Source: Crocinitomicaceae bacterium (lineage in GTDB: Bacteria; Bacteroidota; Bacteroidia; Flavobacteriales_D; Crocinitomicaceae). From it: 64,000 bases of DNA. This document shows positions 1 through 64,000 of this stretch, one piece after another. Location of the stretch: positions 1-64,000 of the forward strand of contig JAQXCN010000037.1 in the NCBI GenBank assembly GCA_029251865.1, read 5' to 3'. Position 1 is the first letter of the stretch; the number at the start of each line of letters is the position of its first letter. The notes beneath the pieces were generated by a model. The model made no database searches and was not told where the DNA came from. It was given only the letters and a program-made list of their open reading frames with translations. The position numbers and the translations under genes were made by a program.

Positions 1-401
1 GACAAAAGGGCTTTGATTTCGTTTTCCAATGCCAAGATTGTTTTGCCAGAAACATCAATGTCGCCCAGAAGGGGTAGGTTAGCTCTTCCGTCCTGACGCA
101 CTAAATAAGTAAATCGATTATTTTGCATCCTTACTTGACTAACGTCTTGTGATTGAAGGTCTCCTGAAGAAACACCAGATTGGTTCAAAATGATTTTTTC
201 ACCATTATTCGTACCAAAAAGGAAGCTAAAGCGATCTCCAGGTGCTAATCTGAAATCTTCCTCAGGTTCAAGGGGAATTGAATCATATTCAAAGTCAGCA
301 TTTTTTGGAATCTTGAATAGAATGTTACTATTGAAATTCGCACAAGAATTCAGAAATAACAAGAATAATCCCGTATAAATGAAAAGTTTAAAATCCCTCA
401 T
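1..401 (-). CDS. Polysaccharide export lipoprotein (Wza-like), 3' end outside window
   Basis: This is the first 133 codons of an outer-membrane polysaccharide export protein; the gene runs off the left edge. An ATG at 401 opens a lipoprotein signal with lipobox LNSC (Cys20). It is followed by a poly_export (PF02563-like) segment with 'LAPGDRFSFLF' and a later 'VRQDGRANLPLLGDIDVSGKT', close to the usual 'GD-L-v-v ... V--dG-i-lP-lG-i-v-G-t' pattern. The start overlaps the TGA of the upstream glycosyltransferase (ATGA, 398-401), so the two are probably translated together. Such proteins form the export channel for capsule or exopolysaccharide, which fits the neighbour. The family call is from motif recall and the C-terminus is not visible. 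Confidence 0.8.
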   Translation of the reverse strand, partial: MRDFKLFIYTGLFLLFLNSCANFNSNILFKIPKNADFEYDSIPLEPEEDFRLAPGDRFSFLFGTNNGEKIILNQSGVSSGDLQSQDVSQVRMQNNRFTYLVRQDGRANLPLLGDIDVSGKTILALENEIKALL

Positions 402-1579
402 TCCTTATCTTTTAATAGTTTTTTGTAATAGGTTTCCATATCTGTTGCCAGTCTTTTGAAGCTGAACTTTAAATGAACGTGTCCCCAACCTTTATTTTTC
501 ATTTCGATCCGTGCGACGTCGTTTTCAACCAAAAATTTAAGTTTTTCAACAAAGGATCTTTTATCCTTACGAGAAATAATGAAACCGGTTTCGTTTTCAA
601 GCACAATATCAGCAACACCGCCTACATCTGTTGACACTACCGGTAGATTTGAAGCCTGTGCCTCTATGAGGCTCACGGGCGTTCCTTCATTTTTCGACGT
701 GAGACACATAATATCCATTCCTGCATTGAATTCAGCAATATCGAGTATCCATGAAGTCATCAATATGTCTATTCCCTTTTCTTGCAGAACCTTAACGCGC
801 AGTTTAATATCATCGCGCAACTCACCATCACCGACAATAAAAATCTTTATTTTTTTACTCGTTTGAACTGCCAATTCATCAATAACGTCTAAAAAGAAGA
901 AATGGTCTTTTACAGGCGCGAGTCTTCCTGTGATACATATCGCGATAGATTCCTCATCTAAATCGTATTTCAGACGGGTTTTTTTTCGATTAAGTTCATA
1001 ATTATTTTGAAATTTTTGTAAATCAAAACCCAAAGGAATTATTTCGATTTTATCGGCAGGAGCAATTCTATGTACCTGTGAAAGTTCTTTTTTTTGAAGA
1101 TTTGAAATTGCAATGATTCCGTTTGATTTACGCGCTAGATAACGTTCAATATGTTTAAATATTGCCGTTTTAACCTTCCCGAAGTATGAATGAAAGACAT
1201 GCCCATGAAAGGTATGGACAACCACAGGGACCTTTCGACTAAATGCTGCTTTTCTGCCTATTGCACCTGCTTTTGAGGCATGAGTATGTACAATGTCAGG
1301 TTCAAACTCTTCAATAATTGATTTGATCTTTTTAAGTGCTAATCTATCACTCTTTAAATTCGGTTCCCTTTTCATTTCAGGAAGGAGAAGAGGGGTAACG
1401 CCGTATTCTTTTAAAATGTGCATTGAGTCGGCCTCGCCTTCCTCAGGAAGACCACCAATTAGTAAAGTCTCAAAGTCATCAGACATATATCGCGTTAAAA
1501 AGGTGGCGTTATATGTGGGGCCTCCGATATTAAAACGATTTATGATTCTAAGAATCTTTATTTTTCTTTCTTTGCCCAT
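398..1579 (-). CDS. Glycosyltransferase, group 1 (GT4-like)
   Basis: A 393-residue GT-B glycosyltransferase, probably adding a sugar from a nucleotide-sugar donor during surface polysaccharide assembly. The N-terminus has the GT4 acceptor-side pattern 'RFNIGGPTYNATFL', then 'DIVHTHASKAGAIGR' and 'HTFHGHVFHSYF'. The C-terminal half has 'ITGRLAPVKDH' and the donor-site EX7E motif 'EGTPVSLIE' near residue 300, followed by 'STDVGGVADIV'. Length is normal. There is no signal peptide, so it is cytoplasmic or membrane associated. It sits directly upstream of, and overlaps by 4 bp, a Wza-like export lipoprotein. Donor and acceptor cannot be read from sequence. The gene is divergent from dacB with 25 bp between start codons. 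Confidence 0.9.
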   Translation of the reverse strand: MGKERKIKILRIINRFNIGGPTYNATFLTRYMSDDFETLLIGGLPEEGEADSMHILKEYGVTPLLLPEMKREPNLKSDRLALKKIKSIIEEFEPDIVHTHASKAGAIGRKAAFSRKVPVVVHTFHGHVFHSYFGKVKTAIFKHIERYLARKSNGIIAISNLQKKELSQVHRIAPADKIEIIPLGFDLQKFQNNYELNRKKTRLKYDLDEESIAICITGRLAPVKDHFFFLDVIDELAVQTSKKIKIFIVGDGELRDDIKLRVKVLQEKGIDILMTSWILDIAEFNAGMDIMCLTSKNEGTPVSLIEAQASNLPVVSTDVGGVADIVLENETGFIISRKDKRSFVEKLKFLVENDVARIEMKNKGWGHVHLKFSFKRLATDMETYYKKLLKDKE

Positions 1580-1604
1580 TATTGGATTTTGAAGCGTCCT
1601 TTAA

Positions 1605-3140
1605 ATGTTGAAAAAAATAAAGGATAATTGCAAAACGGTATGCTATTTGAAGTTCTTTTGTATAAAAAGAAGTTCAGTGCAAAAATATAGTTTTTTTCCT
1701 TTGTGTTTGGCCCTATTTATGATTCAAGGTGTTTTATCTCAAATTTCATTGCAGAAGGAGGTAGATCAATTTGGAGGCTTACCCGAGAATAAATTCGCCT
1801 CAGTATCAATTTGTATTATTGATTTAGACAAAGATTCGATTCTGGCTGATTTCAATGGAGAGAAAACGTTAATGTGCGCCTCAACAGCTAAACTATTTAG
1901 TACATATACCGCGCTGGATCTTTTAGGTCCAAAGTATCGACCGCAAACGAGAATTTACAAAAATGGAACTGTCGATTCGCTCGGTGTACTTCATGGAGAT
2001 TTGTATCTCCAAGGATGGGGTGACATGAGTCTTGGGAGTAAATACTTTTGTGAGGAAGGTGCTGAATTGGAATTTATGAGCATCTGGCTCAAGGCCATTA
2101 GAGAAAAAGGTATTAGAGCGATTAATGGTTCTGTAATTTCCGATGGTTCATCTTTTGGATATTCAGGGGTTCCAGATGGTTGGGACTGGTCGGATATGGG
2201 TAATTATTATGGTGCAGGTGCATCTGGGATTAATTTTTTTGACAATACTGTTAAATATTATTTTGATACTTATAGTACGGGAAAAAAAGCGAAGTTTTTA
2301 AAAACATTCCCTTCGGATAGTGATTTAGTTTTTAGGCACGAGATAAAGGCTGCTAGTATAAGAAACGATCAATCCTATTTGTTTGGAGCGCCTTATTCTA
2401 CAGATAGGTTTGGAGTGGGTTATCTTCCCTCGAACAGAAACGGTTTTGTTGTTAAAGGAAGTATGCCAGATCCGGAATATATGTTGGCTAAAGAGTTTAC
2501 GCGATTTTTAATAGAAGATTCCTTATTTGGTTTCGTTACTGGTGAACCAAAAGGTGTGCGATTACTGCTTGAAAAGGACATCGATTATGATGTTCTAGAC
2601 CTTGTCTGTGTTCATGAAGGAGAGACGATTATGGATATTGTTCGACTCACAAATATGAAAAGTATAAATCTTTTTGCTGAAGGTCTTTTAAATCTTGTCG
2701 GGTTTAACAATGGCGGGAATGGTTCCACAAAATCGGGAATTGAACAAGTCTATAATAATCTAAAAGGAAAGGTAAATGTATCAGGGATGAAGCTTAAAGA
2801 TGGTAGTGGTTTGTCTCGCAAAAATGCAGTTTCCGCAATGAACTTTTGTAATCTACTCTCATATATTGACAAGAGCGAAATTGCCGACTTATTTAAAAGT
2901 TCTTTAGCCGTTGCTGGTGAATCAGGTACTTTAAAAAATATTTGCAAAGGTCAAAGTGCTTCAGGGCTTATGAAAGCAAAAAGTGGAACATTAAGTAATG
3001 TAAAAGCTTACGCTGGATATGTTGAATCAAAGTCAGGAGCAAATCTGGCTTTTGCGCTGATTGTCAATAATTTTGAAGGTCCTCGTTATCAATTGGTCAA
3101 AAAAATGGAACGTATTTTTAATACAATGGCTAATTATTAA
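1605..3140 (+). CDS. dacB: D-alanyl-D-alanine carboxypeptidase/endopeptidase (PBP4 type, S13)
   Basis: A periplasmic class C penicillin-binding protein that trims or cleaves peptidoglycan cross-links. The three active-site motifs are present: S93-T-A-K96 (nucleophile), S353-I-N355 and K459-S-G461. The S13-type insert between the first two motifs accounts for the 511-residue length. The start is uncertain: ATG at 1605 gives an unusually long 24-residue preface, whereas GTG at 1677 would give a compact signal peptide ending near 'VLSQ'. The 3' end overlaps the convergent ddl gene by 11 bp. Both genes act on D-Ala-D-Ala, one making and one cleaving it. Confidence 0.92.
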   Translation: MLKKIKDNCKTVCYLKFFCIKRSSVQKYSFFPLCLALFMIQGVLSQISLQKEVDQFGGLPENKFASVSICIIDLDKDSILADFNGEKTLMCASTAKLFSTYTALDLLGPKYRPQTRIYKNGTVDSLGVLHGDLYLQGWGDMSLGSKYFCEEGAELEFMSIWLKAIREKGIRAINGSVISDGSSFGYSGVPDGWDWSDMGNYYGAGASGINFFDNTVKYYFDTYSTGKKAKFLKTFPSDSDLVFRHEIKAASIRNDQSYLFGAPYSTDRFGVGYLPSNRNGFVVKGSMPDPEYMLAKEFTRFLIEDSLFGFVTGEPKGVRLLLEKDIDYDVLDLVCVHEGETIMDIVRLTNMKSINLFAEGLLNLVGFNNGGNGSTKSGIEQVYNNLKGKVNVSGMKLKDGSGLSRKNAVSAMNFCNLLSYIDKSEIADLFKSSLAVAGESGTLKNICKGQSASGLMKAKSGTLSNVKAYAGYVESKSGANLAFALIVNNFEGPRYQLVKKMERIFNTMANY

Positions 3141-4098
3141 GTTCAGCCTCAATAATCATTAACCAAAACGCGTCCAAAGATATTTTTGCACATTTGAGCA
3201 TTTGTGGAACAATACTCGCTTGAGAAAATCCAGGAATTGTATTTACCTCTATGATATTTGGTGTTCCATCAACAACAATATAATCGATACGTGCAACGGA
3301 GCCAAGTTGCAATGCTTCGTAGATTTCTTTGGATGTTTTTTGAATTTCTGCAGTGAGTTCCTTTCCAATATTTGCGGGTGTCTCCTCTTTCGAATTCCCG
3401 TTGTATTTCGCATCGAAATCAAAAAAGTCATTTTCTGTGGAGATTTGAGTAACCGGAAGTGCTACTAGGCCCTTTTTCGATCTAAAAACGGCGCATGTTA
3501 ATTCAATACCGTCAAGAAATGATTCTGCAATAATTGTTTCGCCTTCTTTGAAAGCATTTTTTATGGCAGGTTCGATTTCAGCAGTTTCATAAACTTTTGA
3601 AATACCGTAGCTTGAGCCAGAGCCGGTCGGTTTAATAAATAGTGGAAGACGAAGTGTTTTTACTAAATCCTCGACATTGTAGGCTGTCCCTTTGGTTAGG
3701 CGCCTCGACATCGCAGTTTTGAAGCCGCATGCATTTAAGAACTGATTGCATATGTATTTGTCAAAAGACAAAGAGGAAGCTTCGGCACTACTATTCAGAT
3801 ATGGGATTTTAATTAAATCTAGATAGGCTTGAATTTTTCCGTTTTCACCTGGGTCGCCATGAATACAAATAATAGCCAAATCAATTTGAATCGTTTTGTT
3901 TTCAAAGTACAATTCACCTTTATTTTTATCGTATGGTACTTTGCCTGATTTTGTTGAAATAAACCACTCTTCAGGTGTTACCTCTATTTTATGAACTGTA
4001 AATTCCTTTGGAAACGAATCATAAATTGTTTTTGCACTTTTCATTGAAATCTCATATTCAGAAGAGAATCCACCGCAGAATAAACCAACATTTTTCAT
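3130..4098 (-). CDS. ddl: D-alanine--D-alanine ligase
   Basis: A 322-residue cytoplasmic ATP-grasp ligase joining two D-alanines for the peptidoglycan stem peptide. The N-terminal 'GGFSSEYEISMKSA' (from residue 9) is the Ddl signature, 'FIKPTGSGSSYGISKV' is the ATP-grasp loop, and 'IEVNTIPGFS' (about 283-292) carries the Mg-binding Asn and substrate loop. Length is typical of DdlB-type enzymes. It is convergent with dacB, the stop codons lying within an 11-bp overlap, so the two messages are partly complementary at their 3' ends. A near-consensus box (TAACTTTA on the minus strand, 4115-4122) lies 16 bp before the start. Confidence 0.96.
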   Translation of the reverse strand: MKNVGLFCGGFSSEYEISMKSAKTIYDSFPKEFTVHKIEVTPEEWFISTKSGKVPYDKNKGELYFENKTIQIDLAIICIHGDPGENGKIQAYLDLIKIPYLNSSAEASSLSFDKYICNQFLNACGFKTAMSRRLTKGTAYNVEDLVKTLRLPLFIKPTGSGSSYGISKVYETAEIEPAIKNAFKEGETIIAESFLDGIELTCAVFRSKKGLVALPVTQISTENDFFDFDAKYNGNSKEETPANIGKELTAEIQKTSKEIYEALQLGSVARIDYIVVDGTPNIIEVNTIPGFSQASIVPQMLKCAKISLDAFWLMIIEAELNN

Positions 4099-4202
4099 AG
4101 CTTGGTGTTTTCTGTAAAGTTAATATTCGGGTGTTATTGTTTCTGAAGAAAGATCAAAAAGTTTTCAGCATACTACATGTGAATTGATTCAAAATCCTTT
4201 CT

Positions 4203-4210
4203 TATTTTTG
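4203..4210 (+). promoter_or_regulatory. Bacteroidota-type -7 box upstream of the acyltransferase
   Basis: TATTTTTG fits TAnnTTTG and ends 8 bp before the ATG at 4219, predicting a leader of only a few nucleotides. A TTG lies 16 bp upstream (4184-4186), shorter than the usual 19-21 bp spacing, so the -33 element is uncertain. Confidence 0.5.
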
Positions 4211-4218
4211 TTCTCATT

Positions 4219-5508
4219 ATGCGCTTACTCTATTTTTTATTTTATGTAGTATTGAATTACACATTGAGATTATACTTTCGCAAGGTAAAAGTCAAAAATA
4301 AACCAAAGTATTTTTCAAGTACAATATATGTCTGTAACCATCCAGCAGCATTTATGGATCCACTTGTCCTTTCCATATTTAACCGCGCTATTGTTTTTTT
4401 TATGACGCGATCCGACGTATTTACTGCATTTACCAAGCCTATTTTCTGGACAGCGCACATGATTCCTATTTACAGAAAGCAGGACGGAGTTGATACAAAG
4501 GCCAAAAATTTTGAAATATTTAAAAAGGGATCTGACATACTATTGGGAAAACGCAGTTTGCTTATTTTTAGTGAAGGCGTTACTGATGATGTGTTTGTGA
4601 GGCGCTTAAAGCCCTTGAAAAAAGGGGCGGTTCGAATTGGCTTTACTGCTCTAGAGGCCTGTGATTGGAAACAAGACATATTCCTTGCCACTGTTGCCTG
4701 TAATTACAGTAATCCGGAAAAATTCCAAAGTGATTTGTATCTCAAAAACTCGAAAAAAATTAGATTAAACGATTTTCGTGAGGCATATGAGTCCAATTCA
4801 AATAAAGTGATCCAGGAGCTTACGGTTCGATTAGAACAAATGCTTAAGGATGATATGATTCATGTAGACGATTTGGATTCGTGCGAGTTTACCGAACAAA
4901 TTATGATGCTACAACGTCGTGGAATGCCTGCTTACAAAGAAAATAATAATGGCATTGAGCTGCGTTGGGAAGACGCAAAGAAAATAACGGAAGATTTCAA
5001 TGAAAGGCCTGACAAATATGAGCCCTTGCGTCAGAATTTTACTACGTATTTTAGTTATTTAAAAAGTAAGAAAATCTCGGATAATGATATTTTTGACACC
5101 TATAATAACCAACCATCAAGACTGGATTACATCAAGCAAATTCTTCTCTTTCCTGTTACTTTATTTGGCATTCTCCATTGTGCCTTGTTCTATTTCGCCA
5201 TTAAAAGTTATGTCGAAAAGAACTTTGCACGTCCCGTTTTTTGGGGCTCAACGAAATTGGTAATGATCATGTTGATACTAGGGCTACTAAACTTATCCTT
5301 TTTCTTTTTGTTACCAAGTCACATTGGTGTATTGGGGACTATCGTTTATTTCCTATTTATACCTTTTGCGGGTTTTACAGCGTATAAATTCATGACTTTT
5401 ATGCAAGGTCTCTTAAAGTCGAAAAAAATAAAAAAGATGGATGTTTCAGATTTGCTTGAAGTCAGGTCATCCTTAGTGAAGAAAATTAAAGAAATAACAC
5501 CAGTTTAG
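4219..5508 (+). CDS. 1-acyl-glycerol-3-phosphate acyltransferase-like protein (PlsC superfamily)
   Basis: A 429-residue membrane acyltransferase, probably transferring acyl groups to a glycerolipid. The catalytic block is N40-H41-P...D47-P, an HX5D spacing rather than the textbook HX4D; from memory this spacing also occurs in 'NHPNSFLDP'-type acyltransferases. A second block 'FSEGVTDD' near residue 120 corresponds to the glycerol-phosphate-binding EG motif. After a long polar middle part, hydrophobic segments between about 310 and 405 suggest three membrane spans, an extension absent from short PlsC. lipA follows 14 bp downstream and is probably cotranscribed. Substrate is not known. Confidence 0.85.
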
Positions 5509-5522
5509 TTGGTGTATCGCGT

Positions 5523-6389
5523 ATGGCACACATTCAAAAAGTTCAAACAAAAATAGGTAAACCAAAATGGTTGCGTGTAAAACTTCCAACAGGTGAAAAC
5601 TACAGAGAAGTTAGGAGGCTTGTAGATAAGCACAAGTTGCATACAATCTGTGAAAGTGGAAGTTGTCCTAATATGGGTGAATGTTGGGGTGAAGGAACAG
5701 CGACCTTTATGATCTTAGGTAATATTTGCACGCGATCTTGTGGTTTTTGCGCCGTAAAGACGGGTAGACCGAGTGCTGTAGATTTAATGGAGCCGAAACG
5801 CGTAGCGGACAGTGTAAAGCTAATGAAGGTTAAGCATGCAGTATTAACGTCTGTTGATCGTGATGACTTGCCTGATGGTGGTGCAGAAATTTGGGTTGAA
5901 ACTGTTACTCAAATCAGAAAGGAGTCACCAATTACGACACTTGAAACATTGATTCCTGATTTTGCTGGAAAGTGGGAAAATCTTGAGAAAATTATAACGG
6001 TTGCCCCCGAAATTGTTTCTCATAATTTAGAGACGGTTCGAAGATTGACTAAAGAGGTACGTATTCAAGCCAAGTATGACCGAAGTCTTGAATTGTTATT
6101 TCGTCTCAAAAAGGGTGGTATGAAAACCAAGTCAGGAGTAATGCTAGGCTTAGGTGAAACTGAAGAAGAAGTAATTGAAACCATGGAGGATTTACGAAAT
6201 GTTAAAGTCGATATATTGACCCTGGGGCAATACCTTCAGCCTACACCGAAACATCTATTTGTACAAGACTTTATTACACCGGAGAAATTTCAGTTTTATA
6301 AAGATTTAGGTTTAAAAATGGGATTTAGATACGTGGAAAGTGGTCCTCTTGTTCGTTCCTCTTACAGGGCAGAAAAACATCTTTTCTAA
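5523..6389 (+). CDS. lipA: Lipoyl synthase
   Basis: A 288-residue radical SAM enzyme that inserts two sulfurs into octanoyl groups on lipoyl domains. Both iron-sulfur sites are complete: the auxiliary-cluster CX4CX5C motif C43-C48-C54, and the radical SAM CX3CX2C motif C69-C73-C76. The C-terminal 'RSSYRAE' (from residue 278) supplies the serine that ligates the auxiliary cluster. Length is standard. It lies 14 bp behind the acyltransferase gene. Its product would serve the E2 subunits paired with dihydrolipoyl dehydrogenase (lpdA, near 62 kb). Confidence 0.98.
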
Positions 6390-6500
6390 TTTAAAAAGTT
6401 TTTTGATTTATAGGTATTTTTTTTTTGGTCTTTTTAGTAAACATTCTTCTACTTTTAGATGTTTATTTTTTGGAATTAATTCCGTAACTTAGTCCACTAT

Positions 6501-6513
6501 ATACCTAACTTAT
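6501..6513 (+). promoter_or_regulatory. 13-bp upstream element ATACCTAACTTAT, shared with the haloperoxidase-like gene
   Basis: The element ends 10 bp before the ATG of the BNR/T9SS gene. The identical 13-mer occurs on the minus strand at 44885-44897, 12 bp before another T9SS cargo gene. It contains TAACTTAT, a weak fit to the -7 box TAnnTTTG, so it is probably part of a promoter. A 12-bp perfect palindrome GGAATTAATTCC lies just upstream at 6472-6483. The function is inferred. Confidence 0.4.
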
Positions 6514-6523
6514 TCAATACACT

Positions 6524-9418
6524 ATGAAAATTAGATTTTTAATTGGTTCATTACTAGGAGTTTCAGTAGTTGCAACTGCTGTTTTCTTTACGACCACTCA
6601 AAAAGATTCTTCAACTTACACACCAGTAGAATTAACAGCATTCGAGTCAAATTCAGGAGGTAACGATGCCGTGGCATGGTTCAAGGCACAATTCGTTAAT
6701 CAAGAAACTGGTTTGTCATACACCACAGAAGAAATACAAACAATGCGCGAAGACCTAAGAAGGCTGCCAGTTACAAAGTCAATGGCTTTTGCGGATTATG
6801 GTCCTGACAATATTGGCGGTAGAACAAGAGCAATTCAAGTGGATCGTGAATGGAATGATCTTATTTGGGCTGGTGGTGTCTCAGGTGGCTTATTTGTGTC
6901 TTACAATGGCGCGAACACGTGGACTAAAGTAACATCCTACATTGAGGCGGGAGCAAGTCCTAACATTTCTAGTATTACACAAACAAAAGATAATATTTTG
7001 TATGTTGCAACAGGTTCGAATCAAGAAGGAGGATCTGGTAACGGCGTCTGGTATTCAATCAACAAAGGTGAAGACTGGGCTGTAATCCCCGGAACATCTA
7101 ATTGTACCGAAGTAGAAAGTTCAGACAACGACGACTACGTTTGGATGGCAACCGCTCAGGGTGTAAGAAAATGGAAGTTAGATGATGAAAGTCTTACAAC
7201 GGTTTCAGCCGGTTCTGGTTCATGTGCAGCATTAAAAGTTTCAAAGGATGGAAAAATTGTTATTTCAAACCACAGCAATAAAACCTGGGTCTCAAAAGAC
7301 TTTGGTGAAACTTTTGCAGATCGATCGGGTAGTGGAGACGATGAAGTAGGTCTAGGTGGACAGAGAAGAGAATATACTATTTCTGCTGGTCTTAATGAAG
7401 CAGGATTACACTCATTGTATGCGGTATTAACGAATTCAAGTTTAGTTGGTATGTACGTTTCACATGATGATGGCGATACTTGGACGAAATTCGTAGGCGC
7501 TTCCGGCCCACCCAATGAATTCGATATATACCGTGACCAAGGGACTTACAATTCTATTGTTTCTGTTAATCCTACTGACCCAGAAGAAATTTATATTGGT
7601 GGTATCGATATATGGAGATGGAAACAAACTGTTAATAATCCACCAAGTGGAGGTTTTGAAAAAGTTAGTCAGTGGTTTGTAAATCCGACCTCTTCAATTT
7701 ACGTTCATGCCGACAACCATGAAATGAAGTGGGACGCAAATAATCGCCTTTATATTGGTAATGATGGAGGTGTTAATATTACAAACGATTTTGCTGATAA
7801 TTGGTATCCTGCGAATAGAGGATATAATGTCACTCAATTTTACGGAATTGCATTTGATAGAAATGGCGCCGTGATGGGGGGCGCTCAGGATAACGGAACA
7901 CTTTACAATGATCACAGCCTATCTACATTCCAAGAATTTGTTGAAGTTAGTGGTGGTGATGGATTTGAGTGTGAAATTTCTTATTACAACCCAAATGTTA
8001 TGTTTACCTCTGTTTATTACAATTCTATTCGAAGAACAGGAGACGGGGGTGCTACATTTAATAACTTTTCGCCAGATTTGCCGAGCAGTTATGATCCTAT
8101 TGGTCAGCAAGGAGCATTTCATCCTTTCCATACAGAATTATTTTTAGCAGAAAATTATGATGAGAATTCAGAGGATAGCGTTCTTTTCATTCCAACTAAA
8201 AATTATAATGTCGGTGACGAAATGCAAGTACCAAGTTTGTCATCTGGTGATACAATGACGATTACGGCAGCCCAAGACTATTATTTTACTGATACACTTT
8301 ATTACACGCCATCAGTGTCGAATGATTCTGTAAACTTCGGTGTGAACCCAGTTACAGGTGAATTACATGCAATGGGCGCAGATACCGTGGACTTCAATAT
8401 CTCATGGGATACGTTGACTGTTCAAGATCCGTTCCAGTCATGGTTCTTAGTTTGGGTCGGTGCGAACGGAGGTGAATTATGGGGTACTAGAAATGCATTG
8501 AGATTGTCAGTTGCGGACCCAAATTGGGTTTGTGTTGCACGAGGAATTGGTAACAACAATGGAAGTGTTGATGTAGAGTTTTCAAGAGATCTCGAAGAGT
8601 GTTATGTTTCTGCTGGTACTGGTATATGGAGAATAGATGGTTTGGGTAGCGTTTACACTAGTGATACCCTTTTCAACGAGAAAGTATCTTATTTTGCCTC
8701 CGGAGGAGATGAATTCACGCCAACATACACAGTTGCAACAAAAATTAATAATGCGGCTGCTACAGGAATTGCTGTTAATCCGAATAATGCAGATGATTTA
8801 GTGATGTTCGGAGGTAATGTGCGGAGATCATCTAATGCGACAGCAACGAGTCCAAGTTTTACGAACTTAGGAGCTGTAGGTGTTCCTTGTACAGACGGAA
8901 TTATTGATCGGGATGACCCGAATGTAATTGTAGCAGGAACACTCATGGGAATGGTTGTTTCAACAGATGGCGGTTCTTCATGGACAAACGCCTCAGAAGG
9001 TTTTGAAGGTACAGTAGTTACAGAGGTTCGTCAATCTTGGAGAACTCCAGAAGAAGGTAATGGAAGACCTGGTGAAATTTACATAGGAACATATGGTCGT
9101 GGTATTTGGGCATCTACAAATTACGCGGGAATAAATGAGCCAACAATTACTTCTTCAACTACTGAACGAGATATGACAATCTATCCAAATCCAGTTAATA
9201 ACGAATTTTCTATTTCTTTTGACATGATTAAAACAGGAGACGTTTCAATTAGAATATTTAGTTTATCAGGAGCAGAGCTCGAAGCCTTTGAATTTCAAAA
9301 CGTTGTTTCTGGGTCAACTACTCTAAATCTAGATGTTAGTGCGCTTAGGAGAGGGACCTTCCTTGTACAACTTGTAACAGCGCAACAGAAGCATGTTAAA
9401 AAAATCGTGAAATTATAA
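6524..9418 (+). CDS. Secreted BNR/sortilin-like repeat protein with T9SS sorting domain
   Basis: A 964-residue secreted or cell-surface protein. The N-terminus (about residues 1-26) is a signal peptide. The body is a beta-propeller of the VPS10/BNR (exo-alpha-sialidase-like) type, with recurring Asp-box-like strands such as 'SYNGANTWTKV', 'SINKGEDWAVI', 'SHDDGDTWTKF' and 'STDGGSSWTNA'. A beta-rich insert of unclear nature lies around residues 550-650. The last ~80 residues ('MTIYPNPVNNEFSIS...' to 'VKKIVKL') are a T9SS type A sorting domain. Catalytic glycosidase residues cannot be recognised, so a binding role is as likely as an enzymatic one. It is monocistronic, bounded by a strong terminator. 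Confidence 0.88.
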   Translation: MKIRFLIGSLLGVSVVATAVFFTTTQKDSSTYTPVELTAFESNSGGNDAVAWFKAQFVNQETGLSYTTEEIQTMREDLRRLPVTKSMAFADYGPDNIGGRTRAIQVDREWNDLIWAGGVSGGLFVSYNGANTWTKVTSYIEAGASPNISSITQTKDNILYVATGSNQEGGSGNGVWYSINKGEDWAVIPGTSNCTEVESSDNDDYVWMATAQGVRKWKLDDESLTTVSAGSGSCAALKVSKDGKIVISNHSNKTWVSKDFGETFADRSGSGDDEVGLGGQRREYTISAGLNEAGLHSLYAVLTNSSLVGMYVSHDDGDTWTKFVGASGPPNEFDIYRDQGTYNSIVSVNPTDPEEIYIGGIDIWRWKQTVNNPPSGGFEKVSQWFVNPTSSIYVHADNHEMKWDANNRLYIGNDGGVNITNDFADNWYPANRGYNVTQFYGIAFDRNGAVMGGAQDNGTLYNDHSLSTFQEFVEVSGGDGFECEISYYNPNVMFTSVYYNSIRRTGDGGATFNNFSPDLPSSYDPIGQQGAFHPFHTELFLAENYDENSEDSVLFIPTKNYNVGDEMQVPSLSSGDTMTITAAQDYYFTDTLYYTPSVSNDSVNFGVNPVTGELHAMGADTVDFNISWDTLTVQDPFQSWFLVWVGANGGELWGTRNALRLSVADPNWVCVARGIGNNNGSVDVEFSRDLEECYVSAGTGIWRIDGLGSVYTSDTLFNEKVSYFASGGDEFTPTYTVATKINNAAATGIAVNPNNADDLVMFGGNVRRSSNATATSPSFTNLGAVGVPCTDGIIDRDDPNVIVAGTLMGMVVSTDGGSSWTNASEGFEGTVVTEVRQSWRTPEEGNGRPGEIYIGTYGRGIWASTNYAGINEPTITSSTTERDMTIYPNPVNNEFSISFDMIKTGDVSIRIFSLSGAELEAFEFQNVVSGSTTLNLDVSALRRGTFLVQLVTAQQKHVKKIVKL

Positions 9419-9426
9419 TAATTAAA

Positions 9427-9450
9427 GGCGACTTAGTCGCCTTTTTTTTT
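9427..9450 (+). terminator. Rho-independent terminator after the BNR gene
   Basis: A perfect 6-bp stem GGCGAC/GTCGCC with a 3-nt loop (9427-9441) is followed by nine T residues, starting 9 bp after the stop codon. It separates the BNR gene from the Crp/Fnr gene, whose ATG lies 20 bp further on. Confidence 0.92.
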
Positions 9451-9469
9451 GTCCTTGTTTTTAAAAGTT

Positions 9470-10141
9470 ATGGAAACTTGTACATTATGTCTTTCTCAAA
9501 TTGAGCGCATACTTTCAGGGCGTTTTAACCAAGGCGTATCTTTAAATTCTGACCACTTTAACCTTAAGCACTATAAAAAAGGTGAAGTATTATTTAACGA
9601 AGGAGGAACGCCAAGGGGTGTATTCTTTATTCATTCAGGTTTAATTAAAGTCATTAAATACGGCATTGAAGGTAAGGAGCAAATTATCGAAATAGCTAAA
9701 GTTGGTGATCTTGTTGGTTTCAGGGCGATGTTAAGTGATTTAACCTATAATGTTGATGCAATAATGCTCGAGGATACGACGTTGTGTTATGTTCAGAAAT
9801 CTGATTTTCTTAAGGAAATTAATTGTAATGAAGATTTGAGGAATACGGTTATTCGTGTCTTGTCTAAAGAACTTCAAGACCGAGCAGATCTTTTGACAAC
9901 AATGGCGCAGAAGACCGTAAGACAAAGAACCGCTCTTGCATTACTGCTTTTGGATGACATCTATGAGGGAAAACCAATTAATCTATCCAGAGACGATTTA
10001 GCGAATTTTGTAGGAACTGCAACGGAGACAGTTATTCGTTTGCTTAGAGAATTTAAAAAAGACTTGATAATTGAAACAAAGGGCAGAAGAATAATGATTT
10101 TACAGAAATCTCAATTGATAGAAATTTCTGAACTCACATAG
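9470..10141 (+). CDS. Crp/Fnr family transcriptional regulator
   Basis: A 223-residue regulator with an N-terminal cyclic-nucleotide-binding-like beta-roll (about 20-130; 'HYKKGEVLFNEG', 'GVFFIHSGLIKV') and a C-terminal winged helix (about 145-215; 'LSRDDLANFVGTATETVIRLL'). The ATG at 9470 is preferred over an in-frame TTG at 9449, which would fall inside the terminator's T-tract. Two N-terminal cysteines (C4 and C7, in 'METCTLC') are present, but there is no Fnr-type set of four, so an iron-sulfur sensor is not supported. The 3' end overlaps the convergent amidotransferase gene by 8 bp. Ligand and targets cannot be told. Confidence 0.93.
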   Translation: METCTLCLSQIERILSGRFNQGVSLNSDHFNLKHYKKGEVLFNEGGTPRGVFFIHSGLIKVIKYGIEGKEQIIEIAKVGDLVGFRAMLSDLTYNVDAIMLEDTTLCYVQKSDFLKEINCNEDLRNTVIRVLSKELQDRADLLTTMAQKTVRQRTALALLLLDDIYEGKPINLSRDDLANFVGTATETVIRLLREFKKDLIIETKGRRIMILQKSQLIEISELT

Positions 10142-10703
10142 AATTTTTCGTTTTACAAATATTATAGAAGTTTTCTAGCATCAGTACTCCTTGTAAACCC
10201 GAAACTTCTGGATGGAATTGTACGCCAAATATTTCTCTTTCTATAGATGACATGGCTTCGTTGAAGCAAGCATCCGAAGAGGCGATTAGTTTAAAACCTT
10301 TTGGTACGGAAACAAATTCGCAATGGTCTTCTTTCATCTGAATTAACAACGGAAGCCTGTCAAATAGAGCGCAAGGTTCGAAAATTTCAATTTCTTGAAA
10401 ATCTCTATCTTCTCGCATTTTCTTAACCATACCACCAAATTGAAGCCCTATAAGTTGATGTCCAAAACATATTCCGAGTAATGGTTTCTCAATGCTTTTA
10501 ATCCAGTTTGTGGATTGAATATAGTGTTCCGTCTTTTCTTCCGTCAATAAAATAGGAGCACCGGATAGAATTACTCCTTCGTACTGCATTAATTTGTCGG
10601 GCTCTATGTCAAGAAGAGGAATGACCTCACATTCTGTGTATTCCTCAATTATCTTTCTGATTTCAGGTGTTTTATTACTTCCACAATCTCCAATTAGTAT
10701 CAT
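10134..10703 (-). CDS. Stand-alone class I glutamine amidotransferase (GMP-synthase-like)
   Basis: A 189-residue GATase1 domain that hydrolyses glutamine to deliver ammonia. The catalytic triad is visible: nucleophile Cys79 in 'GICFGHQ' and His164/Glu166 in 'FHPEVSG'. It resembles the amidotransferase half of GuaA, or archaeal GuaAA, but no synthetase (PP-loop) domain follows. Its acceptor partner must be elsewhere, or it acts alone on another substrate. Its start overlaps the stop of the YrdC-like gene by 4 bp (ATGA), so the two are probably translationally coupled. The tail overlaps the Crp/Fnr gene by 8 bp. Confidence 0.87.
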   Translation of the reverse strand: MILIGDCGSNKTPEIRKIIEEYTECEVIPLLDIEPDKLMQYEGVILSGAPILLTEEKTEHYIQSTNWIKSIEKPLLGICFGHQLIGLQFGGMVKKMREDRDFQEIEIFEPCALFDRLPLLIQMKEDHCEFVSVPKGFKLIASSDACFNEAMSSIEREIFGVQFHPEVSGLQGVLMLENFYNICKTKNSM

Positions 10704-11320
10704 AAGCTAATTTTTCCTGCCCCTAATCTAATAATTCTCGGCCTTTCTTCAGAATAACAATCTATTATCGTAGAAGGCTCAATTTCACCCATGCCGCCAT
10801 CAATAATACATCCAACTTGGTTCTCATATTTTTCAAATATATGATATGGATCAGTGAAATAGTCAAGTATCGGTTCATCTTCATCATGCAAAGACGCAGA
10901 GGCAATAGGGTTTCCAAGTGTCTCAACCAATGCCTGTGTGATAGTATTATCAGTTATTCGGACACCAATTTCTTTTTTATTCGAACCGAAAAGCTTAGGT
11001 ATGTTTGCGCTGGCTTTTAAGATGAACGTATATGGACCAGGTAAACACTGTTTAATAAGTTTGAATGTCGGTTTATTGAGGTGCTTGGTGTGAGATGAAA
11101 GTTCAGTTATGTCTCTACATATTATTGAGAAGTGTACTTTGTTTAATTTTTCGCCTTTAAATTTAGCAAGTTGTTGCAATGCTTTTTTATTCGTCAGGTC
11201 GCACCCTATGGCGTAAACAGAATCTGTAGGAAAGATGATGATGCCTCCACCTTTAAGTATATTTGTCGCCTCATTAATTAGTCTGGGGTCTATATTTGCA
11301 GGGTTGATTTCAAAAAACAT
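10700..11320 (-). CDS. L-threonylcarbamoyladenylate synthase (YrdC/Sua5 family)
   Basis: A 206-residue YrdC-fold protein that makes threonylcarbamoyl-AMP from threonine, bicarbonate and ATP for the tRNA t6A37 modification. The N-terminal 'GGGIIIFPTDSVYAIGCDL' and 'LAKFKGEKLNKVHFSIIC' match the substrate-binding basic pocket, and 'PGPYTFILKAS' and 'IGVRITDN' are typical core motifs. There is no C-terminal Sua5 domain, so this is the short form. It sits 1 bp after the EEP gene and overlaps the amidotransferase by ATGA, within a long minus-strand operon. Confidence 0.93.
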   Translation of the reverse strand: MFFEINPANIDPRLINEATNILKGGGIIIFPTDSVYAIGCDLTNKKALQQLAKFKGEKLNKVHFSIICRDITELSSHTKHLNKPTFKLIKQCLPGPYTFILKASANIPKLFGSNKKEIGVRITDNTITQALVETLGNPIASASLHDEDEPILDYFTDPYHIFEKYENQVGCIIDGGMGEIEPSTIIDCYSEERPRIIRLGAGKISL

Positions 11321-11321
11321 A

Positions 11322-12434
11322 TTAATAAATTACGCAAGAAATAGCGCGATGATCACTCAATTTTTCTTTCTGGATTTTAAAGGATGTAGAATTCAATTCT
11401 TTTGAATGAAATATGTAATCAATACGACCAGCAGGTAAAAGTCCAATATATGTGGATCCAAATCCTGAGGATGTATTCCTAAATGCATCAATGAGTTCAT
11501 TTTCAAATATATGGTATGTATAAGAGATAGGAGTGTCATTGAAATCCCCACAAACAATGGTCGGGTAAGGAGATTTTTTGATGTGTTGGCTGACAGTCTT
11601 GCTCTGTTCTGCTCGTATAGCAAAAGCTTTTTTTAATTTTCGATAGGCTGTCTTAATGGTAGATTGGGTATTCTCAGTCCCGTCGTCTTTTGTCTTCTTG
11701 GTGGCGTAATTAGTTTCTAGTTTTATGGATTGAAGGTGAACATTATAAATACGAAGTGTATCTTTTTCTTGGGTCACGTCAATGTAAATACAATAGTTAT
11801 TATTGTTTTTATTTGCGCCTTGATGTTTTACATAGCCTTTATTCACTACTGGGAGTTTTGAAAAGGTTGCAAGACCAAAGGTTTGCCTATTACGTGGAAT
11901 TTGGATTCCTTTTATATGAATTTGTGGGTCATCCATAATTTCCACAATGGAATCTATTGTTATAAAAGATGATGGTTTTTTTTGTTCGTAGTATTCTTGA
12001 ATACATAAGATATCCGGTTCTTCATCCCTAAAGTATTTAAATATTCCATTCCGGGTTGACTTTGCATTTTTCATACTCGGGTTGTATAAGTCAAAAAGCC
12101 TTACGTTATAGCTCATTAATTTGATCTGACTATCCGATTCCTTTGGGATATCAGTGGGAAGGACGTTAAATGAAAATATTTTCATCTGATATGGGAGGCT
12201 GAGACCGAATAGAATTAGTGAACATAAAAACCAAGTTCTATTTTTGAAGAACCAAAGTATGCAGAATACAATGTTCAATAATATAAGTACAGGGAATCCC
12301 AATCCAAGAAAAGGGAGTAGTGGAAATTTTGCTGGATTAATATATGGCGTGAGTAGTGAAAGAAGCAGACATAAGCCTACAGCAATGTGAAAAGTCTTGA
12401 CAATCAAGAACAGTAAGGCATTTTTTTTACCCAT
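11322..12434 (-). CDS. Endonuclease/exonuclease/phosphatase (EEP) family membrane protein
   Basis: A 370-residue protein with about three hydrophobic N-terminal spans (residues 5-90) and a C-terminal EEP fold. The metal and active-site motifs read 'LMSYNVRLFD' (Asn), 'DILCIQEYYE' (Glu), 'VCGDFNDTPIS' (Asp/Asn), 'RIDYIFHS' (Asp) and 'LSDHRAISC' (Asp-His), so the fold looks catalytically complete. Whether it cuts DNA, RNA, phospholipid headgroups or phosphoesters cannot be decided. The catalytic part probably faces the periplasm if there are three spans. It overlaps the upstream rhomboid gene by 8 bp. Confidence 0.88.
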   Translation of the reverse strand: MGKKNALLFLIVKTFHIAVGLCLLLSLLTPYINPAKFPLLPFLGLGFPVLILLNIVFCILWFFKNRTWFLCSLILFGLSLPYQMKIFSFNVLPTDIPKESDSQIKLMSYNVRLFDLYNPSMKNAKSTRNGIFKYFRDEEPDILCIQEYYEQKKPSSFITIDSIVEIMDDPQIHIKGIQIPRNRQTFGLATFSKLPVVNKGYVKHQGANKNNNNYCIYIDVTQEKDTLRIYNVHLQSIKLETNYATKKTKDDGTENTQSTIKTAYRKLKKAFAIRAEQSKTVSQHIKKSPYPTIVCGDFNDTPISYTYHIFENELIDAFRNTSSGFGSTYIGLLPAGRIDYIFHSKELNSTSFKIQKEKLSDHRAISCVIY

Positions 12435-13314
12435 TTTTACTTTGGTTAAACAGGAAGTCTTTTTCCTTTTTGCTTAAGGAGTCGTATCCAGATTTAGATA
12501 TTTTGTCTAAAATGTGATCCGTTTGATCCTGCTTGCTCTTCTTTTCGTAGTTATATTCTTCGTCCGATTTTGTTCTTCTTTTTTTAGGTTTTGCTTTGCC
12601 TATTCTTTTAAAGGTTTCACGAATACGTTTAGAAAGCTCATCAATTTTAGTCAAAATATTTTTAGGTGAGTTGAGGTTCTGCATGGCAAGAAAGCCAAAC
12701 AAAGCCCCTCCCAAATGAGCGAAGTGTGCAATATGGTCATTGGCGTTGCCAATTCCAATTAAATCATTAGCAAGAAAAAAAAGGGCCAGGACAAATAATC
12801 TAACTGGAAGCACGCCAAACAAGAAGACCTTTGTGTTTGGACTGTAAAAAGCTAATGCGGCAAATATTGCCATTACGGAACCAGAAGCGCCAAGAACGGT
12901 GTGGTATTCATTTGGAAATAGCAATGTGGTTGAAATAACTTCGCCTAACCCACCTGCAAGACCGCCAAATAGATAGGTCAATAATAACATTCTACTATTA
13001 AAATAACGTTCAAATAAATTTCCTGCGAAGTATAAAAAAATCAGATTTGAAAAAATATGCATTAGGTCAAAATGCGCAAAAATACTTGTGATAAACCCCC
13101 AAGGCATGCTTAGTGCTCCTATTAAAGTTGCATCTAGTGTGAATGTTTTTTGAATCAAAATACTTATGAAACTGACACCACTTATTTTTTCAAGGGCAAA
13201 TAAAAGATGAATGAGAAGAAATACACAAATATTTACAATAACAAGTTTATTTGTCATTGTACCACTTTTGAGTTGGAATTTCAACTCTTCAAAAAGGTTT
13301 CTTTTTTGCTGCAT
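12427..13314 (-). CDS. Rhomboid family intramembrane serine protease (second of the pair in the operon)
   Basis: A 295-residue polytopic membrane protease. The catalytic dyad is S144 in 'LGASGS' and H200 in 'AHFAHLGG', with the oxyanion-region 'HIFSN' (H86, N90). About six transmembrane segments are followed by a hydrophilic, Lys/Arg-rich C-terminal tail of some 80 residues that the neighbouring rhomboid lacks. It starts immediately after the stop codon of the other rhomboid gene and overlaps the EEP gene. Both members keep their catalytic residues, so neither is a pseudoprotease. Substrates are unknown. Confidence 0.93.
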   Translation of the reverse strand: MQQKRNLFEELKFQLKSGTMTNKLVIVNICVFLLIHLLFALEKISGVSFISILIQKTFTLDATLIGALSMPWGFITSIFAHFDLMHIFSNLIFLYFAGNLFERYFNSRMLLLTYLFGGLAGGLGEVISTTLLFPNEYHTVLGASGSVMAIFAALAFYSPNTKVFLFGVLPVRLFVLALFFLANDLIGIGNANDHIAHFAHLGGALFGFLAMQNLNSPKNILTKIDELSKRIRETFKRIGKAKPKKRRTKSDEEYNYEKKSKQDQTDHILDKISKSGYDSLSKKEKDFLFNQSKNG

Positions 13315-14025
13315 TTACCAGAAGTTATTTCTGTCTTTTTTTCTCCAAAATAAAACGATAATAGCACCAACTACGGCACCGCCTACATGTGCTAAATGTG
13401 CAGTAGAGTCACCTGATTCATTGAGGTAGGATTGATAGACTTCAAAGAGAAAATAAGCCCCCACGAACCATTTGGCTTTGATAGGTATTGCAAAATATAG
13501 ACGAAACTCTGTATTAGGGAAAAGTATGGCGAATGCAGCCATTACGCCAAATATGGCACCCGAAGCACCGACCATGGGTGTATTGATCATAACCAAATAC
13601 TGATTAATCAATTCATTATTCGTAAAAGATTCCAATCTGTTGATCTCACGAATGGAATGCCCTTGGTCAATAATCTGCGTCTTTAAGGCTTCAATTTCGT
13701 AGACGCCAATTACATTAAATAAAGCAAATGCACCCAGAGCACAAAGAATATAAAAAATAAAAAACCTTTTCGGGCCCCATATTTTTTCTAGATAGCCACC
13801 GAGCATTATGAAAATCCACATATTGAAGAAGATGTGAATGAAATTAGCATGCATGAAAAAGTGTGTAACAACCTGAAACGGTTCAAATAACGGTGAGTTA
13901 ACATAGTGTGCACCAAACTTTGAAATCAGGTTTATATCTTGAGCACCTAAAAACCAACTCGCTGCAAAAAACATGATGTTTAAAATCAGTAAGTTTTTGG
14001 TTACTTGTGGCAGATTGTTGAGCAT
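13315..14025 (-). CDS. Rhomboid family intramembrane serine protease (first of the pair)
   Basis: A 236-residue rhomboid with six predicted spans. Active-site residues are S155 in 'VGASGA' and H213 in 'AHLAHVGG', with 'HIFFN' (N68) in the second transmembrane helix. It ends with a short basic tail. It is separated from mutL by 1 bp and from the second rhomboid by 0 bp, so all three are almost certainly on one transcript. The loop between spans 3 and 4 (about residues 110-147) is longer than in its neighbour and may decide substrate access. Confidence 0.94.
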   Translation of the reverse strand: MLNNLPQVTKNLLILNIMFFAASWFLGAQDINLISKFGAHYVNSPLFEPFQVVTHFFMHANFIHIFFNMWIFIMLGGYLEKIWGPKRFFIFYILCALGAFALFNVIGVYEIEALKTQIIDQGHSIREINRLESFTNNELINQYLVMINTPMVGASGAIFGVMAAFAILFPNTEFRLYFAIPIKAKWFVGAYFLFEVYQSYLNESGDSTAHLAHVGGAVVGAIIVLFWRKKDRNNFW

Positions 14026-14026
14026 A

Positions 14027-15847
14027 TTAAAATTTAGTAGTTAATTCTTCTATTGTCAATGTTTGCATAATTGGTTTACCAAAAGGGCAAAAAGAATGTT
14101 CCTCGCATGAAAACAGTTGGTTAACAAAACTTTCAATTTCATGTTCAGTGCGAAGTTTTATGCCTTGAGATGCGACAAACACTAATTTTGAAATTAGTTC
14201 ATGCGCAAGTTCCCCCTTATCAGGTTTTTGCGGTGCAATCAAAGATGACGTTATACCTTCAATGCATGATTTGCTATCCTTTTCTGTAATACATGCAGGT
14301 AAACTTTCGAGTTGAAATGTTTTATTCTCAACCTTGAAACTAAAGCCGAGCTGGGAAAGTAGTGATTTAGAATCGTTCCAAGCATCGATTTCATTCTGAT
14401 CAAGCTCAAGACCCAAGGGAAACATTAGTTTTTGTGCGCTTAAAGGCTGTGCGACAAAGCGTAGCATCATTTCATCATAAAGTATTCTTTGTTTTCCTCT
14501 GTAGGAATCAATGATGAGTACTCCAGATTTTACATTACTCAGTAAATAACGGTCTTTAACCAAGTATTTGTTTTTGGTATAATTTTCTTCCGTTTCGATG
14601 AAGGATGTTTGACTTTCTTTATTTTCTTCCCGAATGGCGTAGAAATCCTCCCATTCTTTGGCATCACTTTTCTTCCCGAACCCTTGGTTATTTAATGCCT
14701 TATTTGAACTGGTACTGGAATTTTTTTTCGATTCGAATTTAGAAAACGGATTGTAGTTTGGATCTACCTTAATCTCAGGCTCTACAGGTGTCTCTTTTTT
14801 ATGAGAAAGTGGAACATCAAAGCTTGTTTCGACTTCGAAGTCTATACTTGGGGCAATGTTATATTTGCCTAAGGCTTGTTTGATACTTGAAAGCAAAATT
14901 GAATAGATAAATTTACCTTCTTCAAAATTGATTTCTGTTTTTGTTGGATGAATATTGACGTCAATTTTTTCAGTATCAATGTCAAAATAAATAAAATAGG
15001 AGGGATGCGATTTCTCTGAAATAAGCTGTTCGAATGCTTTAGAAACAGCATGATGAAAATAAGAATGCTTAAAAAATCTACTGTTTACAAAGAAATATTG
15101 TTCACCTCTTGATTTTTTAGCACTTTCTGGTTTTCCAACAAATCCTTTAATAGAAACGATATCAGTTTTCTCCTCAATAGGTACTAATTTCTCATTGCTT
15201 TTGAGTCCAAACACATCTGTGATGCGCTTCCTAAGGTTGCTTGGATTCACATTGTGAATTTCATTCCCATTATGGGTGAGTACGAAGCCTATATCTGTGT
15301 GTGCGAGCGCAACTCTTTCAAATTCATTTCTAACATGCGAAAATTCAGCCGTATCTGATTTTAAAAATGTACGTCGTGCAGGAACATTGAAAAAAATGTT
15401 TTTTACTTCAACACTTGTACCTTTTTCGCAGATACATTCCTCATTTCTTGTAGGGGTGCCTCCGTTCATTTCAATACAAGTTCCTGTATCTTTTTGATTT
15501 TCTGTTCTTGACTTAAGTGTTACATGTGCTATTGATGCGATAGAGGCTAATGCCTCACCTCTGAAACCTTTCGTTTTCAATTGAAAGAGATCTTCTACAT
15601 TTTTCAGTTTGCTTGTAGCGTGTCTTGTAAAACACATAGCGGCGTCGTTTCTCGTCATTCCACTGCCATCATCTTGGATAAGAATACTCGATCTTCCTGC
15701 ATCTTTAATATGAACCTTAATAGAAGTCGCACCCGCATCCACTGCATTCTCTAAAAGCTCTTTTACGACGGAGGCAGGTCTTTGAATAACCTCACCTGCA
15801 GCGATCTGATTGGAGATCTGTTCTGAAAGTAAATTGATAATATCCAT
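14027..15847 (-). CDS. mutL: DNA mismatch repair protein MutL
   Basis: A 606-residue GHKL ATPase linking mismatch recognition by MutS to strand removal. The ATPase motifs are intact: 'KELLENAVDAG' (E33, N34), 'DDGSGM' (59-64) and 'GFRGEAL' (94-100). 'NVHP'-type 'DVNIHPTKTEINF' closes the N-terminal domain. A low-complexity linker runs from about 340 to 425. The C-terminal domain lacks the DQHAX2EX4E metal motif of nicking MutLs: the matching segment reads D447-S-Y-R-G-K-Q-R, and the later CPHGRP motif reads C587-P-F-G-K-P. The start codon shares one base with the upstream stop (TAATG). Confidence 0.97.
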   Translation of the reverse strand: MDIINLLSEQISNQIAAGEVIQRPASVVKELLENAVDAGATSIKVHIKDAGRSSILIQDDGSGMTRNDAAMCFTRHATSKLKNVEDLFQLKTKGFRGEALASIASIAHVTLKSRTENQKDTGTCIEMNGGTPTRNEECICEKGTSVEVKNIFFNVPARRTFLKSDTAEFSHVRNEFERVALAHTDIGFVLTHNGNEIHNVNPSNLRKRITDVFGLKSNEKLVPIEEKTDIVSIKGFVGKPESAKKSRGEQYFFVNSRFFKHSYFHHAVSKAFEQLISEKSHPSYFIYFDIDTEKIDVNIHPTKTEINFEEGKFIYSILLSSIKQALGKYNIAPSIDFEVETSFDVPLSHKKETPVEPEIKVDPNYNPFSKFESKKNSSTSSNKALNNQGFGKKSDAKEWEDFYAIREENKESQTSFIETEENYTKNKYLVKDRYLLSNVKSGVLIIDSYRGKQRILYDEMMLRFVAQPLSAQKLMFPLGLELDQNEIDAWNDSKSLLSQLGFSFKVENKTFQLESLPACITEKDSKSCIEGITSSLIAPQKPDKGELAHELISKLVFVASQGIKLRTEHEIESFVNQLFSCEEHSFCPFGKPIMQTLTIEELTTKF

Positions 15848-16158
15848 TAACGCATTATTTTGAAAATGACCTTATCGATGTCATCCAGACCATTTAAAAG
15901 AAAGTAACCAAGCACGAAAATAAGAGAAATTAAAACAAGAGTTCTTGTATTTTGCGAGTAGACAGTGTTTTTTGTGACTTTATTTTCTTGCCTTTTTTCT
16001 TCCATTTTTTCGCGCATCAAAAGTATGCGTTCTTCCTCTGAAAGTTTTTCATTGGCGTAAAACTTTTTCTTAAGTTCAGTTTTCTCTTTCCGGGCATCAT
16101 AGTACCGCGGAAAATAGCCGAATCTTTTAGGTTTTATATTAGAATTTAAGAATTTCAA
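15847..16158 (-). CDS. Small single-pass membrane protein of unknown function
   Basis: A 103-residue protein with a strongly charged, Lys/Glu-rich N-terminal region (about 1-70, likely helical) and one hydrophobic segment near residues 72-90. Similar short genes next to mutL in flavobacteria are, from memory, sometimes labelled 'riboflavin synthase subunit beta', but nothing here resembles a riboflavin enzyme. The gene is coupled to mutL by a TAATG overlap. A 64-bp gap separates it from the sigma-factor cassette upstream. No function is proposed. Confidence 0.75.
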   Translation of the reverse strand: MKFLNSNIKPKRFGYFPRYYDARKEKTELKKKFYANEKLSEEERILLMREKMEEKRQENKVTKNTVYSQNTRTLVLISLIFVLGYFLLNGLDDIDKVIFKIMR

Positions 16159-16222
16159 AAAGCTTCTTTTTCTAACAAAAATAACGAAAAACTCGATGTT
16201 TTAGCTAGAAAGAGGATTCAAA

Positions 16223-17458
16223 TTAGAGTCTTACAACAGTTCCCATATATTCTGGTCTTTCTCCTATTTCCGGATTCTGAAGAACTACTTTCCAAACGAA
16301 TGGTTTATTTTCATCAACAAGATCTCCCGTATTTTTATTAATACCCTTCCATGGTTGACCTGCATTACTCGTTTTAAAGATTACGGCACCATTAGTTGGG
16401 TCTATAATTATCATATTAAAGGCTACGTCTCTTTTAGTCAATGCAAATGGCATGAAGGTGTTGTTCCTGTGGTCAGAACTGTTCGGTGTAAATGCATTAA
16501 CAGCAAGTAGGTTGTAGTTTTTCTCCACAAAGAAAGAAATCTCGTCAGTGCTTTGACAACCGTTTCCATCTTTGTAGGAAGCTTTAATATTGTAATTTCC
16601 TTTGTCAAACAATAAACATGAATTTGAATTCCCATTTTCTTGGATTTTTTTTCCGTTTACTAACCATTGCACTTCTTTTTCTGTCAAGGCTTGAACGTTA
16701 AGAACAGGAAGACCACTCTCAAAGTTTAGATAATCGTCTGTGTTTATTTGAAGCTGTTTTGCTACAGAGACATTGAATGATTCGGAACCTACGAATGTTT
16801 GGTCTTTGTTAAGTATACCGATTTGGTACCTACCTGTTTCGTAGAGAGGAAGGGTTGTTTTATCAGATGAACCAATTTCCTCTAATTCCTCAGAAGGAGA
16901 TAAAATGTATATCGATTTATTATTTAAATTGGTGTATGTCAATTTCTCACCGAGACAATGGTCTCGTGGTTTGTCAAACTTCAATGGTGAATTGGTTTTT
17001 TCTGGCTTAATATTCAGCGTTGCGACTTCTCTGTATACAGGTGGTTTGAGATTTGTTACTTTTTCATCAATATTAGTCTCATGGATTGGATTTACGGGTT
17101 TCGCCTCTGTCAGACGTGAATCTTCTATTTTCGGCTCATTTTTCTTTGAAGTTGATTTGTCAGGAACAACATTAACGGTTTGTACCTTTTTTTCTTCCAG
17201 GTTTTCAGTGGTTTGATTTTCATCCTTGTTGATAATTACCGCGGTTTGTACTTTGTCTGTTATAGGCTCTTTTTGTGTAAAGAAGTACAATGCAGCAATA
17301 AGCACAATGCCTGCTATTCCAATGGACCACTTTAATGCACCATTAGATCCCGAGTTCTTGGCGTCTAATTTTTCACTCATCTTGGTCCACGCTGAAGCAT
17401 TGTAAGGCAGTTCGTGGTCTTTTAATGAATTTTTAAATAAATCTTCTATGTCGCGCAT
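16223..17458 (-). CDS. Anti-sigma-like single-pass membrane protein with CHU_C-like C-terminal domain
   Basis: A 411-residue protein encoded 1 bp after an ECF sigma factor. Residues 1-43 are polar and would lie in the cytoplasm ('DIEDLFKNSLKDHELPYNAS'), residues about 44-61 form one membrane span, and the rest would be periplasmic: a Lys/Glu/Thr-rich linker, PKD-like strands (about 220-310), and a final domain (about 315-411) with 'NAFTPNSSDHRNNTF' and 'GAVIFKTS...PWKG'. The last domain resembles the gliding-motility-associated C-terminal domain (CHU_C) of T9SS type B cargo. Position and topology suggest it controls the sigma factor. That role is inference. Confidence 0.72.
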   Translation of the reverse strand: MRDIEDLFKNSLKDHELPYNASAWTKMSEKLDAKNSGSNGALKWSIGIAGIVLIAALYFFTQKEPITDKVQTAVIINKDENQTTENLEEKKVQTVNVVPDKSTSKKNEPKIEDSRLTEAKPVNPIHETNIDEKVTNLKPPVYREVATLNIKPEKTNSPLKFDKPRDHCLGEKLTYTNLNNKSIYILSPSEELEEIGSSDKTTLPLYETGRYQIGILNKDQTFVGSESFNVSVAKQLQINTDDYLNFESGLPVLNVQALTEKEVQWLVNGKKIQENGNSNSCLLFDKGNYNIKASYKDGNGCQSTDEISFFVEKNYNLLAVNAFTPNSSDHRNNTFMPFALTKRDVAFNMIIIDPTNGAVIFKTSNAGQPWKGINKNTGDLVDENKPFVWKVVLQNPEIGERPEYMGTVVRL

Positions 17459-17459
17459 T

Positions 17460-18032
17460 TTATTCTCTTAAATTACTGAATTGCTCAGTTAATATTTGCT
17501 TTAAATTCTTTTTTGCCTTAGACAAATTTGACTTGGATGTTCCTTCACTAATCCCTAGCATCTCGGCTATTTCTTTATGTGAATAATCTTCAATGACAAA
17601 TAAGTTAAAAACCGTTCTGTAAGCCGGAGATAACTTTTGGATCGCTTCCACTGCTTTTTCAGCTCGTAACTCGATCAATTCAACTTTTTCGTTTTCTTCA
17701 ATTTCATTTGAAGCTTCAACTCTAAAATCGTTGTCATTGTCTTTTAATATTGGGGCTCTTTTTGACTTACGGATTGCATCGATTGCGGTGTTAACAACAA
17801 TTCTCCGCACCCATCCTTCAAAAGAACCTTTAAAATCAAAAACCTCCAATTTATCAAAGACCTTGATGAAACCTTCTTGAAGCACTTCTTGTGCTGTATC
17901 GTGGTCAGGAACGTAACGCATGCAAACCGCTAACATCTTACCATAGAACATTTGAAACAGAGCTTCCTGCGACCGGCGCTTGTTTTGCAAGCATCCGTTA
18001 ACAACTTCCTTTAATTTCTCTATATTCTCCAA
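17460..18032 (-). CDS. ECF-family RNA polymerase sigma factor (TTG start)
   Basis: A 190-residue sigma-70 family factor. Region 2 is about residues 20-90 ('FYGKMLAVCMRYVPDHDTAQ', 'FEGWVRRIVVNTAID'); region 4 is about 130-185 ('LSPAYRTVFNLFVIEDYSHKEIAEMLGISE' pattern). The start is TTG at 18032: an in-frame TGA lies 6 bp upstream and the next Met is residue 28, inside region 2. The downstream gene, 1 bp away, encodes a membrane protein that may act as its anti-sigma factor. Target promoters are unknown. Confidence 0.93.
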   Translation of the reverse strand: MENIEKLKEVVNGCLQNKRRSQEALFQMFYGKMLAVCMRYVPDHDTAQEVLQEGFIKVFDKLEVFDFKGSFEGWVRRIVVNTAIDAIRKSKRAPILKDNDNDFRVEASNEIEENEKVELIELRAEKAVEAIQKLSPAYRTVFNLFVIEDYSHKEIAEMLGISEGTSKSNLSKAKKNLKQILTEQFSNLRE

Positions 18033-18164
18033 GCCTCAACAATTTTTAAACGCATTATTTCATGCAGCGTTGCCTCGCAATGCAAATAAATCAATCGTAA
18101 ATAAAACGAATTTCTATTAAATGTATTATTTTCGTATCGATATTTAATTAATAAATAATTACAA

Positions 18165-19109
18165 ATGAAAGTAACGGTAGTAGGTGCCGGAAATGTAGGT
18201 GCAACTTGTGCAGATGTTTTGGCCCAAAGAGAAATCGCAAATGAAATTGTCCTTTTGGACATTAAAGAGGGTTTTGCTGAAGGTAAAGCACTCGACATTT
18301 GGGAAACATCTCCAGTTAATTTGTACGATTCAAAAACAATTGGATCTACAAACAACTATGAAATGACGAAAGACTCTGAAGTTGTAGTAATTACTTCCGG
18401 ATTACCAAGAAAACCTGGTATGTCTAGAGATGATTTAATTGCTACAAATGCAGGTATTGTCAAGTCAGTAACAGAAAACATTGTAAAGTATTCTCCAAAT
18501 GCGAAAATCATTGTTGTTTCAAATCCATTAGATGTGATGACCTATTGTGCTTATCTAAGTGCAAACTTTCCATCGAGCAGAGTATTTGGAATGGCGGGTG
18601 TTTTGGACACTGCGCGCTACAGAGCTTTTCTTGCGACGGAATTAAATGTTTCGCCAAAGGATATTCAAGCGGTGCTTATGGGTGGACATGGTGATACAAT
18701 GGTTCCGTTACCGAGATATACGACAGTTGGAGGTATTCCGGTAACTGAATTAATTGAGGAAGACAAATTGAATGAAATCATTGAAAGAACAAAGTTTGGT
18801 GGAGGAGAAATTGTTAAGCTTCTAGGGACTTCAGCGTGGTATGCTCCAGGAGCATCGGCTGCACAGATGGTTGAAGCTATTGTGCGGGATCAAAGAAGAA
18901 TATTTCCTGTTTGTACCTGGTTGCAAGGAGAATATGGATTAAGTGATATTTACTTAGGTGTTCCTGTTGTTTTAGGTAAAAACGGAATTGAAAAGATTAT
19001 TGAACTCGATTTGAATGATGCAGAAAAAGCCCTTTTAAGCGAATCTGTTGAAGCTGTAAAGAGTGTAATGGCTGTTTTAGATAACATGAACGCCAGTGTT
19101 TCTGAGTAG
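18165..19109 (+). CDS. mdh: Malate dehydrogenase
   Basis: A 314-residue LDH-like NAD-dependent malate dehydrogenase of the TCA cycle. The Rossmann motif 'VGAGNVGAT' (6-14), the substrate-binding region 'PRKPGMSRDD' (R82, R88), 'DTARYR' (about 148-153) and catalytic His175 in 'GGHGDTMVP' are all present. The Arg at the specificity position (R82) favours malate/oxaloacetate over lactate. It is a single-gene unit ended by a strong hairpin. It is divergent from the ECF sigma gene across 132 bp, where no full TAnnTTTG box was found. Confidence 0.97.
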   Translation: MKVTVVGAGNVGATCADVLAQREIANEIVLLDIKEGFAEGKALDIWETSPVNLYDSKTIGSTNNYEMTKDSEVVVITSGLPRKPGMSRDDLIATNAGIVKSVTENIVKYSPNAKIIVVSNPLDVMTYCAYLSANFPSSRVFGMAGVLDTARYRAFLATELNVSPKDIQAVLMGGHGDTMVPLPRYTTVGGIPVTELIEEDKLNEIIERTKFGGGEIVKLLGTSAWYAPGASAAQMVEAIVRDQRRIFPVCTWLQGEYGLSDIYLGVPVVLGKNGIEKIIELDLNDAEKALLSESVEAVKSVMAVLDNMNASVSE

Positions 19110-19130
19110 AAAACGCCAGTGATATTGATG

Positions 19131-19155
19131 AAAAGCGCCTTTTGGCGCTTTTTTT
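19131..19155 (+). terminator. Bidirectional Rho-independent terminator after mdh
   Basis: AAAAGCGCC and GGCGCTTTT form a 9-bp stem around a 4-nt T loop, continuing into a run of seven or eight T residues. On the minus strand the same hairpin ends in T4 and lies 6 bp after the stop of the convergent lipoprotein gene, so it can serve both. Confidence 0.92.
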
Positions 19156-19160
19156 ATGTT

Positions 19161-20555
19161 TTAATTTTCTTCAATCGCACCAATGTCAGGTGGGTTATTT
19201 CTGAAATTACCTAAGATGTCAGTGATAACTGAAGTTCCAAATCCAGCTCCTTGGAGAGGAGAGTTTTCAGTAAAACCAAAATCTCCAATTCCAATATCAT
19301 TAAATTGTGGTCTGTATAAGTCGTCAAGACCAACACGCCAAAGACAATTCGTAAAGAAGGATTCTGTGTAGATTTCATTCGCTTGAATAAAGCAATTTTG
19401 AATATCAAGATTAAGTGTAGTGGACGGCGTTAATATGGTATCCAAAACGAGTTCAGATTCTATATTACCACTCAAAATGCTGTTATATATAACCCCTTCC
19501 TCAATATTTGAGACAAGTGAAGGGTCGTCATAATAATTTCTTATTCCGATTGCGGGTGATTGCGCAGCACCATAACCTAGGAAATTACAATGATTAAAAT
19601 TAAACCTTGCCTCCTTCAATACAAGTAACGCATGGAAGCCATTTTTAGAAATAACTAGATTCTCGCCTTTGAGTGAGGCATCGTCGAACAAAAATATACC
19701 GTAGCTTGAGTGGTTAAATATTCGGGTGTTTTTTACCGTAACCGCATAGCTGCCGGGATTGTCTCCTTCTCCGTAAATATGAAGCCCTGAGGTGCCATTT
19801 TTTATAATTGCATAATCGATAATAGACGGTTCAGCTTGATTAAAGTAAATACCGTAGTACTGCCCTGGAACATCATCGTAAAGTGCTTCTAGTCGGTCGC
19901 CTTGAAAGACAACTTCGTTATCTAAAAAGCCATTTACGAGCAAAGTACTTTTGTAAACGTATAGCACCGCGTTTTTATGAAGGTGTACTTGCGTTCCAGC
20001 GTCTATGGTCAACGATTGCGCTGAATCAACTAAACTGTAACCGTAAATCACGTGTGGTTTGTCTGATGTCCAGGTGCCTTGAACTTCTTCTTGGTAGTGA
20101 AAATAAGCATCCTGACCCCAGACAGCCAAATTTACATATTGGTCTTGACCATTCGTTCTGAATCGAATTGAGTCCTCAATGACAAGGGGGGAATTTTGAT
20201 TATTTACATCTAGTGTGACTTCTACAAACATAAAGAGGCTATCACTTTCAAGGATACTTATGTCTTGGTGACTTATTCCTGGCACACCATCGAGATTGAG
20301 TCTGAATGGAGAAGATTCGCCACCCATAAGTTCTACCTCATCAATGATGATACTTTTACTATTGTTGTTGTAGATTTTAAATTGTTCTGTCGTGGATCCT
20401 ATTGTAGTAAATACAGTGTCAAATACAAGCGTATCTAATGAAAAATCAAGATTACCAGTGGTGGTAAATGTCTCTTTTGTGCAACTTGGGATGGTTAGCA
20501 GATAAAGAGTAAGCCCCAATGCGGCAATAAGAGTTGAAAATAATCGCATAAACAA
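19161..20555 (-). CDS. Lipoprotein with right-handed beta-helix repeats
   Basis: A 464-residue predicted lipoprotein. The hydrophobic N-terminus ends in a lipobox-like 'TIPSC' (Cys25); Met1 or Met3 could be the start. After an N-terminal beta-sandwich-like part containing an abnormal-spindle-like 'FDTVFTTIGSTTEQFKIYNN', residues about 150-400 show short repeating strands ('SLTIDAGTQVHLHKNAVLYV', 'IIDYAIIKNGTSGLHI', 'TRIFNHSSYGIFLF') typical of parallel beta-helices. The end has 'SPLQGAG' and 'DIGAIEEN', common at the end of such proteins. No catalytic residues are recognised, so a surface structural or carbohydrate-binding role is possible. It is probably transcribed alone. Confidence 0.75.
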   Translation of the reverse strand: MFMRLFSTLIAALGLTLYLLTIPSCTKETFTTTGNLDFSLDTLVFDTVFTTIGSTTEQFKIYNNNSKSIIIDEVELMGGESSPFRLNLDGVPGISHQDISILESDSLFMFVEVTLDVNNQNSPLVIEDSIRFRTNGQDQYVNLAVWGQDAYFHYQEEVQGTWTSDKPHVIYGYSLVDSAQSLTIDAGTQVHLHKNAVLYVYKSTLLVNGFLDNEVVFQGDRLEALYDDVPGQYYGIYFNQAEPSIIDYAIIKNGTSGLHIYGEGDNPGSYAVTVKNTRIFNHSSYGIFLFDDASLKGENLVISKNGFHALLVLKEARFNFNHCNFLGYGAAQSPAIGIRNYYDDPSLVSNIEEGVIYNSILSGNIESELVLDTILTPSTTLNLDIQNCFIQANEIYTESFFTNCLWRVGLDDLYRPQFNDIGIGDFGFTENSPLQGAGFGTSVITDILGNFRNNPPDIGAIEEN

Positions 20556-20680
20556 AGAACGAAATTAATATTGAATTATTGGTTTTGATTCTAATATTTG
20601 ATGAGAATTATCTAATGCGTACATTTATTAAATGAACCTTTTGTTTTGAAAATTGTAAGCCATTATATCAAGTTCACATT

Positions 20681-21853
20681 ATGAAAATATTTTTTACAAT
20701 TATTATTTTTGGTTTTTACCATTTTGCCTCTGCACAACCACCAGAAAATAATACCAATGGTAATGTTTTAAATACCTCTCCAACAATTAATACTATTCAA
20801 AATAGTTTAGTTTCACCGGACAGTATTACCACTGTTCAACCCGAATCTAGATCAAAAAGAAATGATGTAAGGCGTGAGAAAACTGAGTCTAAATCGGCAT
20901 ATAAAGTAAAAAGTAAAAAATCACAGTCTATTCAATCCTCTCAGATCATTGAGCAGGAATACGAGCAATCGAGAATGCAGTCGAATACAAGAATGATTTC
21001 TCCGGAAAGTCAAAAAAAAATGGAAAGTGAGCTTGACAAAATCGAAAAGGATGAAAATGCCTCTTTTGAGTATAATCTTTATCGCTACACTTTAACCAAT
21101 TATGATGTTAGTAAAGAATCTTACATCAATGAGGCTGAACGATTAAGGCCGAATGACAGTCGCGTTGTTCTTCAGAAGACAGCAAACGAATGCGTTAAGG
21201 GAGATTCATCCTCTATGCGCTTATATCTTGAGAAGCTCACTCAAAACAAGACATTGGATCAGGAAACTTTAGATTATACAGAAGATGTTGTTTTGTCTAG
21301 TACAGGTAATGATCTTCTCATAACGCATGGTACAAAGGATACTTATGGTGTAATACATTATCAGTTGAATCATCCGAATAGCGCGGCTTCCCTAATTGTA
21401 GTTTCATTGGAGCTCATGAGGAGTAATGATTACCGAGAGCTACTAAGAACGAAGGGTGTCTTATTTCCGAATTCAAACAAGATTAACACAGCATATTTTC
21501 AATCATTCTGTGCTTTGAATGCACAAAAGAAAATTGCCGTTTCTTTAACCCTTCCTGTGGATTATTTAAAAAGTATTTCATCTCATTCTGTTCCTTTTGG
21601 ATTGGTTTTGATTACTGGAAATCAAAAAGATCTTTGTCTTTCAGACCTTGAAAAATTATGGAATTCGAAATTGAATAAACGAAATTTAACCCTCCATAAA
21701 AGTCAGCAGGCTAAAAACTACGCAAAGAACTATAGGCCGACTGAGGAATTGTTAAGGCGATTTGAGGCGCAAAAGCTATCGTCTCCATATATGAATCCAT
21801 CAAAAGATTTTAAAACAAAGTCTTCAAAAATTAAAACACCGCGCAAGAATTAG
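20681..21853 (+). CDS. Secreted protein of unknown function heading a sigma-factor cassette
   Basis: A 390-residue protein with a clear signal peptide (residues 1-18, cleavage after 'FASA'). A Ser/Asn/Lys-rich low-complexity region (about 20-125) is followed by a globular part with 'YNLYRYTLTNYDVSKESYINEAERLRPNDSRV'-like helical spacing (TPR-like, uncertain) and then a mixed alpha/beta segment. No sorting domain or lipobox is seen, so it is probably periplasmic. The stop is 1 bp from the ATG of an ECF sigma factor, itself 1 bp from a membrane protein gene: a tight three-gene unit. I do not recognise the family; a role in sensing or being regulated by the sigma factor is inference. Confidence 0.7.
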   Translation: MKIFFTIIIFGFYHFASAQPPENNTNGNVLNTSPTINTIQNSLVSPDSITTVQPESRSKRNDVRREKTESKSAYKVKSKKSQSIQSSQIIEQEYEQSRMQSNTRMISPESQKKMESELDKIEKDENASFEYNLYRYTLTNYDVSKESYINEAERLRPNDSRVVLQKTANECVKGDSSSMRLYLEKLTQNKTLDQETLDYTEDVVLSSTGNDLLITHGTKDTYGVIHYQLNHPNSAASLIVVSLELMRSNDYRELLRTKGVLFPNSNKINTAYFQSFCALNAQKKIAVSLTLPVDYLKSISSHSVPFGLVLITGNQKDLCLSDLEKLWNSKLNKRNLTLHKSQQAKNYAKNYRPTEELLRRFEAQKLSSPYMNPSKDFKTKSSKIKTPRKN

Positions 21854-21854
21854 C

Positions 21855-22439
21855 ATGAGATTGTTTACCCCTCAATATTCTAAACAAACGGATGAAGAAC
21901 TCATGTCTGCCTTAGGCAAAGGTGACAAGCGGGCTTTTAATGAAATATATGACCGCTATTCTCAACCTTTGTTTGGATATTTTATGAAATTACTTGCCCG
22001 GGATCATGGAAAATGTGAGGATCTGGTTCACGATTTGTTTGCAAAGATCATCCGTAAGCCAGATTACTTTGATACAACACGATCTTTTAAAACTTGGGTG
22101 TATTCGGTGGCTTCAAATATGTGTAAAAATGAATACAAACGCATGGCTGTTCGCAAGAATGTTAAAAGCGATATGGAGCCTGCCCAATTTTTAAAATCTA
22201 GTTCTGATACATTAAAAACAGTTCAAGAGAAAGAATTTGGTGCGGCGCTGCAGGAAGTCTTAGTTAAAATGGATGAGAAGCATCAAAGCGTTTTTAGGCT
22301 TCGGCACTTTGAAGGATTTTCAATGAAGGAAATAGCTGAAGAATTATCAATCAATGAGGGGACCGTAAAGTCTAGATTGTTTTATGCAACGAAAACTTTA
22401 GCCGCCTCACTCAAAGCGTTTAACCCAATATATCATTAA
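21855..22439 (+). CDS. ECF-family RNA polymerase sigma factor
   Basis: A 194-residue sigma factor. Region 2 ('GDKRAFNEIYDRYSQPLFGYF', 'CEDLVHDLFAKI', 'FKTWVYSVASNMCKNEYKR') spans about 15-100; region 4 ('MDEKHQSVFRLRHFEGFSM', 'INEGTVKSRLFYATK') spans about 135-190. It is distinct from the ECF factor at 17.5-18.0 kb. It lies in the middle of a three-gene unit with 1-bp gaps on both sides, so expression is likely stoichiometric and perhaps autoregulated. Target promoters are unknown. Confidence 0.92.
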   Translation: MRLFTPQYSKQTDEELMSALGKGDKRAFNEIYDRYSQPLFGYFMKLLARDHGKCEDLVHDLFAKIIRKPDYFDTTRSFKTWVYSVASNMCKNEYKRMAVRKNVKSDMEPAQFLKSSSDTLKTVQEKEFGAALQEVLVKMDEKHQSVFRLRHFEGFSMKEIAEELSINEGTVKSRLFYATKTLAASLKAFNPIYH

Positions 22440-22440
22440 T

Positions 22441-23202
22441 ATGGAGGATAAGTATTTAAAATTATTGACACGTGATAGTTATGACGTGCTGAGCTCAGAT
22501 GAAAAAAACGCACTCAAAGAGTTGTGTTCGAACCAGGAAGAGTTTGAGAACGCAAAACATTTTATGTATGAAATGGCTGAATTGGATTCAGGGCGTGAAG
22601 CGTTTGATTCGGAAAAGATTAAGTCAAAGCTCGATGAAACCTTTTCTCAGGTTTATTCTGGTGCGGAGGGAGGTGGTTGGTTTCACTTTCTTTTCCCTCC
22701 TCTAACTCCTTTAATAAGAAGACCTGGTGTACAATTGGCGGCGGTATTTATTTTAGCACTCGGATCATATGTCTTTCTGCAGTTTATAAGTTTTGATGCG
22801 AACATTCAGCGTCCAACTCTAGCCGAAAATACGCAAAAAAATGAGCGGCAATCCGAGATCAAAGAGCTTTCTCCGGATGATGAAAGTATTTTAACCAAAC
22901 CTTCAGAGTCAAAAATAATGGTGGAAGATAATGTGGAAATCGTTTTACGAGAAGAGGATGTTAATAGGTCCGTTCGTTCTTCTCAATTGGAAAATGCATC
23001 CCCATTGCCTCTATCACGAATGGATAGTGAATCAGCAGGTTTTGCCCTAAGTTTCAATGCGGAAGTTGAAGAAAGTATAGTTATCGAAGATGAAGTTGCT
23101 TTTGAATTAGATACGGAGATCGTTGAAGACCATCAACAATTTTTGATCCCGACAATTGAAGAAAGCCCCGAGCTTTTAGATGGACTTTTTGTTACTTTCT
23201 AA
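22441..23202 (+). CDS. Single-pass membrane protein, putative anti-sigma factor
   Basis: A 253-residue protein starting 1 bp after the ECF sigma stop. Residues 1-95 are soluble and helical ('YLKLLTRDSYDVLSSDEKNAL'), residues about 97-117 form one membrane span, and the remaining ~135 residues are acidic and low in recognisable structure. An N-terminal cytoplasmic helical domain, one span and an outer domain is the architecture of many anti-sigma factors, but no zinc-binding HXXXCXXC motif is visible. The function is inferred mainly from position. The last 11 bp overlap the convergent methyltransferase gene. Confidence 0.68.
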   Translation: MEDKYLKLLTRDSYDVLSSDEKNALKELCSNQEEFENAKHFMYEMAELDSGREAFDSEKIKSKLDETFSQVYSGAEGGGWFHFLFPPLTPLIRRPGVQLAAVFILALGSYVFLQFISFDANIQRPTLAENTQKNERQSEIKELSPDDESILTKPSESKIMVEDNVEIVLREEDVNRSVRSSQLENASPLPLSRMDSESAGFALSFNAEVEESIVIEDEVAFELDTEIVEDHQQFLIPTIEESPELLDGLFVTF

Positions 23203-23956
23203 GCTTCAGGATAAAATGTTCTTTAACCTGTTGTGGACGTTTGATTAAAACCCCCATTCTAAAAAAGTCCATACTCAAGTTGAATACATCCGATTTTTTT
23301 AAATTGTTCCAGCTGTCCAGCATGGAATTACTCCACCTGATGTCATCAAGGATAAAAATTGTTTGATCATGTGTATACCCTTCAAGGTCTTTGATATATT
23401 TAATTAATGCTTTGCCATCATGATGCCCATCAATAAATACGAGATCAAAGCGTGTAGGCTTCAACTTTTTAATCCCATCCTCAAATGTATTGTTCAGCAG
23501 TAGAATAGGATAGGGGGCTAAATTCTTTTTTGCAAATGCGTAGGTTTCTTTACAACCTTCAATGGTAATCAAGTTGCTATCTGGCGCACCTAAATGCATA
23601 TATAAAGCTCCCATTCCAATGGATGTTCCGAGTTCTAAAATCTGTTTTGGTTTAAAGTGTGCACAAAGCTTGAAAAGAAGTCTTCCGTTTTTACCAAATG
23701 AAGAGCTCGTTTTAAATACTTGTTTGATTACTCTTTTTTGTTTGAGTTTTTTACTTTTCGCGCCGTAATCAGAGATGTTAATTTCCGAATTATTATCCTT
23801 ATTGGAACTTACAAATTTCAAAACAGCTAACTCATTTTCTTTACTCATGCTTTTCGTGAGCCCCGTACTCATAAGGTCAAAAACAAAAGGAGAATGTATT
23901 CCTTGAAGTTCCTTTGCGTTCCATCTATATTTAATATATTCGAAGAAGATATTCAT
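23192..23956 (-). CDS. Class I SAM-dependent methyltransferase
   Basis: A 254-residue protein with the Rossmann motif I 'ILELGTSIGMGALYMHLG' at about residues 112-129, motif II 'LITIEGCKETYAFA' and a later 'FDLVFIDGHHDGKAL', resembling the O-methyltransferase/class I groups of unknown substrate. The N-terminal 'FFEYIKYRWNAKELQGIHSPFVF' is, from memory, common in Bacteroidota members of this family. It is convergent with the putative anti-sigma gene (11-bp overlap) and divergent from the DUF4301 gene, with only 18 bp between the start codons. Confidence 0.85.
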   Translation of the reverse strand: MNIFFEYIKYRWNAKELQGIHSPFVFDLMSTGLTKSMSKENELAVLKFVSSNKDNNSEINISDYGAKSKKLKQKRVIKQVFKTSSSFGKNGRLLFKLCAHFKPKQILELGTSIGMGALYMHLGAPDSNLITIEGCKETYAFAKKNLAPYPILLLNNTFEDGIKKLKPTRFDLVFIDGHHDGKALIKYIKDLEGYTHDQTIFILDDIRWSNSMLDSWNNLKKSDVFNLSMDFFRMGVLIKRPQQVKEHFILKLRK

Positions 23957-23974
23957 ATTTAAATTATTGTTCCT

Positions 23975-25372
23975 TTGAATCAGTCATATTCCGAACTTGA
24001 AGCACAGAAAGAAAAAGTCACAAATGGTAGTCCAAAGTTAAAAATAATAGCTCCCTGTAAATTAGGCAAAGGAATCTTAAAATTGTCGAAATCTGAATCT
24101 GAATATTTTGAAGTTCTATTTCAGGAAATTCAGAGTTCCTTCTGTTTTTTTATTCCTGCGTCAGGTTCTGGATCAAGAATGCTCGATTTTTTACAAATTG
24201 AACTTGAGGAAAACGATAAGGGGAAGAGAACAAAGACCGGCGCTTTTGTTTCGCAAATTCGAGAGTTTTCATTCTATAAAACCCTTAATGAAACACAAAA
24301 GGAAAAGTTACATGATTTAATTGGCTCAACGGAATTTGTCAATTTTTTATTAAAAAATGAAAATGGTGGTGTTGGACTGCAAACATACCCCAAGGCATTG
24401 GTTCCATTTCATTCCTATTTAAATGAAGAACGCTCTGCTTTTATTGAGCATTTAATCCAAGGTGTGAATTTAACCAGGCAAGGCGTGAATTTTCATTTTA
24501 CGATTCAACAAATTCACGAGGCGCCATTTAATAAAACATTAAATGAATTCAGAATTCAAAATGAGTTGCTTCGGGACGTTCATTTTTCTTTTCAGCACGC
24601 CGATACTGATGCGTTTGTATTTGATCATGAGATGAATATGCTGCAGTCAAACGGAGTTCCTCTACGCAGGCCCTCTGGACATGGGGCATTATTGGATAAT
24701 TTGAATGCAATTAACAATCAATATGTTCTTGTCAAGAATATTGATAATGTTCAACATGAAAACAAAGCAGGTGAAGGAATTAAGGTTTGGAAGGTGTTGT
24801 GTGGTATTTTACATAAAGTAAAAAAGGAGTTAAAGACAATTACTGAAAAAAATGATTTTACTGTACTATCTCTTTTCAATGAACGTTATGGTCTTTTTTC
24901 AGATCAAGAGCTGAATTTGGCTAAATCGGTTGAAGGATTAAACGCGCTAGTAAATCGGCCTTTACGTATTTGTGGTATGGTTTTAAATGATGGTAAAGCT
25001 GGAGGTGGTCCTTTTTTTGTGGAGCTAGACGGGGTGGTGTCAAAACAAATTGTTGAAGGTGTTCAGGTTACTGGTGAAAGGCAAGAGTCTGTATTTAAGT
25101 CAAGTACACATTTTAATCCAGTTATGATGGCCATAGATACTTTTGATATGAGCGGCAATAAGTATGACCTCAAGGACTTTTCAAATGCAGAACAATATTT
25201 CGTTGTTGAGAAAAACTACAATGGGCAAAAAATAAAGTTTATGGAAAGGCCAGGTCTGTGGAATGGCTCCATGTTCCATTGGAATACGCTTTTTATTGAA
25301 GTCCCCTCGGCTTCATTCACGCCGGTAAAGACGATTTTAGACCTGCTCAAACCACCACATTTATCTGATTGA
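23975..25372 (+). CDS. DUF4301 family protein (nucleotidyltransferase-like), TTG start
   Basis: A 465-residue protein with 'IPASGSGSRM' at residues 60-69, the glycine-rich loop of GT-A/nucleotidyltransferase-like folds, as in DUF4301 (PF14134). Other blocks are 'GVGLQTYPKALVPFH' (pyrophosphorylase-like 'PK-L-p' motif), 'RRPSGHGALLDNLNAIN', 'CGMVLNDGKAGGGPFFV' and 'HFNPVMMAIDTFDMSG'. A sugar-nucleotide role is plausible but unproven. The start is TTG at 23975, since an in-frame TAA lies at 23960-23962 and no ATG occurs nearby. The divergent start of the methyltransferase is 18 bp away, so its promoter must lie inside the neighbouring gene. Confidence 0.85.
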   Translation: MNQSYSELEAQKEKVTNGSPKLKIIAPCKLGKGILKLSKSESEYFEVLFQEIQSSFCFFIPASGSGSRMLDFLQIELEENDKGKRTKTGAFVSQIREFSFYKTLNETQKEKLHDLIGSTEFVNFLLKNENGGVGLQTYPKALVPFHSYLNEERSAFIEHLIQGVNLTRQGVNFHFTIQQIHEAPFNKTLNEFRIQNELLRDVHFSFQHADTDAFVFDHEMNMLQSNGVPLRRPSGHGALLDNLNAINNQYVLVKNIDNVQHENKAGEGIKVWKVLCGILHKVKKELKTITEKNDFTVLSLFNERYGLFSDQELNLAKSVEGLNALVNRPLRICGMVLNDGKAGGGPFFVELDGVVSKQIVEGVQVTGERQESVFKSSTHFNPVMMAIDTFDMSGNKYDLKDFSNAEQYFVVEKNYNGQKIKFMERPGLWNGSMFHWNTLFIEVPSASFTPVKTILDLLKPPHLSD

Positions 25373-25411
25373 TAAATTTAAGAATTTACAGCATATTCAA
25401 AATCTTGAATG

Positions 25412-25419
25412 TATCTTTG
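25412..25419 (+). promoter_or_regulatory. -7 box upstream of the NifU-type gene
   Basis: TATCTTTG fits TAnnTTTG and is 14 bp before the ATG at 25434. It is followed by an A-rich leader and no Shine-Dalgarno sequence. No TTTG or TTG at 19-21 bp upstream was found. Confidence 0.45.
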
Positions 25420-25433
25420 TAAAAAAAAAATGA

Positions 25434-26036
25434 ATGAAAGTTCCCGTAACTGTCTACGCTGAAATCACACCGAATCCATCAACAATGAAGTTCGTTGCAA
25501 ATAAGTATATTTTACCTTCAGGAGAATCTGCAAATTTCACAACTCAAGCCCAGACTAAAGGATATTCCCCTTTGGCCGAGGAACTCTTTAAATTTCCTTT
25601 TGTAGATGGTGTTTTTTTAGCTGCCAATTTCGTCACTGTTACCAAAACAGATAACGTTTCTTGGGATTTTATTACGATGCAATTGCGAGAGTTTATTCGT
25701 GATTGGATTTCTGATTGTAAAGAAATTCTCCTACAAAGCCAAGAGGTTATTGTTGCTGATTCTTCGGATACTATTCCGCTTCCAGAGCTTGAGGCCAGTG
25801 AATATGACGATAAAATAACAGCACTCCTTGATCAATATGTGCGCCCGGCTGTAGAAAATGATGGTGGAGCCATTGATTACGTTGGTTATGACGCGGGTAA
25901 AGTGGTTGTTAAAATGAAAGGTTCTTGTGCGGGTTGCCCTTCTTCAACGGCAACACTGAAAGGCGGTATTGAAACTTTACTCAAACAGCATCTCCCCAAT
26001 GTTCAAGAGGTAGTTGCTTTGAATCAATCAATGTAG
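25434..26036 (+). CDS. NifU-like iron-sulfur cluster scaffold protein
   Basis: A 200-residue protein of the Nfu type. The N-terminal half (about 1-90) is an Nfu_N-like domain ('AEITPNPSTMKFVANKYIL', 'LFKFPFVDGVFLAANFVTVTK'). The C-terminal half (about 125-200) is the NifU C-domain with C165-A-G-C168, which holds a 4Fe-4S cluster for transfer to target enzymes such as lipoyl synthase. An overlapping ATG in another frame lies at 25430; 25434 is the frame that encodes the protein. It is monocistronic by spacing. Confidence 0.93.
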   Translation: MKVPVTVYAEITPNPSTMKFVANKYILPSGESANFTTQAQTKGYSPLAEELFKFPFVDGVFLAANFVTVTKTDNVSWDFITMQLREFIRDWISDCKEILLQSQEVIVADSSDTIPLPELEASEYDDKITALLDQYVRPAVENDGGAIDYVGYDAGKVVVKMKGSCAGCPSSTATLKGGIETLLKQHLPNVQEVVALNQSM

Positions 26037-26133
26037 CGCTAGCCTAAAATTAAGCGTCTCGAATAAGAATATTTCGTATATTTAATATACGGACACAGGA
26101 ATTGAAACCTGTCTTTCAAATGAAGAGAAAATA

Positions 26134-28317
26134 ATGAGTACCTATAACTTAAAGGAATCTCTAAGAAGTTATTTTGGTTTCGATAAATTCAAAGGAAGTC
26201 AAGAAGAGATTATTGAAAATCTACTTGACAAACAAAACACCTTTGTAATCATGCCTACAGGTGGTGGTAAATCACTTTGTTATCAACTTCCATCATTCCT
26301 ATTACCCGGCACATCTGTTATTGTATCACCGCTAATAGCGCTGATGAAAAACCAAGTTGATGCCATACGAAGCTTAACCAATAACGAAAGTGTCGCTCAC
26401 TTTATGAATTCATCCTTAAGTAAGACCGAAATTCAAAAAGTAAAAGCTGATATTCGAGAGGGCAAGACCAAAATGCTTTATGTGGCTCCGGAGTCCTTGA
26501 CCAAAAAGGACAATATAGATTTCTTAACTTCCGTTGAAATTTCCTTTTTTGCAATTGATGAAGCACATTGTATATCTGAATGGGGACACGATTTCCGGCC
26601 GGAGTATAGGAGATTAAGAGAGATTTTTGAGAAGATATCCAAGGTTCCCATTATTGCTTTGACGGCAACGGCGACGCCAAAGGTGCAACATGATATCCAG
26701 AAAAACCTGAATATGCTAGATGCAGTGGTATACAAAACGTCTTTTAATCGAGATAATTTATATTATGAGATACGGCCGAAAAAAGATGTCGAAAAACAAA
26801 TTATTAGGTACATCAAAAGTCGCGAAGGTGAAAGCGGTATTGTATATTGTCTAAGCCGTAAGAAAGTTGAACAAATAGCGGAGTTATTGCAAATAAATGG
26901 AATCAATGCGCTTCCTTATCATGCGGGTTTGGAAGGGAACGTTCGTGCCAAGCATCAAGATATGTTTCTGATGGAAGATGCTGATGTTATTGTGGCAACC
27001 ATTGCATTCGGAATGGGGATAGATAAACCAGATGTGCGCTATGTAATTCATCATGATATTTCAAAATCTTTGGAGAGTTATTATCAAGAGACCGGCAGGG
27101 CAGGACGAGATGGCGGTGTAGGTGAATGTCTTGCGTTTTACAGTTATAAAGATATCGAGAAGCTTGAGAAATTTCTTCAAGGTAAACCGGTGACTGAACA
27201 AGAAATCGGAAGACAGCTGCTAAATGAGATTGTTTCATATTCGGAAACATCTGTTTGTAGAAGAAAATTTATTTTACATTATTTCGGAGAAGTCTTTGAT
27301 GAAACGGGTTGTAATGAAAAATGTGACAATTGTAAACATCCACGAGACCGAATTGAAGGTAAGACACATGTCAAACTGCTTTTAGAGGCAGTTTTGTCCT
27401 TAGACGAAACACAAAAAGCCAAACATATTTGTTCTTTTCTATCGGGTTCAATTACACCTGATATGACAGCATACAAACATGATCGGCTATCAAACTTTGG
27501 TTCCGGAAAGGACAAAGATGAACATTTCTGGAATGCGGTATTAAGACAAGCAACCGTTGCGGGTCTGCTTACGAAAGATATTGAAACCTTTGGTGTGCTA
27601 AGGTTGACAGATGCAGGTCATGCATTTATTGAATCTCCTAGTTCTTTTATACTACTTAAGGAGCATGACTTTTCAAACACAGACGATACTGAATCTATCG
27701 TTAGTGGAGGTGCAAAAGGTGCTGCATTTGATGAGGTGTTATATCAACTTTTACTTGACCTTCGTAAATCATTATCAAAAGAACGAAATATTCCGCCATT
27801 TGTCATTTTTCAGGAACCGTCATTGAAGGATATGTCTTTTCAGTATCCTGTGACGATTGAAGAATTGACGAATATTCAAGGTGTTGGAAATGGAAAAGCA
27901 CAGCGATATGGCGCCCCATTTATAGCCTACATCGCAGATTATGTCGATAAGAACGATATCGAAAGACCGCAGGATATCATGGTGAAGACACTTGTTAATA
28001 AATCTCAGTTAAAAGTTCAGCTTATACAGAATATCGATCGTAAATTACCCTTAGAGGACATTGCTCAATCCCAAGGTAAGACGTTTGATGATCTTCTTGT
28101 GGAGATAGAAACTGTCGTTTCTTCTGGAACACGCGTAAACATTAATTATTATTTGAACGATGTCTTGGATGAGGACAGTCAGGATGAAGTTTTTGATTAT
28201 TTTAATGAGGCCGAAACAGATGATATCATTGATGCTTATAAAGAATTCGACGGTTTATATACTGAAGAAGAGTTGCGATTGATGCGTATACGTTTTATGA
28301 GTGAAGTTGCTAATTAA
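26134..28317 (+). CDS. recQ: ATP-dependent DNA helicase RecQ
   Basis: A 727-residue 3'-5' superfamily 2 helicase. Walker A is 'MPTGGGKSLCYQLP' (K46), the DEAH box 'AIDEAHCISEWGHDF' lies near residue 145, and motif VI 'QETGRAGRDGG' follows. The zinc-binding module has 'CRRKFILHYFGE', 'GCNEKCDNC' (RecQ-type four Cys), then the winged helix and an HRDC-like segment ('IEELTNIQGVGNGKAQRYG', about 570-610). The C-terminal ~100 residues are acidic ('EDSQDEVFDYFNEAE'). Upstream spacing of 97 bp suggests its own promoter. It acts in recombination and repair, like mutL at 14-16 kb. Confidence 0.97.
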   Translation: MSTYNLKESLRSYFGFDKFKGSQEEIIENLLDKQNTFVIMPTGGGKSLCYQLPSFLLPGTSVIVSPLIALMKNQVDAIRSLTNNESVAHFMNSSLSKTEIQKVKADIREGKTKMLYVAPESLTKKDNIDFLTSVEISFFAIDEAHCISEWGHDFRPEYRRLREIFEKISKVPIIALTATATPKVQHDIQKNLNMLDAVVYKTSFNRDNLYYEIRPKKDVEKQIIRYIKSREGESGIVYCLSRKKVEQIAELLQINGINALPYHAGLEGNVRAKHQDMFLMEDADVIVATIAFGMGIDKPDVRYVIHHDISKSLESYYQETGRAGRDGGVGECLAFYSYKDIEKLEKFLQGKPVTEQEIGRQLLNEIVSYSETSVCRRKFILHYFGEVFDETGCNEKCDNCKHPRDRIEGKTHVKLLLEAVLSLDETQKAKHICSFLSGSITPDMTAYKHDRLSNFGSGKDKDEHFWNAVLRQATVAGLLTKDIETFGVLRLTDAGHAFIESPSSFILLKEHDFSNTDDTESIVSGGAKGAAFDEVLYQLLLDLRKSLSKERNIPPFVIFQEPSLKDMSFQYPVTIEELTNIQGVGNGKAQRYGAPFIAYIADYVDKNDIERPQDIMVKTLVNKSQLKVQLIQNIDRKLPLEDIAQSQGKTFDDLLVEIETVVSSGTRVNINYYLNDVLDEDSQDEVFDYFNEAETDDIIDAYKEFDGLYTEEELRLMRIRFMSEVAN

Positions 28318-28329
28318 ACCCGCTAATTC

Positions 28330-30240
28330 TTATAATTCCAAGGCTTGCTCAATTGAATTACTGGAAACTGCATGGTAATTTGATTTGAATAATAGGAACC
28401 AATCTACAGCATTTTTCTTAGAGTGATCATATTTATACATTTTGGCATATAATGGAAGGATGAATTTTCGGCGGCCAACTTTTTCTAGAAAACTTTTTAG
28501 AGCGGGGTAGGCGGTCTCGTAATTGGTGCTGATTGCTTTTAAAAACCATTCAAATTGAATTTCTGCATTCGTCCAAGTCGTGAATGAAAGTTCATCATCT
28601 AATAAGGCCATCTGTGCGAAAGTCAGATCTTCTGGAAGGTTCCTTATAAATGTAAGCCACTCTTGTACTGAGTATTGCGTCCGTTTAAAAGCTTTTTCTT
28701 TGTTTTTCGACTCATTGTGTATTAAGAAAATATTTTCGCCTTTAGCGAAGCGATATGCCATCTCCTCCATATGTTGAAAGCTATTTGATTTTATTCTCAG
28801 ACAGTTTTCTGGAATTCCTTTACCGTAAATCCACTCGTCATAATTAAAACTAAAATTATATTTTTCGAGTAATTCCTTATTTAGATACCTTATGAAATCT
28901 TCAGTGCTCACTGATGTGAACTTAAAATGATTGAAATAGTCTTCGAGGAAATTGTCCATTTTTCCCCTTCCTACCACAGATTCGATAGTCTTCAGGAAAA
29001 AAGCCCCTTTTACGTATGCTACATCTGTCATGCCATCGTCAGGGTTTCTTTTATTTAGATCCAAAAATAAATGGCCATCTTCTGGATGAGTACTGGATGC
29101 AATCCGCTCCATTTCTTCTTCAAGTTCAAAAAATTCTACGAGTGCCAAATTATCTGCACCTTTTTTGCCGATAATTTCTTCCATGATTCTGTTTTCGAAA
29201 TAAACAGTAAATCCTTCATTGAGCCAGAAATCATTCCATGTTTTATTGGTTACTAGGTTTCCTGACCAGGAATGCGCAAGCTCATGTGCAATTACGGAGA
29301 CTAAACTTCTGTCCCCGGCGAGAAGCGTTGGATTTGCAAAGGTTAATCTAGGGTTTTCCATACCTCCAAAAGGAAAAGAATACGGTAAAATGAGTAAATC
29401 ATATTGTTCCCAGGCATACCTGCCATAAAGTTTTTCAGCCGCATTCATCATGTCTGGTAAGTCCACAAATTCGTACATACTTGATGCTAATAGTTCTGGT
29501 TCACAATACACGCCGGTATTTTCACTAAGCTTACCATAAACAAGATCTCCTACGGCAAGCGCAATAAGATAGCAAGGAATAGGTTGTTGCATTTCGAAAT
29601 GATACTTACCCTGCTTATTCTTGTTTTGCGGATTAGTGGCGCTCATGACGGCCATTAAATCATTCGGGACGGTTAAGTCCGCGCTGTATGTAATTCTGTT
29701 CGAAGGAGCATCTTGAATGGGGATCCAAGTTCTTGTAAGTATTGCTTGACCCTGAGTATAAAGAAACGGTTTGTTTTTTGAACTTGTTAAGGATGAATCC
29801 AGCCAATCAAGAGCGTCTGAGTCTTCTGTAGTTTCATAGTAGATGTTGACATATTTGGTATCAGGTTCTATTTTTACATGAAGGGCTTGGCCAAGTATGG
29901 GGTCAATTTCTCCTTTTATTTCATGATTTGTTATTGATTCTTTAGTTTCAGTACCTAATGTTACTTTATTTATTTTTAGACTTTTAATGTCAAATTTAAC
30001 CTCTTGAAACCCTGGGTTATTTAAATGATGTCTTGCTACGCCTTTCAGTCGCTTATTTTGAAAGTCCACATTAAGATCTAAGTGTAAATGTGTGGTATGA
30101 ACCTCATCAATATTTGAGAAAGAATGGTTTTGTATTAATGATACATTCGTTTCCTTTTCATTCTTTTGATTGACCTCTGTTTGGCTGCATGCAGCAGATA
30201 AAACAAGAAGCAGCATATAGTATCCAATAACACGTTTCAT
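28330..30240 (-). CDS. M1 family aminopeptidase lipoprotein (leukotriene A4 hydrolase-like)
   Basis: A 636-residue zinc metallopeptidase. The exopeptidase motif 'GGMEN' is near residue 293, the zinc motif 'HELAHSW' near 317, and the distal zinc Glu is in 'LNEGFTVYFE' near 340. The N-terminus is hydrophobic and ends in a lipobox 'LSAACS', so the enzyme is probably anchored in the envelope and trims peptides outside the cytoplasm. The C-terminal ~150 residues are helical, as in LTA4H. It is last in the purB operon, 6 bp after a secreted protein of unknown function. Confidence 0.94.
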   Translation of the reverse strand: MKRVIGYYMLLLVLSAACSQTEVNQKNEKETNVSLIQNHSFSNIDEVHTTHLHLDLNVDFQNKRLKGVARHHLNNPGFQEVKFDIKSLKINKVTLGTETKESITNHEIKGEIDPILGQALHVKIEPDTKYVNIYYETTEDSDALDWLDSSLTSSKNKPFLYTQGQAILTRTWIPIQDAPSNRITYSADLTVPNDLMAVMSATNPQNKNKQGKYHFEMQQPIPCYLIALAVGDLVYGKLSENTGVYCEPELLASSMYEFVDLPDMMNAAEKLYGRYAWEQYDLLILPYSFPFGGMENPRLTFANPTLLAGDRSLVSVIAHELAHSWSGNLVTNKTWNDFWLNEGFTVYFENRIMEEIIGKKGADNLALVEFFELEEEMERIASSTHPEDGHLFLDLNKRNPDDGMTDVAYVKGAFFLKTIESVVGRGKMDNFLEDYFNHFKFTSVSTEDFIRYLNKELLEKYNFSFNYDEWIYGKGIPENCLRIKSNSFQHMEEMAYRFAKGENIFLIHNESKNKEKAFKRTQYSVQEWLTFIRNLPEDLTFAQMALLDDELSFTTWTNAEIQFEWFLKAISTNYETAYPALKSFLEKVGRRKFILPLYAKMYKYDHSKKNAVDWFLLFKSNYHAVSSNSIEQALEL

Positions 30241-30246
30241 GTCAGT

Positions 30247-31854
30247 TTATTTAATGAATTTGAGAATCCCAAAGCGTTCCTTTCCTCCGAGTAAGGCATA
30301 TAGTAGAAGGTTATTTGTTTCCGGATCCAACTTGAACATCTTCGGTACGACAATTGATTTTAGATCCTTTCTTGAAAACAACATGCTTCTTGACTTCATT
30401 CCAGATTCGATATCAATTTCTGTAATGGCAGCAACATTTTTTCTTCTTGATAGATTGAAAGAATAGCAGCTACCGTCAGTTTTGATGAATTTACCGTTGT
30501 CATTATAATTCTTGAGGTTATCATTAAAAATGAAGAAGAGTTTTTTTCCATTTGTAAATGAGCTGTAAGAGGAAAAAGGCCCACCATCGTTTGTAGAAAT
30601 TTGGGATTTATTGATTTTTTTTTGCCATTCAAATGAGGCGTTATTGCCGATTTTGAAGGCTATGATGTCGTCATAATAGTAGTAATATATAGTAGATGTA
30701 AGTCCTGTTCTGCTATCATAGCTGCTACGTTCTGAGATATAGTATTGTTCTATAGAACCAACGATACCACCATCGTCTAGCATGAAAATGTCTCTAATTT
30801 TATAGTTATACAATTCTTGGGCGCGCTTTTTATTTCTTTTTGATCGAAAAGTACTTTTAACATTGAAATTCATATTGATGAAGTCTGTTCTAAAAGGGAT
30901 AAAGCCCTTGAATAAAATAGAGTCCATACTCATGTCAATGCGAATAATAAAAACCCCTTCAACCTTATGGTTTCTTCTGTTTTCTTCTGGGTCACTGTTT
31001 CCGTAAATGCCTGAGAGGGTAAAGTCTCCTTCATCGTTCGAGGACATTGAGATATCATCAATACGTTTATTATCTAAAATTAACGAAAACTCAACGAGCT
31101 CATTATCTCTTATTTTGTAGACATGCAGAGCTTTGAAGTTGTCATAGGATTTGGTAAAAAGTTTGTCGTTAGGGCGTTTATGTTCGGTGACTCCAATAAA
31201 AAAGTCTCCATTACCGGAAATGTGGTATTCATTAATACTTGTCAAGTTTCCGTTGAGGGGGATTTTATAATCTCCATGATGAATGTCATTTAATTGATTG
31301 TCGAGTATCACATATCCATAAGAGTCACTAATCGTTTTTCTACCTGGGATTTCCCAAATGATGCCGATATAATTGTTGTTTTGAGCAGTGATGATTTTAA
31401 AGTTAGCTTTTGCATTTAGCTTGGGATTGTTATAGGATGCAACCTTCACGCTTGACCCATCGGGCTTTAGGTCCTGGCTGTAGGGTTGTGCAAATAAAAC
31501 GAGACTTCCATCTACTTTGTCTGAAAGAAAAATGTAAAGTTGATTGTCAATGTAGTGTGCGGTTTCAAAATTCGCAATCCCTGCGGCGGCTACTTGCTTT
31601 ATTCGGGACTGATTCGTCTGTACGAGATTGTTGTGATCCACGATTCGGTATGTACCAAATGCGCGTCCACCTGACCAACGTAACGAATAGAAAGACTTGT
31701 CTTGTTTGGGTAGTATTTCTAGTAAGGAGCCTGGGGATTTGGTCATTTCGCCCCACGCTAATTCAAAGCTATTATTCTCGTATATGTTTTGAGATAACAT
31801 GCTATTATTTAGCATATTAATACATATTATAAGAATAATAGATTTATATAACAT
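30247..31854 (-). CDS. Secreted protein of unknown function
   Basis: A 535-residue protein with an N-terminal signal peptide ending near 'NSMLSQ' (about residue 21). The rest is beta-rich, with recurring blocks such as 'KQDKSFYSLRWSGGRAFGTYRIVD', 'ISGNGDFFIGVTEHK' and 'GSYGYVILDNQLND'-like strands that suggest a beta-propeller. No catalytic motif, lipobox or sorting domain is seen. It is sandwiched between purB (2-bp gap) and the M1 aminopeptidase (6-bp gap), so it is expressed with both. I do not recognise the family. Confidence 0.72.
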   Translation of the reverse strand: MLYKSIILIICINMLNNSMLSQNIYENNSFELAWGEMTKSPGSLLEILPKQDKSFYSLRWSGGRAFGTYRIVDHNNLVQTNQSRIKQVAAAGIANFETAHYIDNQLYIFLSDKVDGSLVLFAQPYSQDLKPDGSSVKVASYNNPKLNAKANFKIITAQNNNYIGIIWEIPGRKTISDSYGYVILDNQLNDIHHGDYKIPLNGNLTSINEYHISGNGDFFIGVTEHKRPNDKLFTKSYDNFKALHVYKIRDNELVEFSLILDNKRIDDISMSSNDEGDFTLSGIYGNSDPEENRRNHKVEGVFIIRIDMSMDSILFKGFIPFRTDFINMNFNVKSTFRSKRNKKRAQELYNYKIRDIFMLDDGGIVGSIEQYYISERSSYDSRTGLTSTIYYYYYDDIIAFKIGNNASFEWQKKINKSQISTNDGGPFSSYSSFTNGKKLFFIFNDNLKNYNDNGKFIKTDGSCYSFNLSRRKNVAAITEIDIESGMKSRSMLFSRKDLKSIVVPKMFKLDPETNNLLLYALLGGKERFGILKFIK

Positions 31855-31856
31855 AT

Positions 31857-33215
31857 TTACTTACCTACCAATTGTATACCAAGATACGTCGTAGGTTCAA
31901 TTCTTTTTAATTCTTCTTTTAATTCCTGAGATACTTCAAGTGTATCAATGAATGCGTGGACAGAAGATTTGGTTACCTTGTCATGGGTTCGTGTAAGGCC
32001 TTTGAGTGCCTCATAAGGTTTTTCAAAACCTTCACGTCTAAGTACGGTTTGAATAGCTTCAGCCACGACAGCCCAATTGTTTTCTAGCTCCAAAGCAATT
32101 GCTTGTTCATTTAATACAAGTTTCCCTAATCCCTTAAGCGTTGATTGAAAGGCGATTATAGAGTGGGCTAAGGGAACACCAATTGTTCTTAGGACTGTAG
32201 AATCTGTTAAATCTCTTTGAAGTCTTGAAAGTGGGAGTTTTGCAGCCAAATGTTCATACAGCGCATTCGCAATACCGAGGTTACCTTCAGAGTTTTCAAA
32301 ATCAATCGGATTAACTTTATGCGGCATAGCAGAAGATCCAATTTCACCTGCTTTCAGCTTTTGCTTAAAATAGTCCATTGAAACATAGGTCCATATATCA
32401 CGGTCCATATCAATCAGTATGGTGTTGATGCGCTTTAACGCGTCAAACAAGCCTGCTGTGTGGTCGTAATGTTCAATTTGTGTTGTGGTTTGACTTCTGT
32501 GTACGCCCAGAACAGTGTTAACGAAGTGATTTGAAAAGTTAACCCAGTCAATACTAGGATAGGCAACATGATGTGCATTGAAATTACCTGTTGCGCCTCC
32601 AAATTTTGCCGAGAATGGTACGGCAGTTAAGGTGTTTCTTTGTATCTCAAGTCGTTCACGAAAAACTTTAAATTCTTTACCTAGTCTTGTTGGCGAAGCA
32701 GCTTGACCATGGGTTCTAGCTAACATGGGAATATCTTTCCAATCGTTTTCGAGCACTTGAATTGAAGCAATTAACTCGTCCAGTAAAGGTAAGTAGACCG
32801 CTTGAATGCCTTTCTTCAAAGAGAGCGGAACAGCCGTGTTATTTATGTCTTGCGACGTAAGGCCAAAGTGAATAAATTCGAGATATTGCTCAAGACCCAA
32901 TTCCGACATCTTCGCCTTCAAAAAGTATTCCACGGCCTTCACATCATGATTCGTTGTTTTCTCAGTTTCCTTGATCCAAAGGGCATCAGTCTCTGAAAAG
33001 TTGCGGTATAAATCACGCAATGGTTCGGCTTTCGCTTTGGGAAAATCTTTTAGAGAAGGAAGAGGTATTTCAGTCAATGCAAGAAAGTACTCAACCTCAA
33101 CAAGAACTCTATAGCGAATCAGGCCGTATTCTGAAAAATACGCCTGAAGTGCTTTGGTTTTTGAATGGTATCTTCCATCCACTGGAGATATTGCCGTTAA
33201 AGGAGTGTTGTTCAT
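31857..33215 (-). CDS. purB: Adenylosuccinate lyase
   Basis: A 452-residue fumarase/aspartase-superfamily enzyme acting twice in purine synthesis (SAICAR to AICAR, and adenylosuccinate to AMP). The signature loop 'GSSAMPHKVNPIDFE' lies near residue 298; 'SPVDGRY' at the start and 'TTNHDVKAVE' place it with E. coli-type PurB. The start is ATG at 33215 ('MNNTPLTAISP'): an in-frame Met 22 codons earlier would run through the promoter region. A -7 box lies 14 bp upstream. First gene of an operon with a secreted protein and an M1 aminopeptidase. Confidence 0.97.
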   Translation of the reverse strand: MNNTPLTAISPVDGRYHSKTKALQAYFSEYGLIRYRVLVEVEYFLALTEIPLPSLKDFPKAKAEPLRDLYRNFSETDALWIKETEKTTNHDVKAVEYFLKAKMSELGLEQYLEFIHFGLTSQDINNTAVPLSLKKGIQAVYLPLLDELIASIQVLENDWKDIPMLARTHGQAASPTRLGKEFKVFRERLEIQRNTLTAVPFSAKFGGATGNFNAHHVAYPSIDWVNFSNHFVNTVLGVHRSQTTTQIEHYDHTAGLFDALKRINTILIDMDRDIWTYVSMDYFKQKLKAGEIGSSAMPHKVNPIDFENSEGNLGIANALYEHLAAKLPLSRLQRDLTDSTVLRTIGVPLAHSIIAFQSTLKGLGKLVLNEQAIALELENNWAVVAEAIQTVLRREGFEKPYEALKGLTRTHDKVTKSSVHAFIDTLEVSQELKEELKRIEPTTYLGIQLVGK

Positions 33216-33229
33216 AGGATTGTAAAAAA

Positions 33230-33237
33230 CAAAGATA
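33230..33237 (-). promoter_or_regulatory. -7 box upstream of purB
   Basis: On the minus strand this reads TATCTTTG, a full match to TAnnTTTG, ending 14 bp before the purB ATG at 33215. It supports 33215 rather than 33281 as the start. Confidence 0.5.
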
Positions 33238-33318
33238 ATGCTTCCTATTGTATTTTGGGAATGTTTCTTGCGCTTAAACAAAACTTAATTCGGGTGGTTT
33301 TATGACAAATGGTTTCGG

Positions 33319-33326
33319 TAAATTTG
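33319..33326 (+). promoter_or_regulatory. -7 box upstream of ctaA, near-leaderless
   Basis: TAAATTTG ends only 4 bp before the ATG at 33331. If it is the -7 element, transcription would start at or next to the A of the start codon, giving a leaderless message. Confidence 0.42.
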
Positions 33327-33330
33327 AAGT

Positions 33331-34356
33331 ATGACTTTTTCTAAACGTTTTATTCGTTTCAACTGGATAGTTTTAATACTCATCTACCTTGTGGTGATTG
33401 CAGGTAGTTTTGTTAGAATTACGGGGAGTGGAATGGGATGTCCAGATTGGCCTAAATGCTTCGGAGAGTGGATTCCTCCCACTAATGCCGAGGCGCTTCC
33501 TGATAATTATCGCGAAGCTTACCTTGAAAAAAGAACCAAGAAGGTTGATAAGTTTACAAGATTGCTGAAAACAATTGGAATGGAAAAAACTTCTAATGTT
33601 TTGCAAAATGATCCTTCTGTTTATGAAGAAGAGCCTTTTAACGCCCAAAAAACATGGATTGAGTATGTGAATCGTTTATTTGGTTTTCTTGCGGGAAATG
33701 CAATGTTATTGGTATTCTTATGGATGTTATTTGCCTACAGAAAATCAAAACTTTTGTGGGTAAGTGCGCTCAATCTTGTTTTAATGGCATTTCAAGCTTG
33801 GTTTGGTTCAATTGTAGTGGCGACGAACCTTGTCCCTTGGACGATTACCATACATATGTTCATGGCGCTTTTGATAATCGGTATCCAAATTTACTTTACC
33901 ATTGTTGCTTCCGGAAAGGAGCTCGTTTTTCAAAGGTTTAGTATTCCAAATTGGATGCTTGTAATGTTATGGATAGTTTTTGTGATTACCTTTTACCAAA
34001 TGTTTCTCGGTACTCAGGTTCGGGAAGGTATTGATCTATTGATTAAAAAAGGAGTTGGTCAAGAGGCATGGACAGAAGGTGTTGGGCTTCCGTTTTACAT
34101 CCATCGCAGCTTTTCATGGCTTGTTTTGGTTTTACTTTGCGTAATCTTTTGGTTCAATGAAAAAGGACAGCGTCTAGGTGCTATTCGCCTTTCATTCGTT
34201 GTGCTAGCAATGGAGTTGTTCTCAGGTGTATTGTTGGCTCACGTTGATATGCCTGGGCTCGTTAGAACGGCGCATTTGTTATTTGCTTCAGTGCTCTTCG
34301 GCGTATTGTGTTGGTTTTTGTTTCAAGCGAAGGCCAAAAAAGCTCAAGTACCTTAA
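33331..34356 (+). CDS. ctaA: Heme A synthase (COX15/CtaA family)
   Basis: A 341-residue integral membrane protein converting heme O to heme A for cytochrome oxidase. The N-terminal 'AGSFVRITGSGMGCPDWPKCFGEW' block and repeated His-containing helices ('IHMFMALLIIG', 'IHRSFSWLVLVLL', 'RTAHLLFASVLFG') are characteristic of COX15, with about eight spans. A hydrophilic loop at about 60-110 is typical of Bacteroidota members. The DUF2834 gene follows 17 bp downstream. The presence of heme A synthase implies aerobic respiration with an aa3- or caa3-type oxidase. Confidence 0.95.
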   Translation: MTFSKRFIRFNWIVLILIYLVVIAGSFVRITGSGMGCPDWPKCFGEWIPPTNAEALPDNYREAYLEKRTKKVDKFTRLLKTIGMEKTSNVLQNDPSVYEEEPFNAQKTWIEYVNRLFGFLAGNAMLLVFLWMLFAYRKSKLLWVSALNLVLMAFQAWFGSIVVATNLVPWTITIHMFMALLIIGIQIYFTIVASGKELVFQRFSIPNWMLVMLWIVFVITFYQMFLGTQVREGIDLLIKKGVGQEAWTEGVGLPFYIHRSFSWLVLVLLCVIFWFNEKGQRLGAIRLSFVVLAMELFSGVLLAHVDMPGLVRTAHLLFASVLFGVLCWFLFQAKAKKAQVP

Positions 34357-34373
34357 ATTTTAATTCATGAATT

Positions 34374-34679
34374 ATGAAAAAAGTATATCTCATTTTGTGT
34401 ATTCTCGGAATCGTTTTGCCTTATTACCATCTAATTAATTTTCTGATTGAGAACAAGGGAAGTATGGATGGTTTCTTTGCCCAGCTCTTTGCGACGCATC
34501 CTATGGCTATGATTTCAATGGATATTACCGTTGCAGCGAGTGCTTTTTCAGTCTTTCTCATTCACAAATGGAGAACTAAGAAGTTAAATATCGCTAAGTA
34601 TATCGTCTGTTTATTCATGGTAGGATTTTCTCTTGCATTACCGTTGTATTTGTACGACAATTTCGGAAAAGAAGATTAG
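34374..34679 (+). CDS. DUF2834 membrane protein
   Basis: A 101-residue protein with three hydrophobic spans (about 4-22, 42-62 and 74-95) and the family start 'KKVYLILCILGIVLPYYHLINF'. Length and pattern fit DUF2834. It follows ctaA by 17 bp and is probably cotranscribed with it, which hints at a role near the respiratory chain, though no function is known. The start is a plain ATG. Confidence 0.85.
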   Translation: MKKVYLILCILGIVLPYYHLINFLIENKGSMDGFFAQLFATHPMAMISMDITVAASAFSVFLIHKWRTKKLNIAKYIVCLFMVGFSLALPLYLYDNFGKED

Positions 34680-34698
34680 TATTAAATGAATATTTTAT

Positions 34699-34706
34699 TA
34701 TTTTTG
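34699..34706 (+). promoter_or_regulatory. -7 box upstream of the tRNA
   Basis: TATTTTTG fits TAnnTTTG and ends 25 bp before the first base of the mature tRNA, consistent with a short 5' leader removed by RNase P. Confidence 0.5.
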
Positions 34707-34731
34707 CACCCTTGATGATGGTTTTCCATCG

Positions 34732-34805
34732 GGTCCTATAGCTCAGTTGGTTAGAGCACCTGACTCATAATCAGGGGGTCCAAGGTTCGAGCCCTTGTGG
34801 GACCA
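34732..34805 (+). tRNA. tRNA with CAT anticodon (Met, or lysidine-type Ile2)
   Basis: A 74-nt cloverleaf folds completely: acceptor stem GGTCCTA/TGGGACC, D-arm GCTC...GAGC, anticodon stem CCTGA/TCAGG with loop CTCATAA (anticodon CAT at 34766-34768), T-arm CAAGG/CCTTG with TTCGAGC loop, and discriminator A. No CCA is encoded. CAT is shared by initiator Met, elongator Met and tRNA-Ile2. The initiator is unlikely, since pair 1-72 is G-C and there are no three G-C pairs in the anticodon stem. C4-G69 and C5-G68 are the acceptor pairs known to matter to E. coli TilS, which favours Ile2, but Met cannot be excluded by eye. The 330 bp between the DUF2834 and protease genes hold only this tRNA, its -7 box and a hairpin. 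Confidence 0.95.
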
Positions 34806-34810
34806 CTCCT

Positions 34811-34850
34811 AAAACCCTTTACTAGGAATAGTTCAGGGTTTTTTCTTTTT
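34811..34850 (+). terminator. Probable terminator after the tRNA
   Basis: AAAACCCT (34811-34818) can pair with AGGGTTTT (34835-34842) across a 16-nt loop and runs into a pyrimidine-rich T tract. The stem is perfect but the loop is large. Confidence 0.6.
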
Positions 34851-35009
34851 CTTTTTTTGAATCATGTAAAGCTTTATAAGGACATGTGTAATGTGTATAT
34901 TTTGAATTAGTAATAACACATTTATCAAAGAGATTAGTTTTAAATTGACTCCTTGTTTTTTTGTCTAAGTCAAAGATTTTCAGGATTTTTAGGTCTAAAT
35001 TTTTCCTAA

Positions 35010-38000
35010 ATGAAACACTTTTTCCTTAGCCTCGCGCTTTCTTCTATTGCATTCCTTTCCTATGCTCAAACCGCATTTTCAGATTACCAAGACGGTAAGG
35101 TGATTTTTGAGATACCTTCTTCCATGAAAATGTTTAAAACATTTCAGGGTGTTCTTGAAGGTAAAGACAACCCCTTTTTAGGTTCTAATTTTACAGAATT
35201 TGGAATCTTTGAGGTGGTTCAACTCCATCCAAATATAAAGGATGAAAAATTGTTACGCACTTATGAAATTCGATTTTCGGAATTTTATAAAGTAAATGAA
35301 CTCCTTTTAAAAGTCAAGGAAACTATTGATGTAGTGTATGTTGAGAAAAAAGAACTTCATAAGACTTTTTTAACCCCTAATGATACTTACTTTACAAATT
35401 CATTCAACAATGGTATGTGGTGTTTGTATCAAGTGAATGCGCCTCAAGCGTGGGATATCTCCACCGGAGATGCGAATATCGTTGTAGCGGTAACTGACAA
35501 CGCTATACAAGTTAATCATCCAGATTTGGTGAATAAAATTGTGCCAGGAAGAGATGTAGTCGATAATGATAATGATCCTTCTCCTTGTGGTGGTAATGAT
35601 GGATTCCATGGTTCTCATGTCTCGGGGACTGTTGGTGCAGAAACCAATAACAATCTGGGTGTTGCCTCTTTGGGTTATAACATAAGCGTAATGCCAATAA
35701 AAATTGGAAATTGTTCCACAGGTGCTCTTACAGGAGGTTACGATGGGATTATTTGGGCTGCTGATAACGGAGCTGACGCCATAAATATGTCTTGGGGTGG
35801 TGGCGGAGTATCTACCTACGGGCAAAATGTTTGTAATTATGCATGGAATGCAGGTGTTATACTTATAGCAGCGGCAGGAAATGACAATACCAACCAACAG
35901 TTTTATCCGGCAGCGTATGAAAATGTGGTAAGTGTAGCTGCGACAACAAACGGTGATGCAAAATCTAGTTTCTCACAATATGGAACATGGATTGATGTTG
36001 CTGCGCCAGGTTCTCAAATATTGAGTACAAACGAAGGGACATCCTATCAAATGTCACAAGGAACATCTATGGCTTCGCCAATGGTAGCTAGCCTTGTTGG
36101 ATTAATGTTATCTCATGCACCTTCAGCAACGCCGCAGGATATTATAGATTGTCTGCTATCTTCAGCTGATAATATTGATGCTGCAAATGGAAATTATCTA
36201 GGACAGTTGGGTTCAGGAAGAATAAATGCCGAAGAAGCCCTTATTTGTTTAAGTGCCTTTACCTATAGTCTTGACGCCGGAATAACGGGGATTTTGAATC
36301 CTGAAGGGTCGCTTTGTACTGCTACGGTCAACCCTGAGTTTGAGCTTCGTAATTATGGTTCGCAAACTCTTAATTCAGTAACCTTGACCTATCAATATGA
36401 TGGCGGTGCTTCACAAACCATTAATTGGACAGGTAGTTTATCTCAAGGTGGTACGGAAATCATACAGCTTCCTGCACAAACGTTAGGCACTGGACCACAC
36501 ACACTTACCGTATCCTGTACAAGTCCAAACGGAGGTTCTGACCAAAATGCTTCAAATAATTCACAATCTTCAGCATTTAATATTATTCCATCTGGTCAGA
36601 TTGTTACTGTTGAAATAGTTACCGATTGCTGGGGTTCTGAAACACAATGGACAATAACAGATCCTGCCTCATCTGAGGTTGTAGCCAATGGAGGTCCTTA
36701 CACTGATATTACAGGAGGTGAAGTATACCAAAGCGAGGTTTGTTTGGCGGCAGGATGCTATGAATTTACGATAACGGATGCTTATGGAGATGGTATGTAT
36801 GGAAGTCAATATGGCTCTTGTTCTGTTGATGGAACATACAATCTTTCACAGTCAAATGGAACAGTTGTAGCCTCCATCCTTGCGGCGAACTCTGACTTTG
36901 GAGATGAGGAGGTAAATCCATTTTGCGTGGTTTCTAATTTAGGTTATGATATTGGAGTGAGTGATATTAGTTATCCTAAAGGCACAATCTGTAATCCTTC
37001 TGTTGAGGCGCAAGTTGAAGTGTTCAACTACGGCGCATCTGCTCTGTCGTCTTTTGATATTTCTTATGATTTTGGTCTTGGTATCGATGTAATCAACTAT
37101 CAAGGCTCACTGGCGCCAGGTACCTCAGTGATTGTTTTACTTCCCGTGGTTAATGTTGCGGGAGGAGCAAATTCCTTAGAGGTGACAGTTTCTAATCCGG
37201 ATGGTAATACTGATGAAAATGGGATTAATGACCTGATGTCTACTTCGTTTTATGTTTATGACAGCTATCAAGGTCTACCTTTTACTGAAAACTTTGAAAG
37301 TAATAGTTTTGTAACCAATGACTGGTACTTGACAAATAGTGACAACGACATCACCTGGGAAATCGTTACTGTAGATGGAACTACCCCAGGAAATAAAGCC
37401 GCAAAAATAGATTTCTTTAATTATTCTAATGGTGGTGAACGTGACGGATTCCAAACTGCACCTTTTGATTTTGGGGCTTACACAAATATTCAAATGACTT
37501 TCGAGCATGCCTTTAGAAGGTATAATCAAGAGTCGAGAGATTCTTTGGCAATAATGATCTCTACCGACTGTGGTGAAAGTTTTTCATACCTAGGAAGTTA
37601 TGCAGAGGATGGGACAGGATCTTTTGCTACAGCATATACATCTGATGTTGAGTTTGTTCCCGCGACAGGCGATTGGTGTATGGGTGAAGTTGGTTCAGAT
37701 TGTTTAACCATTGATTTGAATGCCTATTCTGGGATGGCGGGTGTAATTATCAGATTTGAATCCGTTAATAATGGTATTGCGGGTAACAATTTGTTTATCG
37801 ACAATATTAATATTTCGGGAGACCAGACATCGAGTCCTCCGACTGCTAACTTTAATGGGGCTGCTACTTTGTGCCTCGGAGATCTTATTCAATTTGACAA
37901 TAATTCTTTAGGAGCGACATCACAAACATGGGACTTCGGAGATGGGAATTCAAGTTCTGCTATGAATCCGACACACGAATATACAAGTGCTGGTAACTTT

Positions 38001-38549
38001 ACGGTTCAACTCACAGTAACTAATAACTTTGGAACGGACACCTATTCTCAAAATGTCTCAGTAAGTGAGATACCTACAGTGGAAATCACCTCTCCTTTTA
38101 GTAACGTGTGCAATACAGCAGGTGGATTTAGTTTGAGTGCAACCCCATTGGGTGGTTCCTTCTCAGGGCCTGGGGTGAGTGGCTCTACTTTTACGCCCTC
38201 TAATGCAGGCGTTGGTTCGCATGTAGTAAGCTATTCTTACACAAATGGTAGTGGTTGTAGTGCATCTTCATCACTAACAATTGTTGTTGATAACTGTGCA
38301 AATTTAATGCAACCTGAACTTGAAGCGATTGTGCTTTATCCAAACCCTAATAAGGGTAGCTTTACCGTCGATGGCCTTCCTGAAACAGGAAGTATATTTG
38401 TATATACGGTCGAAGGAAAACTTGTTACTTATCATCGAATTGAGGGTCAGACGCAAATCATAAATCTGAGCAGGCCGATACCTGGCATATATAGAGTTCA
38501 GATTCAAACCCCTCAGGGTGATAGGATTTTTAAAATGATTATATCGTAA
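35010..38549 (+). CDS. Subtilisin-like protease (S8) with PKD and T9SS sorting domains
   Basis: A 1179-residue secreted multidomain protease. A signal peptide (1-19, 'FLSYAQ') and a prodomain (about 20-125) precede the S8 domain (about 130-410). The triad is D163, H200 ('HGSHVSG') and S353 ('GTSMASP'), with oxyanion Asn291 ('AAAGND'). The Asp motif reads 'VTDNAI' instead of the usual D-T/S-G. Two CARDB-like beta domains (about 415-515 and 645-740), a jelly-roll/MAM-like domain (about 755-940), a PKD domain ('WDFGDGNSSS', about 945-1020) and a T9SS type A sorting domain (about 1105-1179) follow. It probably digests protein at the cell surface or outside. Confidence 0.94.
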   Translation: MKHFFLSLALSSIAFLSYAQTAFSDYQDGKVIFEIPSSMKMFKTFQGVLEGKDNPFLGSNFTEFGIFEVVQLHPNIKDEKLLRTYEIRFSEFYKVNELLLKVKETIDVVYVEKKELHKTFLTPNDTYFTNSFNNGMWCLYQVNAPQAWDISTGDANIVVAVTDNAIQVNHPDLVNKIVPGRDVVDNDNDPSPCGGNDGFHGSHVSGTVGAETNNNLGVASLGYNISVMPIKIGNCSTGALTGGYDGIIWAADNGADAINMSWGGGGVSTYGQNVCNYAWNAGVILIAAAGNDNTNQQFYPAAYENVVSVAATTNGDAKSSFSQYGTWIDVAAPGSQILSTNEGTSYQMSQGTSMASPMVASLVGLMLSHAPSATPQDIIDCLLSSADNIDAANGNYLGQLGSGRINAEEALICLSAFTYSLDAGITGILNPEGSLCTATVNPEFELRNYGSQTLNSVTLTYQYDGGASQTINWTGSLSQGGTEIIQLPAQTLGTGPHTLTVSCTSPNGGSDQNASNNSQSSAFNIIPSGQIVTVEIVTDCWGSETQWTITDPASSEVVANGGPYTDITGGEVYQSEVCLAAGCYEFTITDAYGDGMYGSQYGSCSVDGTYNLSQSNGTVVASILAANSDFGDEEVNPFCVVSNLGYDIGVSDISYPKGTICNPSVEAQVEVFNYGASALSSFDISYDFGLGIDVINYQGSLAPGTSVIVLLPVVNVAGGANSLEVTVSNPDGNTDENGINDLMSTSFYVYDSYQGLPFTENFESNSFVTNDWYLTNSDNDITWEIVTVDGTTPGNKAAKIDFFNYSNGGERDGFQTAPFDFGAYTNIQMTFEHAFRRYNQESRDSLAIMISTDCGESFSYLGSYAEDGTGSFATAYTSDVEFVPATGDWCMGEVGSDCLTIDLNAYSGMAGVIIRFESVNNGIAGNNLFIDNINISGDQTSSPPTANFNGAATLCLGDLIQFDNNSLGATSQTWDFGDGNSSSAMNPTHEYTSAGNFTVQLTVTNNFGTDTYSQNVSVSEIPTVEITSPFSNVCNTAGGFSLSATPLGGSFSGPGVSGSTFTPSNAGVGSHVVSYSYTNGSGCSASSSLTIVVDNCANLMQPELEAIVLYPNPNKGSFTVDGLPETGSIFVYTVEGKLVTYHRIEGQTQIINLSRPIPGIYRVQIQTPQGDRIFKMIIS

Positions 38550-38554
38550 TTAAG

Positions 38555-38578
38555 AAAAGAGGCTCAGGCCTCTTTTTT
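38555..38578 (+). terminator. Bidirectional terminator between two T9SS genes
   Basis: AAAGAGGC (38556-38563) and GCCTCTTT (38568-38575) form an 8-bp stem with a TCAG loop and a T6 tail, 6 bp after the protease stop. It touches the stop codon of the convergent FG-GAP gene (38577-38579) and gives a T4 tail on the minus strand. Confidence 0.9.
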
Positions 38579-41003
38579 ATGGCTTATAAAGTTTTTTTCT
38601 GATACGCTTGGTTGGGCTATATAGGATACCAATATAAATACCACTTGGTCCATGAAAATTATATTTTGTGCACTCAGAATTCTTGCGATTATTTAAATCA
38701 ACGGATAAAACATTTAATCCTTTTAGGTCGAATATTTCAAGGTCTTTCAACTCTTCATCTTGTGAACAAAACTCTACGTAGTTTTCTTTTATTTGTAAAT
38801 TGGTTTCGATAGCCTCGGTCTGAAGTCCAACCGTTGAAAGGTTTTGAATTTCAATGTCAGTTTGTATACTGCATCCAATAGAATCATAGACGACAAGGGT
38901 GTAGGTGCCGTAACTCAAATCATTTACATTTGACGCAACGGTATCTTCATTAAGTAAATATGTGTACGGTGGATTGCCTCCAAACATATATATTGAAATT
39001 GAACCAAGTGCTTCGTTGGTATAAGGCGAAGACGTATACTGTACATTCAAAGGTTCAATACTTCCAATAGTAAACGCCCCTTCATAGAGACACATATTTT
39101 CTGTGTAGAAGATGTAGGTATAAGAATCTTCACTCAATCCATTTACAGCAAAACCTGACGCTCCATTTGACCATTCGACAGAGTCAATGATGGATAGATC
39201 CGCGAAATTAAGCTCTGCAGCACCTGAGCTTGGCTCATTACAAGATGTTGGAGTCGTAATTATTTGGAACAATGGTTCAGCTTCAATTTCAACGATCAAA
39301 TCATTGGAGTGATATAAAGTATCTCCTGTTATGTTGAACGCTTCAAAAGAATATACCCCCGGGGTATTTATTGTAATACTGGAGTCTTGGGAGCCTGTGC
39401 TCCAGTCGTAAGCGTTAAAGCTTCCTGCGGACAAGACAATGCTATCTCCCTGGCAGAGTAGGAGAGAGTCTGTATTTTCGATAAGCTGAAATGCTACAAT
39501 GGCGAATGACTCTTCTTGTATGATTATTGATTGATTTACTGGTATTGCATACCTTTTAGCAATAAGACCACTTGGGAATTTTACAAAAATAGAATCAATA
39601 ATTTCGGCACTTCCTGCACCGAAGATTTTATGTTGAGAATTTTGAGCACAGAGTTGCTCTCCACAGAATACAGTTTGAAGTTGTTGTATTCCCTCTACGA
39701 ATACTCTTATTTCCGCTCCAATCGCCATTCTATTTGAAGTGGTTCCTTCGGGCGTTATTTTAATATAATTATTCGCGTTGCTGCTATTTAAAAGGATATT
39801 TGGTGCAATATCTTGGTTTAAGACAACAACGTCATAGAACCCATCATTGTTAATATCTCCTTTGAGCGGACAGAACGAAACTGTGGTGACATCTCCGACA
39901 ATTGAGTCATTTATTTTGGTGAAGCTTGTTCCGCTGTTATTTTCATAAAGAATGGAGTGTGTTGGAGTACCGCTATTATTTATTGTGTTCCCTGTTGCGA
40001 TATAAAGATCCTCAAACATGTCATTATTGTAATCGACCCAAAGTGCACCCCATCCAAAGTCATTGATTGACATATCATAAGTGGGAGCTTTGTCTGTAAA
40101 AGATATTCCGTTATTATTTTCAAAAAGTTTGTAGTGAAAAGGTCCCTCACCTGATAAGGAACTTATGCCAAAGTCAGTGACGAAAATATCTTGAAATCCA
40201 TCGTTATTGTAGTCGGAAACTGATGAGGTCATTGGGTTTTGACCCTCGTTAGAAACCCCCACCGCCTCTCCTACGTCAATAAATTGAAGTTCAGATGAAC
40301 CCGTTGTAGTATTTTTGTAGAGGGCATCTACACCCACAGCCCTGTCGTTAATGACATGTAAGTCTGTTTTATCATCATTATTAAAGTCAAACCATACTCC
40401 GATAAATGAGGGTTGTGTATCGTTGTCAATATCGAGTTGCATTGAGCGCTCAATAAAGGTTCCATCTCCTTGGTTCTGGAAATACATATTGTGACCGTCC
40501 CCTGCGGGGTCAGAGTAGTCTGCAATGTATAGGTCAAGATCATTGTCTTTATCGGGATCCGCAAAGCTGAATCCAAAGGGATGATTTACCGAAGGGTATA
40601 TTCCTGAAGAAATACTCACATCTTCAAAATTAAAACTGCCCAAATTTCTGTATAAACTTACACCGAAGTCGTCATAAGAGATACAAAGATCAAGATTCCC
40701 ATCGTTATCATAGTCAACCCAACAAATTTGTCTCACATCACCTTCGCTCTTTAACATTGAAGGGATTTTCTGAAACTGCCCCTGATTGTTTTTATAAAAA
40801 ATAATCGAATCGTTGTGCATCGGATAGGTGATGTCATCCCAACCATCTTCATCAAAGTCATAAAATGACATTCCATTAGCGTTCGTGAGCTGAAAATTTT
40901 GAAAATCAGTGATTTCTTGGTCTGCAGCGATATCTGTTAGATGTTGACACATAGCCTTGGAAGTCAGTAGTAATAGTATACTAAAAATAACGTGTCTAAT
41001 CAT
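38577..41003 (-). CDS. Secreted FG-GAP/ASPIC-UnbV protein with SprB-like repeats and T9SS sorting domain
   Basis: An 808-residue secreted protein. A signal peptide (1-19) leads into a FG-GAP/VCBS beta-propeller (about 25-400) with many calcium-binding-like 'D-x-D-x-D-G' loops ('DFDEDGWDD', 'DYDNDGNLD', 'DPDKDNDLD', 'DYNNDGFQD'). Residues about 405-490 ('RMAIGAEIRVFVEG' to 'QSIIIQEE') match the ASPIC/UnbV domain. SprB-like repeats occupy about 580-720 ('GGNPPYTYLL', 'GTYTLVVYDSIGC'), and the end is a T9SS type A domain. It is probably an adhesin or scaffold. The gene starts inside the stop of the haloperoxidase-like gene (ATGA, 41000-41003), so the pair is coupled. Confidence 0.9.
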   Translation of the reverse strand: MIRHVIFSILLLLTSKAMCQHLTDIAADQEITDFQNFQLTNANGMSFYDFDEDGWDDITYPMHNDSIIFYKNNQGQFQKIPSMLKSEGDVRQICWVDYDNDGNLDLCISYDDFGVSLYRNLGSFNFEDVSISSGIYPSVNHPFGFSFADPDKDNDLDLYIADYSDPAGDGHNMYFQNQGDGTFIERSMQLDIDNDTQPSFIGVWFDFNNDDKTDLHVINDRAVGVDALYKNTTTGSSELQFIDVGEAVGVSNEGQNPMTSSVSDYNNDGFQDIFVTDFGISSLSGEGPFHYKLFENNNGISFTDKAPTYDMSINDFGWGALWVDYNNDMFEDLYIATGNTINNSGTPTHSILYENNSGTSFTKINDSIVGDVTTVSFCPLKGDINNDGFYDVVVLNQDIAPNILLNSSNANNYIKITPEGTTSNRMAIGAEIRVFVEGIQQLQTVFCGEQLCAQNSQHKIFGAGSAEIIDSIFVKFPSGLIAKRYAIPVNQSIIIQEESFAIVAFQLIENTDSLLLCQGDSIVLSAGSFNAYDWSTGSQDSSITINTPGVYSFEAFNITGDTLYHSNDLIVEIEAEPLFQIITTPTSCNEPSSGAAELNFADLSIIDSVEWSNGASGFAVNGLSEDSYTYIFYTENMCLYEGAFTIGSIEPLNVQYTSSPYTNEALGSISIYMFGGNPPYTYLLNEDTVASNVNDLSYGTYTLVVYDSIGCSIQTDIEIQNLSTVGLQTEAIETNLQIKENYVEFCSQDEELKDLEIFDLKGLNVLSVDLNNRKNSECTKYNFHGPSGIYIGILYSPTKRIRKKLYKP

Positions 41004-44000
41004 AGTATTATGAGTCTTAGCGTTTCTTTACAGATTTTTACAATGTAAACTCCCGAGTCAAGTTGCGTGGAAATAATTTGTGACGCATTATTATTTGCTT
41101 CAACTTTTATTTTCTTCAAGAGTTTTCCTGAGCTATTGTAGATCTGAACGTCTTTGTCATAATATTCCTTAGGAATATTTACCAAAGTAATCTTTTGTCC
41201 TGATGTAGTGATGTTAGGATTGAGTGAAATGGGTTTGATCTTATTGGCGGAAATATCGAGGGTTCCTTGAATCGTAATAAAGTCCTCCTCTTGGAATTCA
41301 ATTAATAAATTCCCTGCAAGGTCCGTGCCTTCTGATATTTCAATGGCATGTATTTGTTCTGTGGCTCCTGCGGAACTCAATAAAAAGGAAACAACAAGGG
41401 AATCATTATCAATCCATTCGTAGTTATTTTGATTTAATTCTGCTGGTAAAGATATTATGGGGTTATAAATGACCGAAATACTTGTGGCGACATCCATGGC
41501 CTCGTCGAATAGAAGCGATACATCTAACCAGTTGTCGATGGCATTTAAAGACGTTGTATTTGCATTGAGTCCGATGATTTTTGGGTTTTTTGTATCAAGT
41601 TCCACAAATAAAGGGTTGCTCTGATTCAATTGCGTGTTCTGCGATTTATCCCTTCCTAAAGAAATTTTCAAGTCGATACTGTCTTCTTCAATATTTTGGT
41701 CATTGATCTGAAAATAAGCTCTATAATTTATTGAATCTAAGAAGTAGCTTTCTGATAGGTCATACTGAATCGATGCGTTTAGGTTTACGATGCCTTCGTG
41801 GTAAACGAGTGGCTTAAATTCGACATCCATAACTTCGTTGAATCCAATATCAATATAATATAACTGATTTCCGAGCATTTGGTCGGAAATCATATCTGTT
41901 GTAGCGATTGTTGTTAAAACTATTGGGTTTTTTAAATCAGATTCAATTTGATTAAGGTATAAACTATCGATAATGCGATTCCCATTTCTATCATATGCAC
42001 TTACACAGGACAGGTCCAGATGTATGAAATCATTTGTATCAGGTAATGCCCAAATCTCAGCTTCAAAGGTCGTGGAATCAAGCCATAGACTCTGAAAAGG
42101 ATTCATTACCAGACTATTGTATGACTCTGAATTATTTTCAAATAAAACTTCAGGAGGTATTCCAATATCCATGGTTTCATCGAAGGTTAAGAGTGTCGTG
42201 AAAATGGAGTTATTGTTTAAGTCATCAATATTAATGAGTGTGTCTGAAATATTAATATTTGAAATACTTGGGTTTCTCGTGTCTATTTCTATCGTTTCAA
42301 TAGGTACTGAATTGGATAAGGGATTTCCATGAATATCTTTGATATTGTTGATTTCAAAATGAACTACTTCAATTTCTTCGTTAAAGTCTATGAGGTTCAA
42401 GTATGCCTTATGTGATATTGAACTCAACCAAACTGAATTATTTAAGTCTGCAATCAAGGTTTGATTTATATAATTCTCACCAAAAAAATCAATTTGTGGC
42501 ATCTCGTTCGTCATGCAAGGTTCGCTCATCAAGAGCGTTGCTGAAATACTTTCATTAATATGCGTGTCGGTTAGTATGTCTACATTGGGGTTAAGGCTAA
42601 GTATTTTTGGGCGTTTTGTATCTATAATTAAATAGTCTTGAAGAATTATTGTTTCTAAGGCAATACCTTGGTTTGATTCTATATTTTGAATTCTAATAAG
42701 GGAACTGAATTGTTCAAGAATTTCAGTGCCTACGCCCATTTCAACTTGAAAGTGAGCGGAATCTATCCAAGTAATGCTATTGACCGTGATAAGTTGACTC
42801 AGATTTGCGGGAACCAAAGTAATGATGGGTTGATTGCTGGTATTCATGTTTCTATTAAAGTAGCAGTCCAATGCAATGGTCTGACCGAAATCGAAAGAAT
42901 TAATAATGGTATCACTTATGCTTGTTGCAATGAGTGATGGGTTGGAAATGGCGAAAAGAGAATCTGCTTTTTGAAAACCATTTTGACCAATGAGTGTGCC
43001 TATATTTCTGCCTGGGATATCATCTATAGGAGGATGTATACCTCCCCATATTCTACTGAGGCTGCATTGGTCTGCTGCATCTCTATATGTAGCCCATTGA
43101 AGTCTAACTTCGGTACTCGGGCCCTCCTCAAATTGTAAAAAATCATTTTCATCGGCAACAAATTCACCAAGTCCACCTGGGAAGTATGCGGAGCCTGTTA
43201 TATATTCTAAAATACCAGCAGCAGCTCTTGAAAAGGTGGAATGTCCTGAGACAAAACCTGAAAACGGAGGCGTAACAAAGGTGGGGCGCTGGTATGGCCA
43301 CCAATTTTCACCAAGAATCCAACCAACACCAGCAACATCAACTTCAGGATCGTCTATAAAATCATGTCCTTTCCAAGTGTATAGTTTTATTTTATTCAAG
43401 TGTTCAAAATTTTGACCTACAAGAGGGTCAAGGGAATCTACAAGCGCAATATAATTTTCGAGTAAAGGAATTCCATTGGTGTTGTAATTTGGTAAAAGGG
43501 GGTCAGTACTTTGACCATTAGAGGCCATGTAGCGAATTGAGGATACTGGTCGAATATAATCATAGTATCCCTTGAGGCTCCACGCTGCTATTGCGGCATC
43601 ATGCATTGTGCCACCAAGAGTAAGATGGGCTTTTAAGTCGTATTCTAATTGGGATAACTCAGGACCTTGACCTTGCCAGCTTCTTTCAAATGTGGGTTGG
43701 TCAGAAACATAATGAAAAATTTCAAACCAATGTCCTGGAGGTGTTTCGGAATCAATACCATCAGCCCAAAATTCCGCAAGAACACGTGCGTAGTCTGCCC
43801 TTGGTACGATTTGAGGTTCATAGGGCTCACCTGTTATAGGATTTGTAGTGTGGCCTTGAGATGGGTCCCCTCCCTCTGTTAAGTTGTAAAATTGAATGTA
43901 ACTTAAAGAGTCTGTTGGATACCAAGAGTTGTTGCCTATGGAAGCAGGCGAAATATCCCAACTCACTCCGTCATTTGGGTCAAGGTGAGACTGCCAAATA

Positions 44001-44872
44001 CTGACCAACGAATGATTCCATTTATAGAATGATTCCCAATCAGAGCTGTCATCTATATTCAGGAATGAAGGCTGAACAGAATCAAAATACACCTTATACC
44101 AATCGCCATCTCTGAAATTCATATTGCTCATTGATGGCTTCAGAGCAAATGGACTTACATTTCCCCACTCAGGTGAAAGAAAGGGTAAGGTGTTATCAAC
44201 TAAATTTCCTGATTGATCAATTGTCGAATCCAGTGTCAATGTTTGCCAGCGGTTTGGGTCAATAATATCAGGATTTCCGGGCTCACTCATAATGAGGGGA
44301 GGATTAATAGAGGTGTAAAACGTATTTTCAAATTCAAGCAGTTCATTCGAGCCGTCATTTAGTCCATAATTGATTATTTCTTGTGCAATGAAGTTTCCGA
44401 GTTCAGCAGGTCCACCATTTTCATAATCTAAATTGATATTATTTACACTATAACCATTTGCAATCATAGCGTTGTACATTAAGATATATGTAGCGTTATA
44501 GTCTGGCGAGCTATGATAACGGTTTTTTATAAAGTAAAAGGAGGCATATGATATCGTTTCTTTGATTGCCTCATTGAGTTCAAGCGGAGTATTAATGCCT
44601 TCAAATGGACTGATATAATTATCAAGTGTATCGCCTATGAGATAAGTTTCATGTTCAGGTTGATATATAGCCCATGCATCATACGCAGCGATTGAATGAT
44701 GGTATAAATTTCGTGCATGAACTGTTGGTCGGGCAAAATCATTTCTAATGGCTTCAAGTAAAATCTCATTCCATTCTCGAGCTACTGATACTTGCGTGTA
44801 GAGCGAAGGGGCAGCAAACATCATGAATGTGTAAATTGCTGATAATCTGACAATTGAGAAGTTGAGTTTCAT
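41000..44872 (-). CDS. Vanadium-haloperoxidase/PAP2-like secreted protein with Ig-like repeats and T9SS sorting domain
   Basis: A 1290-residue secreted protein. After a signal peptide (about 1-27), residues about 30-640 form a haloperoxidase-like domain. The vanadate/phosphate-binding motifs appear in order: 'SLKGYYDYIRPVSS' near 432 (Lys, Arg), 'FVSGHSTFSRAAAG' near 541 (Ser-Gly-His) and 'SRIWGGIHPPIDD' near 609 (Arg, His). Residues about 640-1205 contain about five Ig-like repeats, four introduced by 'D-x-K/R-x-P' ('DTKRPKI', 'DTRNPSI', 'DLKNPIV', 'DTKNPKI'). The last ~75 residues are a T9SS type A domain. Halide oxidation is possible, but acid-phosphatase-like chemistry uses the same motifs. 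Confidence 0.87.
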   Translation of the reverse strand: MKLNFSIVRLSAIYTFMMFAAPSLYTQVSVAREWNEILLEAIRNDFARPTVHARNLYHHSIAAYDAWAIYQPEHETYLIGDTLDNYISPFEGINTPLELNEAIKETISYASFYFIKNRYHSSPDYNATYILMYNAMIANGYSVNNINLDYENGGPAELGNFIAQEIINYGLNDGSNELLEFENTFYTSINPPLIMSEPGNPDIIDPNRWQTLTLDSTIDQSGNLVDNTLPFLSPEWGNVSPFALKPSMSNMNFRDGDWYKVYFDSVQPSFLNIDDSSDWESFYKWNHSLVSIWQSHLDPNDGVSWDISPASIGNNSWYPTDSLSYIQFYNLTEGGDPSQGHTTNPITGEPYEPQIVPRADYARVLAEFWADGIDSETPPGHWFEIFHYVSDQPTFERSWQGQGPELSQLEYDLKAHLTLGGTMHDAAIAAWSLKGYYDYIRPVSSIRYMASNGQSTDPLLPNYNTNGIPLLENYIALVDSLDPLVGQNFEHLNKIKLYTWKGHDFIDDPEVDVAGVGWILGENWWPYQRPTFVTPPFSGFVSGHSTFSRAAAGILEYITGSAYFPGGLGEFVADENDFLQFEEGPSTEVRLQWATYRDAADQCSLSRIWGGIHPPIDDIPGRNIGTLIGQNGFQKADSLFAISNPSLIATSISDTIINSFDFGQTIALDCYFNRNMNTSNQPIITLVPANLSQLITVNSITWIDSAHFQVEMGVGTEILEQFSSLIRIQNIESNQGIALETIILQDYLIIDTKRPKILSLNPNVDILTDTHINESISATLLMSEPCMTNEMPQIDFFGENYINQTLIADLNNSVWLSSISHKAYLNLIDFNEEIEVVHFEINNIKDIHGNPLSNSVPIETIEIDTRNPSISNINISDTLINIDDLNNNSIFTTLLTFDETMDIGIPPEVLFENNSESYNSLVMNPFQSLWLDSTTFEAEIWALPDTNDFIHLDLSCVSAYDRNGNRIIDSLYLNQIESDLKNPIVLTTIATTDMISDQMLGNQLYYIDIGFNEVMDVEFKPLVYHEGIVNLNASIQYDLSESYFLDSINYRAYFQINDQNIEEDSIDLKISLGRDKSQNTQLNQSNPLFVELDTKNPKIIGLNANTTSLNAIDNWLDVSLLFDEAMDVATSISVIYNPIISLPAELNQNNYEWIDNDSLVVSFLLSSAGATEQIHAIEISEGTDLAGNLLIEFQEEDFITIQGTLDISANKIKPISLNPNITTSGQKITLVNIPKEYYDKDVQIYNSSGKLLKKIKVEANNNASQIISTQLDSGVYIVKICKETLRLIIL

Positions 44873-44884
44873 AGTTTAGCGCAC

Positions 44885-44897
44885 ATAAGTTAGGTAT
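44885..44897 (-). promoter_or_regulatory. 13-bp upstream element ATACCTAACTTAT (second copy)
   Basis: The minus strand carries the same 13-mer as 6501-6513, here 12 bp before the ATG of the haloperoxidase-like gene. Further upstream, 44941-44958 reads ACCTAAATGAATTTAGGT, an inverted repeat with 7-bp arms and a 4-nt centre. A promoter or activator-site role is inferred. Confidence 0.4.
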
Positions 44898-45033
44898 TTT
44901 TTTTAGTTATTTCTTTAAAAAAGTATTTAAAACCTCTTCTACCTAAATGAATTTAGGTTTAATTCATAAGAATTAAAGCCTAGATGAGTAGGGCTATTAA
45001 TTAGGTTAGTAAGTCTTGTTTTTTAATTATTAA

Positions 45034-45064
45034 TTGCGCTATTCCATGGTAATATTGATATTTG
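45034..45064 (+). promoter_or_regulatory. Putative promoter of marC
   Basis: TTG at 45034-45036, a 20-bp spacer and GATATTTG at 45057-45064 match the Bacteroidota -33/-7 layout except for G in place of the first T of the -7 box. It ends 28 bp before the ATG. Confidence 0.5.
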
Positions 45065-45092
45065 TAGCCAAACAATTAATTAGAAAAGAATA

Positions 45093-45707
45093 ATGGATTC
45101 ACAATTTATTTTAATGCTTGGAAGCAATGGTTTTAATTTTAAGGAAATTGGAGTGGCATCTATGGTTCTTTTTGCAGTAATTGATATCGTTGGAAACATT
45201 CCTTTAATCATTGCTTTAAAAGAGAGGACAGGCCGTATTTATCCATTGAGAACAGCTTCTGTTTCCTTATTTATTTTGATTGGTTTTTTATTTGTTGGTG
45301 AAAGTATTTTGGGTTTAATCGGGGTAGGTATTAACGAATTTGCCGTTGCTGGTTCTTTCGTGTTGTTTTTCATGGCGCTTGAAATGATTTTGGGTGTCGA
45401 GATTTTTAAGGACAATGGTGAAGGGTCGAAAAAAGTAGCTTCTGTTGTTCCTCTCGCGTTTCCGATGATAGCAGGAGCGGGAACCATGACCTCATTAATC
45501 TCATTACGTGCTGAGTTTGAATTGGTAAATATTTTAATTGCTATTCTTTTAAATATTTTGGTAGTTTGGATTGTTTTAAAACTTACAGCGACCATTGAGC
45601 GCATTATTGGTTCAACTGGTATTGCAATTCTTAAAAAAGTCTTTGGGATTATTCTATTGGCAATAGCTATAAAGCTTTTCAGCAGTAATATACGAGAGCT
45701 TTTCTAA
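45093..45707 (+). CDS. MarC family integral membrane protein
   Basis: A 204-residue protein with about six hydrophobic spans and MarC-family blocks: 'FAVIDIVGNIPLIIAL', 'FVLFFMALEMILGVEIF', 'VPLAFPMIAGAGTMTSLI' and 'GIILLAIAIKLFSSNIREL'. The family was once tied to multiple antibiotic resistance; that role has been disputed and its real function is unsettled. No partner is obvious: upstream is the divergent haloperoxidase-like gene (220-bp gap) and downstream a DUF2927-like gene 85 bp away. Confidence 0.92.
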   Translation: MDSQFILMLGSNGFNFKEIGVASMVLFAVIDIVGNIPLIIALKERTGRIYPLRTASVSLFILIGFLFVGESILGLIGVGINEFAVAGSFVLFFMALEMILGVEIFKDNGEGSKKVASVVPLAFPMIAGAGTMTSLISLRAEFELVNILIAILLNILVVWIVLKLTATIERIIGSTGIAILKKVFGIILLAIAIKLFSSNIRELF

Positions 45708-45792
45708 TATGAAATGATGTTGCTCGAGATTTAGAGTATTTATTCAATAACTAATTATTTTCTTTGGCGTGATACTTGATGTATTTAAAACA

Positions 45793-46539
45793 ATGAAATC
45801 TTTGTTTTTAACATCTTCGGTCACAAAATGGTCTTTTGCTTTGGCAGCAGTGGTTTTCTCGTATTTTGGATTGCCGGACACCAAGCGCGCATACATCTCC
45901 AATGGAATCAAAGATAAATTCATTTCGTATTTGAACATTAATGCGGTCTCTACTTTTCAGAGAAAAAAGGAGAGATTCTTACCGGATTTTTCAAATGTAG
46001 ATGCGGAAACCACCTATTATTTCAATAAGATTGTACGTTTTTCTGAAAAGAGGCCCTTTCATAAAGGGCCCGTTTTGCGGTGGAATAAAGATATTAAGAT
46101 TTATGCTTCGGGTGATATAAGTAAAGCCAATAAAAAAGAAATGGTTCGGGTGATTATCGCGCTCAATCGATTAATAAAGCCAATTAAAATAACTTTAGTG
46201 CAGAGGCCTGAGATGGCAAATTCATTTATCTATTTTGGTGCAATTGATGCCTATAATAAAAGTCCGCTCACTTCAAAGAAACTCAACGACACCTACTTTG
46301 GTCATTTTCATATTAAGATATTTCAGCAAGAAATTCAGCAATCAAATATTTACATAAACACGTCAGAAACCTCCGAAAAAAGACAAAAGCATATTATCAG
46401 AGAAGAACTCACGCAGTCTTTAGGACTCATAAATGATGCTTATGATTATCCAGAAAGTATTTTTTATCAAGGCTACTCAGAAACAAAAGAATTCACATTA
46501 TTAGATCGCAAACTCATCGGGTTACTCTACCAAGATTGA
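45793..46539 (+). CDS. DUF2927-like secreted or membrane-anchored protein
   Basis: A 248-residue protein from the ATG at 45793; a GTG at 45769 would add eight residues. The N-terminus has a hydrophobic stretch ('WSFALAAVVFSYFGL', about 12-28) that may be a signal anchor. The C-terminal half has 'VLRWNKDIKIYASGD', 'YINTSETSEKRQKHIIREELTQSLGLINDA' pattern in two parts and 'FTLLDRKLIGLLYQ', which resembles DUF2927 with its E-E-L-T-Q-S-L-G core. That core recalls a zincin-like helix but lacks HEXXH. Function unknown. It converges on the aldolase gene with a 3-bp gap. Confidence 0.75.
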   Translation: MKSLFLTSSVTKWSFALAAVVFSYFGLPDTKRAYISNGIKDKFISYLNINAVSTFQRKKERFLPDFSNVDAETTYYFNKIVRFSEKRPFHKGPVLRWNKDIKIYASGDISKANKKEMVRVIIALNRLIKPIKITLVQRPEMANSFIYFGAIDAYNKSPLTSKKLNDTYFGHFHIKIFQQEIQQSNIYINTSETSEKRQKHIIREELTQSLGLINDAYDYPESIFYQGYSETKEFTLLDRKLIGLLYQD

Positions 46540-46542
46540 GTT

Positions 46543-47109
46543 TTAAACAAGCCAGGAACCACCTACGGATATTACATTTTTCAGTGCGAGATAAGATTCG
46601 TGGGTTTCTTCACTTATGCCTCCTGTTGGACAAAACATAATACTCGGAAATACATTCCCGTATGTTTTTAGCGCTTTAAGATCTCCAAAAAGATTGGCTG
46701 GAAAAAATTTAAAGGTATCCCAGCCCTGCTGCATGCCTAATATGATTTCACTTGGTGTTGCAATTCCAGGAATAAAAGGTATTCCGCTAGTATTAAATGC
46801 ATCCGCAAGTGTTTCATTAATACCGGGACTAACCATAAAGTGAACGCCAATATTTTTTGCTTTTTCAATTTGAGCTTTTGAAACTACGGTACCAATTCCT
46901 ACATCAAAACCCTCAGTATTAAGTGAGATTGCCTTTTCAATACATTCAAATGCGCAATCATTTCTTAGTGTTATCTCAATACAGTGTATTCCCTGCTCAA
47001 TTAATTTTGCAATTGTGGGTTCCACATCTTCAACGCTGTCGAATGAAACTACAGGGATTACAGCGTGTTTACCGAGTGTTTCTCTTATATTATTTTGTTT
47101 CATTTTCAA
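46543..47109 (-). CDS. eda: KDPG/KHG aldolase family protein
   Basis: A 188-residue class I aldolase of the 2-keto-3-deoxy-6-phosphogluconate family. Glu45 ('CIEITLRN') and the Schiff-base Lys134 ('TFKFFPANLFG') are present with 'GIGTV', 'FMVSPG' and 'FCPTGGIS'. It is about 25 residues shorter than the E. coli enzyme, ending at 'SVGGSWLV'. The 5' end overlaps bshC by 20 bp (or 14 bp if Met3 is the start). No edd or other Entner-Doudoroff gene is in the window, so it may act on other 2-keto acids, e.g. in uronate breakdown. Confidence 0.9.
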   Translation of the reverse strand: MKMKQNNIRETLGKHAVIPVVSFDSVEDVEPTIAKLIEQGIHCIEITLRNDCAFECIEKAISLNTEGFDVGIGTVVSKAQIEKAKNIGVHFMVSPGINETLADAFNTSGIPFIPGIATPSEIILGMQQGWDTFKFFPANLFGDLKALKTYGNVFPSIMFCPTGGISEETHESYLALKNVISVGGSWLV

Positions 47110-48679
47110 TTATAATTGTAAAATCAGTACTCAATGGGTTTAAGGCATTATACAGGTCTGCTATACGTTGTTTCGGCCCCGCTTGGTTGCAAAAATGAAG
47201 TAAATTTACGCTTCTTTCTTGTAGCTTTTGCTTTGGAAACAATCTTTCTTTCAGTTTGCTAATTTTTTTGACTTGGCTTTCAAAGCTATTCTTCTTGGCT
47301 TTCTCAATTTTCACTTGTAAAGTGTTGTTTAGCTTATCAAGTTTGTTGAGTTCGGCTCCAATCCATGACTTCATTCCATTATCCTGTTGTATGGCGTTAT
47401 GGTATAATTCTCGGATGCTCGCTTGGTGCTTTTCTATAGTTATTTTATCTATTGGGTTTGGGTCGGCTTTGTTAATCACTTGTTTTTCAAGTGCTGTCGT
47501 TGATTGAAGTAGGTCGTCTGGCCGCAATCCTACTTGATAAATAGTTTTTGCTGAAGCTTTATCAATCCATAAAATATTTGAACGCATCTGAAGCATCGGG
47601 TAGGGAATAGAAGATCTTTTAAAGATGTTTTTAAGCTGTGTCCAATATTTTAATTCCGCCATTCCGCCTACGTAGCATAGGTTTGGTAAGATTACCTCTT
47701 GATAGAGTGGTCGTAGTGCTACATTTGGAGAAAAACGCTCTGGAGCGTTATCAACAAGCTCTAGTAATTCCTTTTCACGGAGCTTAAGATTTCCTAATAG
47801 ATACGTATCTTTTTCTTTCACGATTCTCTTTCTTTCACCTCCATGCATGTAAAAAAGATTGATCTCTCTCGAGTGAATTTGTGGTTTCCTGTTTTTCGAT
47901 TTGAGTAAAGTATTTGTATTCTCAATGCATTGATTTGAAAATTGCTCTACCAATTCTTTGGTAAAGTGAGGTTTCATTGTTGATTTAAGTTCTTTTTGAT
48001 TTGCATCGAGAACAACCAATCCTCGATCCCCAAATAAATAGTGGAGCCAACTCCGAAATGCATTTCCGTAATTATCGCCCTTCATTGCCTTGAGGTAGCA
48101 TTCAATTTCTTTCTCCCCTCTAAAAAGTTCAAGAAGTTCATTTTGAACAGTAGAAATATTTTGCGTACTGTATTCTCCTACTGCACCTTCTTGTTTATGG
48201 TCCCAGGTAAGTGTTTTGTTGAAAACACTTAGACTTTCAATTTCAAGACTATCATGGTCCTCAGATGCCATCCAAAACACCGGCACGAAATGATTTGAAG
48301 GGTACTGTTTCTTTAAGTCTTCGCAGAGTTTTATCACGTGAAGTATCTTGATAAAGAAATAGAGTGGACCGCCATAAAGACAAATCTGATGCCCGGTTGT
48401 TATCGTAAAGGTGCTATTTTCTTTTAAAAGATTTATGTTTTTTATTACCGCTTCTTTATTATCAATCTCTCGATAATTTTCTTCTAGTGTTTTTGATATT
48501 AGCGCTCTTTTTGTTTGATCAAAACTTTCCTTTTTAAGATCGATTTGGTTTTTGATATTAGCGCTGCTGAAGGGCAATCCAATCAAGTCCTGCAGCTCGG
48601 ATTGATTATAGATAAGGTCTAATTCTTCATTTGAGAAGAGGTTCAGGTTTTTTCGTGATAGCGCAATAGTTTCAATCAT
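47090..48679 (-). CDS. bshC: Bacillithiol biosynthesis cysteine-adding enzyme BshC
   Basis: A 529-residue enzyme proposed to attach cysteine to glucosaminyl-malate in the last step of bacillithiol synthesis. Family blocks are clear: 'TITTGHQICLYGGPLYFFIKI' split around residues 92-112, 'FVPVFWMASEDHDSLEIE' (about 134-151), and a long C-terminal coiled coil ('LDKLNNTLQVKIEKAKK') before 'LFPKQKLQERSVNLL'. Length is standard. It follows the lolE-like gene by 5 bp and overlaps eda. Bacillithiol is the low-molecular-weight thiol of Firmicutes and many Bacteroidota; bshA and bshB are not in this window. Confidence 0.95.
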   Translation of the reverse strand: MIETIALSRKNLNLFSNEELDLIYNQSELQDLIGLPFSSANIKNQIDLKKESFDQTKRALISKTLEENYREIDNKEAVIKNINLLKENSTFTITTGHQICLYGGPLYFFIKILHVIKLCEDLKKQYPSNHFVPVFWMASEDHDSLEIESLSVFNKTLTWDHKQEGAVGEYSTQNISTVQNELLELFRGEKEIECYLKAMKGDNYGNAFRSWLHYLFGDRGLVVLDANQKELKSTMKPHFTKELVEQFSNQCIENTNTLLKSKNRKPQIHSREINLFYMHGGERKRIVKEKDTYLLGNLKLREKELLELVDNAPERFSPNVALRPLYQEVILPNLCYVGGMAELKYWTQLKNIFKRSSIPYPMLQMRSNILWIDKASAKTIYQVGLRPDDLLQSTTALEKQVINKADPNPIDKITIEKHQASIRELYHNAIQQDNGMKSWIGAELNKLDKLNNTLQVKIEKAKKNSFESQVKKISKLKERLFPKQKLQERSVNLLHFCNQAGPKQRIADLYNALNPLSTDFTIIIENETK

Positions 48680-48684
48680 GATCG

Positions 48685-49992
48685 CTAATTAAATTTTATA
48701 GATTTAGAGGGGTCTATTCGAGCAATAACATAGCTAGGAATTAATAAACTTGCCATACAGGTTACAAAGGTGATCAGGTTAATAATTAGTACAGCGCCAA
48801 AAGATAAATCTATAGGCACATGTGACAAATAATAAACACTTGAGTCTAACTTAATTAGTTCGAATTTGTTTTGGATATAACAAAGACTCAATCCAATGAT
48901 GTTTCCAATTACCATGGCTTTTAAAATGAGTGCGCCAGTTTGAAATAAGAAGATTTTACGAATACTCCAATTGGTAGCACCAAGGGCTTTTAGTATGCCA
49001 ATAAAATTACTTCTTACAACAATCATTACTAACAACACCGAACCTATATTAACTATTCCGATAAGTATCATTAATGATATGATTATAAATACATTAGTGT
49101 CTAGAAAACCTAACCAGGAAAAGATATCGCTTTCTGAATTTAATACTGATATACTTTGTAGTTGTTCGCCGTGTTCGTTTGGCTTGAGTATGATAGCATC
49201 TTGTATTTTTGAATGAATATCTTCAAGTTGGTTCCATTCATTAATCTGAATTTCGAAACCAGAAACGAAATGTGTTGCTCCTTTATTAAGGTCGTTGAAA
49301 TCACAAAGTTCTTGAACTTTATTTAAAGGTGCAAAAACAACTTGATTGTCTAACTTATCTATACCAGTTTCGAAGATCCCCACTATTTTGAATCGTTGCA
49401 TTAACGAACGGTTTTTAACAAAGAATATGGCGATGTCATCTTCAAGTTTAAATTGTAGGTCTCGGCATGTTTGCACTGAGACAAGAACTTCGTTGTCTTT
49501 GTTTTTGAAATCTGGAATCCTGCCTTGTTTTAGAATACTTGTTAAAAATGATTTGGGATACTGTTCATTAATCCCTTTGAGAACTACACCGTTTACCTCT
49601 TTTTTTGTCACTTGCTGTGCTGATTCTAGTCCATCCGAAGATTGTATGAAATTTTCTGATCGAATTAGAGCAGGCTTGTAAAGGACAGGAGCAATATATT
49701 TTACGCCCTCAATTTCCTTTAGGGTATCTATTATAACTTGGGATTCGTTAATTGGATCGGCCTCGTAGATGTTTTCATTTCCGGCTTTAATTAGGAATAT
49801 CGGAGCATTGAAGCCAACTATTTTTTCCCTGATTTCATTTTGGAAACCATGTACCGTTGCTAATGTGATTAGATTGACAATTATTGTTAGTGCAACACTA
49901 ATTAATGAAATACGAAGTATAGGTCTAGAAACTTTTATACCTTTCTCCTTAGTTTTAAGAACTTTGTTTGCTATGAAATATTCGAACGACAC
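48685..49992 (-). CDS. FtsX-like ABC transporter permease (LolC/LolE family)
   Basis: A 435-residue inner-membrane permease with one N-terminal span (about 25-48), a large periplasmic MacB-like domain (about 50-300) and three C-terminal spans (about 300-322, 345-370, 395-420). The FtsX-domain block 'VVRSNFIGILKALGATNWSIRKIFLFQ' spans about 325-352. Such permeases extract lipoproteins from the inner membrane, with LolD as ATPase, which is not in this window. First gene of the lolE-like/bshC/eda run. Its start overlaps the namZ start by 20 bp on the other strand. Confidence 0.92.
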   Translation of the reverse strand: MSFEYFIANKVLKTKEKGIKVSRPILRISLISVALTIIVNLITLATVHGFQNEIREKIVGFNAPIFLIKAGNENIYEADPINESQVIIDTLKEIEGVKYIAPVLYKPALIRSENFIQSSDGLESAQQVTKKEVNGVVLKGINEQYPKSFLTSILKQGRIPDFKNKDNEVLVSVQTCRDLQFKLEDDIAIFFVKNRSLMQRFKIVGIFETGIDKLDNQVVFAPLNKVQELCDFNDLNKGATHFVSGFEIQINEWNQLEDIHSKIQDAIILKPNEHGEQLQSISVLNSESDIFSWLGFLDTNVFIIISLMILIGIVNIGSVLLVMIVVRSNFIGILKALGATNWSIRKIFLFQTGALILKAMVIGNIIGLSLCYIQNKFELIKLDSSVYYLSHVPIDLSFGAVLIINLITFVTCMASLLIPSYVIARIDPSKSIKFN

Positions 49993-51229
49993 GTTGCGGT
50001 TATTACTTTTTCAAAAATACATAAAGCTATCGGGTCTTGTGTTCTTTTTTGTGTTTTTACTTTTTTCATGCCAATCCCATCAAGAAACGGACAAAAACAT
50101 CATACAATTTCATGTTAGTCAGACGGAAAAGGATTCTTCCCTGTATTTAGGTATCGATCGAATGGACAGTCTAGTGGCGCTTTTGGCAGGAAAGAGTATT
50201 GCAATTGTAGGGAACCAGACCTCGGTACTTAAGGATTCTATTCATTTGGTCGATACTTTAATTGCCAGAAATATTGATGTTATCAAGGTTTTTTCTCCCG
50301 AGCACGGTTTTCGAGGAAAAGGAAGTGCAGGTCAGAAAATTGATAACTCGATGGATGCTAAAACGGGAATACCGATAATATCACTATACGGGTCCCACAA
50401 GAAGCCCAGCAAATCGGATATGTCAGGGGTATCCTTGGTTGTTTTTGATATTCAAGATGTTGGTGTGAGGTTTTATACTTACATCTCAACCCTACATTAT
50501 GTGATGGAAGCATGCGCTGAGTATAACATTCCAATTGTCGTTTTAGATCGACCAAATCCAAATGGCGATTATATTGATGGTCCCGTTCTTGAAATGGAGC
50601 ATAGAAGTTTTGTTGGAATGCATCCAGTACCTGTAGTTCACGGAATGACAATTGGTGAATATGCCTTAATGATCAATGGTGAAAACTGGTTGAAGGATAG
50701 CTTGCAGTGCGATTTAAAGGTGCTTTGGTGTCTGAATTATAGCCATAATATGAAGTATTCATTACCTGTGGCTCCTTCACCAAACTTACGCTCCGATATA
50801 GCGGTGAGATTATATCCAAGTCTCTGTTTTTTTGAAGGGACAACTGTAAGTGTAGGAAGAGGTACTGCTCAGCCTTTTGAGCTTTATGGTCACCCTAATC
50901 TCGAAAAGTCTGTATTTCGTTTTAAGCCGAAGTCACAAGCAGGGGCGGTCTATCCAAAGCATCAAAATATAGAATGTGGAGGCGTTTACTTGGGGGACGA
51001 GCCCATGACTTCAAGATTTTCCTTGGCTTATCTTCTTGAAGCTATTCGTGAACTTGGAGATCCAGTTTCAACAATTAACAGAAAAAAGTTTTTTATCTTA
51101 CTTTCGGGGACAGAAAAGCTTTATAATCAAATTATAAAAGGTCTTTCAGAAGAAAAAATACGGAAGACATGGGCAGCAGACCTTAAGGCCTATCAGAAAA
51201 TGAGAACGAAATATCTTCAGTACAACTAA
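49973..51229 (+). CDS. namZ: Exo-beta-N-acetylmuramidase NamZ-like lipoprotein (DUF1343)
   Basis: A 418-residue lipoprotein (lipobox LLFSC, Cys33) of the DUF1343 family, characterised elsewhere as exo-beta-N-acetylmuramidase (NamZ) in peptidoglycan recycling. Signature blocks are '[16 protein letters not shown]', '[15 protein letters not shown]', '[20 protein letters not shown]', '[17 protein letters not shown]' and '[13 protein letters not shown]'. The ATG at 49973 is chosen because it begins the lipoprotein signal; the frame stays open 68 codons further upstream, but only antisense to lolE. The 5' ends of namZ and the lolE-like gene overlap by 20 bp head to head. It ends overlapping purE by 4 bp. 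Confidence 0.92.
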
Positions 51230-51714
51230 CGCAGAGACTCCTGGCTTTTTTCTACTTTTTCTTTCATGTCCTGCTGATAGCTCTCTAGTGTTTTTGAGAC
51301 ATCTGCATCAAATGCGCCTATGATACGAGCCGCAAGAATACCTGCATTTTTAGCTCCGTTCAAAGCGACAGTTGCTACGGGAATTCCATTTGGCATTTGT
51401 AAAATACTAAGGATTGAATCCCATCCATCAATAGAATTTGACGATTTAACGGGCACGCCAATTACCGGCAAGGTTGTAAGGGAAGCTGTCATGCCAGGTA
51501 GATGCGCTGCACCTCCAGCACCTGCGATAATTACTTTTAAACCTCTTTGGGAAGCCGCTTTCGCATAGCTCACCATTTTTTCTGGTGTTCGGTGTGCAGA
51601 AACAATTTCAACTTCAGTTCCAATACCAAATTCTTTAAGAATGTCTATGGCTCCTTTCATAACGGGTAGATCAGAAGCACTTCCCATTATAATTCCAACA
51701 CTAACTTTTTTCAT
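51226..51714 (-). CDS. purE: N5-carboxyaminoimidazole ribonucleotide mutase
   Basis: A 162-residue class I PurE that converts N5-CAIR to CAIR in purine synthesis. It has '[21 protein letters not shown]' (about 11-31) split by the phosphate-binding loop, 'SAHRTPEKM', and '[17 protein letters not shown]'. Length is typical. The start overlaps the tatA stop by ATGA. The stop overlaps namZ by 4 bp tail to tail. purK, the usual partner, is not seen next to it. Confidence 0.97.
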
Positions 51715-52028
51715 TTTTTCTTGGTGTTCTTTGGTTCGTAATTTATCGTGTTTTCAATATCTGTCATCATTTGATCCATCGGAAGTTGAATTTCCTCTTC
51801 AGTTTCTTTGATTAGTTCATTCAAATTTAAATCATTTTTTAGATCGCCAGTGGATTTCTTTATCTCACTTTTTAGGTCATCAGATGCATTTTTGATTTGA
51901 TAAATTGCGCGACCCAATGTTTTGGCAATACTCGGAATGCTCTTTGCTCCAAAGAAGATAAGAACAAACACTAAAATCAACAGGATTTCAGTCCCTGCAA
52001 TATCATTAAGAAATAGCGCTTGCATCAT
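51711..52028 (-). CDS. tatA: Sec-independent translocase subunit TatA/TatE
   Basis: A 105-residue Tat component with a short N-terminal part, one membrane span ('[19 protein letters not shown]', about 14-32), the hinge '[16 protein letters not shown]' amphipathic helix and a charged C-terminal tail. The FG-x(n)-P-x-L-G-R pattern is diagnostic. The start is ATG at 52028 or the adjacent ATG at 52025. A -7 box lies 7 bp upstream of 52028. It is cotranscribed with purE. tatC is not in the window. Confidence 0.93.
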
Positions 52029-52035
52029 TACACTG

Positions 52036-52043
52036 CAAATTTA
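52036..52043 (-). promoter_or_regulatory. -7 box upstream of tatA
   Basis: The minus strand reads TAAATTTG, a full match to TAnnTTTG, 7 bp before the ATG at 52028, so the leader would be only a few nucleotides long. Confidence 0.5.
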
Positions 52044-52084
52044 CAACTAATTTAGGTCCCGAAAAACAGAACGATTATACGATT

Positions 52085-52981
52085 CTAATCACGAAGGTCG
52101 TAGCCGCATCTATAGGTGTTCGCATGTGCTTCAACAATTGTATTAATTTCATGACTATATCCTCCACCCATAGTAGTTACAATTGGGCATTCGAGTTGCT
52201 TACTGTAATTAAAAACCATTTCATCTCTTTTTTTACAGCCGGCTAAACTTAAACTCATTCTTCCGAGCTTATCGCTTTCAAGAACATCAACTCCTGCTTG
52301 ATAAAAAATAAAATCAGGTTCATAACTTGTTAATATGTGATCTAGGCTTTTTTCGAGTTCGTAGAGATAGTTCTGGTCTTTAATTCCATCTTCAGTTTCA
52401 ATGTCGAGATCAGAGACTTGCTTGTGTAGTGGGTAATTATTTTTGCCATGCATACTAAATGTAAAAATATTGGATGTTTTTTCGCACATTTCCGCTGTGC
52501 CATTACCCTGGTGTACATCGAGATCGACTATTAATATCTTATTTGCCTTTTTATTTTCTAACAACCAATTTGCAGAAATAACATGGTCATTAAGCAAACA
52601 AAAACCTTCCCCTCGATCTGAAAAGGCATGATGCGTTCCGCCAGCAATATTAAAGGCTATAGTGTTTTTTAGGGCTAATTCTGCTGCTTTTCTGGTTCCT
52701 TCCATAATGGTCCATTCCCTTCTTATAAGCATTTCATTATGCACAAAGCCAGATGTACGCTGTTCTTTTCTTGTAAGCTCAAGGTTTTTAAGGCGCTTCA
52801 GATATACTTTGCTGTGAACCGCTTCTACATAATTTTCAGAGATAATATCGGGTTCAAAAAACTGATTTTGATGCACAGTCCCTTCATGGACAAGTTGCCT
52901 TGGAAGTAAATCATATTTCTCCATTGGAAAGCGGTGGTTATCCGGGAGCTCATGTACATATATGGGATGAAAGGCAATCAT
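52085..52981 (-). CDS. Histone deacetylase family protein (acetoin utilisation/acetylpolyamine type)
   Basis: A 298-residue zinc-dependent deacetylase of the arginase/deacetylase fold. The active-site pair H117-H118 ('GGTHHAF'), zinc ligands D155 and H157 in 'VDLDVHQGNG', and a third ligand in 'YQAGVDVLESDKLGR' (about 245) are present, so it looks active. Bacterial members deacetylate small molecules such as polyamines or proteins such as acetyl-CoA synthetase; the substrate here is unknown. The neighbouring YkgJ-type gene is 37 bp upstream on the same strand with a weak hairpin between. Confidence 0.93.
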   Translation of the reverse strand: MIAFHPIYVHELPDNHRFPMEKYDLLPRQLVHEGTVHQNQFFEPDIISENYVEAVHSKVYLKRLKNLELTRKEQRTSGFVHNEMLIRREWTIMEGTRKAAELALKNTIAFNIAGGTHHAFSDRGEGFCLLNDHVISANWLLENKKANKILIVDLDVHQGNGTAEMCEKTSNIFTFSMHGKNNYPLHKQVSDLDIETEDGIKDQNYLYELEKSLDHILTSYEPDFIFYQAGVDVLESDKLGRMSLSLAGCKKRDEMVFNYSKQLECPIVTTMGGGYSHEINTIVEAHANTYRCGYDLRD

Positions 52982-52995
52982 AAGGATTAAACCAA

Positions 52996-53016
52996 TAAAA
53001 AGGCAACATTGTTGCG
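52996..53016 (-). terminator. Weak terminator-like hairpin after the YkgJ-type gene
   Basis: On the minus strand GCAAC/GTTGC forms a 5-bp stem with a 3-nt loop followed by C and T5, directly after the stop of the upstream gene. The stem is short, so read-through into the HDAC-family gene is likely. Confidence 0.4.
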
Positions 53017-53018
53017 CA

Positions 53019-53516
53019 TTAGGCTTGGGTGATTTTATCTACAATTCGTGCAACTGCCGGACATATTTCAGTGTTTTCAAGCGTTAGGTTCATAATTTGA
53101 ATAACATTCTTTCGATCGGTATGTGGATATTCTCGACATGCTAAAGGCCTGTATTCATATACCTGACAAGTATTATCTGAATTTAAAAATGTACACGGTG
53201 AAGATTTGAGCACATAGTCTTGGTCGTCATCGAGTTTTAAATGACTTTCAGTGAATTTCCCTGCCTTTATTTTAAGGTGCTTTGCAAGGCGATTGATGTC
53301 AGCATTGCGAAATATGGGACTTGTAGTTTTACAGCAGTTAGCGCAAGTCAGACAATCCATGGTTTCAAACTCCTTGTCATGTAGATTATTGAAGTCTGTA
53401 TTGACCTGTTTTAATTTCTTTTTTTTAAGTTGTTGTAACCGTTTTCGGTATTCTTTTCGCTTTTTCTTTGCTTCACTTAAACTCTGTTGATCCTCAAGAT
53501 TAAGGTCTTTATTCAT
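53019..53516 (-). CDS. YkgJ family cysteine-cluster protein
   Basis: A 165-residue protein with the CX2CX2CC-type cluster 'CLTCANCCKTTSP' (about 55-67), a second group 'SPCTFLNSDNTCQVYEYRPLACREYP' divided around residues 109-134, and a late Cys in 'ENTEICPAV'. This spacing fits the YkgJ/UPF0153 family, thought to bind zinc or an iron-sulfur cluster. The N-terminus is a Lys-rich charged helix. Function is unknown; no partner gene is evident. Confidence 0.9.
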   Translation of the reverse strand: MNKDLNLEDQQSLSEAKKKRKEYRKRLQQLKKKKLKQVNTDFNNLHDKEFETMDCLTCANCCKTTSPIFRNADINRLAKHLKIKAGKFTESHLKLDDDQDYVLKSSPCTFLNSDNTCQVYEYRPLACREYPHTDRKNVIQIMNLTLENTEICPAVARIVDKITQA

Positions 53517-53595
53517 GGGGTGAAGTTAGTGATTTATAAAATGTTGTGCAGTCATTTCTTATCGCAATTGAATACTTTTACAGAAAAAAGCAAAC

Positions 53596-53823
53596 ATGTC
53601 TTTTCCTATTTTTAGAAAGCTTTCAAATAATAAATCTTTTTACAGGATTTCTTCAGAGACTGATTTTGAAGAATTGCAAGTTGTTGGTTCTAAAGTTTTA
53701 TGTTCTGAGCACAAGGCAACAAAGTATCCAGAGCTAATTCGGTTAAAAGAAATGATAGCGTGTAATAGCCCCTTCGAGGAACACGATGCCTTAGATTACA
53801 AATCTTTAAAGGCAAAGTTGTAA
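53596..53823 (+). CDS. Small conserved-looking hypothetical protein
   Basis: A 75-residue soluble protein with no signal peptide or span ('SFPIFRKLSNNKSFYRISSETDFEEL' beginning, in part). It occupies a gap between YkgJ and the CAP gene, on the plus strand, in codons that look like the surroundings. An overlapping 63-residue frame at 53546 is Phe/Leu-rich and looks like a shadow. A near-consensus TACTTTTA lies about 20 bp upstream. No family is recognised, and the call rests on position and composition only. Confidence 0.6.
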   Translation: MSFPIFRKLSNNKSFYRISSETDFEELQVVGSKVLCSEHKATKYPELIRLKEMIACNSPFEEHDALDYKSLKAKL

Positions 53824-53866
53824 CCACGAAAGATTGATGAGGTTATGTTTATAAAACCTCTTCTTC

Positions 53867-54406
53867 ATGTTTAAAATCAGTTTATTGTTTTCACTTTTTA
53901 TTTTTAGTTCATCGTTTAACTTTGATTCTTCACCCAGAAATACTATTGCTTTTCATTTGAATCCAAAAGGCACGGAAAAGATTATTGGAATCCAAAATAA
54001 TTTTGAAGGTCGCTTAATAAAACTAATAAATACGAAAAGAATTAAACGAGGTTTGAATGCTTTAATTCCGCACAAGGATTTAATGCGAGCGAGTCGCTAC
54101 CATGCTGCTGACATGGCAAATGAGGACTATCATGAGCATGCAACCCACAATCGCACCAAAAAAGGTTTACAGCCAGGCTTAAGTGCATTCAAACGTATTT
54201 CTAAATTTTATGATGGTTTCGCCAATACTGAAAACATCGGAGCGGGTTATGCGACACCAGAGGCCATTCTTCAAGGATGGATTGATAGTCCAGGTCACAA
54301 TGAGAATTTATTTAATGAAAGTGCCACTCATGTCGGAGTAGGGTATTATGAAAACCCGAATAGTTCATTCGGAAAATATTGGGTTTTTGAGTCTGCCGTA
54401 GAATGA
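53867..54406 (+). CDS. Secreted CAP-domain protein (SCP/PR1 family)
   Basis: A 179-residue protein with a signal peptide (about 1-17, 'LFSLFIFSSSF') and a CAP domain at about 48-179. Diagnostic blocks are 'LIPHKDLMRASRYHAADMANED', in part, 'ENIGAGYATPEAILQGWIDSPGHNENLF' in part, and 'THVGVGYYENP'. The His and Glu residues lining the CAP cavity are present. CAP proteins are extracellular and of varied function. The short spacer from the preceding small gene contains an inverted repeat GAGGTT/AACCTC (53839-53860). Confidence 0.9.
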   Translation: MFKISLLFSLFIFSSSFNFDSSPRNTIAFHLNPKGTEKIIGIQNNFEGRLIKLINTKRIKRGLNALIPHKDLMRASRYHAADMANEDYHEHATHNRTKKGLQPGLSAFKRISKFYDGFANTENIGAGYATPEAILQGWIDSPGHNENLFNESATHVGVGYYENPNSSFGKYWVFESAVE

Positions 54407-54464
54407 TTGCATGAATACCTTTTTATTCAATTATAAAACATCAATTCAATTGACTTGATTTTTG

Positions 54465-54472
54465 TACTTTTG
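54465..54472 (+). promoter_or_regulatory. -7 box upstream of icmF
   Basis: TACTTTTG fits TAnnTTTG and ends 23 bp before the ATG at 54496. A GGAGG string directly after it is 19 bp from the ATG, too far to be a ribosome-binding site. Confidence 0.48.
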
Positions 54473-54495
54473 GAGGCGTTAAAATTCAAACCCAA

Positions 54496-57400
54496 ATGGA
54501 ACAAATCCCAGCATACAAGCCTAAAAATAAAATTAGAATCGTAACAGCTGCATCTTTATTCGATGGCCATGATGCTGCCATTAATATCATGCGAAGAATT
54601 ATTCAGTCTACAGGGTGTGAAGTGATTCATTTAGGTCATGACCGCTCAGTGGAGGAGGTTGTAGATTGCGCTATCCAAGAGGATGCACAGGCAATAGCTA
54701 TGACTTCATATCAAGGAGGTCATAACGAGTACTTCAAATATATGTACGATTTATTGTGTGAAAAAGGAGCTCCGCACATTAAGATCTTTGGAGGTGGGGG
54801 AGGAACCATTCTTCCTGAGGAAATAAAAATGCTTCAAGACTACGGTATTGAACGTATTTATCATCCGGATGATGGAAGAAAAATGGGGTTGCAGGGTATG
54901 ATAAATGATTTGATAGAGCGCTGTGATTATGGTTTGGGAGAGCACCTTGAACATGATTTAAAAAAAATCAAAGGAAAGCATTCTCCATCTATCGCAAGAA
55001 CAATTTCGGCCGCAGAAAATTTCCCTGAGAAGCATGCGAAAATTCTAACTGAGATAAGAGATGTTGCGAAGCAAAGCTCTATTCCGGTGCTCGGTATAAC
55101 AGGAACTGGAGGTGCTGGTAAATCTTCACTTGTAGATGAACTCGTAAGGAGGTTTCTTGTAGATTTTGAGGATAAAGAAATTGCTGTAGTATCCGTTGAT
55201 CCTTCTAAAAGAAAAACGGGAGGCGCACTTTTAGGTGATAGAATCCGCATGAATTCAATTAAAAGTAATCGGGTGTACATGCGCTCTCTTGCTACGCGTC
55301 AGTCAAATCTTGCCCTATCCAAGCATGTTTCGGAGGCACTATCAATCTTAAAGGCTGCTCAGTATGATTTAATTATCTTGGAAACCTCTGGTATTGGACA
55401 ATCAGATACAGAGATATTGGACCATTCTGATGTTTCCCTATACGTTATGACCCCAGAGTATGGCGCGGCTACGCAGCTAGAGAAAATAGATATGCTCGAC
55501 TTTGCAGATGTAATTGCATTAAATAAATTTGACAAAAGGGGTGCTTTAGATGCCTTGCGTGATGTTCGTAAACAATATCAAAGAAATCATAATCTTTGGG
55601 ATTCAAGTGTTGACGATATGCCCGTTCATGGTACGATTGCCTCACAATTCAATGATCCTGGTATGAACTCTTTGTATAAGGTGATTATGGATCAAATTGT
55701 AGAGAAAGCTAAAGCTGAATTAAAATCGACGTTTCAAATCACGAGAGAGATGTCGGAAAAAATATATGTAATTCCTCCCGATAGAACAAGGTATCTGTCT
55801 GAGATTTCAGAGAATAATAGAGCTTATAATAAGTGGGTTGAAGACCAGGTTAAGGTGGCTGATAAGTTAAATGGATTAATTCAAACGATACAAACACTTG
55901 AATCATCTGATTATGAAGACAAAGACCGCATGGTCAAGCGCATTCGCGAGGTTCTAGAAAAAGAAAAGCTCAATTTTGATCCTAAAAATTGGGAAATCCT
56001 ACAGAATTGGGAGGCGAAGAAAAAGTCTTTCAAAGATCCCGTGTTTGAATTTAAAGTTCGTGAAAAAACATTATCCATTCAAACGCATACAAAATCACTT
56101 TCTCATTCTGACATACCAAAAGTAGCGTCTCCAAGATATAGCGGTTGGGGTGATATTCTTCGCTGGTGTTTGCAAGAGAACTATCCAGGTGAATTTCCAT
56201 TCACCGCGGGTTTATTCCCTTTTAAAAGGGAAGGTGAAGACCCAACGAGAATGTTTGCAGGTGAGGGAGGTCCAGAAAGGACGAATAAACGTTTCCACTA
56301 TGTAAGTCTCGGAATGCCTGCGAAAAGACTATCGACCGCCTTTGACTCTGTTACGCTTTATGGAAACGACCCTGATGTTCGCCCTGATATTTATGGTAAA
56401 ATTGGAAATGCGGGCGTTTCGATTTGTTGTCTTGATGATGCTAAAAAACTGTATTCTGGTTTTGATTTAAGCCATACTGCAACATCGGTTTCAATGACAA
56501 TTAATGGTCCCGCACCTATGCTGCTTGCCTTTTTTATGAATGCGGCAATCGATCAGAATTGTGAAAAGTATATAAAAGCTGAGGGCTTGACTGAGTCGGT
56601 TGAAAACAAAATAAAAGAAATTTATAAGCTGAAAGGTGTTGAAAGGCCTAGTTACAATGGTGATTTACCAGAAGGGAATGACGGTCTAGGTCTAATGCTC
56701 TTGGGTGTTACTGGTGATCAGGTTCTTTCCAGAGAAATATATAATGACATAAAAGCCAAAACGCTTACTCAAGTTAGAGGTACAGTTCAGGCAGACATTT
56801 TAAAAGAAGATCAAGCGCAAAACACTTGTATTTTTTCAACTGAATTTGCCTTGCGATTAATGGGCGATGTACAGGAGTATTTTATCAATAAGGGGGTTCG
56901 GAATTTTTATTCCGTATCTATTTCTGGTTATCATATTGCAGAGGCTGGCGCCAATCCTATTACACAGCTCGCTTTCACGCTTGCTAATGGTTTTACTTAT
57001 GTAGAATATTACTTAAGTCGAGGAATGAATATTAATGATTTCGGCCCAAATCTTTCTTTCTTTTTCTCAAATGGTATAGATCCAGAATACGCCGTTATTG
57101 GTCGTGTGGCGAGAAAAATATGGTCTAAAGCAATGGCTAAAAAGTATGGTGCAAATCCACGTGCGCAAATGCTTAAATATCACATTCAAACTTCAGGGAG
57201 ATCATTACATGCTCAGGAAATTGATTTTAATGACATAAGAACAACCCTTCAGGCATTGTATGCCATATATGACAATTGTAATTCATTGCACACAAATGCA
57301 TATGATGAGGCGATTACTACGCCGACAGAGGAATCTGTTCGCAGAGCAATGGCAATTCAACTCATTATTAATCGTGAGCTTGGTTTGGCAAAAAATGAGA

Positions 57401-57876
57401 ATCCTTTACAAGGAAGCTTTATCATTGAGGATTTGACCGATTTGGTCGAAGAGGCAGTACTCTCTGAATTTGACAGAATAACGGAACGCGGTGGTGTTTT
57501 AGGAGCCATGGAGACAATGTATCAAAGGTCTAAAATTCAAGAGGAATCTCTTTATTACGAAACTTTGAAACATACTGGAGAATTTCCAATAATTGGCGTG
57601 AATACATTTTTAAGTTCTAAAGGATCTCCAACGGTCCTACCAAAAGAGGTGATTAGAGCCACTGAGGAGGAAAAGCAGTTTCAGATAAATATGCTTAAGA
57701 ACCTTCATGCTGCGAAAGAGGAAGGTACAAAAAAGGGGATTAAAACGATTCAAGACGCAGCGGTGAACAATCAAAATATTTTTGAAGAGCTTATGGAAAC
57801 ATGTAAACATGCTTCACTTGGTCAGGTTACAAATGCCTTGTTTGAAGTTGGTGGTCAGTACCGAAGAAATATGTAA
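54496..57876 (+). CDS. icmF: Fused acyl-CoA mutase IcmF (isobutyryl-/methylmalonyl-CoA mutase with built-in G-protein chaperone)
   Basis: An 1126-residue adenosylcobalamin-dependent mutase. Residues about 10-140 are the B12-binding domain ('[15 protein letters not shown]', '[12 protein letters not shown]', '[10 protein letters not shown]'). Residues about 190-400 are the MeaB/MeaI-like GTPase ('[17 protein letters not shown]' P-loop, '[22 protein letters not shown]', '[13 protein letters not shown]'). Residues about 530-1126 are the mutase TIM barrel. The order B12 domain, GTPase, mutase identifies IcmF rather than ordinary MCM. Substrate preference among butyryl, isovaleryl and methylmalonyl groups cannot be set by eye. 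The Smr gene follows 5 bp downstream. Confidence 0.96.
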
Positions 57877-57881
57877 ATGCT

Positions 57882-58400
57882 ATGTTTACTGTAGGAGAAG
57901 TGGTATCTATTTTAAGCGAAACAGGAAAGTACACAATTGTTTCGATTGGGTCGGACATTATCAATGTGATTGATGAGCATGGATTTGACTTGAAAGTGAA
58001 TGCGGATAAGGTTGTAAAAAATCATCATTTTAATTCCGGTGTCGTTGAGTTGAAAGATGTAGATAAAGTAAAGCCTAAATCCCATAGCATCAATGCAGAA
58101 GATATTCCTAAATTAGATCTTCACTATGAATCCTTTGACAATAATAAGTTTGAAGTCTCCGCTCATGAAAAATTCACGGTACAAATGAATATTTTCAAAC
58201 GCTTTATTAATGGTCATTTGAAAAATAAAACCACTCGTGTTTTGGTGATACATGGCGTCGGTGAAGGACGCTTAAAAAGTGAAATTCTCGCCTGTCTCCG
58301 AGGGAGGCGTGGATACGATATGAATGATGCCAATTATAGTGTGCGAGGGGTTGGTGCTTCTTATATCGATATTAAGATTTCAATTGCAGAACCTTTATAA
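57882..58400 (+). CDS. Smr (MutS2 C-terminal-like) domain protein
   Basis: A 172-residue protein. An N-terminal small beta domain (about 1-50, 'FTVGEVVSILSETGKYTIVSI') is followed by an Smr nuclease-like domain (about 85-172) starting with 'KLDLHYES' and holding the family motif 'VIHGVGEGRLKSEI' (HGxGxGxLr) near residue 123. Smr domains bind or nick branched DNA or act on RNA. From memory the architecture is common in Bacteroidota. It lies 5 bp behind icmF, so it is probably cotranscribed. Its tail overlaps the ferredoxin gene by 6 bp. Confidence 0.85.
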   Translation: MFTVGEVVSILSETGKYTIVSIGSDIINVIDEHGFDLKVNADKVVKNHHFNSGVVELKDVDKVKPKSHSINAEDIPKLDLHYESFDNNKFEVSAHEKFTVQMNIFKRFINGHLKNKTTRVLVIHGVGEGRLKSEILACLRGRRGYDMNDANYSVRGVGASYIDIKISIAEPL

Positions 58401-58742
58401 GTGAAGAAAACTTTTCTTCGCTAATAGTTCGTCTTCAGATTCTCTGTAATCAGGATCATCGACGCAACAATCGACTGGGCATACAGCGGCACATTGAGGC
58501 TCGTCATGAAATCCGGCGCATTCCGTGCATTTGTCGTGAGTGATATAATAGACGTCCATATCCACAGGTTCGAATGTTTTTTCTGCATCAATAGAATCTC
58601 CATCAAGCGTAGTAATCATTCCTTTGAGGGATGTTCCTTCTGAATACTTCCATTCGGCTCCCCCTTCATAAATTGCATTGTTCGGGCATTCTGGTTCACA
58701 TGCTCCGCAATTAATACATTCGTCTGTTATCATTATAGCCAT
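58395..58742 (-). CDS. 2[4Fe-4S] ferredoxin (Allochromatium type)
   Basis: A 115-residue ferredoxin from the ATG at 58742; an in-frame start 33 bp upstream is rejected as it enters the promoter. The first cluster motif is C9-X2-C12-X2-C15-X3-C19-P. The second, 'KCTECAGFHDEPQCAAVCP', has the insertion between its second and third Cys that marks the Alvin-type ferredoxins with one very low-potential cluster. An insertion of about 40 residues lies between the cluster motifs. It is divergent from the acyl-CoA reductase with 85 bp between starts. Confidence 0.94.
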   Translation of the reverse strand: MAIMITDECINCGACEPECPNNAIYEGGAEWKYSEGTSLKGMITTLDGDSIDAEKTFEPVDMDVYYITHDKCTECAGFHDEPQCAAVCPVDCCVDDPDYRESEDELLAKKSFLHL

Positions 58743-58759
58743 GGTGCGCTTTTTTTTTA

Positions 58760-58767
58760 CAAATATA
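58760..58767 (-). promoter_or_regulatory. -7 box upstream of the ferredoxin gene
   Basis: The minus strand reads TATATTTG, a full match to TAnnTTTG, ending 17 bp before the ATG at 58742. It faces the identical box of the divergent acyl-CoA reductase gene. Confidence 0.5.
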
Positions 58768-58815
58768 AAACCCAAATTTGATTCTTTTGTTCAATCAAAC
58801 AAAAAAGAAGCTTAC

Positions 58816-58823
58816 TATATTTG
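58816..58823 (+). promoter_or_regulatory. -7 box upstream of the acyl-CoA reductase gene, near-leaderless
   Basis: TATATTTG matches TAnnTTTG and ends 4 bp before the GTG at 58828, so a message from this box would be leaderless. The best TTTG upstream (58786-58789) is 26 bp away, longer than usual. Confidence 0.42.
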
Positions 58824-58827
58824 TATT

Positions 58828-59871
58828 GTGAAAAAAGAATCTTTAATTCAAGCCTTTTGTCAATTAGGCGAGGTACTTCGAAATGTTGGTGAAAATAAAC
58901 CGTGGGATAGCTTCAAGATTGGCGTTACACAAGATGAGTATGACCAATTCATTAAACTAATTGGTACTTTAAGGCATCATAATGGATGGTTTACAGAAGA
59001 AATGATTCGAAAGGCTTTTCTGAATTTAGGTTCAAGTCTCGAGAAAAAAAAACTAGATAACTGGAGTGCGAAATACGAATTTACGCAAGAACCAAAGACT
59101 GTTGCAGTCATTATGGCTGGTAATATTCCTTTGGTTGGATTCCATGATTTTCTTTGTGTACTACTTTCTGGGCATCGTGTTATGGCGAAAATGAGTTCAG
59201 AAGACGACAAACTATTACCGGTGATCGCAGATTTCCTCATTTGTTTTTACCCTGAGGTAGCTAAGTTTATATCATTTTCGGATCGTAATATGAAGGGGTT
59301 TGATGCTGTTATTGCAACGGGTAGTAATACGAGTTTCGTTCATTTCGAACAATATTTTTCAAAGTACCCGCATATCTTTCGGAAAAACAGGACTTCAGTC
59401 GCTGTTTTAGATGGTAAAGAAACAGAAGCAGAGTTATTGGCGCTAGGAAATGATGTTTTTGATTTTTTTGGTCGAGGATGCCGAAGTGTGTCTCACTTGA
59501 TTTTACCCGATTCATATAATATTAATAAAGTTTTCGAACATATTGTAAACCAAGGAGCGGTTATAAATAATAAAAAGTATGGTAATAATTATGACTACAA
59601 CAAAGCTGTTCATTTGATGAATCAAGAAAAGCTTTTGGATAATAATTTTGTATTGCTTAAGGAGTCAGATACATTATCTTCCCCGCTAGGCATGCTGTAT
59701 TACCATTTTTATAAAAATACCGATGAGGTTGATTTATACCTTCAAAAACATGCTGATGCGATTCAATGTCATATTGGTGTTAATGGAATACCCTTTGGGA
59801 ATGCTCAGTGTCCTGCTTTGAATGATTACGCTGACAATTTGGATACGATGCAATGGTTGAATGCATTATAA
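58828..59871 (+). CDS. Acyl-CoA reductase (LuxC-like), GTG start
   Basis: A 347-residue fatty acyl-CoA/acyl-protein reductase of the LuxC family, using NADPH to form an aldehyde. It has 'VAVIMAGNIPLVGFHDFLCVLL' split near residues 95-115, 'HRVMAKMSSED', 'AVIATGSNTS', 'RKNRTSVAVLDG', and the catalytic Cys in 'FFGRGCRSVSHL'. The open frame extends 50 codons further upstream but into antisense ferredoxin sequence; GTG at 58828 ('VKKESLIQAFCQLG') is the likely start, as the residues before it look noncoding. In flavobacteria this gene is often beside the ferredoxin gene, as here (from memory). Confidence 0.9.
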   Translation: MKKESLIQAFCQLGEVLRNVGENKPWDSFKIGVTQDEYDQFIKLIGTLRHHNGWFTEEMIRKAFLNLGSSLEKKKLDNWSAKYEFTQEPKTVAVIMAGNIPLVGFHDFLCVLLSGHRVMAKMSSEDDKLLPVIADFLICFYPEVAKFISFSDRNMKGFDAVIATGSNTSFVHFEQYFSKYPHIFRKNRTSVAVLDGKETEAELLALGNDVFDFFGRGCRSVSHLILPDSYNINKVFEHIVNQGAVINNKKYGNNYDYNKAVHLMNQEKLLDNNFVLLKESDTLSSPLGMLYYHFYKNTDEVDLYLQKHADAIQCHIGVNGIPFGNAQCPALNDYADNLDTMQWLNAL

Positions 59872-59875
59872 GACC

Positions 59876-59904
59876 TTGGATTCAATAAGATTTATCTACC
59901 TTTG
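59876..59904 (+). promoter_or_regulatory. Promoter of map (-33 TTG, 18-bp spacer, -7 TACCTTTG)
   Basis: TTG at 59876-59878 and TACCTTTG at 59897-59904 give the best-formed Bacteroidota promoter in the window. Predicted initiation near 59909 leaves a leader of about 20-25 nt before the ATG at 59932. Confidence 0.6.
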
Positions 59905-59931
59905 CGTCCCATGTCGCTTTTTAATAAATAC

Positions 59932-60711
59932 ATGATAATATATAAATCAAAAGAAGAAATCGCTATTATGCGTGACGCTGCTCAGGTGGTGAGTCGTACT
60001 TTAGGAATGGTGGCTAGGCACTTGAAGCCGGGTGTTACACCAATTTCATTAGATAAGATGGCATATGACTACATTTTGTCACAAGACGCGAAACCAGGAT
60101 TTTTAGGATTGTATGGCTGTCCAAGTACATTATTAATAAGTGTTAATGAGCAAGTTGTTCATGGTCTTCCCACCGAAAGGCCTTTTGAGGAGGGTGATAT
60201 TGTTTCTGTCGATTGTGGTGCTATATTCAAGGGTTATTATGGAGATCATGCTTATACCTTTAAGGTAGGTCAAGTTTCTCCAGAGGTTAGTCATTTGCTG
60301 AAAGTAACCAAAGAATGCTTGTATTTAGGAATTGAACAATGTACAACCTCAAATAGAATAGAGGATATTGGTTGGGCGATTCAGCAACATGCAGAAAAAA
60401 ATAATTTTGGTGTCGTGCGTGATCTTGTGGGTCACGGTTTGGGTAAAACACTTCATGAGGAACCTCAGGTGCCTAATTTTGGACGAAGAGGTCGCGGTAA
60501 AAAAATTCAGGATGGACTGACGATTGCGATTGAACCTATGATTAATATGGGAACAGAGAAAGTCCGAACATTAGAAGATGAATGGACTATTGTCACAGAG
60601 GATAACATGCCTAGTGCGCATTTTGAACACGATATTGCAGTTGTCGATGGTAAACCAGAAATCTTGTCTACATTCGATTACATTTATGATGTAATTGGCA
60701 CTGATGATTAG
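59932..60711 (+). CDS. map: Type I methionine aminopeptidase
   Basis: A 259-residue enzyme removing the initiator Met from nascent proteins. All five metal ligands can be seen: the two Asp in 'SVDCGAIFKGYYGDHAY', the His in 'VGHGLGKTLHEEP', and the Glu in 'IEPMI' and 'EDEWTIVTE'. ATG at 59932 ('MIIYKSKEEIAIM') is chosen because it matches the usual family start; an upstream ATG at 59911 and a TTG at 59902 are inside or just behind the promoter. It overlaps the next gene by 8 bp. Confidence 0.97.
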   Translation: MIIYKSKEEIAIMRDAAQVVSRTLGMVARHLKPGVTPISLDKMAYDYILSQDAKPGFLGLYGCPSTLLISVNEQVVHGLPTERPFEEGDIVSVDCGAIFKGYYGDHAYTFKVGQVSPEVSHLLKVTKECLYLGIEQCTTSNRIEDIGWAIQQHAEKNNFGVVRDLVGHGLGKTLHEEPQVPNFGRRGRGKKIQDGLTIAIEPMINMGTEKVRTLEDEWTIVTEDNMPSAHFEHDIAVVDGKPEILSTFDYIYDVIGTDD

Positions 60712-61267
60712 AGCACAAAAATTTGTATTCCTAACGGTACTTACTTTTTTGATGTATGGTTTTGGTCTTTTTCTTGATGTCGATTTTTTTATTGTACCCT
60801 TTCCGCTTTTTGATTTCGTTTTACTTTGGGGTATTGGCCGCTATTTATTAGAGTATTACAAGAGCATTCAGTCTTATCATGTTCTTTTTTTAATTGCCGT
60901 AATATTTACCTTGCTTACAAATCAGGTCTTAATTTCAAGTGTTCTTTCAAATGCTCAAATCGCGAACTATTCTAATATTGGCATTTTTGATATTTCGCGC
61001 TGTATTGCTTTGATTTTTTACGTTTTGAGCTTTCTTATGCTTGTAAGGAATTCTGATTTTTACGTTCCTTGGTATTTGACTTTACTTTATGTAATCCTGA
61101 GCATAGGCTCTTTATTCGGTTCACTTTTTTGGGCACTTCTTCTAATAAGTTTAATACCCATTATAATCCTCGAGGTCAAAGCCCCAAAAGCAACCTTTAA
61201 GTGGATGTGGTATTTGAAGCTGGCACTAGACTTTATGACAGTACTAATGCTCTCATACACAAAATAA
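60704..61267 (+). CDS. Polytopic membrane protein of unknown function
   Basis: A 187-residue, very hydrophobic protein with about six spans separated by very short loops ('FVFLTVLTFLMYGFGLFL', 'FPLFDFVLLWGIGRYLL', 'LYVILSIGSLFGSLFWALLL'). No charged motif or catalytic residue is recognised. ATG at 60704 overlaps the map stop by 8 bp, preferred over the TTG at 60695. It is probably translated with map. It converges on lpdA with an 8-bp gap. The family is not recognised. Confidence 0.75.
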   Translation: MIRAQKFVFLTVLTFLMYGFGLFLDVDFFIVPFPLFDFVLLWGIGRYLLEYYKSIQSYHVLFLIAVIFTLLTNQVLISSVLSNAQIANYSNIGIFDISRCIALIFYVLSFLMLVRNSDFYVPWYLTLLYVILSIGSLFGSLFWALLLISLIPIIILEVKAPKATFKWMWYLKLALDFMTVLMLSYTK

Positions 61268-61275
61268 CAGTTCTC

Positions 61276-62667
61276 TTAAAGGTGAATCACTTCACCGTAT
61301 GCCGCCGCCGCTGCCTCCATAACTGCTTCAGACATTGTAGGATGGGGATGAATGGTTTTAATTAATTCTTCACCCGTCGTCTCGAGTTTTCTAATTGCAA
61401 CAATTTCTGCAATCATTTCCGTTACATTGGCTCCGATCATGTGCGCTCCAAGTAACTCACCGTATTTGGCGTCAAACAATAATTTAACAAAACCTTCTTT
61501 AGCACCAGCGGCACTTGCCTTACCTGAAGCCGAGAATGGAAATTTTCCAATTTTCAAATCAATTCCAGCTTCTTTTGCAGCTTTTTCTGTCATTCCTACA
61601 GAGGCAATCTCGGGAGAGCAATACGTACAACCAGGGATATTTCCGTAATCAATAGGCTCTGGATGATGTCCCGCTATTTTTTCAACGCAAACAATTCCTT
61701 CAGCCGAAGCGACATGAGCTAGTGCAGGACCTGGCACAACATCACCGATAGCATAGTATCCTGGCATATTGGTTTGATAAAAATCATTTACAAGGATTCT
61801 TCCCTTATCAACGACAATACCCACGTCTTCTAGGCCAATATTTTCAATGTTAGCTTGAATACCAACTGCGGAGAGAACAACATCGCATTCAATTTTTTCT
61901 TCACCCTTAGCAGTCTTAACGGAAACAATACATTGTTTACCACTCGAATCAACTTTTTCGACAGATGAACCAGTCATAACTTTTATCCCTGATTTTTTAA
62001 ATGTTTTTTCAAGTAGTTTTGAGACGTCTACATCTTCTACAGGTACGATATTTGGCAGATATTCAACAATAGTTACTTCTGTTCCGATTGCATTGTAGAA
62101 ATATGCAAACTCAACACCAATAGCTCCAGAACCAACAACCACCATTTTTTTAGGTTGTTTTTTGAGGGTCATCGCTTGTCTGTAACCAATTATTTTCTCA
62201 CCATCTTGCGGGAGATTCGGTAAAGATCTTGAGCGTGCTCCTGTCGCTATTATTATTCCTTTATTCGCAATGTGATCGGTACTTTTTCCGGCGTCATCTG
62301 TAACAGTAACAGTTTTATTTGCTTTTATAATACCGTTCCCGGTGAGAACGTCTATTTTATTTTTCTTCATTAAGAATTTGATACCGTTGCTCATACCGTC
62401 GGCAACATCTCTACTTCTTTTAACCATTCCATTAAAGTCTGCTTTTGCATCCTTAACGGTAATGCCGTAATCAGCGGCATGACTCAAGTATTCAAATACA
62501 TTTGCGGATTTCAGAAGTGCTTTTGTTGGTATACAGCCCCAGTTTAAACAGATGCCTCCCAAGGCCTCTCTTTCAACAATTGCTGTTTTTAAACCTAGCT
62601 GCGATGCGCGAATAGCAGTTACGTATCCTCCAGGACCACTTCCTACCACAATAATATCATAACTCAT
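61276..62667 (-). CDS. lpdA: Dihydrolipoyl dehydrogenase
   Basis: A 463-residue FAD-dependent disulfide oxidoreductase, the E3 subunit of 2-oxoacid dehydrogenase complexes. It has the FAD motif 'VVGSGPGGYVTAIRASQLG' (8-26), the redox-active pair in 'GGICLNWGCIPTK' (near 36-48), the NAD motif 'VVGSGAIGVEFAYF', 'GYYAIGDV' and the C-terminal His-Glu in 'IHPHPTMSEA'. ATG at 62667 ('MSYDIIVVG') is preferred; two in-frame Met lie 2 and 7 codons upstream. A -7 box is 19 bp upstream. The E1/E2 genes are not in the window. Confidence 0.97.
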   Translation of the reverse strand: MSYDIIVVGSGPGGYVTAIRASQLGLKTAIVEREALGGICLNWGCIPTKALLKSANVFEYLSHAADYGITVKDAKADFNGMVKRSRDVADGMSNGIKFLMKKNKIDVLTGNGIIKANKTVTVTDDAGKSTDHIANKGIIIATGARSRSLPNLPQDGEKIIGYRQAMTLKKQPKKMVVVGSGAIGVEFAYFYNAIGTEVTIVEYLPNIVPVEDVDVSKLLEKTFKKSGIKVMTGSSVEKVDSSGKQCIVSVKTAKGEEKIECDVVLSAVGIQANIENIGLEDVGIVVDKGRILVNDFYQTNMPGYYAIGDVVPGPALAHVASAEGIVCVEKIAGHHPEPIDYGNIPGCTYCSPEIASVGMTEKAAKEAGIDLKIGKFPFSASGKASAAGAKEGFVKLLFDAKYGELLGAHMIGANVTEMIAEIVAIRKLETTGEELIKTIHPHPTMSEAVMEAAAAAYGEVIHL

Positions 62668-62685
62668 TGTTCTCATTTTAGGGAA

Positions 62686-62693
62686 CAAAAATA
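62686..62693 (-). promoter_or_regulatory. -7 box upstream of lpdA
   Basis: The minus strand reads TATTTTTG, a full match to TAnnTTTG, ending 18 bp before the ATG at 62667. The longer start at 62688 would overlap it, which supports the shorter protein. Confidence 0.5.
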
Positions 62694-62797
62694 CTGAAAA
62701 TATTGAAATTTTGTAAGGTTTTACGCTCTTATTCGTATATCTCGGATGTGTCTGATTTAATTCTTTTTAATATCTAATATGATACCTATTTTATGAT

Positions 62798-62805
62798 TAT
62801 TTTTG
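62798..62805 (+). promoter_or_regulatory. -7 box upstream of purL
   Basis: TATTTTTG matches TAnnTTTG and ends 18 bp before the ATG at 62824. No clear -33 TTTG was found. Confidence 0.5.
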
Positions 62806-62823
62806 TCTGATAATTAAGATAGA

Positions 62824-64000
62824 ATGAGCGAAACACTCCAAAAACCTGCTACAGTAGAACAAGCAGTTGATCTCGGCCTTAGAGCGGATGAATTTGAAAT
62901 GATCAAAGAAATTCTTGGTCGTACCCCTAATTTTACTGAGACTGCGATATATTCTGTGATGTGGTCGGAGCATTGTTCTTATAAAAACTCAATTCTCTGG
63001 CTAAAAACATTACCTAAAGACGGTCCGCACATGCTTGTTAAAGCTGGTGAGGAAAATGCAGGCTTAGTTGACATAGGCGACGGTATGGGATGTGTATTTA
63101 AAATTGAATCCCACAACCATCCTAGTGCATTGGAGCCATATCAAGGTGCGGCAACAGGGGTAGGAGGAATTAATAGAGATATTTTTACAATGGGTGCACG
63201 GCCAATAGCGCAATTGAACTCTCTCCGTTTTGGTAATATTGAAAGGGACCGTACAAAGTGGCTTGTGAAAGGTGTTGTAAAGGGTATAGGTGATTATGGA
63301 AATGCTTTTGGTATCCCAATTGTTGGTGGAGAAGTCGCATTTGATGACTCTTACAATACAAATCCATTAGTTAATGCATTTTCAGCGGGAACTATCGATA
63401 CAAAAAAAATGATTTCGGCCACAGCGAAGGGGCCAGGAAATCCTGTTTTTATTGTCGGTTCCTCTACGGGTAAAGACGGTATCGCTGGTGCAGCCTTCGC
63501 TTCAAAAGATATAACAGAAGATTCTGCCTCCGATTTACCTTCCGTTCAAGTTGGAGATCCTTTTATGGAAAAATTATTACTTGAAGCGACAATGGAGCTT
63601 TCAGAAACGGATGCAATTGTAGGAATGCAAGATATGGGAGCGGCGGGTATAACATGCTCTACTTGTGAAATGAGTGCGGCTGGAGATGTAGGAATGGAAA
63701 TAGATTTAGATAAAGTTCCTACGAGACAGCTGAACATGTTGCCGTATGAGATTCTTCTTTCCGAGTCACAAGAACGAATGCTTGTTGTTGTTCAAAAAGG
63801 AAAGGAACAAATCGTTAAAGAGATATTTGACAAGTGGGATCTTCATGCTGAAGAAATTGGTGTTGTGACGGATACTAAAAGAATTCGTTACTACATGGAT
63901 GGAGAGCAGGTAGGAGATGTTCCAGCTGAGTCTTTAGTTCTTGGTGGAGGCGCTCCTCAGTATGAGAGAGAATATTCAGAACCTGCTTATTATCAGGAGT
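62824..64000 (+). CDS. purL: Phosphoribosylformylglycinamidine synthase subunit PurL, 3' end outside window
   Basis: The first 392 codons of a small-type PurL, the ATP-dependent FGAM synthase of purine synthesis. Visible motifs are '[11 protein letters not shown]' (about 41-51), '[23 protein letters not shown]' in part (about 94-116), '[10 protein letters not shown]', and '[17 protein letters not shown]' near residue 270. The gene starts at the B. subtilis-type N-terminus with no PurS-like extension, so separate PurS and PurQ subunits are expected elsewhere. It is open to the right edge with no stop. Confidence 0.96.

Follow-up and report, generated by a model that had tools for sequence, protein, structure and literature searches.

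A putative membrane anti-sigma factor carrying a diverged relative of the type B T9SS sorting domain, and its ECF sigma factor, in Bacteroidota

It is, to our knowledge, not settled how Bacteroidota adjust the amount of giant surface adhesin they make to what the T9SS can handle. The window analysed here, a stretch of 64,000 nucleotides from a Crocinitomicaceae bacterium, raises a related question, since it contains an ECF sigma factor gene followed by the gene for a membrane protein whose end resembles the sorting domain of type B T9SS cargo. What might such a domain do on a protein that appears to be anchored beside a sigma factor? A conserved pair with a cargo-derived sensor would provide a concrete and genetically simple entry to the matching of adhesins to the T9SS. 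It would also illustrate a general evolutionary move in which a secretion address label is turned into a sensor, and it suggests that gliding-type bacteria would read the state of the export route to control their own surface adhesins.

The sigma factor gene and its partner

The features of the locus are the following.

18165..19109, plus strand: malate/lactate dehydrogenase gene, divergent from the sigma gene; a conserved neighbour, given as context and outside the system
18047..18074, minus strand: ECF promoter predicted to serve autoregulation (GGCAAC-N16-CGTTTA), some 16 bp before the TTG
17460..18032, minus strand: ECF sigma factor gene, 190 aa, TTG start at 18030-18032, assigned by Pfam/NCBIfam profiles
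16223..17458, minus strand: gene for a membrane protein, putative anti-sigma factor, 411 aa, ATG start, 1 bp past the sigma stop
17336..17458, minus strand: residues 1-41, short conserved N-terminal part with invariant W24, predicted to be cytoplasmic and presumed to bind the sigma factor
17279..17335, minus strand: residues 42-60, the one hydrophobic span, of 19 residues (Kyte-Doolittle 1.94)
16985..17278, minus strand: residues 61-158, linker, polar and variable, about 97 residues long (hydropathy, alignment)
16763..16984, minus strand: residues 159-232, first Ig/PKD-like domain with invariant C168 (beta strands, pLDDT about 80)
16523..16762, minus strand: residues 233-312, second PKD-like domain with invariant G300-C301
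16226..16516, minus strand: residues 315-411, CHU_C-like domain lacking the R-W-G motif described below (profiles, alignment, tree)

The sigma protein matched Sigma70_r2 (57.7 bits) and Sigma70_r4_2 (64.3 bits), both well above the Pfam cut-offs, as well as TIGR02937 (103.3 bits), and it has regions 2 and 4 without region 3, which is the composition of an ECF sigma factor. The preliminary description of this DNA had noted that the gene starts with TTG and that an in-frame TGA lies 6 bp upstream of it; the sequence bears this out. Its placement of the partner gene, 1 bp behind the sigma gene, was likewise confirmed, both genes lying on the minus strand at the coordinates listed, and its layout of the partner (a short N-terminal part, one span, a linker, PKD-like strands and a CHU_C-like end) agrees with the hydropathy and with the domains found in relatives. 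Residues 42-60 form the only span above 1.4 on the Kyte-Doolittle scale and follow a conserved polar N-terminus, so that by hydropathy the protein has no Sec signal peptide. PKD_4 scored above its cut-off in eight of ten distant orthologues from other orders, and C168 and C301 are invariant in all 28 aligned partner proteins. An AlphaFold2 model built on three sequences (mean pLDDT 46.3, pTM 0.33) was usable only at residues ~160-235, with the C-terminal domain below a pLDDT of 40 and unusable. Foldseek returned mostly Ig-like adhesin arrays with TM-scores below 0.3 by query length, which is consistent with Ig-like domains and no more.

The pair is widespread, well past what chance would give. 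Matches to the partner were found in 150 of 150 genomes of the same family, most of them near full length in an open frame of ~400-480 aa and the rest part matches. Within the order, 194 of 199 genomes had some match to the partner profile, with full-length ones in many families, and within the class 179 of 197 had some match, mostly to ordinary PKD/CHU_C proteins (in both cases among the best 9-12 candidates, at most, per genome). Full-length orthologues could be read from the match table in roughly 33 class genomes outside the order, while among 198 genomes of the phylum those outside the class gave partial pieces only, with the best nine or fewer candidates scored in each. In 73 of 73 loci the sigma frame ends at or near the partner start, always in the order sigma then partner; these include cases of the same gene fetched twice, and 62 are unique by sigma sequence. 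Since the 73 loci were chosen on the partner alone, the presence of the sigma gene is independent evidence. The pair was also intact at every one of the 44 loci in a second set, which is wider, overlaps with the first and covers 18 families of one class (20 loci from other orders, 16 from the same order, five from the same family, two named relatives that are uncultured Flavobacteriales, and the window), and the proposal that its conservation be examined was thus answered in favour of the pair. The malate dehydrogenase gene was the divergent neighbour in 59 of the 73 loci, whose flanks often extend only 1500 bp.

The partner adjoins the sigma gene, has a single span and carries an N-terminal part that, including W24, is kept across the class while the linker is not. 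It is from this position, topology and conservation that the putative anti-sigma role is assigned. The window protein matched no Pfam/NCBIfam anti-sigma domain and, up to E=10, no FecR domain, and when the N-terminal parts of 22 relatives were compared with the known anti-sigma families the one match was to NF052375 at E=0.042. Class I membrane anti-sigma factors of the RseA/RsiW type pair with ECF sigma factors, and the present pair is similar to these in that the sigma gene comes first, a single-span partner second, and the operon appears to have a self-promoter. It differs in that the N-terminal part matches no catalogued anti-sigma domain and in that the sensor would be derived from a secretion signal. 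A broader rule, by which every CHU_C protein near 400 aa in length would count as an anti-sigma factor, was rejected: of 16 loci chosen for a CHU_C match within an open frame some 350-470 aa long, only one (L139) had an adjoining ECF sigma gene, and most of the others were read as signal-peptide cargo, often followed, as judged by eye, by a PorP/SprF-like ORF.

The promoter predicted ahead of the sigma gene recurs in its relatives. NGCAAC-N16-CGTY stands at a nearly fixed spot before the sigma gene in 52 of the 62 unique loci, compared with 0.02 expected from shuffling, and takes the GGCAAC form in 45 of the 52. The first in-frame start downstream of it is GTG in 28, TTG in 22 and ATG in two of these loci, mostly 14-19 nt past the -10 box. 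The TTG start is therefore no peculiarity of the window, GTG or TTG being used in 50 of 52. We infer from this a very short leader and a weak initiation of the sigma factor relative to its partner, which in the window starts with ATG. The element at 18047-18074 is the sole perfect match in the window's genome, where the strict pattern gave this one match compared with three in a reversed control. Over 116 genomes of the family, matches elsewhere were at about the control level, and with a loose pattern (353 matches compared with 422 in the reversed control) none beyond the sigma factor's own promoter could be discerned. A regulon beyond this promoter was therefore dropped, since neither the strict nor the loose counts exceeded those of the controls. 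In Flavobacterium psychrophilum, the available part of PMC9723704 describes an ECF-type promoter class, SM6, that drives T9SS genes and one ECF/anti-sigma pair (THC0290_1774/1773). As far as that part goes, ECF-type promoters with a CGT -10 box are common to both systems, whereas for the window's sigma factor no such regulon is detectable; the likeness is one of promoter type and does not imply orthology of the pairs.

Origin of the C-terminal domain

The preliminary description had likened the end of the partner to the sorting domain of type B cargo and had named a profile search with CHU_C and TIGR04131 as the check. On the window protein alone the outcome was weak, as Pfam CHU_C (PF13585) gave 15.3 bits (E=0.022), under its cut-off of 27 bits, and TIGR04131, with a cut-off of 35 bits, gave no match. 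Among the window protein and 22 family relatives, CHU_C was matched in seven at E up to 1. The distant orthologues from other orders were more telling, with nine of ten above the Pfam CHU_C cut-off, and three of ten at or over that of TIGR04131, the other seven scoring 22 to 33.4 bits. A CHU_C profile built from the cargo of the window's own genome matched the C-terminal end of 20 of 20 class-level orthologues. Since the relatives pass where the window copy by itself falls short, we take the window's domain, on the strength of these profiles, to be a diverged homologue of the type B sorting domain. The likeness claimed at the outset thus stands as homology established through relatives, although not by the score of the window copy itself.

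To compare the domain with that of cargo, 100 C-terminal domains were aligned, comprising 31 anti-sigma domains from the family, 20 from the class, 29 cargo domains from the window's genome and 20 from neighbouring cargo genes. The CHU_C sequence of L086 (its frame is open at a contig end, and it was later recognised as the second anti-sigma-like protein considered below), two rows from L077 and cargo frames running off a locus were left out. One site separates the two groups completely. At what we call here, from the alignment, the R-W-G motif (NRWG/DRWG), R or K, then W, H, Y or L, and then G were found in 49 of 49 cargo domains and in 0 of 51 anti-sigma domains. The anti-sigma domains have a signature of their own, L-L/F-A before the F-T-P strand and P-x-A-L after it, and many of the distant copies have kept the NGDG-ND part of cargo. 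In the tree the 51 anti-sigma domains fell on one side of a single branch, apart from the 49 cargo domains (support 100/97; 200 of 200 bootstrap trees), although with 104 columns its inner detail is weak and the midpoint root is for drawing only. The simplest account of this pattern would be that a cargo module was captured once and has since been inherited vertically.

Type B CTDs require PorP/SprF shuttles and five conserved motifs, and altering any of the five blocks secretion, according to the part of PMC12618676 at hand; the name R-W-G comes from the present alignment and does not refer to those motifs. The portions available of PMC9143113 and PMC12618676 describe PorP/SprF-type outer-membrane proteins as binding type B CTDs. 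The partner shares with type B CTD proteins (CHU_C PF13585 / TIGR04131) a homologous C-terminal domain that follows PKD-like domains, as it does in cargo. It differs in the absence of R-W-G, in forming its own clade, and in having a span after a polar N-terminus in place of a signal peptide. Because the motif that marks all of the compared cargo is missing from every anti-sigma copy, the domain appears to be a relative of the sorting signal and is not evidently a working one.

Neighbouring cargo genes and a second pair

In 20 of the 44 loci, from eight families, the immediate same-strand neighbour of the pair is a type B cargo gene, and in 22 of 44 such a gene lies within two genes. When longer stretches were inspected, giant cargo of 2878-4011 aa was found at L118, L152 and L155, which are counted as negative among the 44, and at L173, a 45th locus; L153 may be a split case of the same. 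SprB repeats occur in some of the adjoining cargo, with 20 stretches in L171 and one and three in two others. The window's genome encodes SprA and has 30 CHU_C matches above the cut-off in 2.38 Mb, from which adjacency by chance would, as a rough estimate, be a few per cent, and more in cargo-rich genomes. In the window's own family and nearest relatives, however, no adjoining cargo gene was found (0 of 8 loci). The preliminary description had seen in the pair a sensor of the T9SS or gliding-motility state. The linkage to cargo in relatives, including giant adhesins with SprB repeats, supports this part way and is the strongest hint that the sensed state would be that of the T9SS or of adhesin export, whereas the absence of R-W-G from all 51 domains and the lack of linkage in the window's own family count against it.

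Several smaller features of these loci are recorded here. A small ORF without family matches lies between the anti-sigma gene and the giant CHU_C cargo gene at L171:17464-17802 (113 aa) and L118:9374-9769 (132 aa), and ORFs of similar size lie behind the anti-sigma gene in L153, L158, L159 and L173. A DUF3078 protein (PF11276) is encoded directly ahead of the sigma gene at L109:6306-7277 and L118:6323-7291, both loci belonging to one family, and a type A (TIGR04183) T9SS cargo gene lies ahead of one sigma gene at L113:310-1950.

When the window's genome was searched with the N-terminal part of the partner alone, one other convincing match was found (E=4.3e-4), on contig C10.

L148:3-1341 (contig C10 of the window's genome), minus strand: second ECF sigma gene with a CHU_C-ended anti-sigma-like gene, cut by the contig end

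Here an ECF sigma gene is followed by an overlapping gene whose product has a similar N-terminal part, a span, a long acidic linker without PKD matches, and a CHU_C domain above the Pfam cut-off. The two sigma factors share 78 of 177 residues. The C10 CHU_C domain likewise lacks R-W-G, and by reading it is the only one without R/K-x-G among the aligned CHU_C sequences of the window's genome.

What the periplasmic part may sense

Our preferred reading, which we hold to be somewhat probable, makes the partner an anti-sigma factor in the membrane whose periplasmic sensor is a tethered mimic of type B cargo, and ties it to type B export. We propose a tethered mimic because the cargo-type domain has been kept, R-W-G is absent and the protein is anchored. 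Residues 1-41 would hold the sigma factor in the cytoplasm, the one span would cross the inner membrane, and the flexible linker would place the two Ig/PKD-like domains and the CHU_C-derived domain in the periplasm. There the anchored tail, of cargo type and without R-W-G, may compete with real cargo for a periplasmic partner of type B export, for which a PorP/SprF-type shuttle, the SprA translocon or the cargo itself would be candidates. Whether this partner is occupied would in turn determine the release of the sigma factor, in one direction or the other. The released sigma factor would then transcribe its own operon from GGCAAC-N16-CGTY, and as in many relatives this operon probably runs on into type B adhesin genes, a feedback between adhesin export and adhesin expression would result. 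A bolder version is put forward tentatively, as possible and a little short of probable. In it an anti-sigma factor would have acquired a T9SS export signal on one occasion, after which the export motif would have gone and the domain would have come to serve, class-wide in Bacteroidota, as a decoy-cargo sensor coupling the export of type B (SprB-like) adhesins to transcription.

The absence of R-W-G is just as compatible with a domain that has given up all contact with the T9SS. On that supposition the partner would be a generic periplasmic sensor, in which an Ig/PKD and CHU_C-derived fold was recruited once and now senses envelope stress, redox state (through C168 and C301) or a ligand, with release of the sigma factor by regulated proteolysis, the release route in RseA/RsiW systems. 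The absence of the motif from all 51 domains, the two invariant cysteines and the missing cargo linkage in the window's family all fit such a sensor. Type B cargo next to nearly half of the 44 loci, in eight families, would be hard to explain if the T9SS origin were irrelevant, as would a second CHU_C-ended anti-sigma-like protein in the same genome that has no PKD matches, and we consider this alternative rather unlikely.

We regard as improbable a further possibility, in which the tail would be bound by the T9SS itself and pulled on or cut away by it, and release of the sigma factor would signal a machine that is complete but idle. Flagellar FlgM, an exported anti-sigma factor, would offer a counterpart in logic, except that the protein here is tethered. 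In its favour are the homology of the domain to a T9SS export signal, its place at the very C-terminus, the NGDG-ND part retained in many distant copies, and a linker that might in principle be long enough to cross much of the periplasm. Against this, no cleavage site was identified in the partner, and R-W-G is gone from every copy, while in type B cargo a change in any one of the five motifs is reported, in the available part of PMC12618676, to stop secretion.

It is highly improbable that the partner is no anti-sigma factor at all and is an inner-membrane-anchored, adhesion-type protein merely sharing the sigma operon, as its failure to match the curated anti-sigma families might allow, for its N-terminal part is conserved where the linker is not, the order of sigma then partner is strict in all 73 loci, and the second pair has an N-terminal part of this type as well.

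Returning to the tethered mimic, a related link between the T9SS and a sigma factor is found in Porphyromonas gingivalis, where, from the part of PMC7712824 consulted, the CTD protein PorA feeds PorXY-SigP. On that portion of the source, the two systems are alike in that a T9SS CTD protein supplies the input to a route whose end is an ECF sigma factor. They differ in that PorA is located at the cell surface and signals via a two-component system, whereas here the domain would be part of the putative anti-sigma factor itself. In the open-licence literature, which was the scope of the search (subscription papers lie outside it), we recognised no description of a protein like the partner, and none that combined anti-sigma factor, gliding motility-associated C-terminal and type IX secretion.

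Two other parts of the window may be mentioned. The same-strand tract behind the pair (11322-16158, minus strand) encodes a 103-aa protein without family matches, mutL, two rhomboid proteases (PF01694) and a protein of the endonuclease/exonuclease/phosphatase family. Rhomboids near a membrane anti-sigma factor are a possible lead for a release protease; downstream of mutL they were found in 3 of 44 loci, those of the window and of the two relatives nearest to it, many of the 44 ending short of that position. At 21855-23202 on the plus strand lies another pair of an ECF sigma factor and a membrane protein, in which the partner has no CHU_C match and the sigma factor resembles the first one little (48 of 194 residues shared).

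Follow-up and report, generated by a model that had tools for sequence, protein, structure and literature searches.

The 64,000-nucleotide stretch of Crocinitomicaceae DNA analysed here (the window) carries two overlapping genes, one for an enzyme with the fold of the vanadate-dependent haloperoxidases (VHPOs) and one for an FG-GAP/ASPIC protein. Judging from sequence comparisons and structural models, we think it probable that the two make up a two-part oxidative enzyme of the cell surface, in which a VHPO making hypohalous species would be positioned on its substrate by a dedicated propeller partner. Taken by itself, the enzyme represents a long-tailed form of a VHPO group that is widespread and uncharacterised, and it is the recurrent partnership with a propeller that is new. 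This partnership seems not to have been reported before; we found no account of a VHPO paired with such a propeller (FG-GAP, VCBS, CRTAC1, UnbV) in the literature searched, which covered only a minority of subscription journals.

Both genes, and all features given below, lie on the minus strand. The enzyme gene (41000..44872), present as a single copy in its own genome, encodes 1290 amino acids, and its stop codon shares four base pairs, ATGA (41000..41003), with the start of the 808-residue partner gene (38577..41003), which confirms the reading frames, overlap and coordinates of the original prediction. The pair is flanked by S8 peptidase and MarC/DUF2927 genes. A SusC/SusD pair with carbohydrate enzymes, as in a polysaccharide utilisation locus, is absent beside it, and among the adjoining genes that were examined none was recognisable as an H2O2 source or a halide gene. 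The enzyme had been called giant and unusual, and known haloperoxidases much shorter. At 1290 residues it is indeed long-tailed, but its family is widespread among Bacteroidota and the wording needs tempering; likewise, the comparison of length holds for haloperoxidases with structures, whereas many uncharacterised homologues reach lengths of 700-2180 aa. One genome scan returned at least 580 relatives, a large secreted Bacteroidota group.

Following a putative signal peptide (residues 1-26, 44795..44872) read directly from the sequence, the catalytic domain spans residues ~29-641 (~615 aa, 42950..44788). An AF2 model of this domain was of high quality (pLDDT 91.4, pTM 0.91) and consisted of two helical bundles. 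When it was searched against PDB folds, matches 1 to 29 were all VHPOs (best E 2e-18, TM <=0.76 by target length) and the first acid phosphatase appeared at E 0.34, while a sequence profile run against the PDB retrieved VHPO/NapH chains only. The three vanadate-site motifs claimed at the outset are present, namely K434-x6-R441-P442 (43547..43573), S542-G543-H544 (43241..43249) and R607-x5-H613 (43034..43054). In an alignment of relatives, K434, R441, S542, G543, H544 and H613 were invariant (83/83), as was R607 in the 82 sequences readable at that position; W431 and F537 were likewise invariant. We take the latter two to correspond by spacing to W350 and F397 of the chloroperoxidase of Curvularia inaequalis (CiVCPO), which has the same seven vanadate ligands with equal K-x6-R and R-x5-H spacing. 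In Pfam, the window enzyme reached the cut-off for VCPO_2nd (27 of 27 bits), with PAP2 and DUF6851 below theirs, and some relatives exceeded the cut-offs. Taken together, the confidently modelled fold and the invariant residues support the enzyme call, that is, a VHPO fold with a predicted vanadate site made up of K434, R441, S542, G543, H544, R607 and H613.

A VHPO fold could nevertheless house a different chemistry, the domain being a vanadate-free phosphatase or another hydrolase or isomerase that works at the cell surface together with the propeller partner and takes phosphate or an organic substrate into the predicted vanadate pocket. PAP2 phosphatases are defined by the same motif set (K-x6-RP, SGH, SR-x5-H and HxxxD), the Pfam match of the window enzyme to PAP2, if weak, points the same way, and PAP2 is the only match of one distant paired relative. 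Glycoside hydrolases or SusD adjoin some paired loci, and NapH3 (PDB 8cxl) provides a precedent for non-halogenating chemistry on this fold, which counts against the haloperoxidase reading. On the other hand, the best 29 fold matches are VHPOs, with phosphatases only at E > 0.3, the two helical bundles of ~615 aa contrast with a PAP2 unit of ~200 aa, and W431, F537 and H544 are kept as in chloro- and iodoperoxidases. The fold ranking led us to drop a PAP2 phosphatase as the main reading and to retain it as a rival for the chemistry, one we regard as unlikely.

Among proteins of known structure, the best fold matches of the putative haloperoxidase are the bacterial VHPOs NapH1 (3w35/3w36), XhnO11 (9l8x) and NapH3 (TM 0.71-0.76 by target length), which also show local sequence matches near the K-x6-RP and SR-x5-H motifs. 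Identity to these chains is 13-16%, however, and the window enzyme differs by its five putatively Ig-like repeats, its T9SS tail and its partner; moreover, the NapH-like XhnO11 has SGS where the window enzyme has SGH. The vanadium iodoperoxidase of Zobellia galactanivorans (4cit/4usz) matches the window enzyme in fold, with a target-length TM of 0.75, and resembles it in sequence around the site (TPPF..[YF].SGHS and SR..GGIH), but its solved chain is ~415-458 aa long, lacks repeats and FG-GAP, and is ~15% identical over the fold. The fungal C. inaequalis enzyme (1vnc, 1idu; E 1e-12 to 1e-13) differs by having neither repeats nor T9SS tail nor partner, and the stretch from RP to SGH is about 42 residues long in it, as against 100 in the window enzyme.

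Downstream of the catalytic domain, a repeat profile found exactly five copies of ~110 aa each, spanning residues 648-757 (42602..42931), 761-870 (42263..42592), 873-985 (41918..42256), 987-1099 (41576..41914) and 1100-1207 (41252..41575). The predicted count of about five repeats thus stands; their Ig-like nature is suggested indirectly, by a Pfam Big_12 match in 2 of 17 homologous tails, Big_12 being the one family behind the assignment. The pN/pS ratio was 0.46-0.49 in the repeat tail, compared with 0.18 in the catalytic domain and 0.22 in the propeller. The enzyme ends in the expected T9SS type A sorting domain (41030..41221; TIGR04183, 33.3 bits vs cut-off 23), and besides SprA the genome encodes some 84 further T9SS tails, so that by its C-terminal domain and the presence of SprA the enzyme is predicted to be a T9SS type A cargo. 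The idea that both products are T9SS proteins is less direct for the partner, whose C-terminal tail (38583..38759) scored 15.1 bits with TIGR04183, below the cut-off of 23, whereas 4 of 7 orthologous partners exceeded it; the sequences make it likely that the partner is also T9SS cargo.

The FG-GAP and UnbV_ASPIC domains of the partner are both above the Pfam cut-off, and no UnbV_ASPIC domain other than this one (39525..39725; PF07593, 37-41 bits) turned up in the genome. The SprB repeat that completed the original annotation of this protein fared less well, as the SprB-like match (38946..39005) scored 20.2 bits, below the cut-off of 28. Seven FG-GAP calcium-type motifs (residues 49-392, 39828..40859) are read as a seven-bladed propeller, a pattern that recurs when a naturally fused relative (L089, residues 48-1247, 25 alignment rows) is modelled with AF2. 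In that model the N-terminal half comprises seven blades, most of them with four strands, as well as a beta domain for ASPIC and another beta domain that is Ig-like. Docking of the propeller on the enzyme from this model failed, since the enzyme half was unresolved (pLDDT 70, pTM 0.51). The partner shares FG-GAP repeats, UnbV_ASPIC domain and seven calcium-type motifs with CRTAC1-like proteins, but differs from them by its SprB-like and T9SS-like C-terminus and by its genetic tie to a VHPO.

This tie is conserved well beyond the window. In a survey of 61 genomes of the genus, this VHPO was found in seven, all of which also have the partner (Fisher 8e-8); of the two genomes with the partner only, one has the repeat tail of the enzyme running off the contig, and in the other the locus is cut at the contig end. 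The partner also accompanies the enzyme in several other families. Among 100 sampled homologues, 88 had a readable context, and these comprised 32 N-terminal FG-GAP fusions, 13 cases with the partner downstream and 4 with the partner upstream, compared with 9 of 980 control ORFs within the same flanks; 8 of 12 downstream pairs repeat the 4-bp overlap, and one fusion of 2179 aa reads FG-GAP-ASPIC...FG-GAP-VHPO. As 37 of the 88 homologues have no FG-GAP/ASPIC neighbour, members of the fold family can evidently dispense with a propeller. In 296 Bacteroidota genomes drawn evenly, the partner lay within two genes of 7 of 19 VHPO loci, and by ORF the counts were 11/74 near and 3/160 further away. 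The partnership recurs with distant VHPO subfamilies, some of these paired loci being flanked by SusD or glycoside hydrolases (GH97/GH65), and in the same genus a distant 462-aa VHPO-like gene has a 4-bp overlap with an FG-GAP/ASPIC gene of its own. The partners are split over different ASPIC lineages, and a tree uniting the downstream and fused partners in a single clade was rejected (AU p 1e-4), which rules against one ancient pairing inherited by all and indicates that the link was made repeatedly.

It is very improbable that enzyme and partner are mere neighbours, co-expressed T9SS cargo forming no physical or functional unit. Such cargo and FG-GAP proteins are numerous in Bacteroidota, tandem ASPIC arrays occur in related genomes (L133-L135) and over a third of the homologues do without the partner. 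These points are outweighed by the single-chain fusions and several independent partner lineages, by the near-perfect co-occurrence in the genus and the overlap recurring in another VHPO subfamily, and by the sole ASPIC domain of the genome sitting in this very pair. Controls, co-occurrence, fusions and independent recruitment also led us to reject coincidence, or an incidental consequence of T9SS gene islands, as the cause of the adjacency. Because both parts are fused in relatives and propellers have been recruited repeatedly, enzyme and propeller may work as a unit.

In the mechanism we propose, the enzyme would be exported by the type IX system and its N-terminal domain would act as a histidine-type (H544) VHPO, generating hypohalous species at the cell surface by oxidation of halide with H2O2. 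The five repeats, which evolve fast, may serve as a stalk keeping the enzyme at a distance from the membrane, and the propeller, presumably co-translated with the enzyme as its dedicated partner, would most probably bind or position it, calcium-dependently, on a substrate such as a glycan or another surface polymer. Vanadate occupancy, halide oxidation, physical contact, the ligand of the propeller, any role of it as adhesin or scaffold, and the biological purpose are what we infer here.

FG-GAP proteins are commonly read as calcium-dependent adhesins, and the propeller could conceivably, though this seems to us rather doubtful, be only an anchor or adhesin instead of a substrate-targeting subunit, with the activity serving detoxification or signal interference (H2O2 of algal bursts; halogenation or degradation of quorum-sensing lactones). 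Such a role would fit the breakdown of homoserine lactones by a macroalgal VHPO (PMC8407465) and the induction of a Zobellia iodoperoxidase on Ascophyllum (PMC9296495). However, the propeller-enzyme fusions and the SusD/GH97/GH65 neighbours of some loci fit substrate handling at least equally. We keep to substrate positioning as the more probable role for the window pair and, more tentatively, put forward that Bacteroidota VHPOs may have been given an FG-GAP/ASPIC propeller repeatedly, by pairing or fusion, as a substrate-targeting subunit, forming a surface system that attacks polymers with hypohalous species.

Bacterial haloperoxidases have mostly been studied as lone Streptomyces biosynthetic enzymes or as single iodoperoxidases of seaweed-associated bacteria. 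That one VHPO group has been joined time and again to a calcium-type propeller, by gene linkage or by fusion, points to a common surface machine of marine bacteria, which may matter for the cycling of halogens, for algal defence and for the breakdown of polymers. Fusions of this kind occur naturally as single chains of ~1340 aa in cultured strains of Winogradskyella, Flavivirga and Marinoscillum, which opens bacterial ASPIC proteins to direct expression and assay, and substrate targeting, if true, would give these widespread proteins, so far without an assigned function, one concrete role.

The enzyme, a 1290-aa vanadium haloperoxidase (VHPO)-fold protein (41000–44872, minus strand), and its 808-aa FG-GAP/ASPIC partner (38577–41003, minus strand) are encoded by genes which overlap by four bases in the window sequence, at the enzyme stop and partner start codons, and both proteins have, by eye, signal-peptide-like N-termini. 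The enzyme gene is single copy in its own genome, where the partner carries the only UnbV_ASPIC domain. S8 peptidase and MarC/DUF2927 genes adjoin the pair; an S8 subtilase with PKD and a T9SS tail (35010–38549) is convergent to it, and an equal-sized ORF (1179–1181 aa) occupies that position in G017, G019, G026 and G081. The window also encodes an IcmF-like fused protein (B12-binding, MeaB and methylmalonyl-CoA mutase; 54496–57876) and, at 6524–9418, a T9SS cargo protein of 964 aa that matches Sortilin-Vps10 (37.5 bits).

Family profiles gave only a borderline match to VCPO_2nd (27 of 27 bits), with DUF6851 and PAP2 under cut-off. Residues 27–655 were modelled by AlphaFold2 from an alignment of 82 relatives (pLDDT 91.4, pTM 0.91), and a PDB search with the predicted fold returned VHPOs as its first 29 chains. 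NapH1, XhnO11 and NapH3 matched with E values of 1e-16 to 1e-18 (TM about 0.7–0.76 by target length), Curvularia chloroperoxidase and Zobellia iodoperoxidase with about 1e-12 to 1e-13, while acid phosphatases entered the ranking only from E 0.34. Residues K434, R441, S542, G543, H544 and H613 are invariant in 83/83 alignment rows, as is R607 in every readable row, and the K-x6-R and R-x5-H spacings equal those of known VHPO enzymes. Also invariant are W431 and F537, which by spacing we take to be the Trp and Phe of chloro- and iodoperoxidases. The site motif is SGH, whereas the NapH-like chain XhnO11 has SGS. Given a recent halogenase survey (PMC12871659) in which selective enzymes went with a catalytic Lys and Ser, a non-selective, hypohalite-releasing type is the better guess for the window enzyme.

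The repeat tail ends in a T9SS type A signal, and the same genome encodes SprA and about 84 further T9SS type A tails. Scanned with the five-repeat profile, the other long-tailed homologues nearly all showed exactly five copies; the ORF L046_3 had six, and a group of shorter paralogues (~1070 aa) had three. In Pfam, 2 of 17 tails matched Big_12, a bacterial Ig-like family. Identity is 42–44% in the tail versus 79% in the catalytic domain, and pN/pS 0.46–0.49 versus 0.18–0.19, a much faster divergence, as expected of a stalk. At three loci (L036 7654–15348, L037 6141–13472, L080 5991–13177), long-tailed VHPO tandems with five and three Ig-like repeats replace the ASPIC partner, adjoined by an OmpA-family gene in L036 and L037.

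In the partner, FG-GAP repeats and UnbV_ASPIC exceed cut-off, and seven DxDxDG-type motifs (residues 49, 97, 149, 206, 264, 324 and 383) presumably correspond to one for each blade. Its T9SS-like tail is under cut-off in the window copy and over it in 4/7 orthologous partners. In the model of a natural fusion (L089, residues 48–1247), the propeller half is predicted to have seven blades, mostly of four strands, plus two beta domains, one ASPIC and one Ig-like; a fixed propeller-enzyme interface was sought in this model, but its enzyme half did not resolve (pTM 0.51). Four to five tandem FG-GAP/ASPIC proteins (~840–910 aa) occur in L133, L134 and L135, with no VHPO match recorded there.

The original prediction put forward, by inference, the two genes as a functional unit, and the partner is conserved beside enzyme homologues. 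VHPO was found in 7 of 61 genomes of the genus and the partner in all seven (Fisher p 8e-8), with enzyme and tail-partner junction on different contigs in G032 and broken ORFs in G017 and G078. Two further genomes of the genus have a partner cut by a contig end, one beside the enzyme's repeat tail with the same 4-bp overlap. Among 100 homologous domains, 88 had readable context; since the scan retains its 80 best matches, this set is weighted towards relatives of the query. The propeller is fused in front of VHPO in 32/88 (27 of ~620 aa or more, five of ~460 aa), and the partner lies directly downstream on the same strand in 13/88 (a further row scored downstream, L039_2, is really a tandem with a fused VHPO), directly upstream in 4/88 and two genes upstream in 1/88; control ORFs at least two genes off in the same flanks were partner-like in 9/980. 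Even sampling across Bacteroidota (296 genomes) yielded 19 VHPO loci, 7 with FG-GAP/ASPIC genes at most two genes off, which represent fewer independent cases than this suggests because several loci come from the same genera; partner-like ORFs numbered 11/74 near and 3/160 farther away (p 2.7e-4).

VHPO is broken up over several ORFs in L032 (8394–12263), as are both VHPO and partner in L153 (584–6555), whether by frameshift, pseudogene decay or misassembly, and L084 (8657–12145) encodes a VHPO with an N-terminal leucine-rich-repeat-like region and an Ig-like part, and no propeller there. VHPO genes on contigs labelled Rhodobiaceae, Verrucomicrobia and Gemmatimonadetes (L053, L073, L097) are nested within Bacteroidota ones, by mis-binning or transfer.

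In the partner tree, downstream partners group with ASPIC tandem arrays from the same order, fused propellers from Flavobacteriaceae with the single genes that lie upstream in Splendidivirga and Phaeodactylibacter, and the fusions L043_9 and L081_8 fall in yet other positions. Forcing downstream and fused partners into one clade lowered the log-likelihood by 149 and was rejected (AU p 1e-4, on a quick tree, the group having been picked once the tree had been seen). The enzyme tree requires at least six switches between paired and unpaired states, and in G012, a sister genome within the genus, a 462-aa VHPO/PAP2-type gene of another subfamily shares a 4-bp overlap with an FG-GAP/ASPIC gene (L158 4351–7364). 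The pairing therefore arose repeatedly, so that joint function is better supported than it would be by one old neighbourhood inherited.

Taken alone, the window enzyme is one long-tailed version within a VHPO group that is widespread and uncharacterised. What is new is the recurrent VHPO-propeller partnership, of which we found no description in the open-access papers searched, most subscription papers being outside that set. Short VHPOs adjoin one or two ~700–1100-aa FG-GAP/ASPIC proteins in L187 (3121–12847), L191 (3196–12848), L199 (5771–16737) and L201 (3258–12897), and carbohydrate-type neighbours at some of these distant paired loci (SusD in L187, GH97 in L199, GH65 in L201) hint at polymer handling, but the window pair has the S8 peptidase and MarC/DUF2927 neighbours instead. 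The window enzyme is a predicted secreted VHPO-fold protein whose vanadate site is intact; it has a stalk, carries a T9SS tail and is paired with a propeller protein that has been selected as partner repeatedly. Its VHPO domain would hold vanadate and use H2O2 and halide, hypohalous species would be set free or transferred at the cell surface, and the propeller may bind polymer or keep the complex in place.
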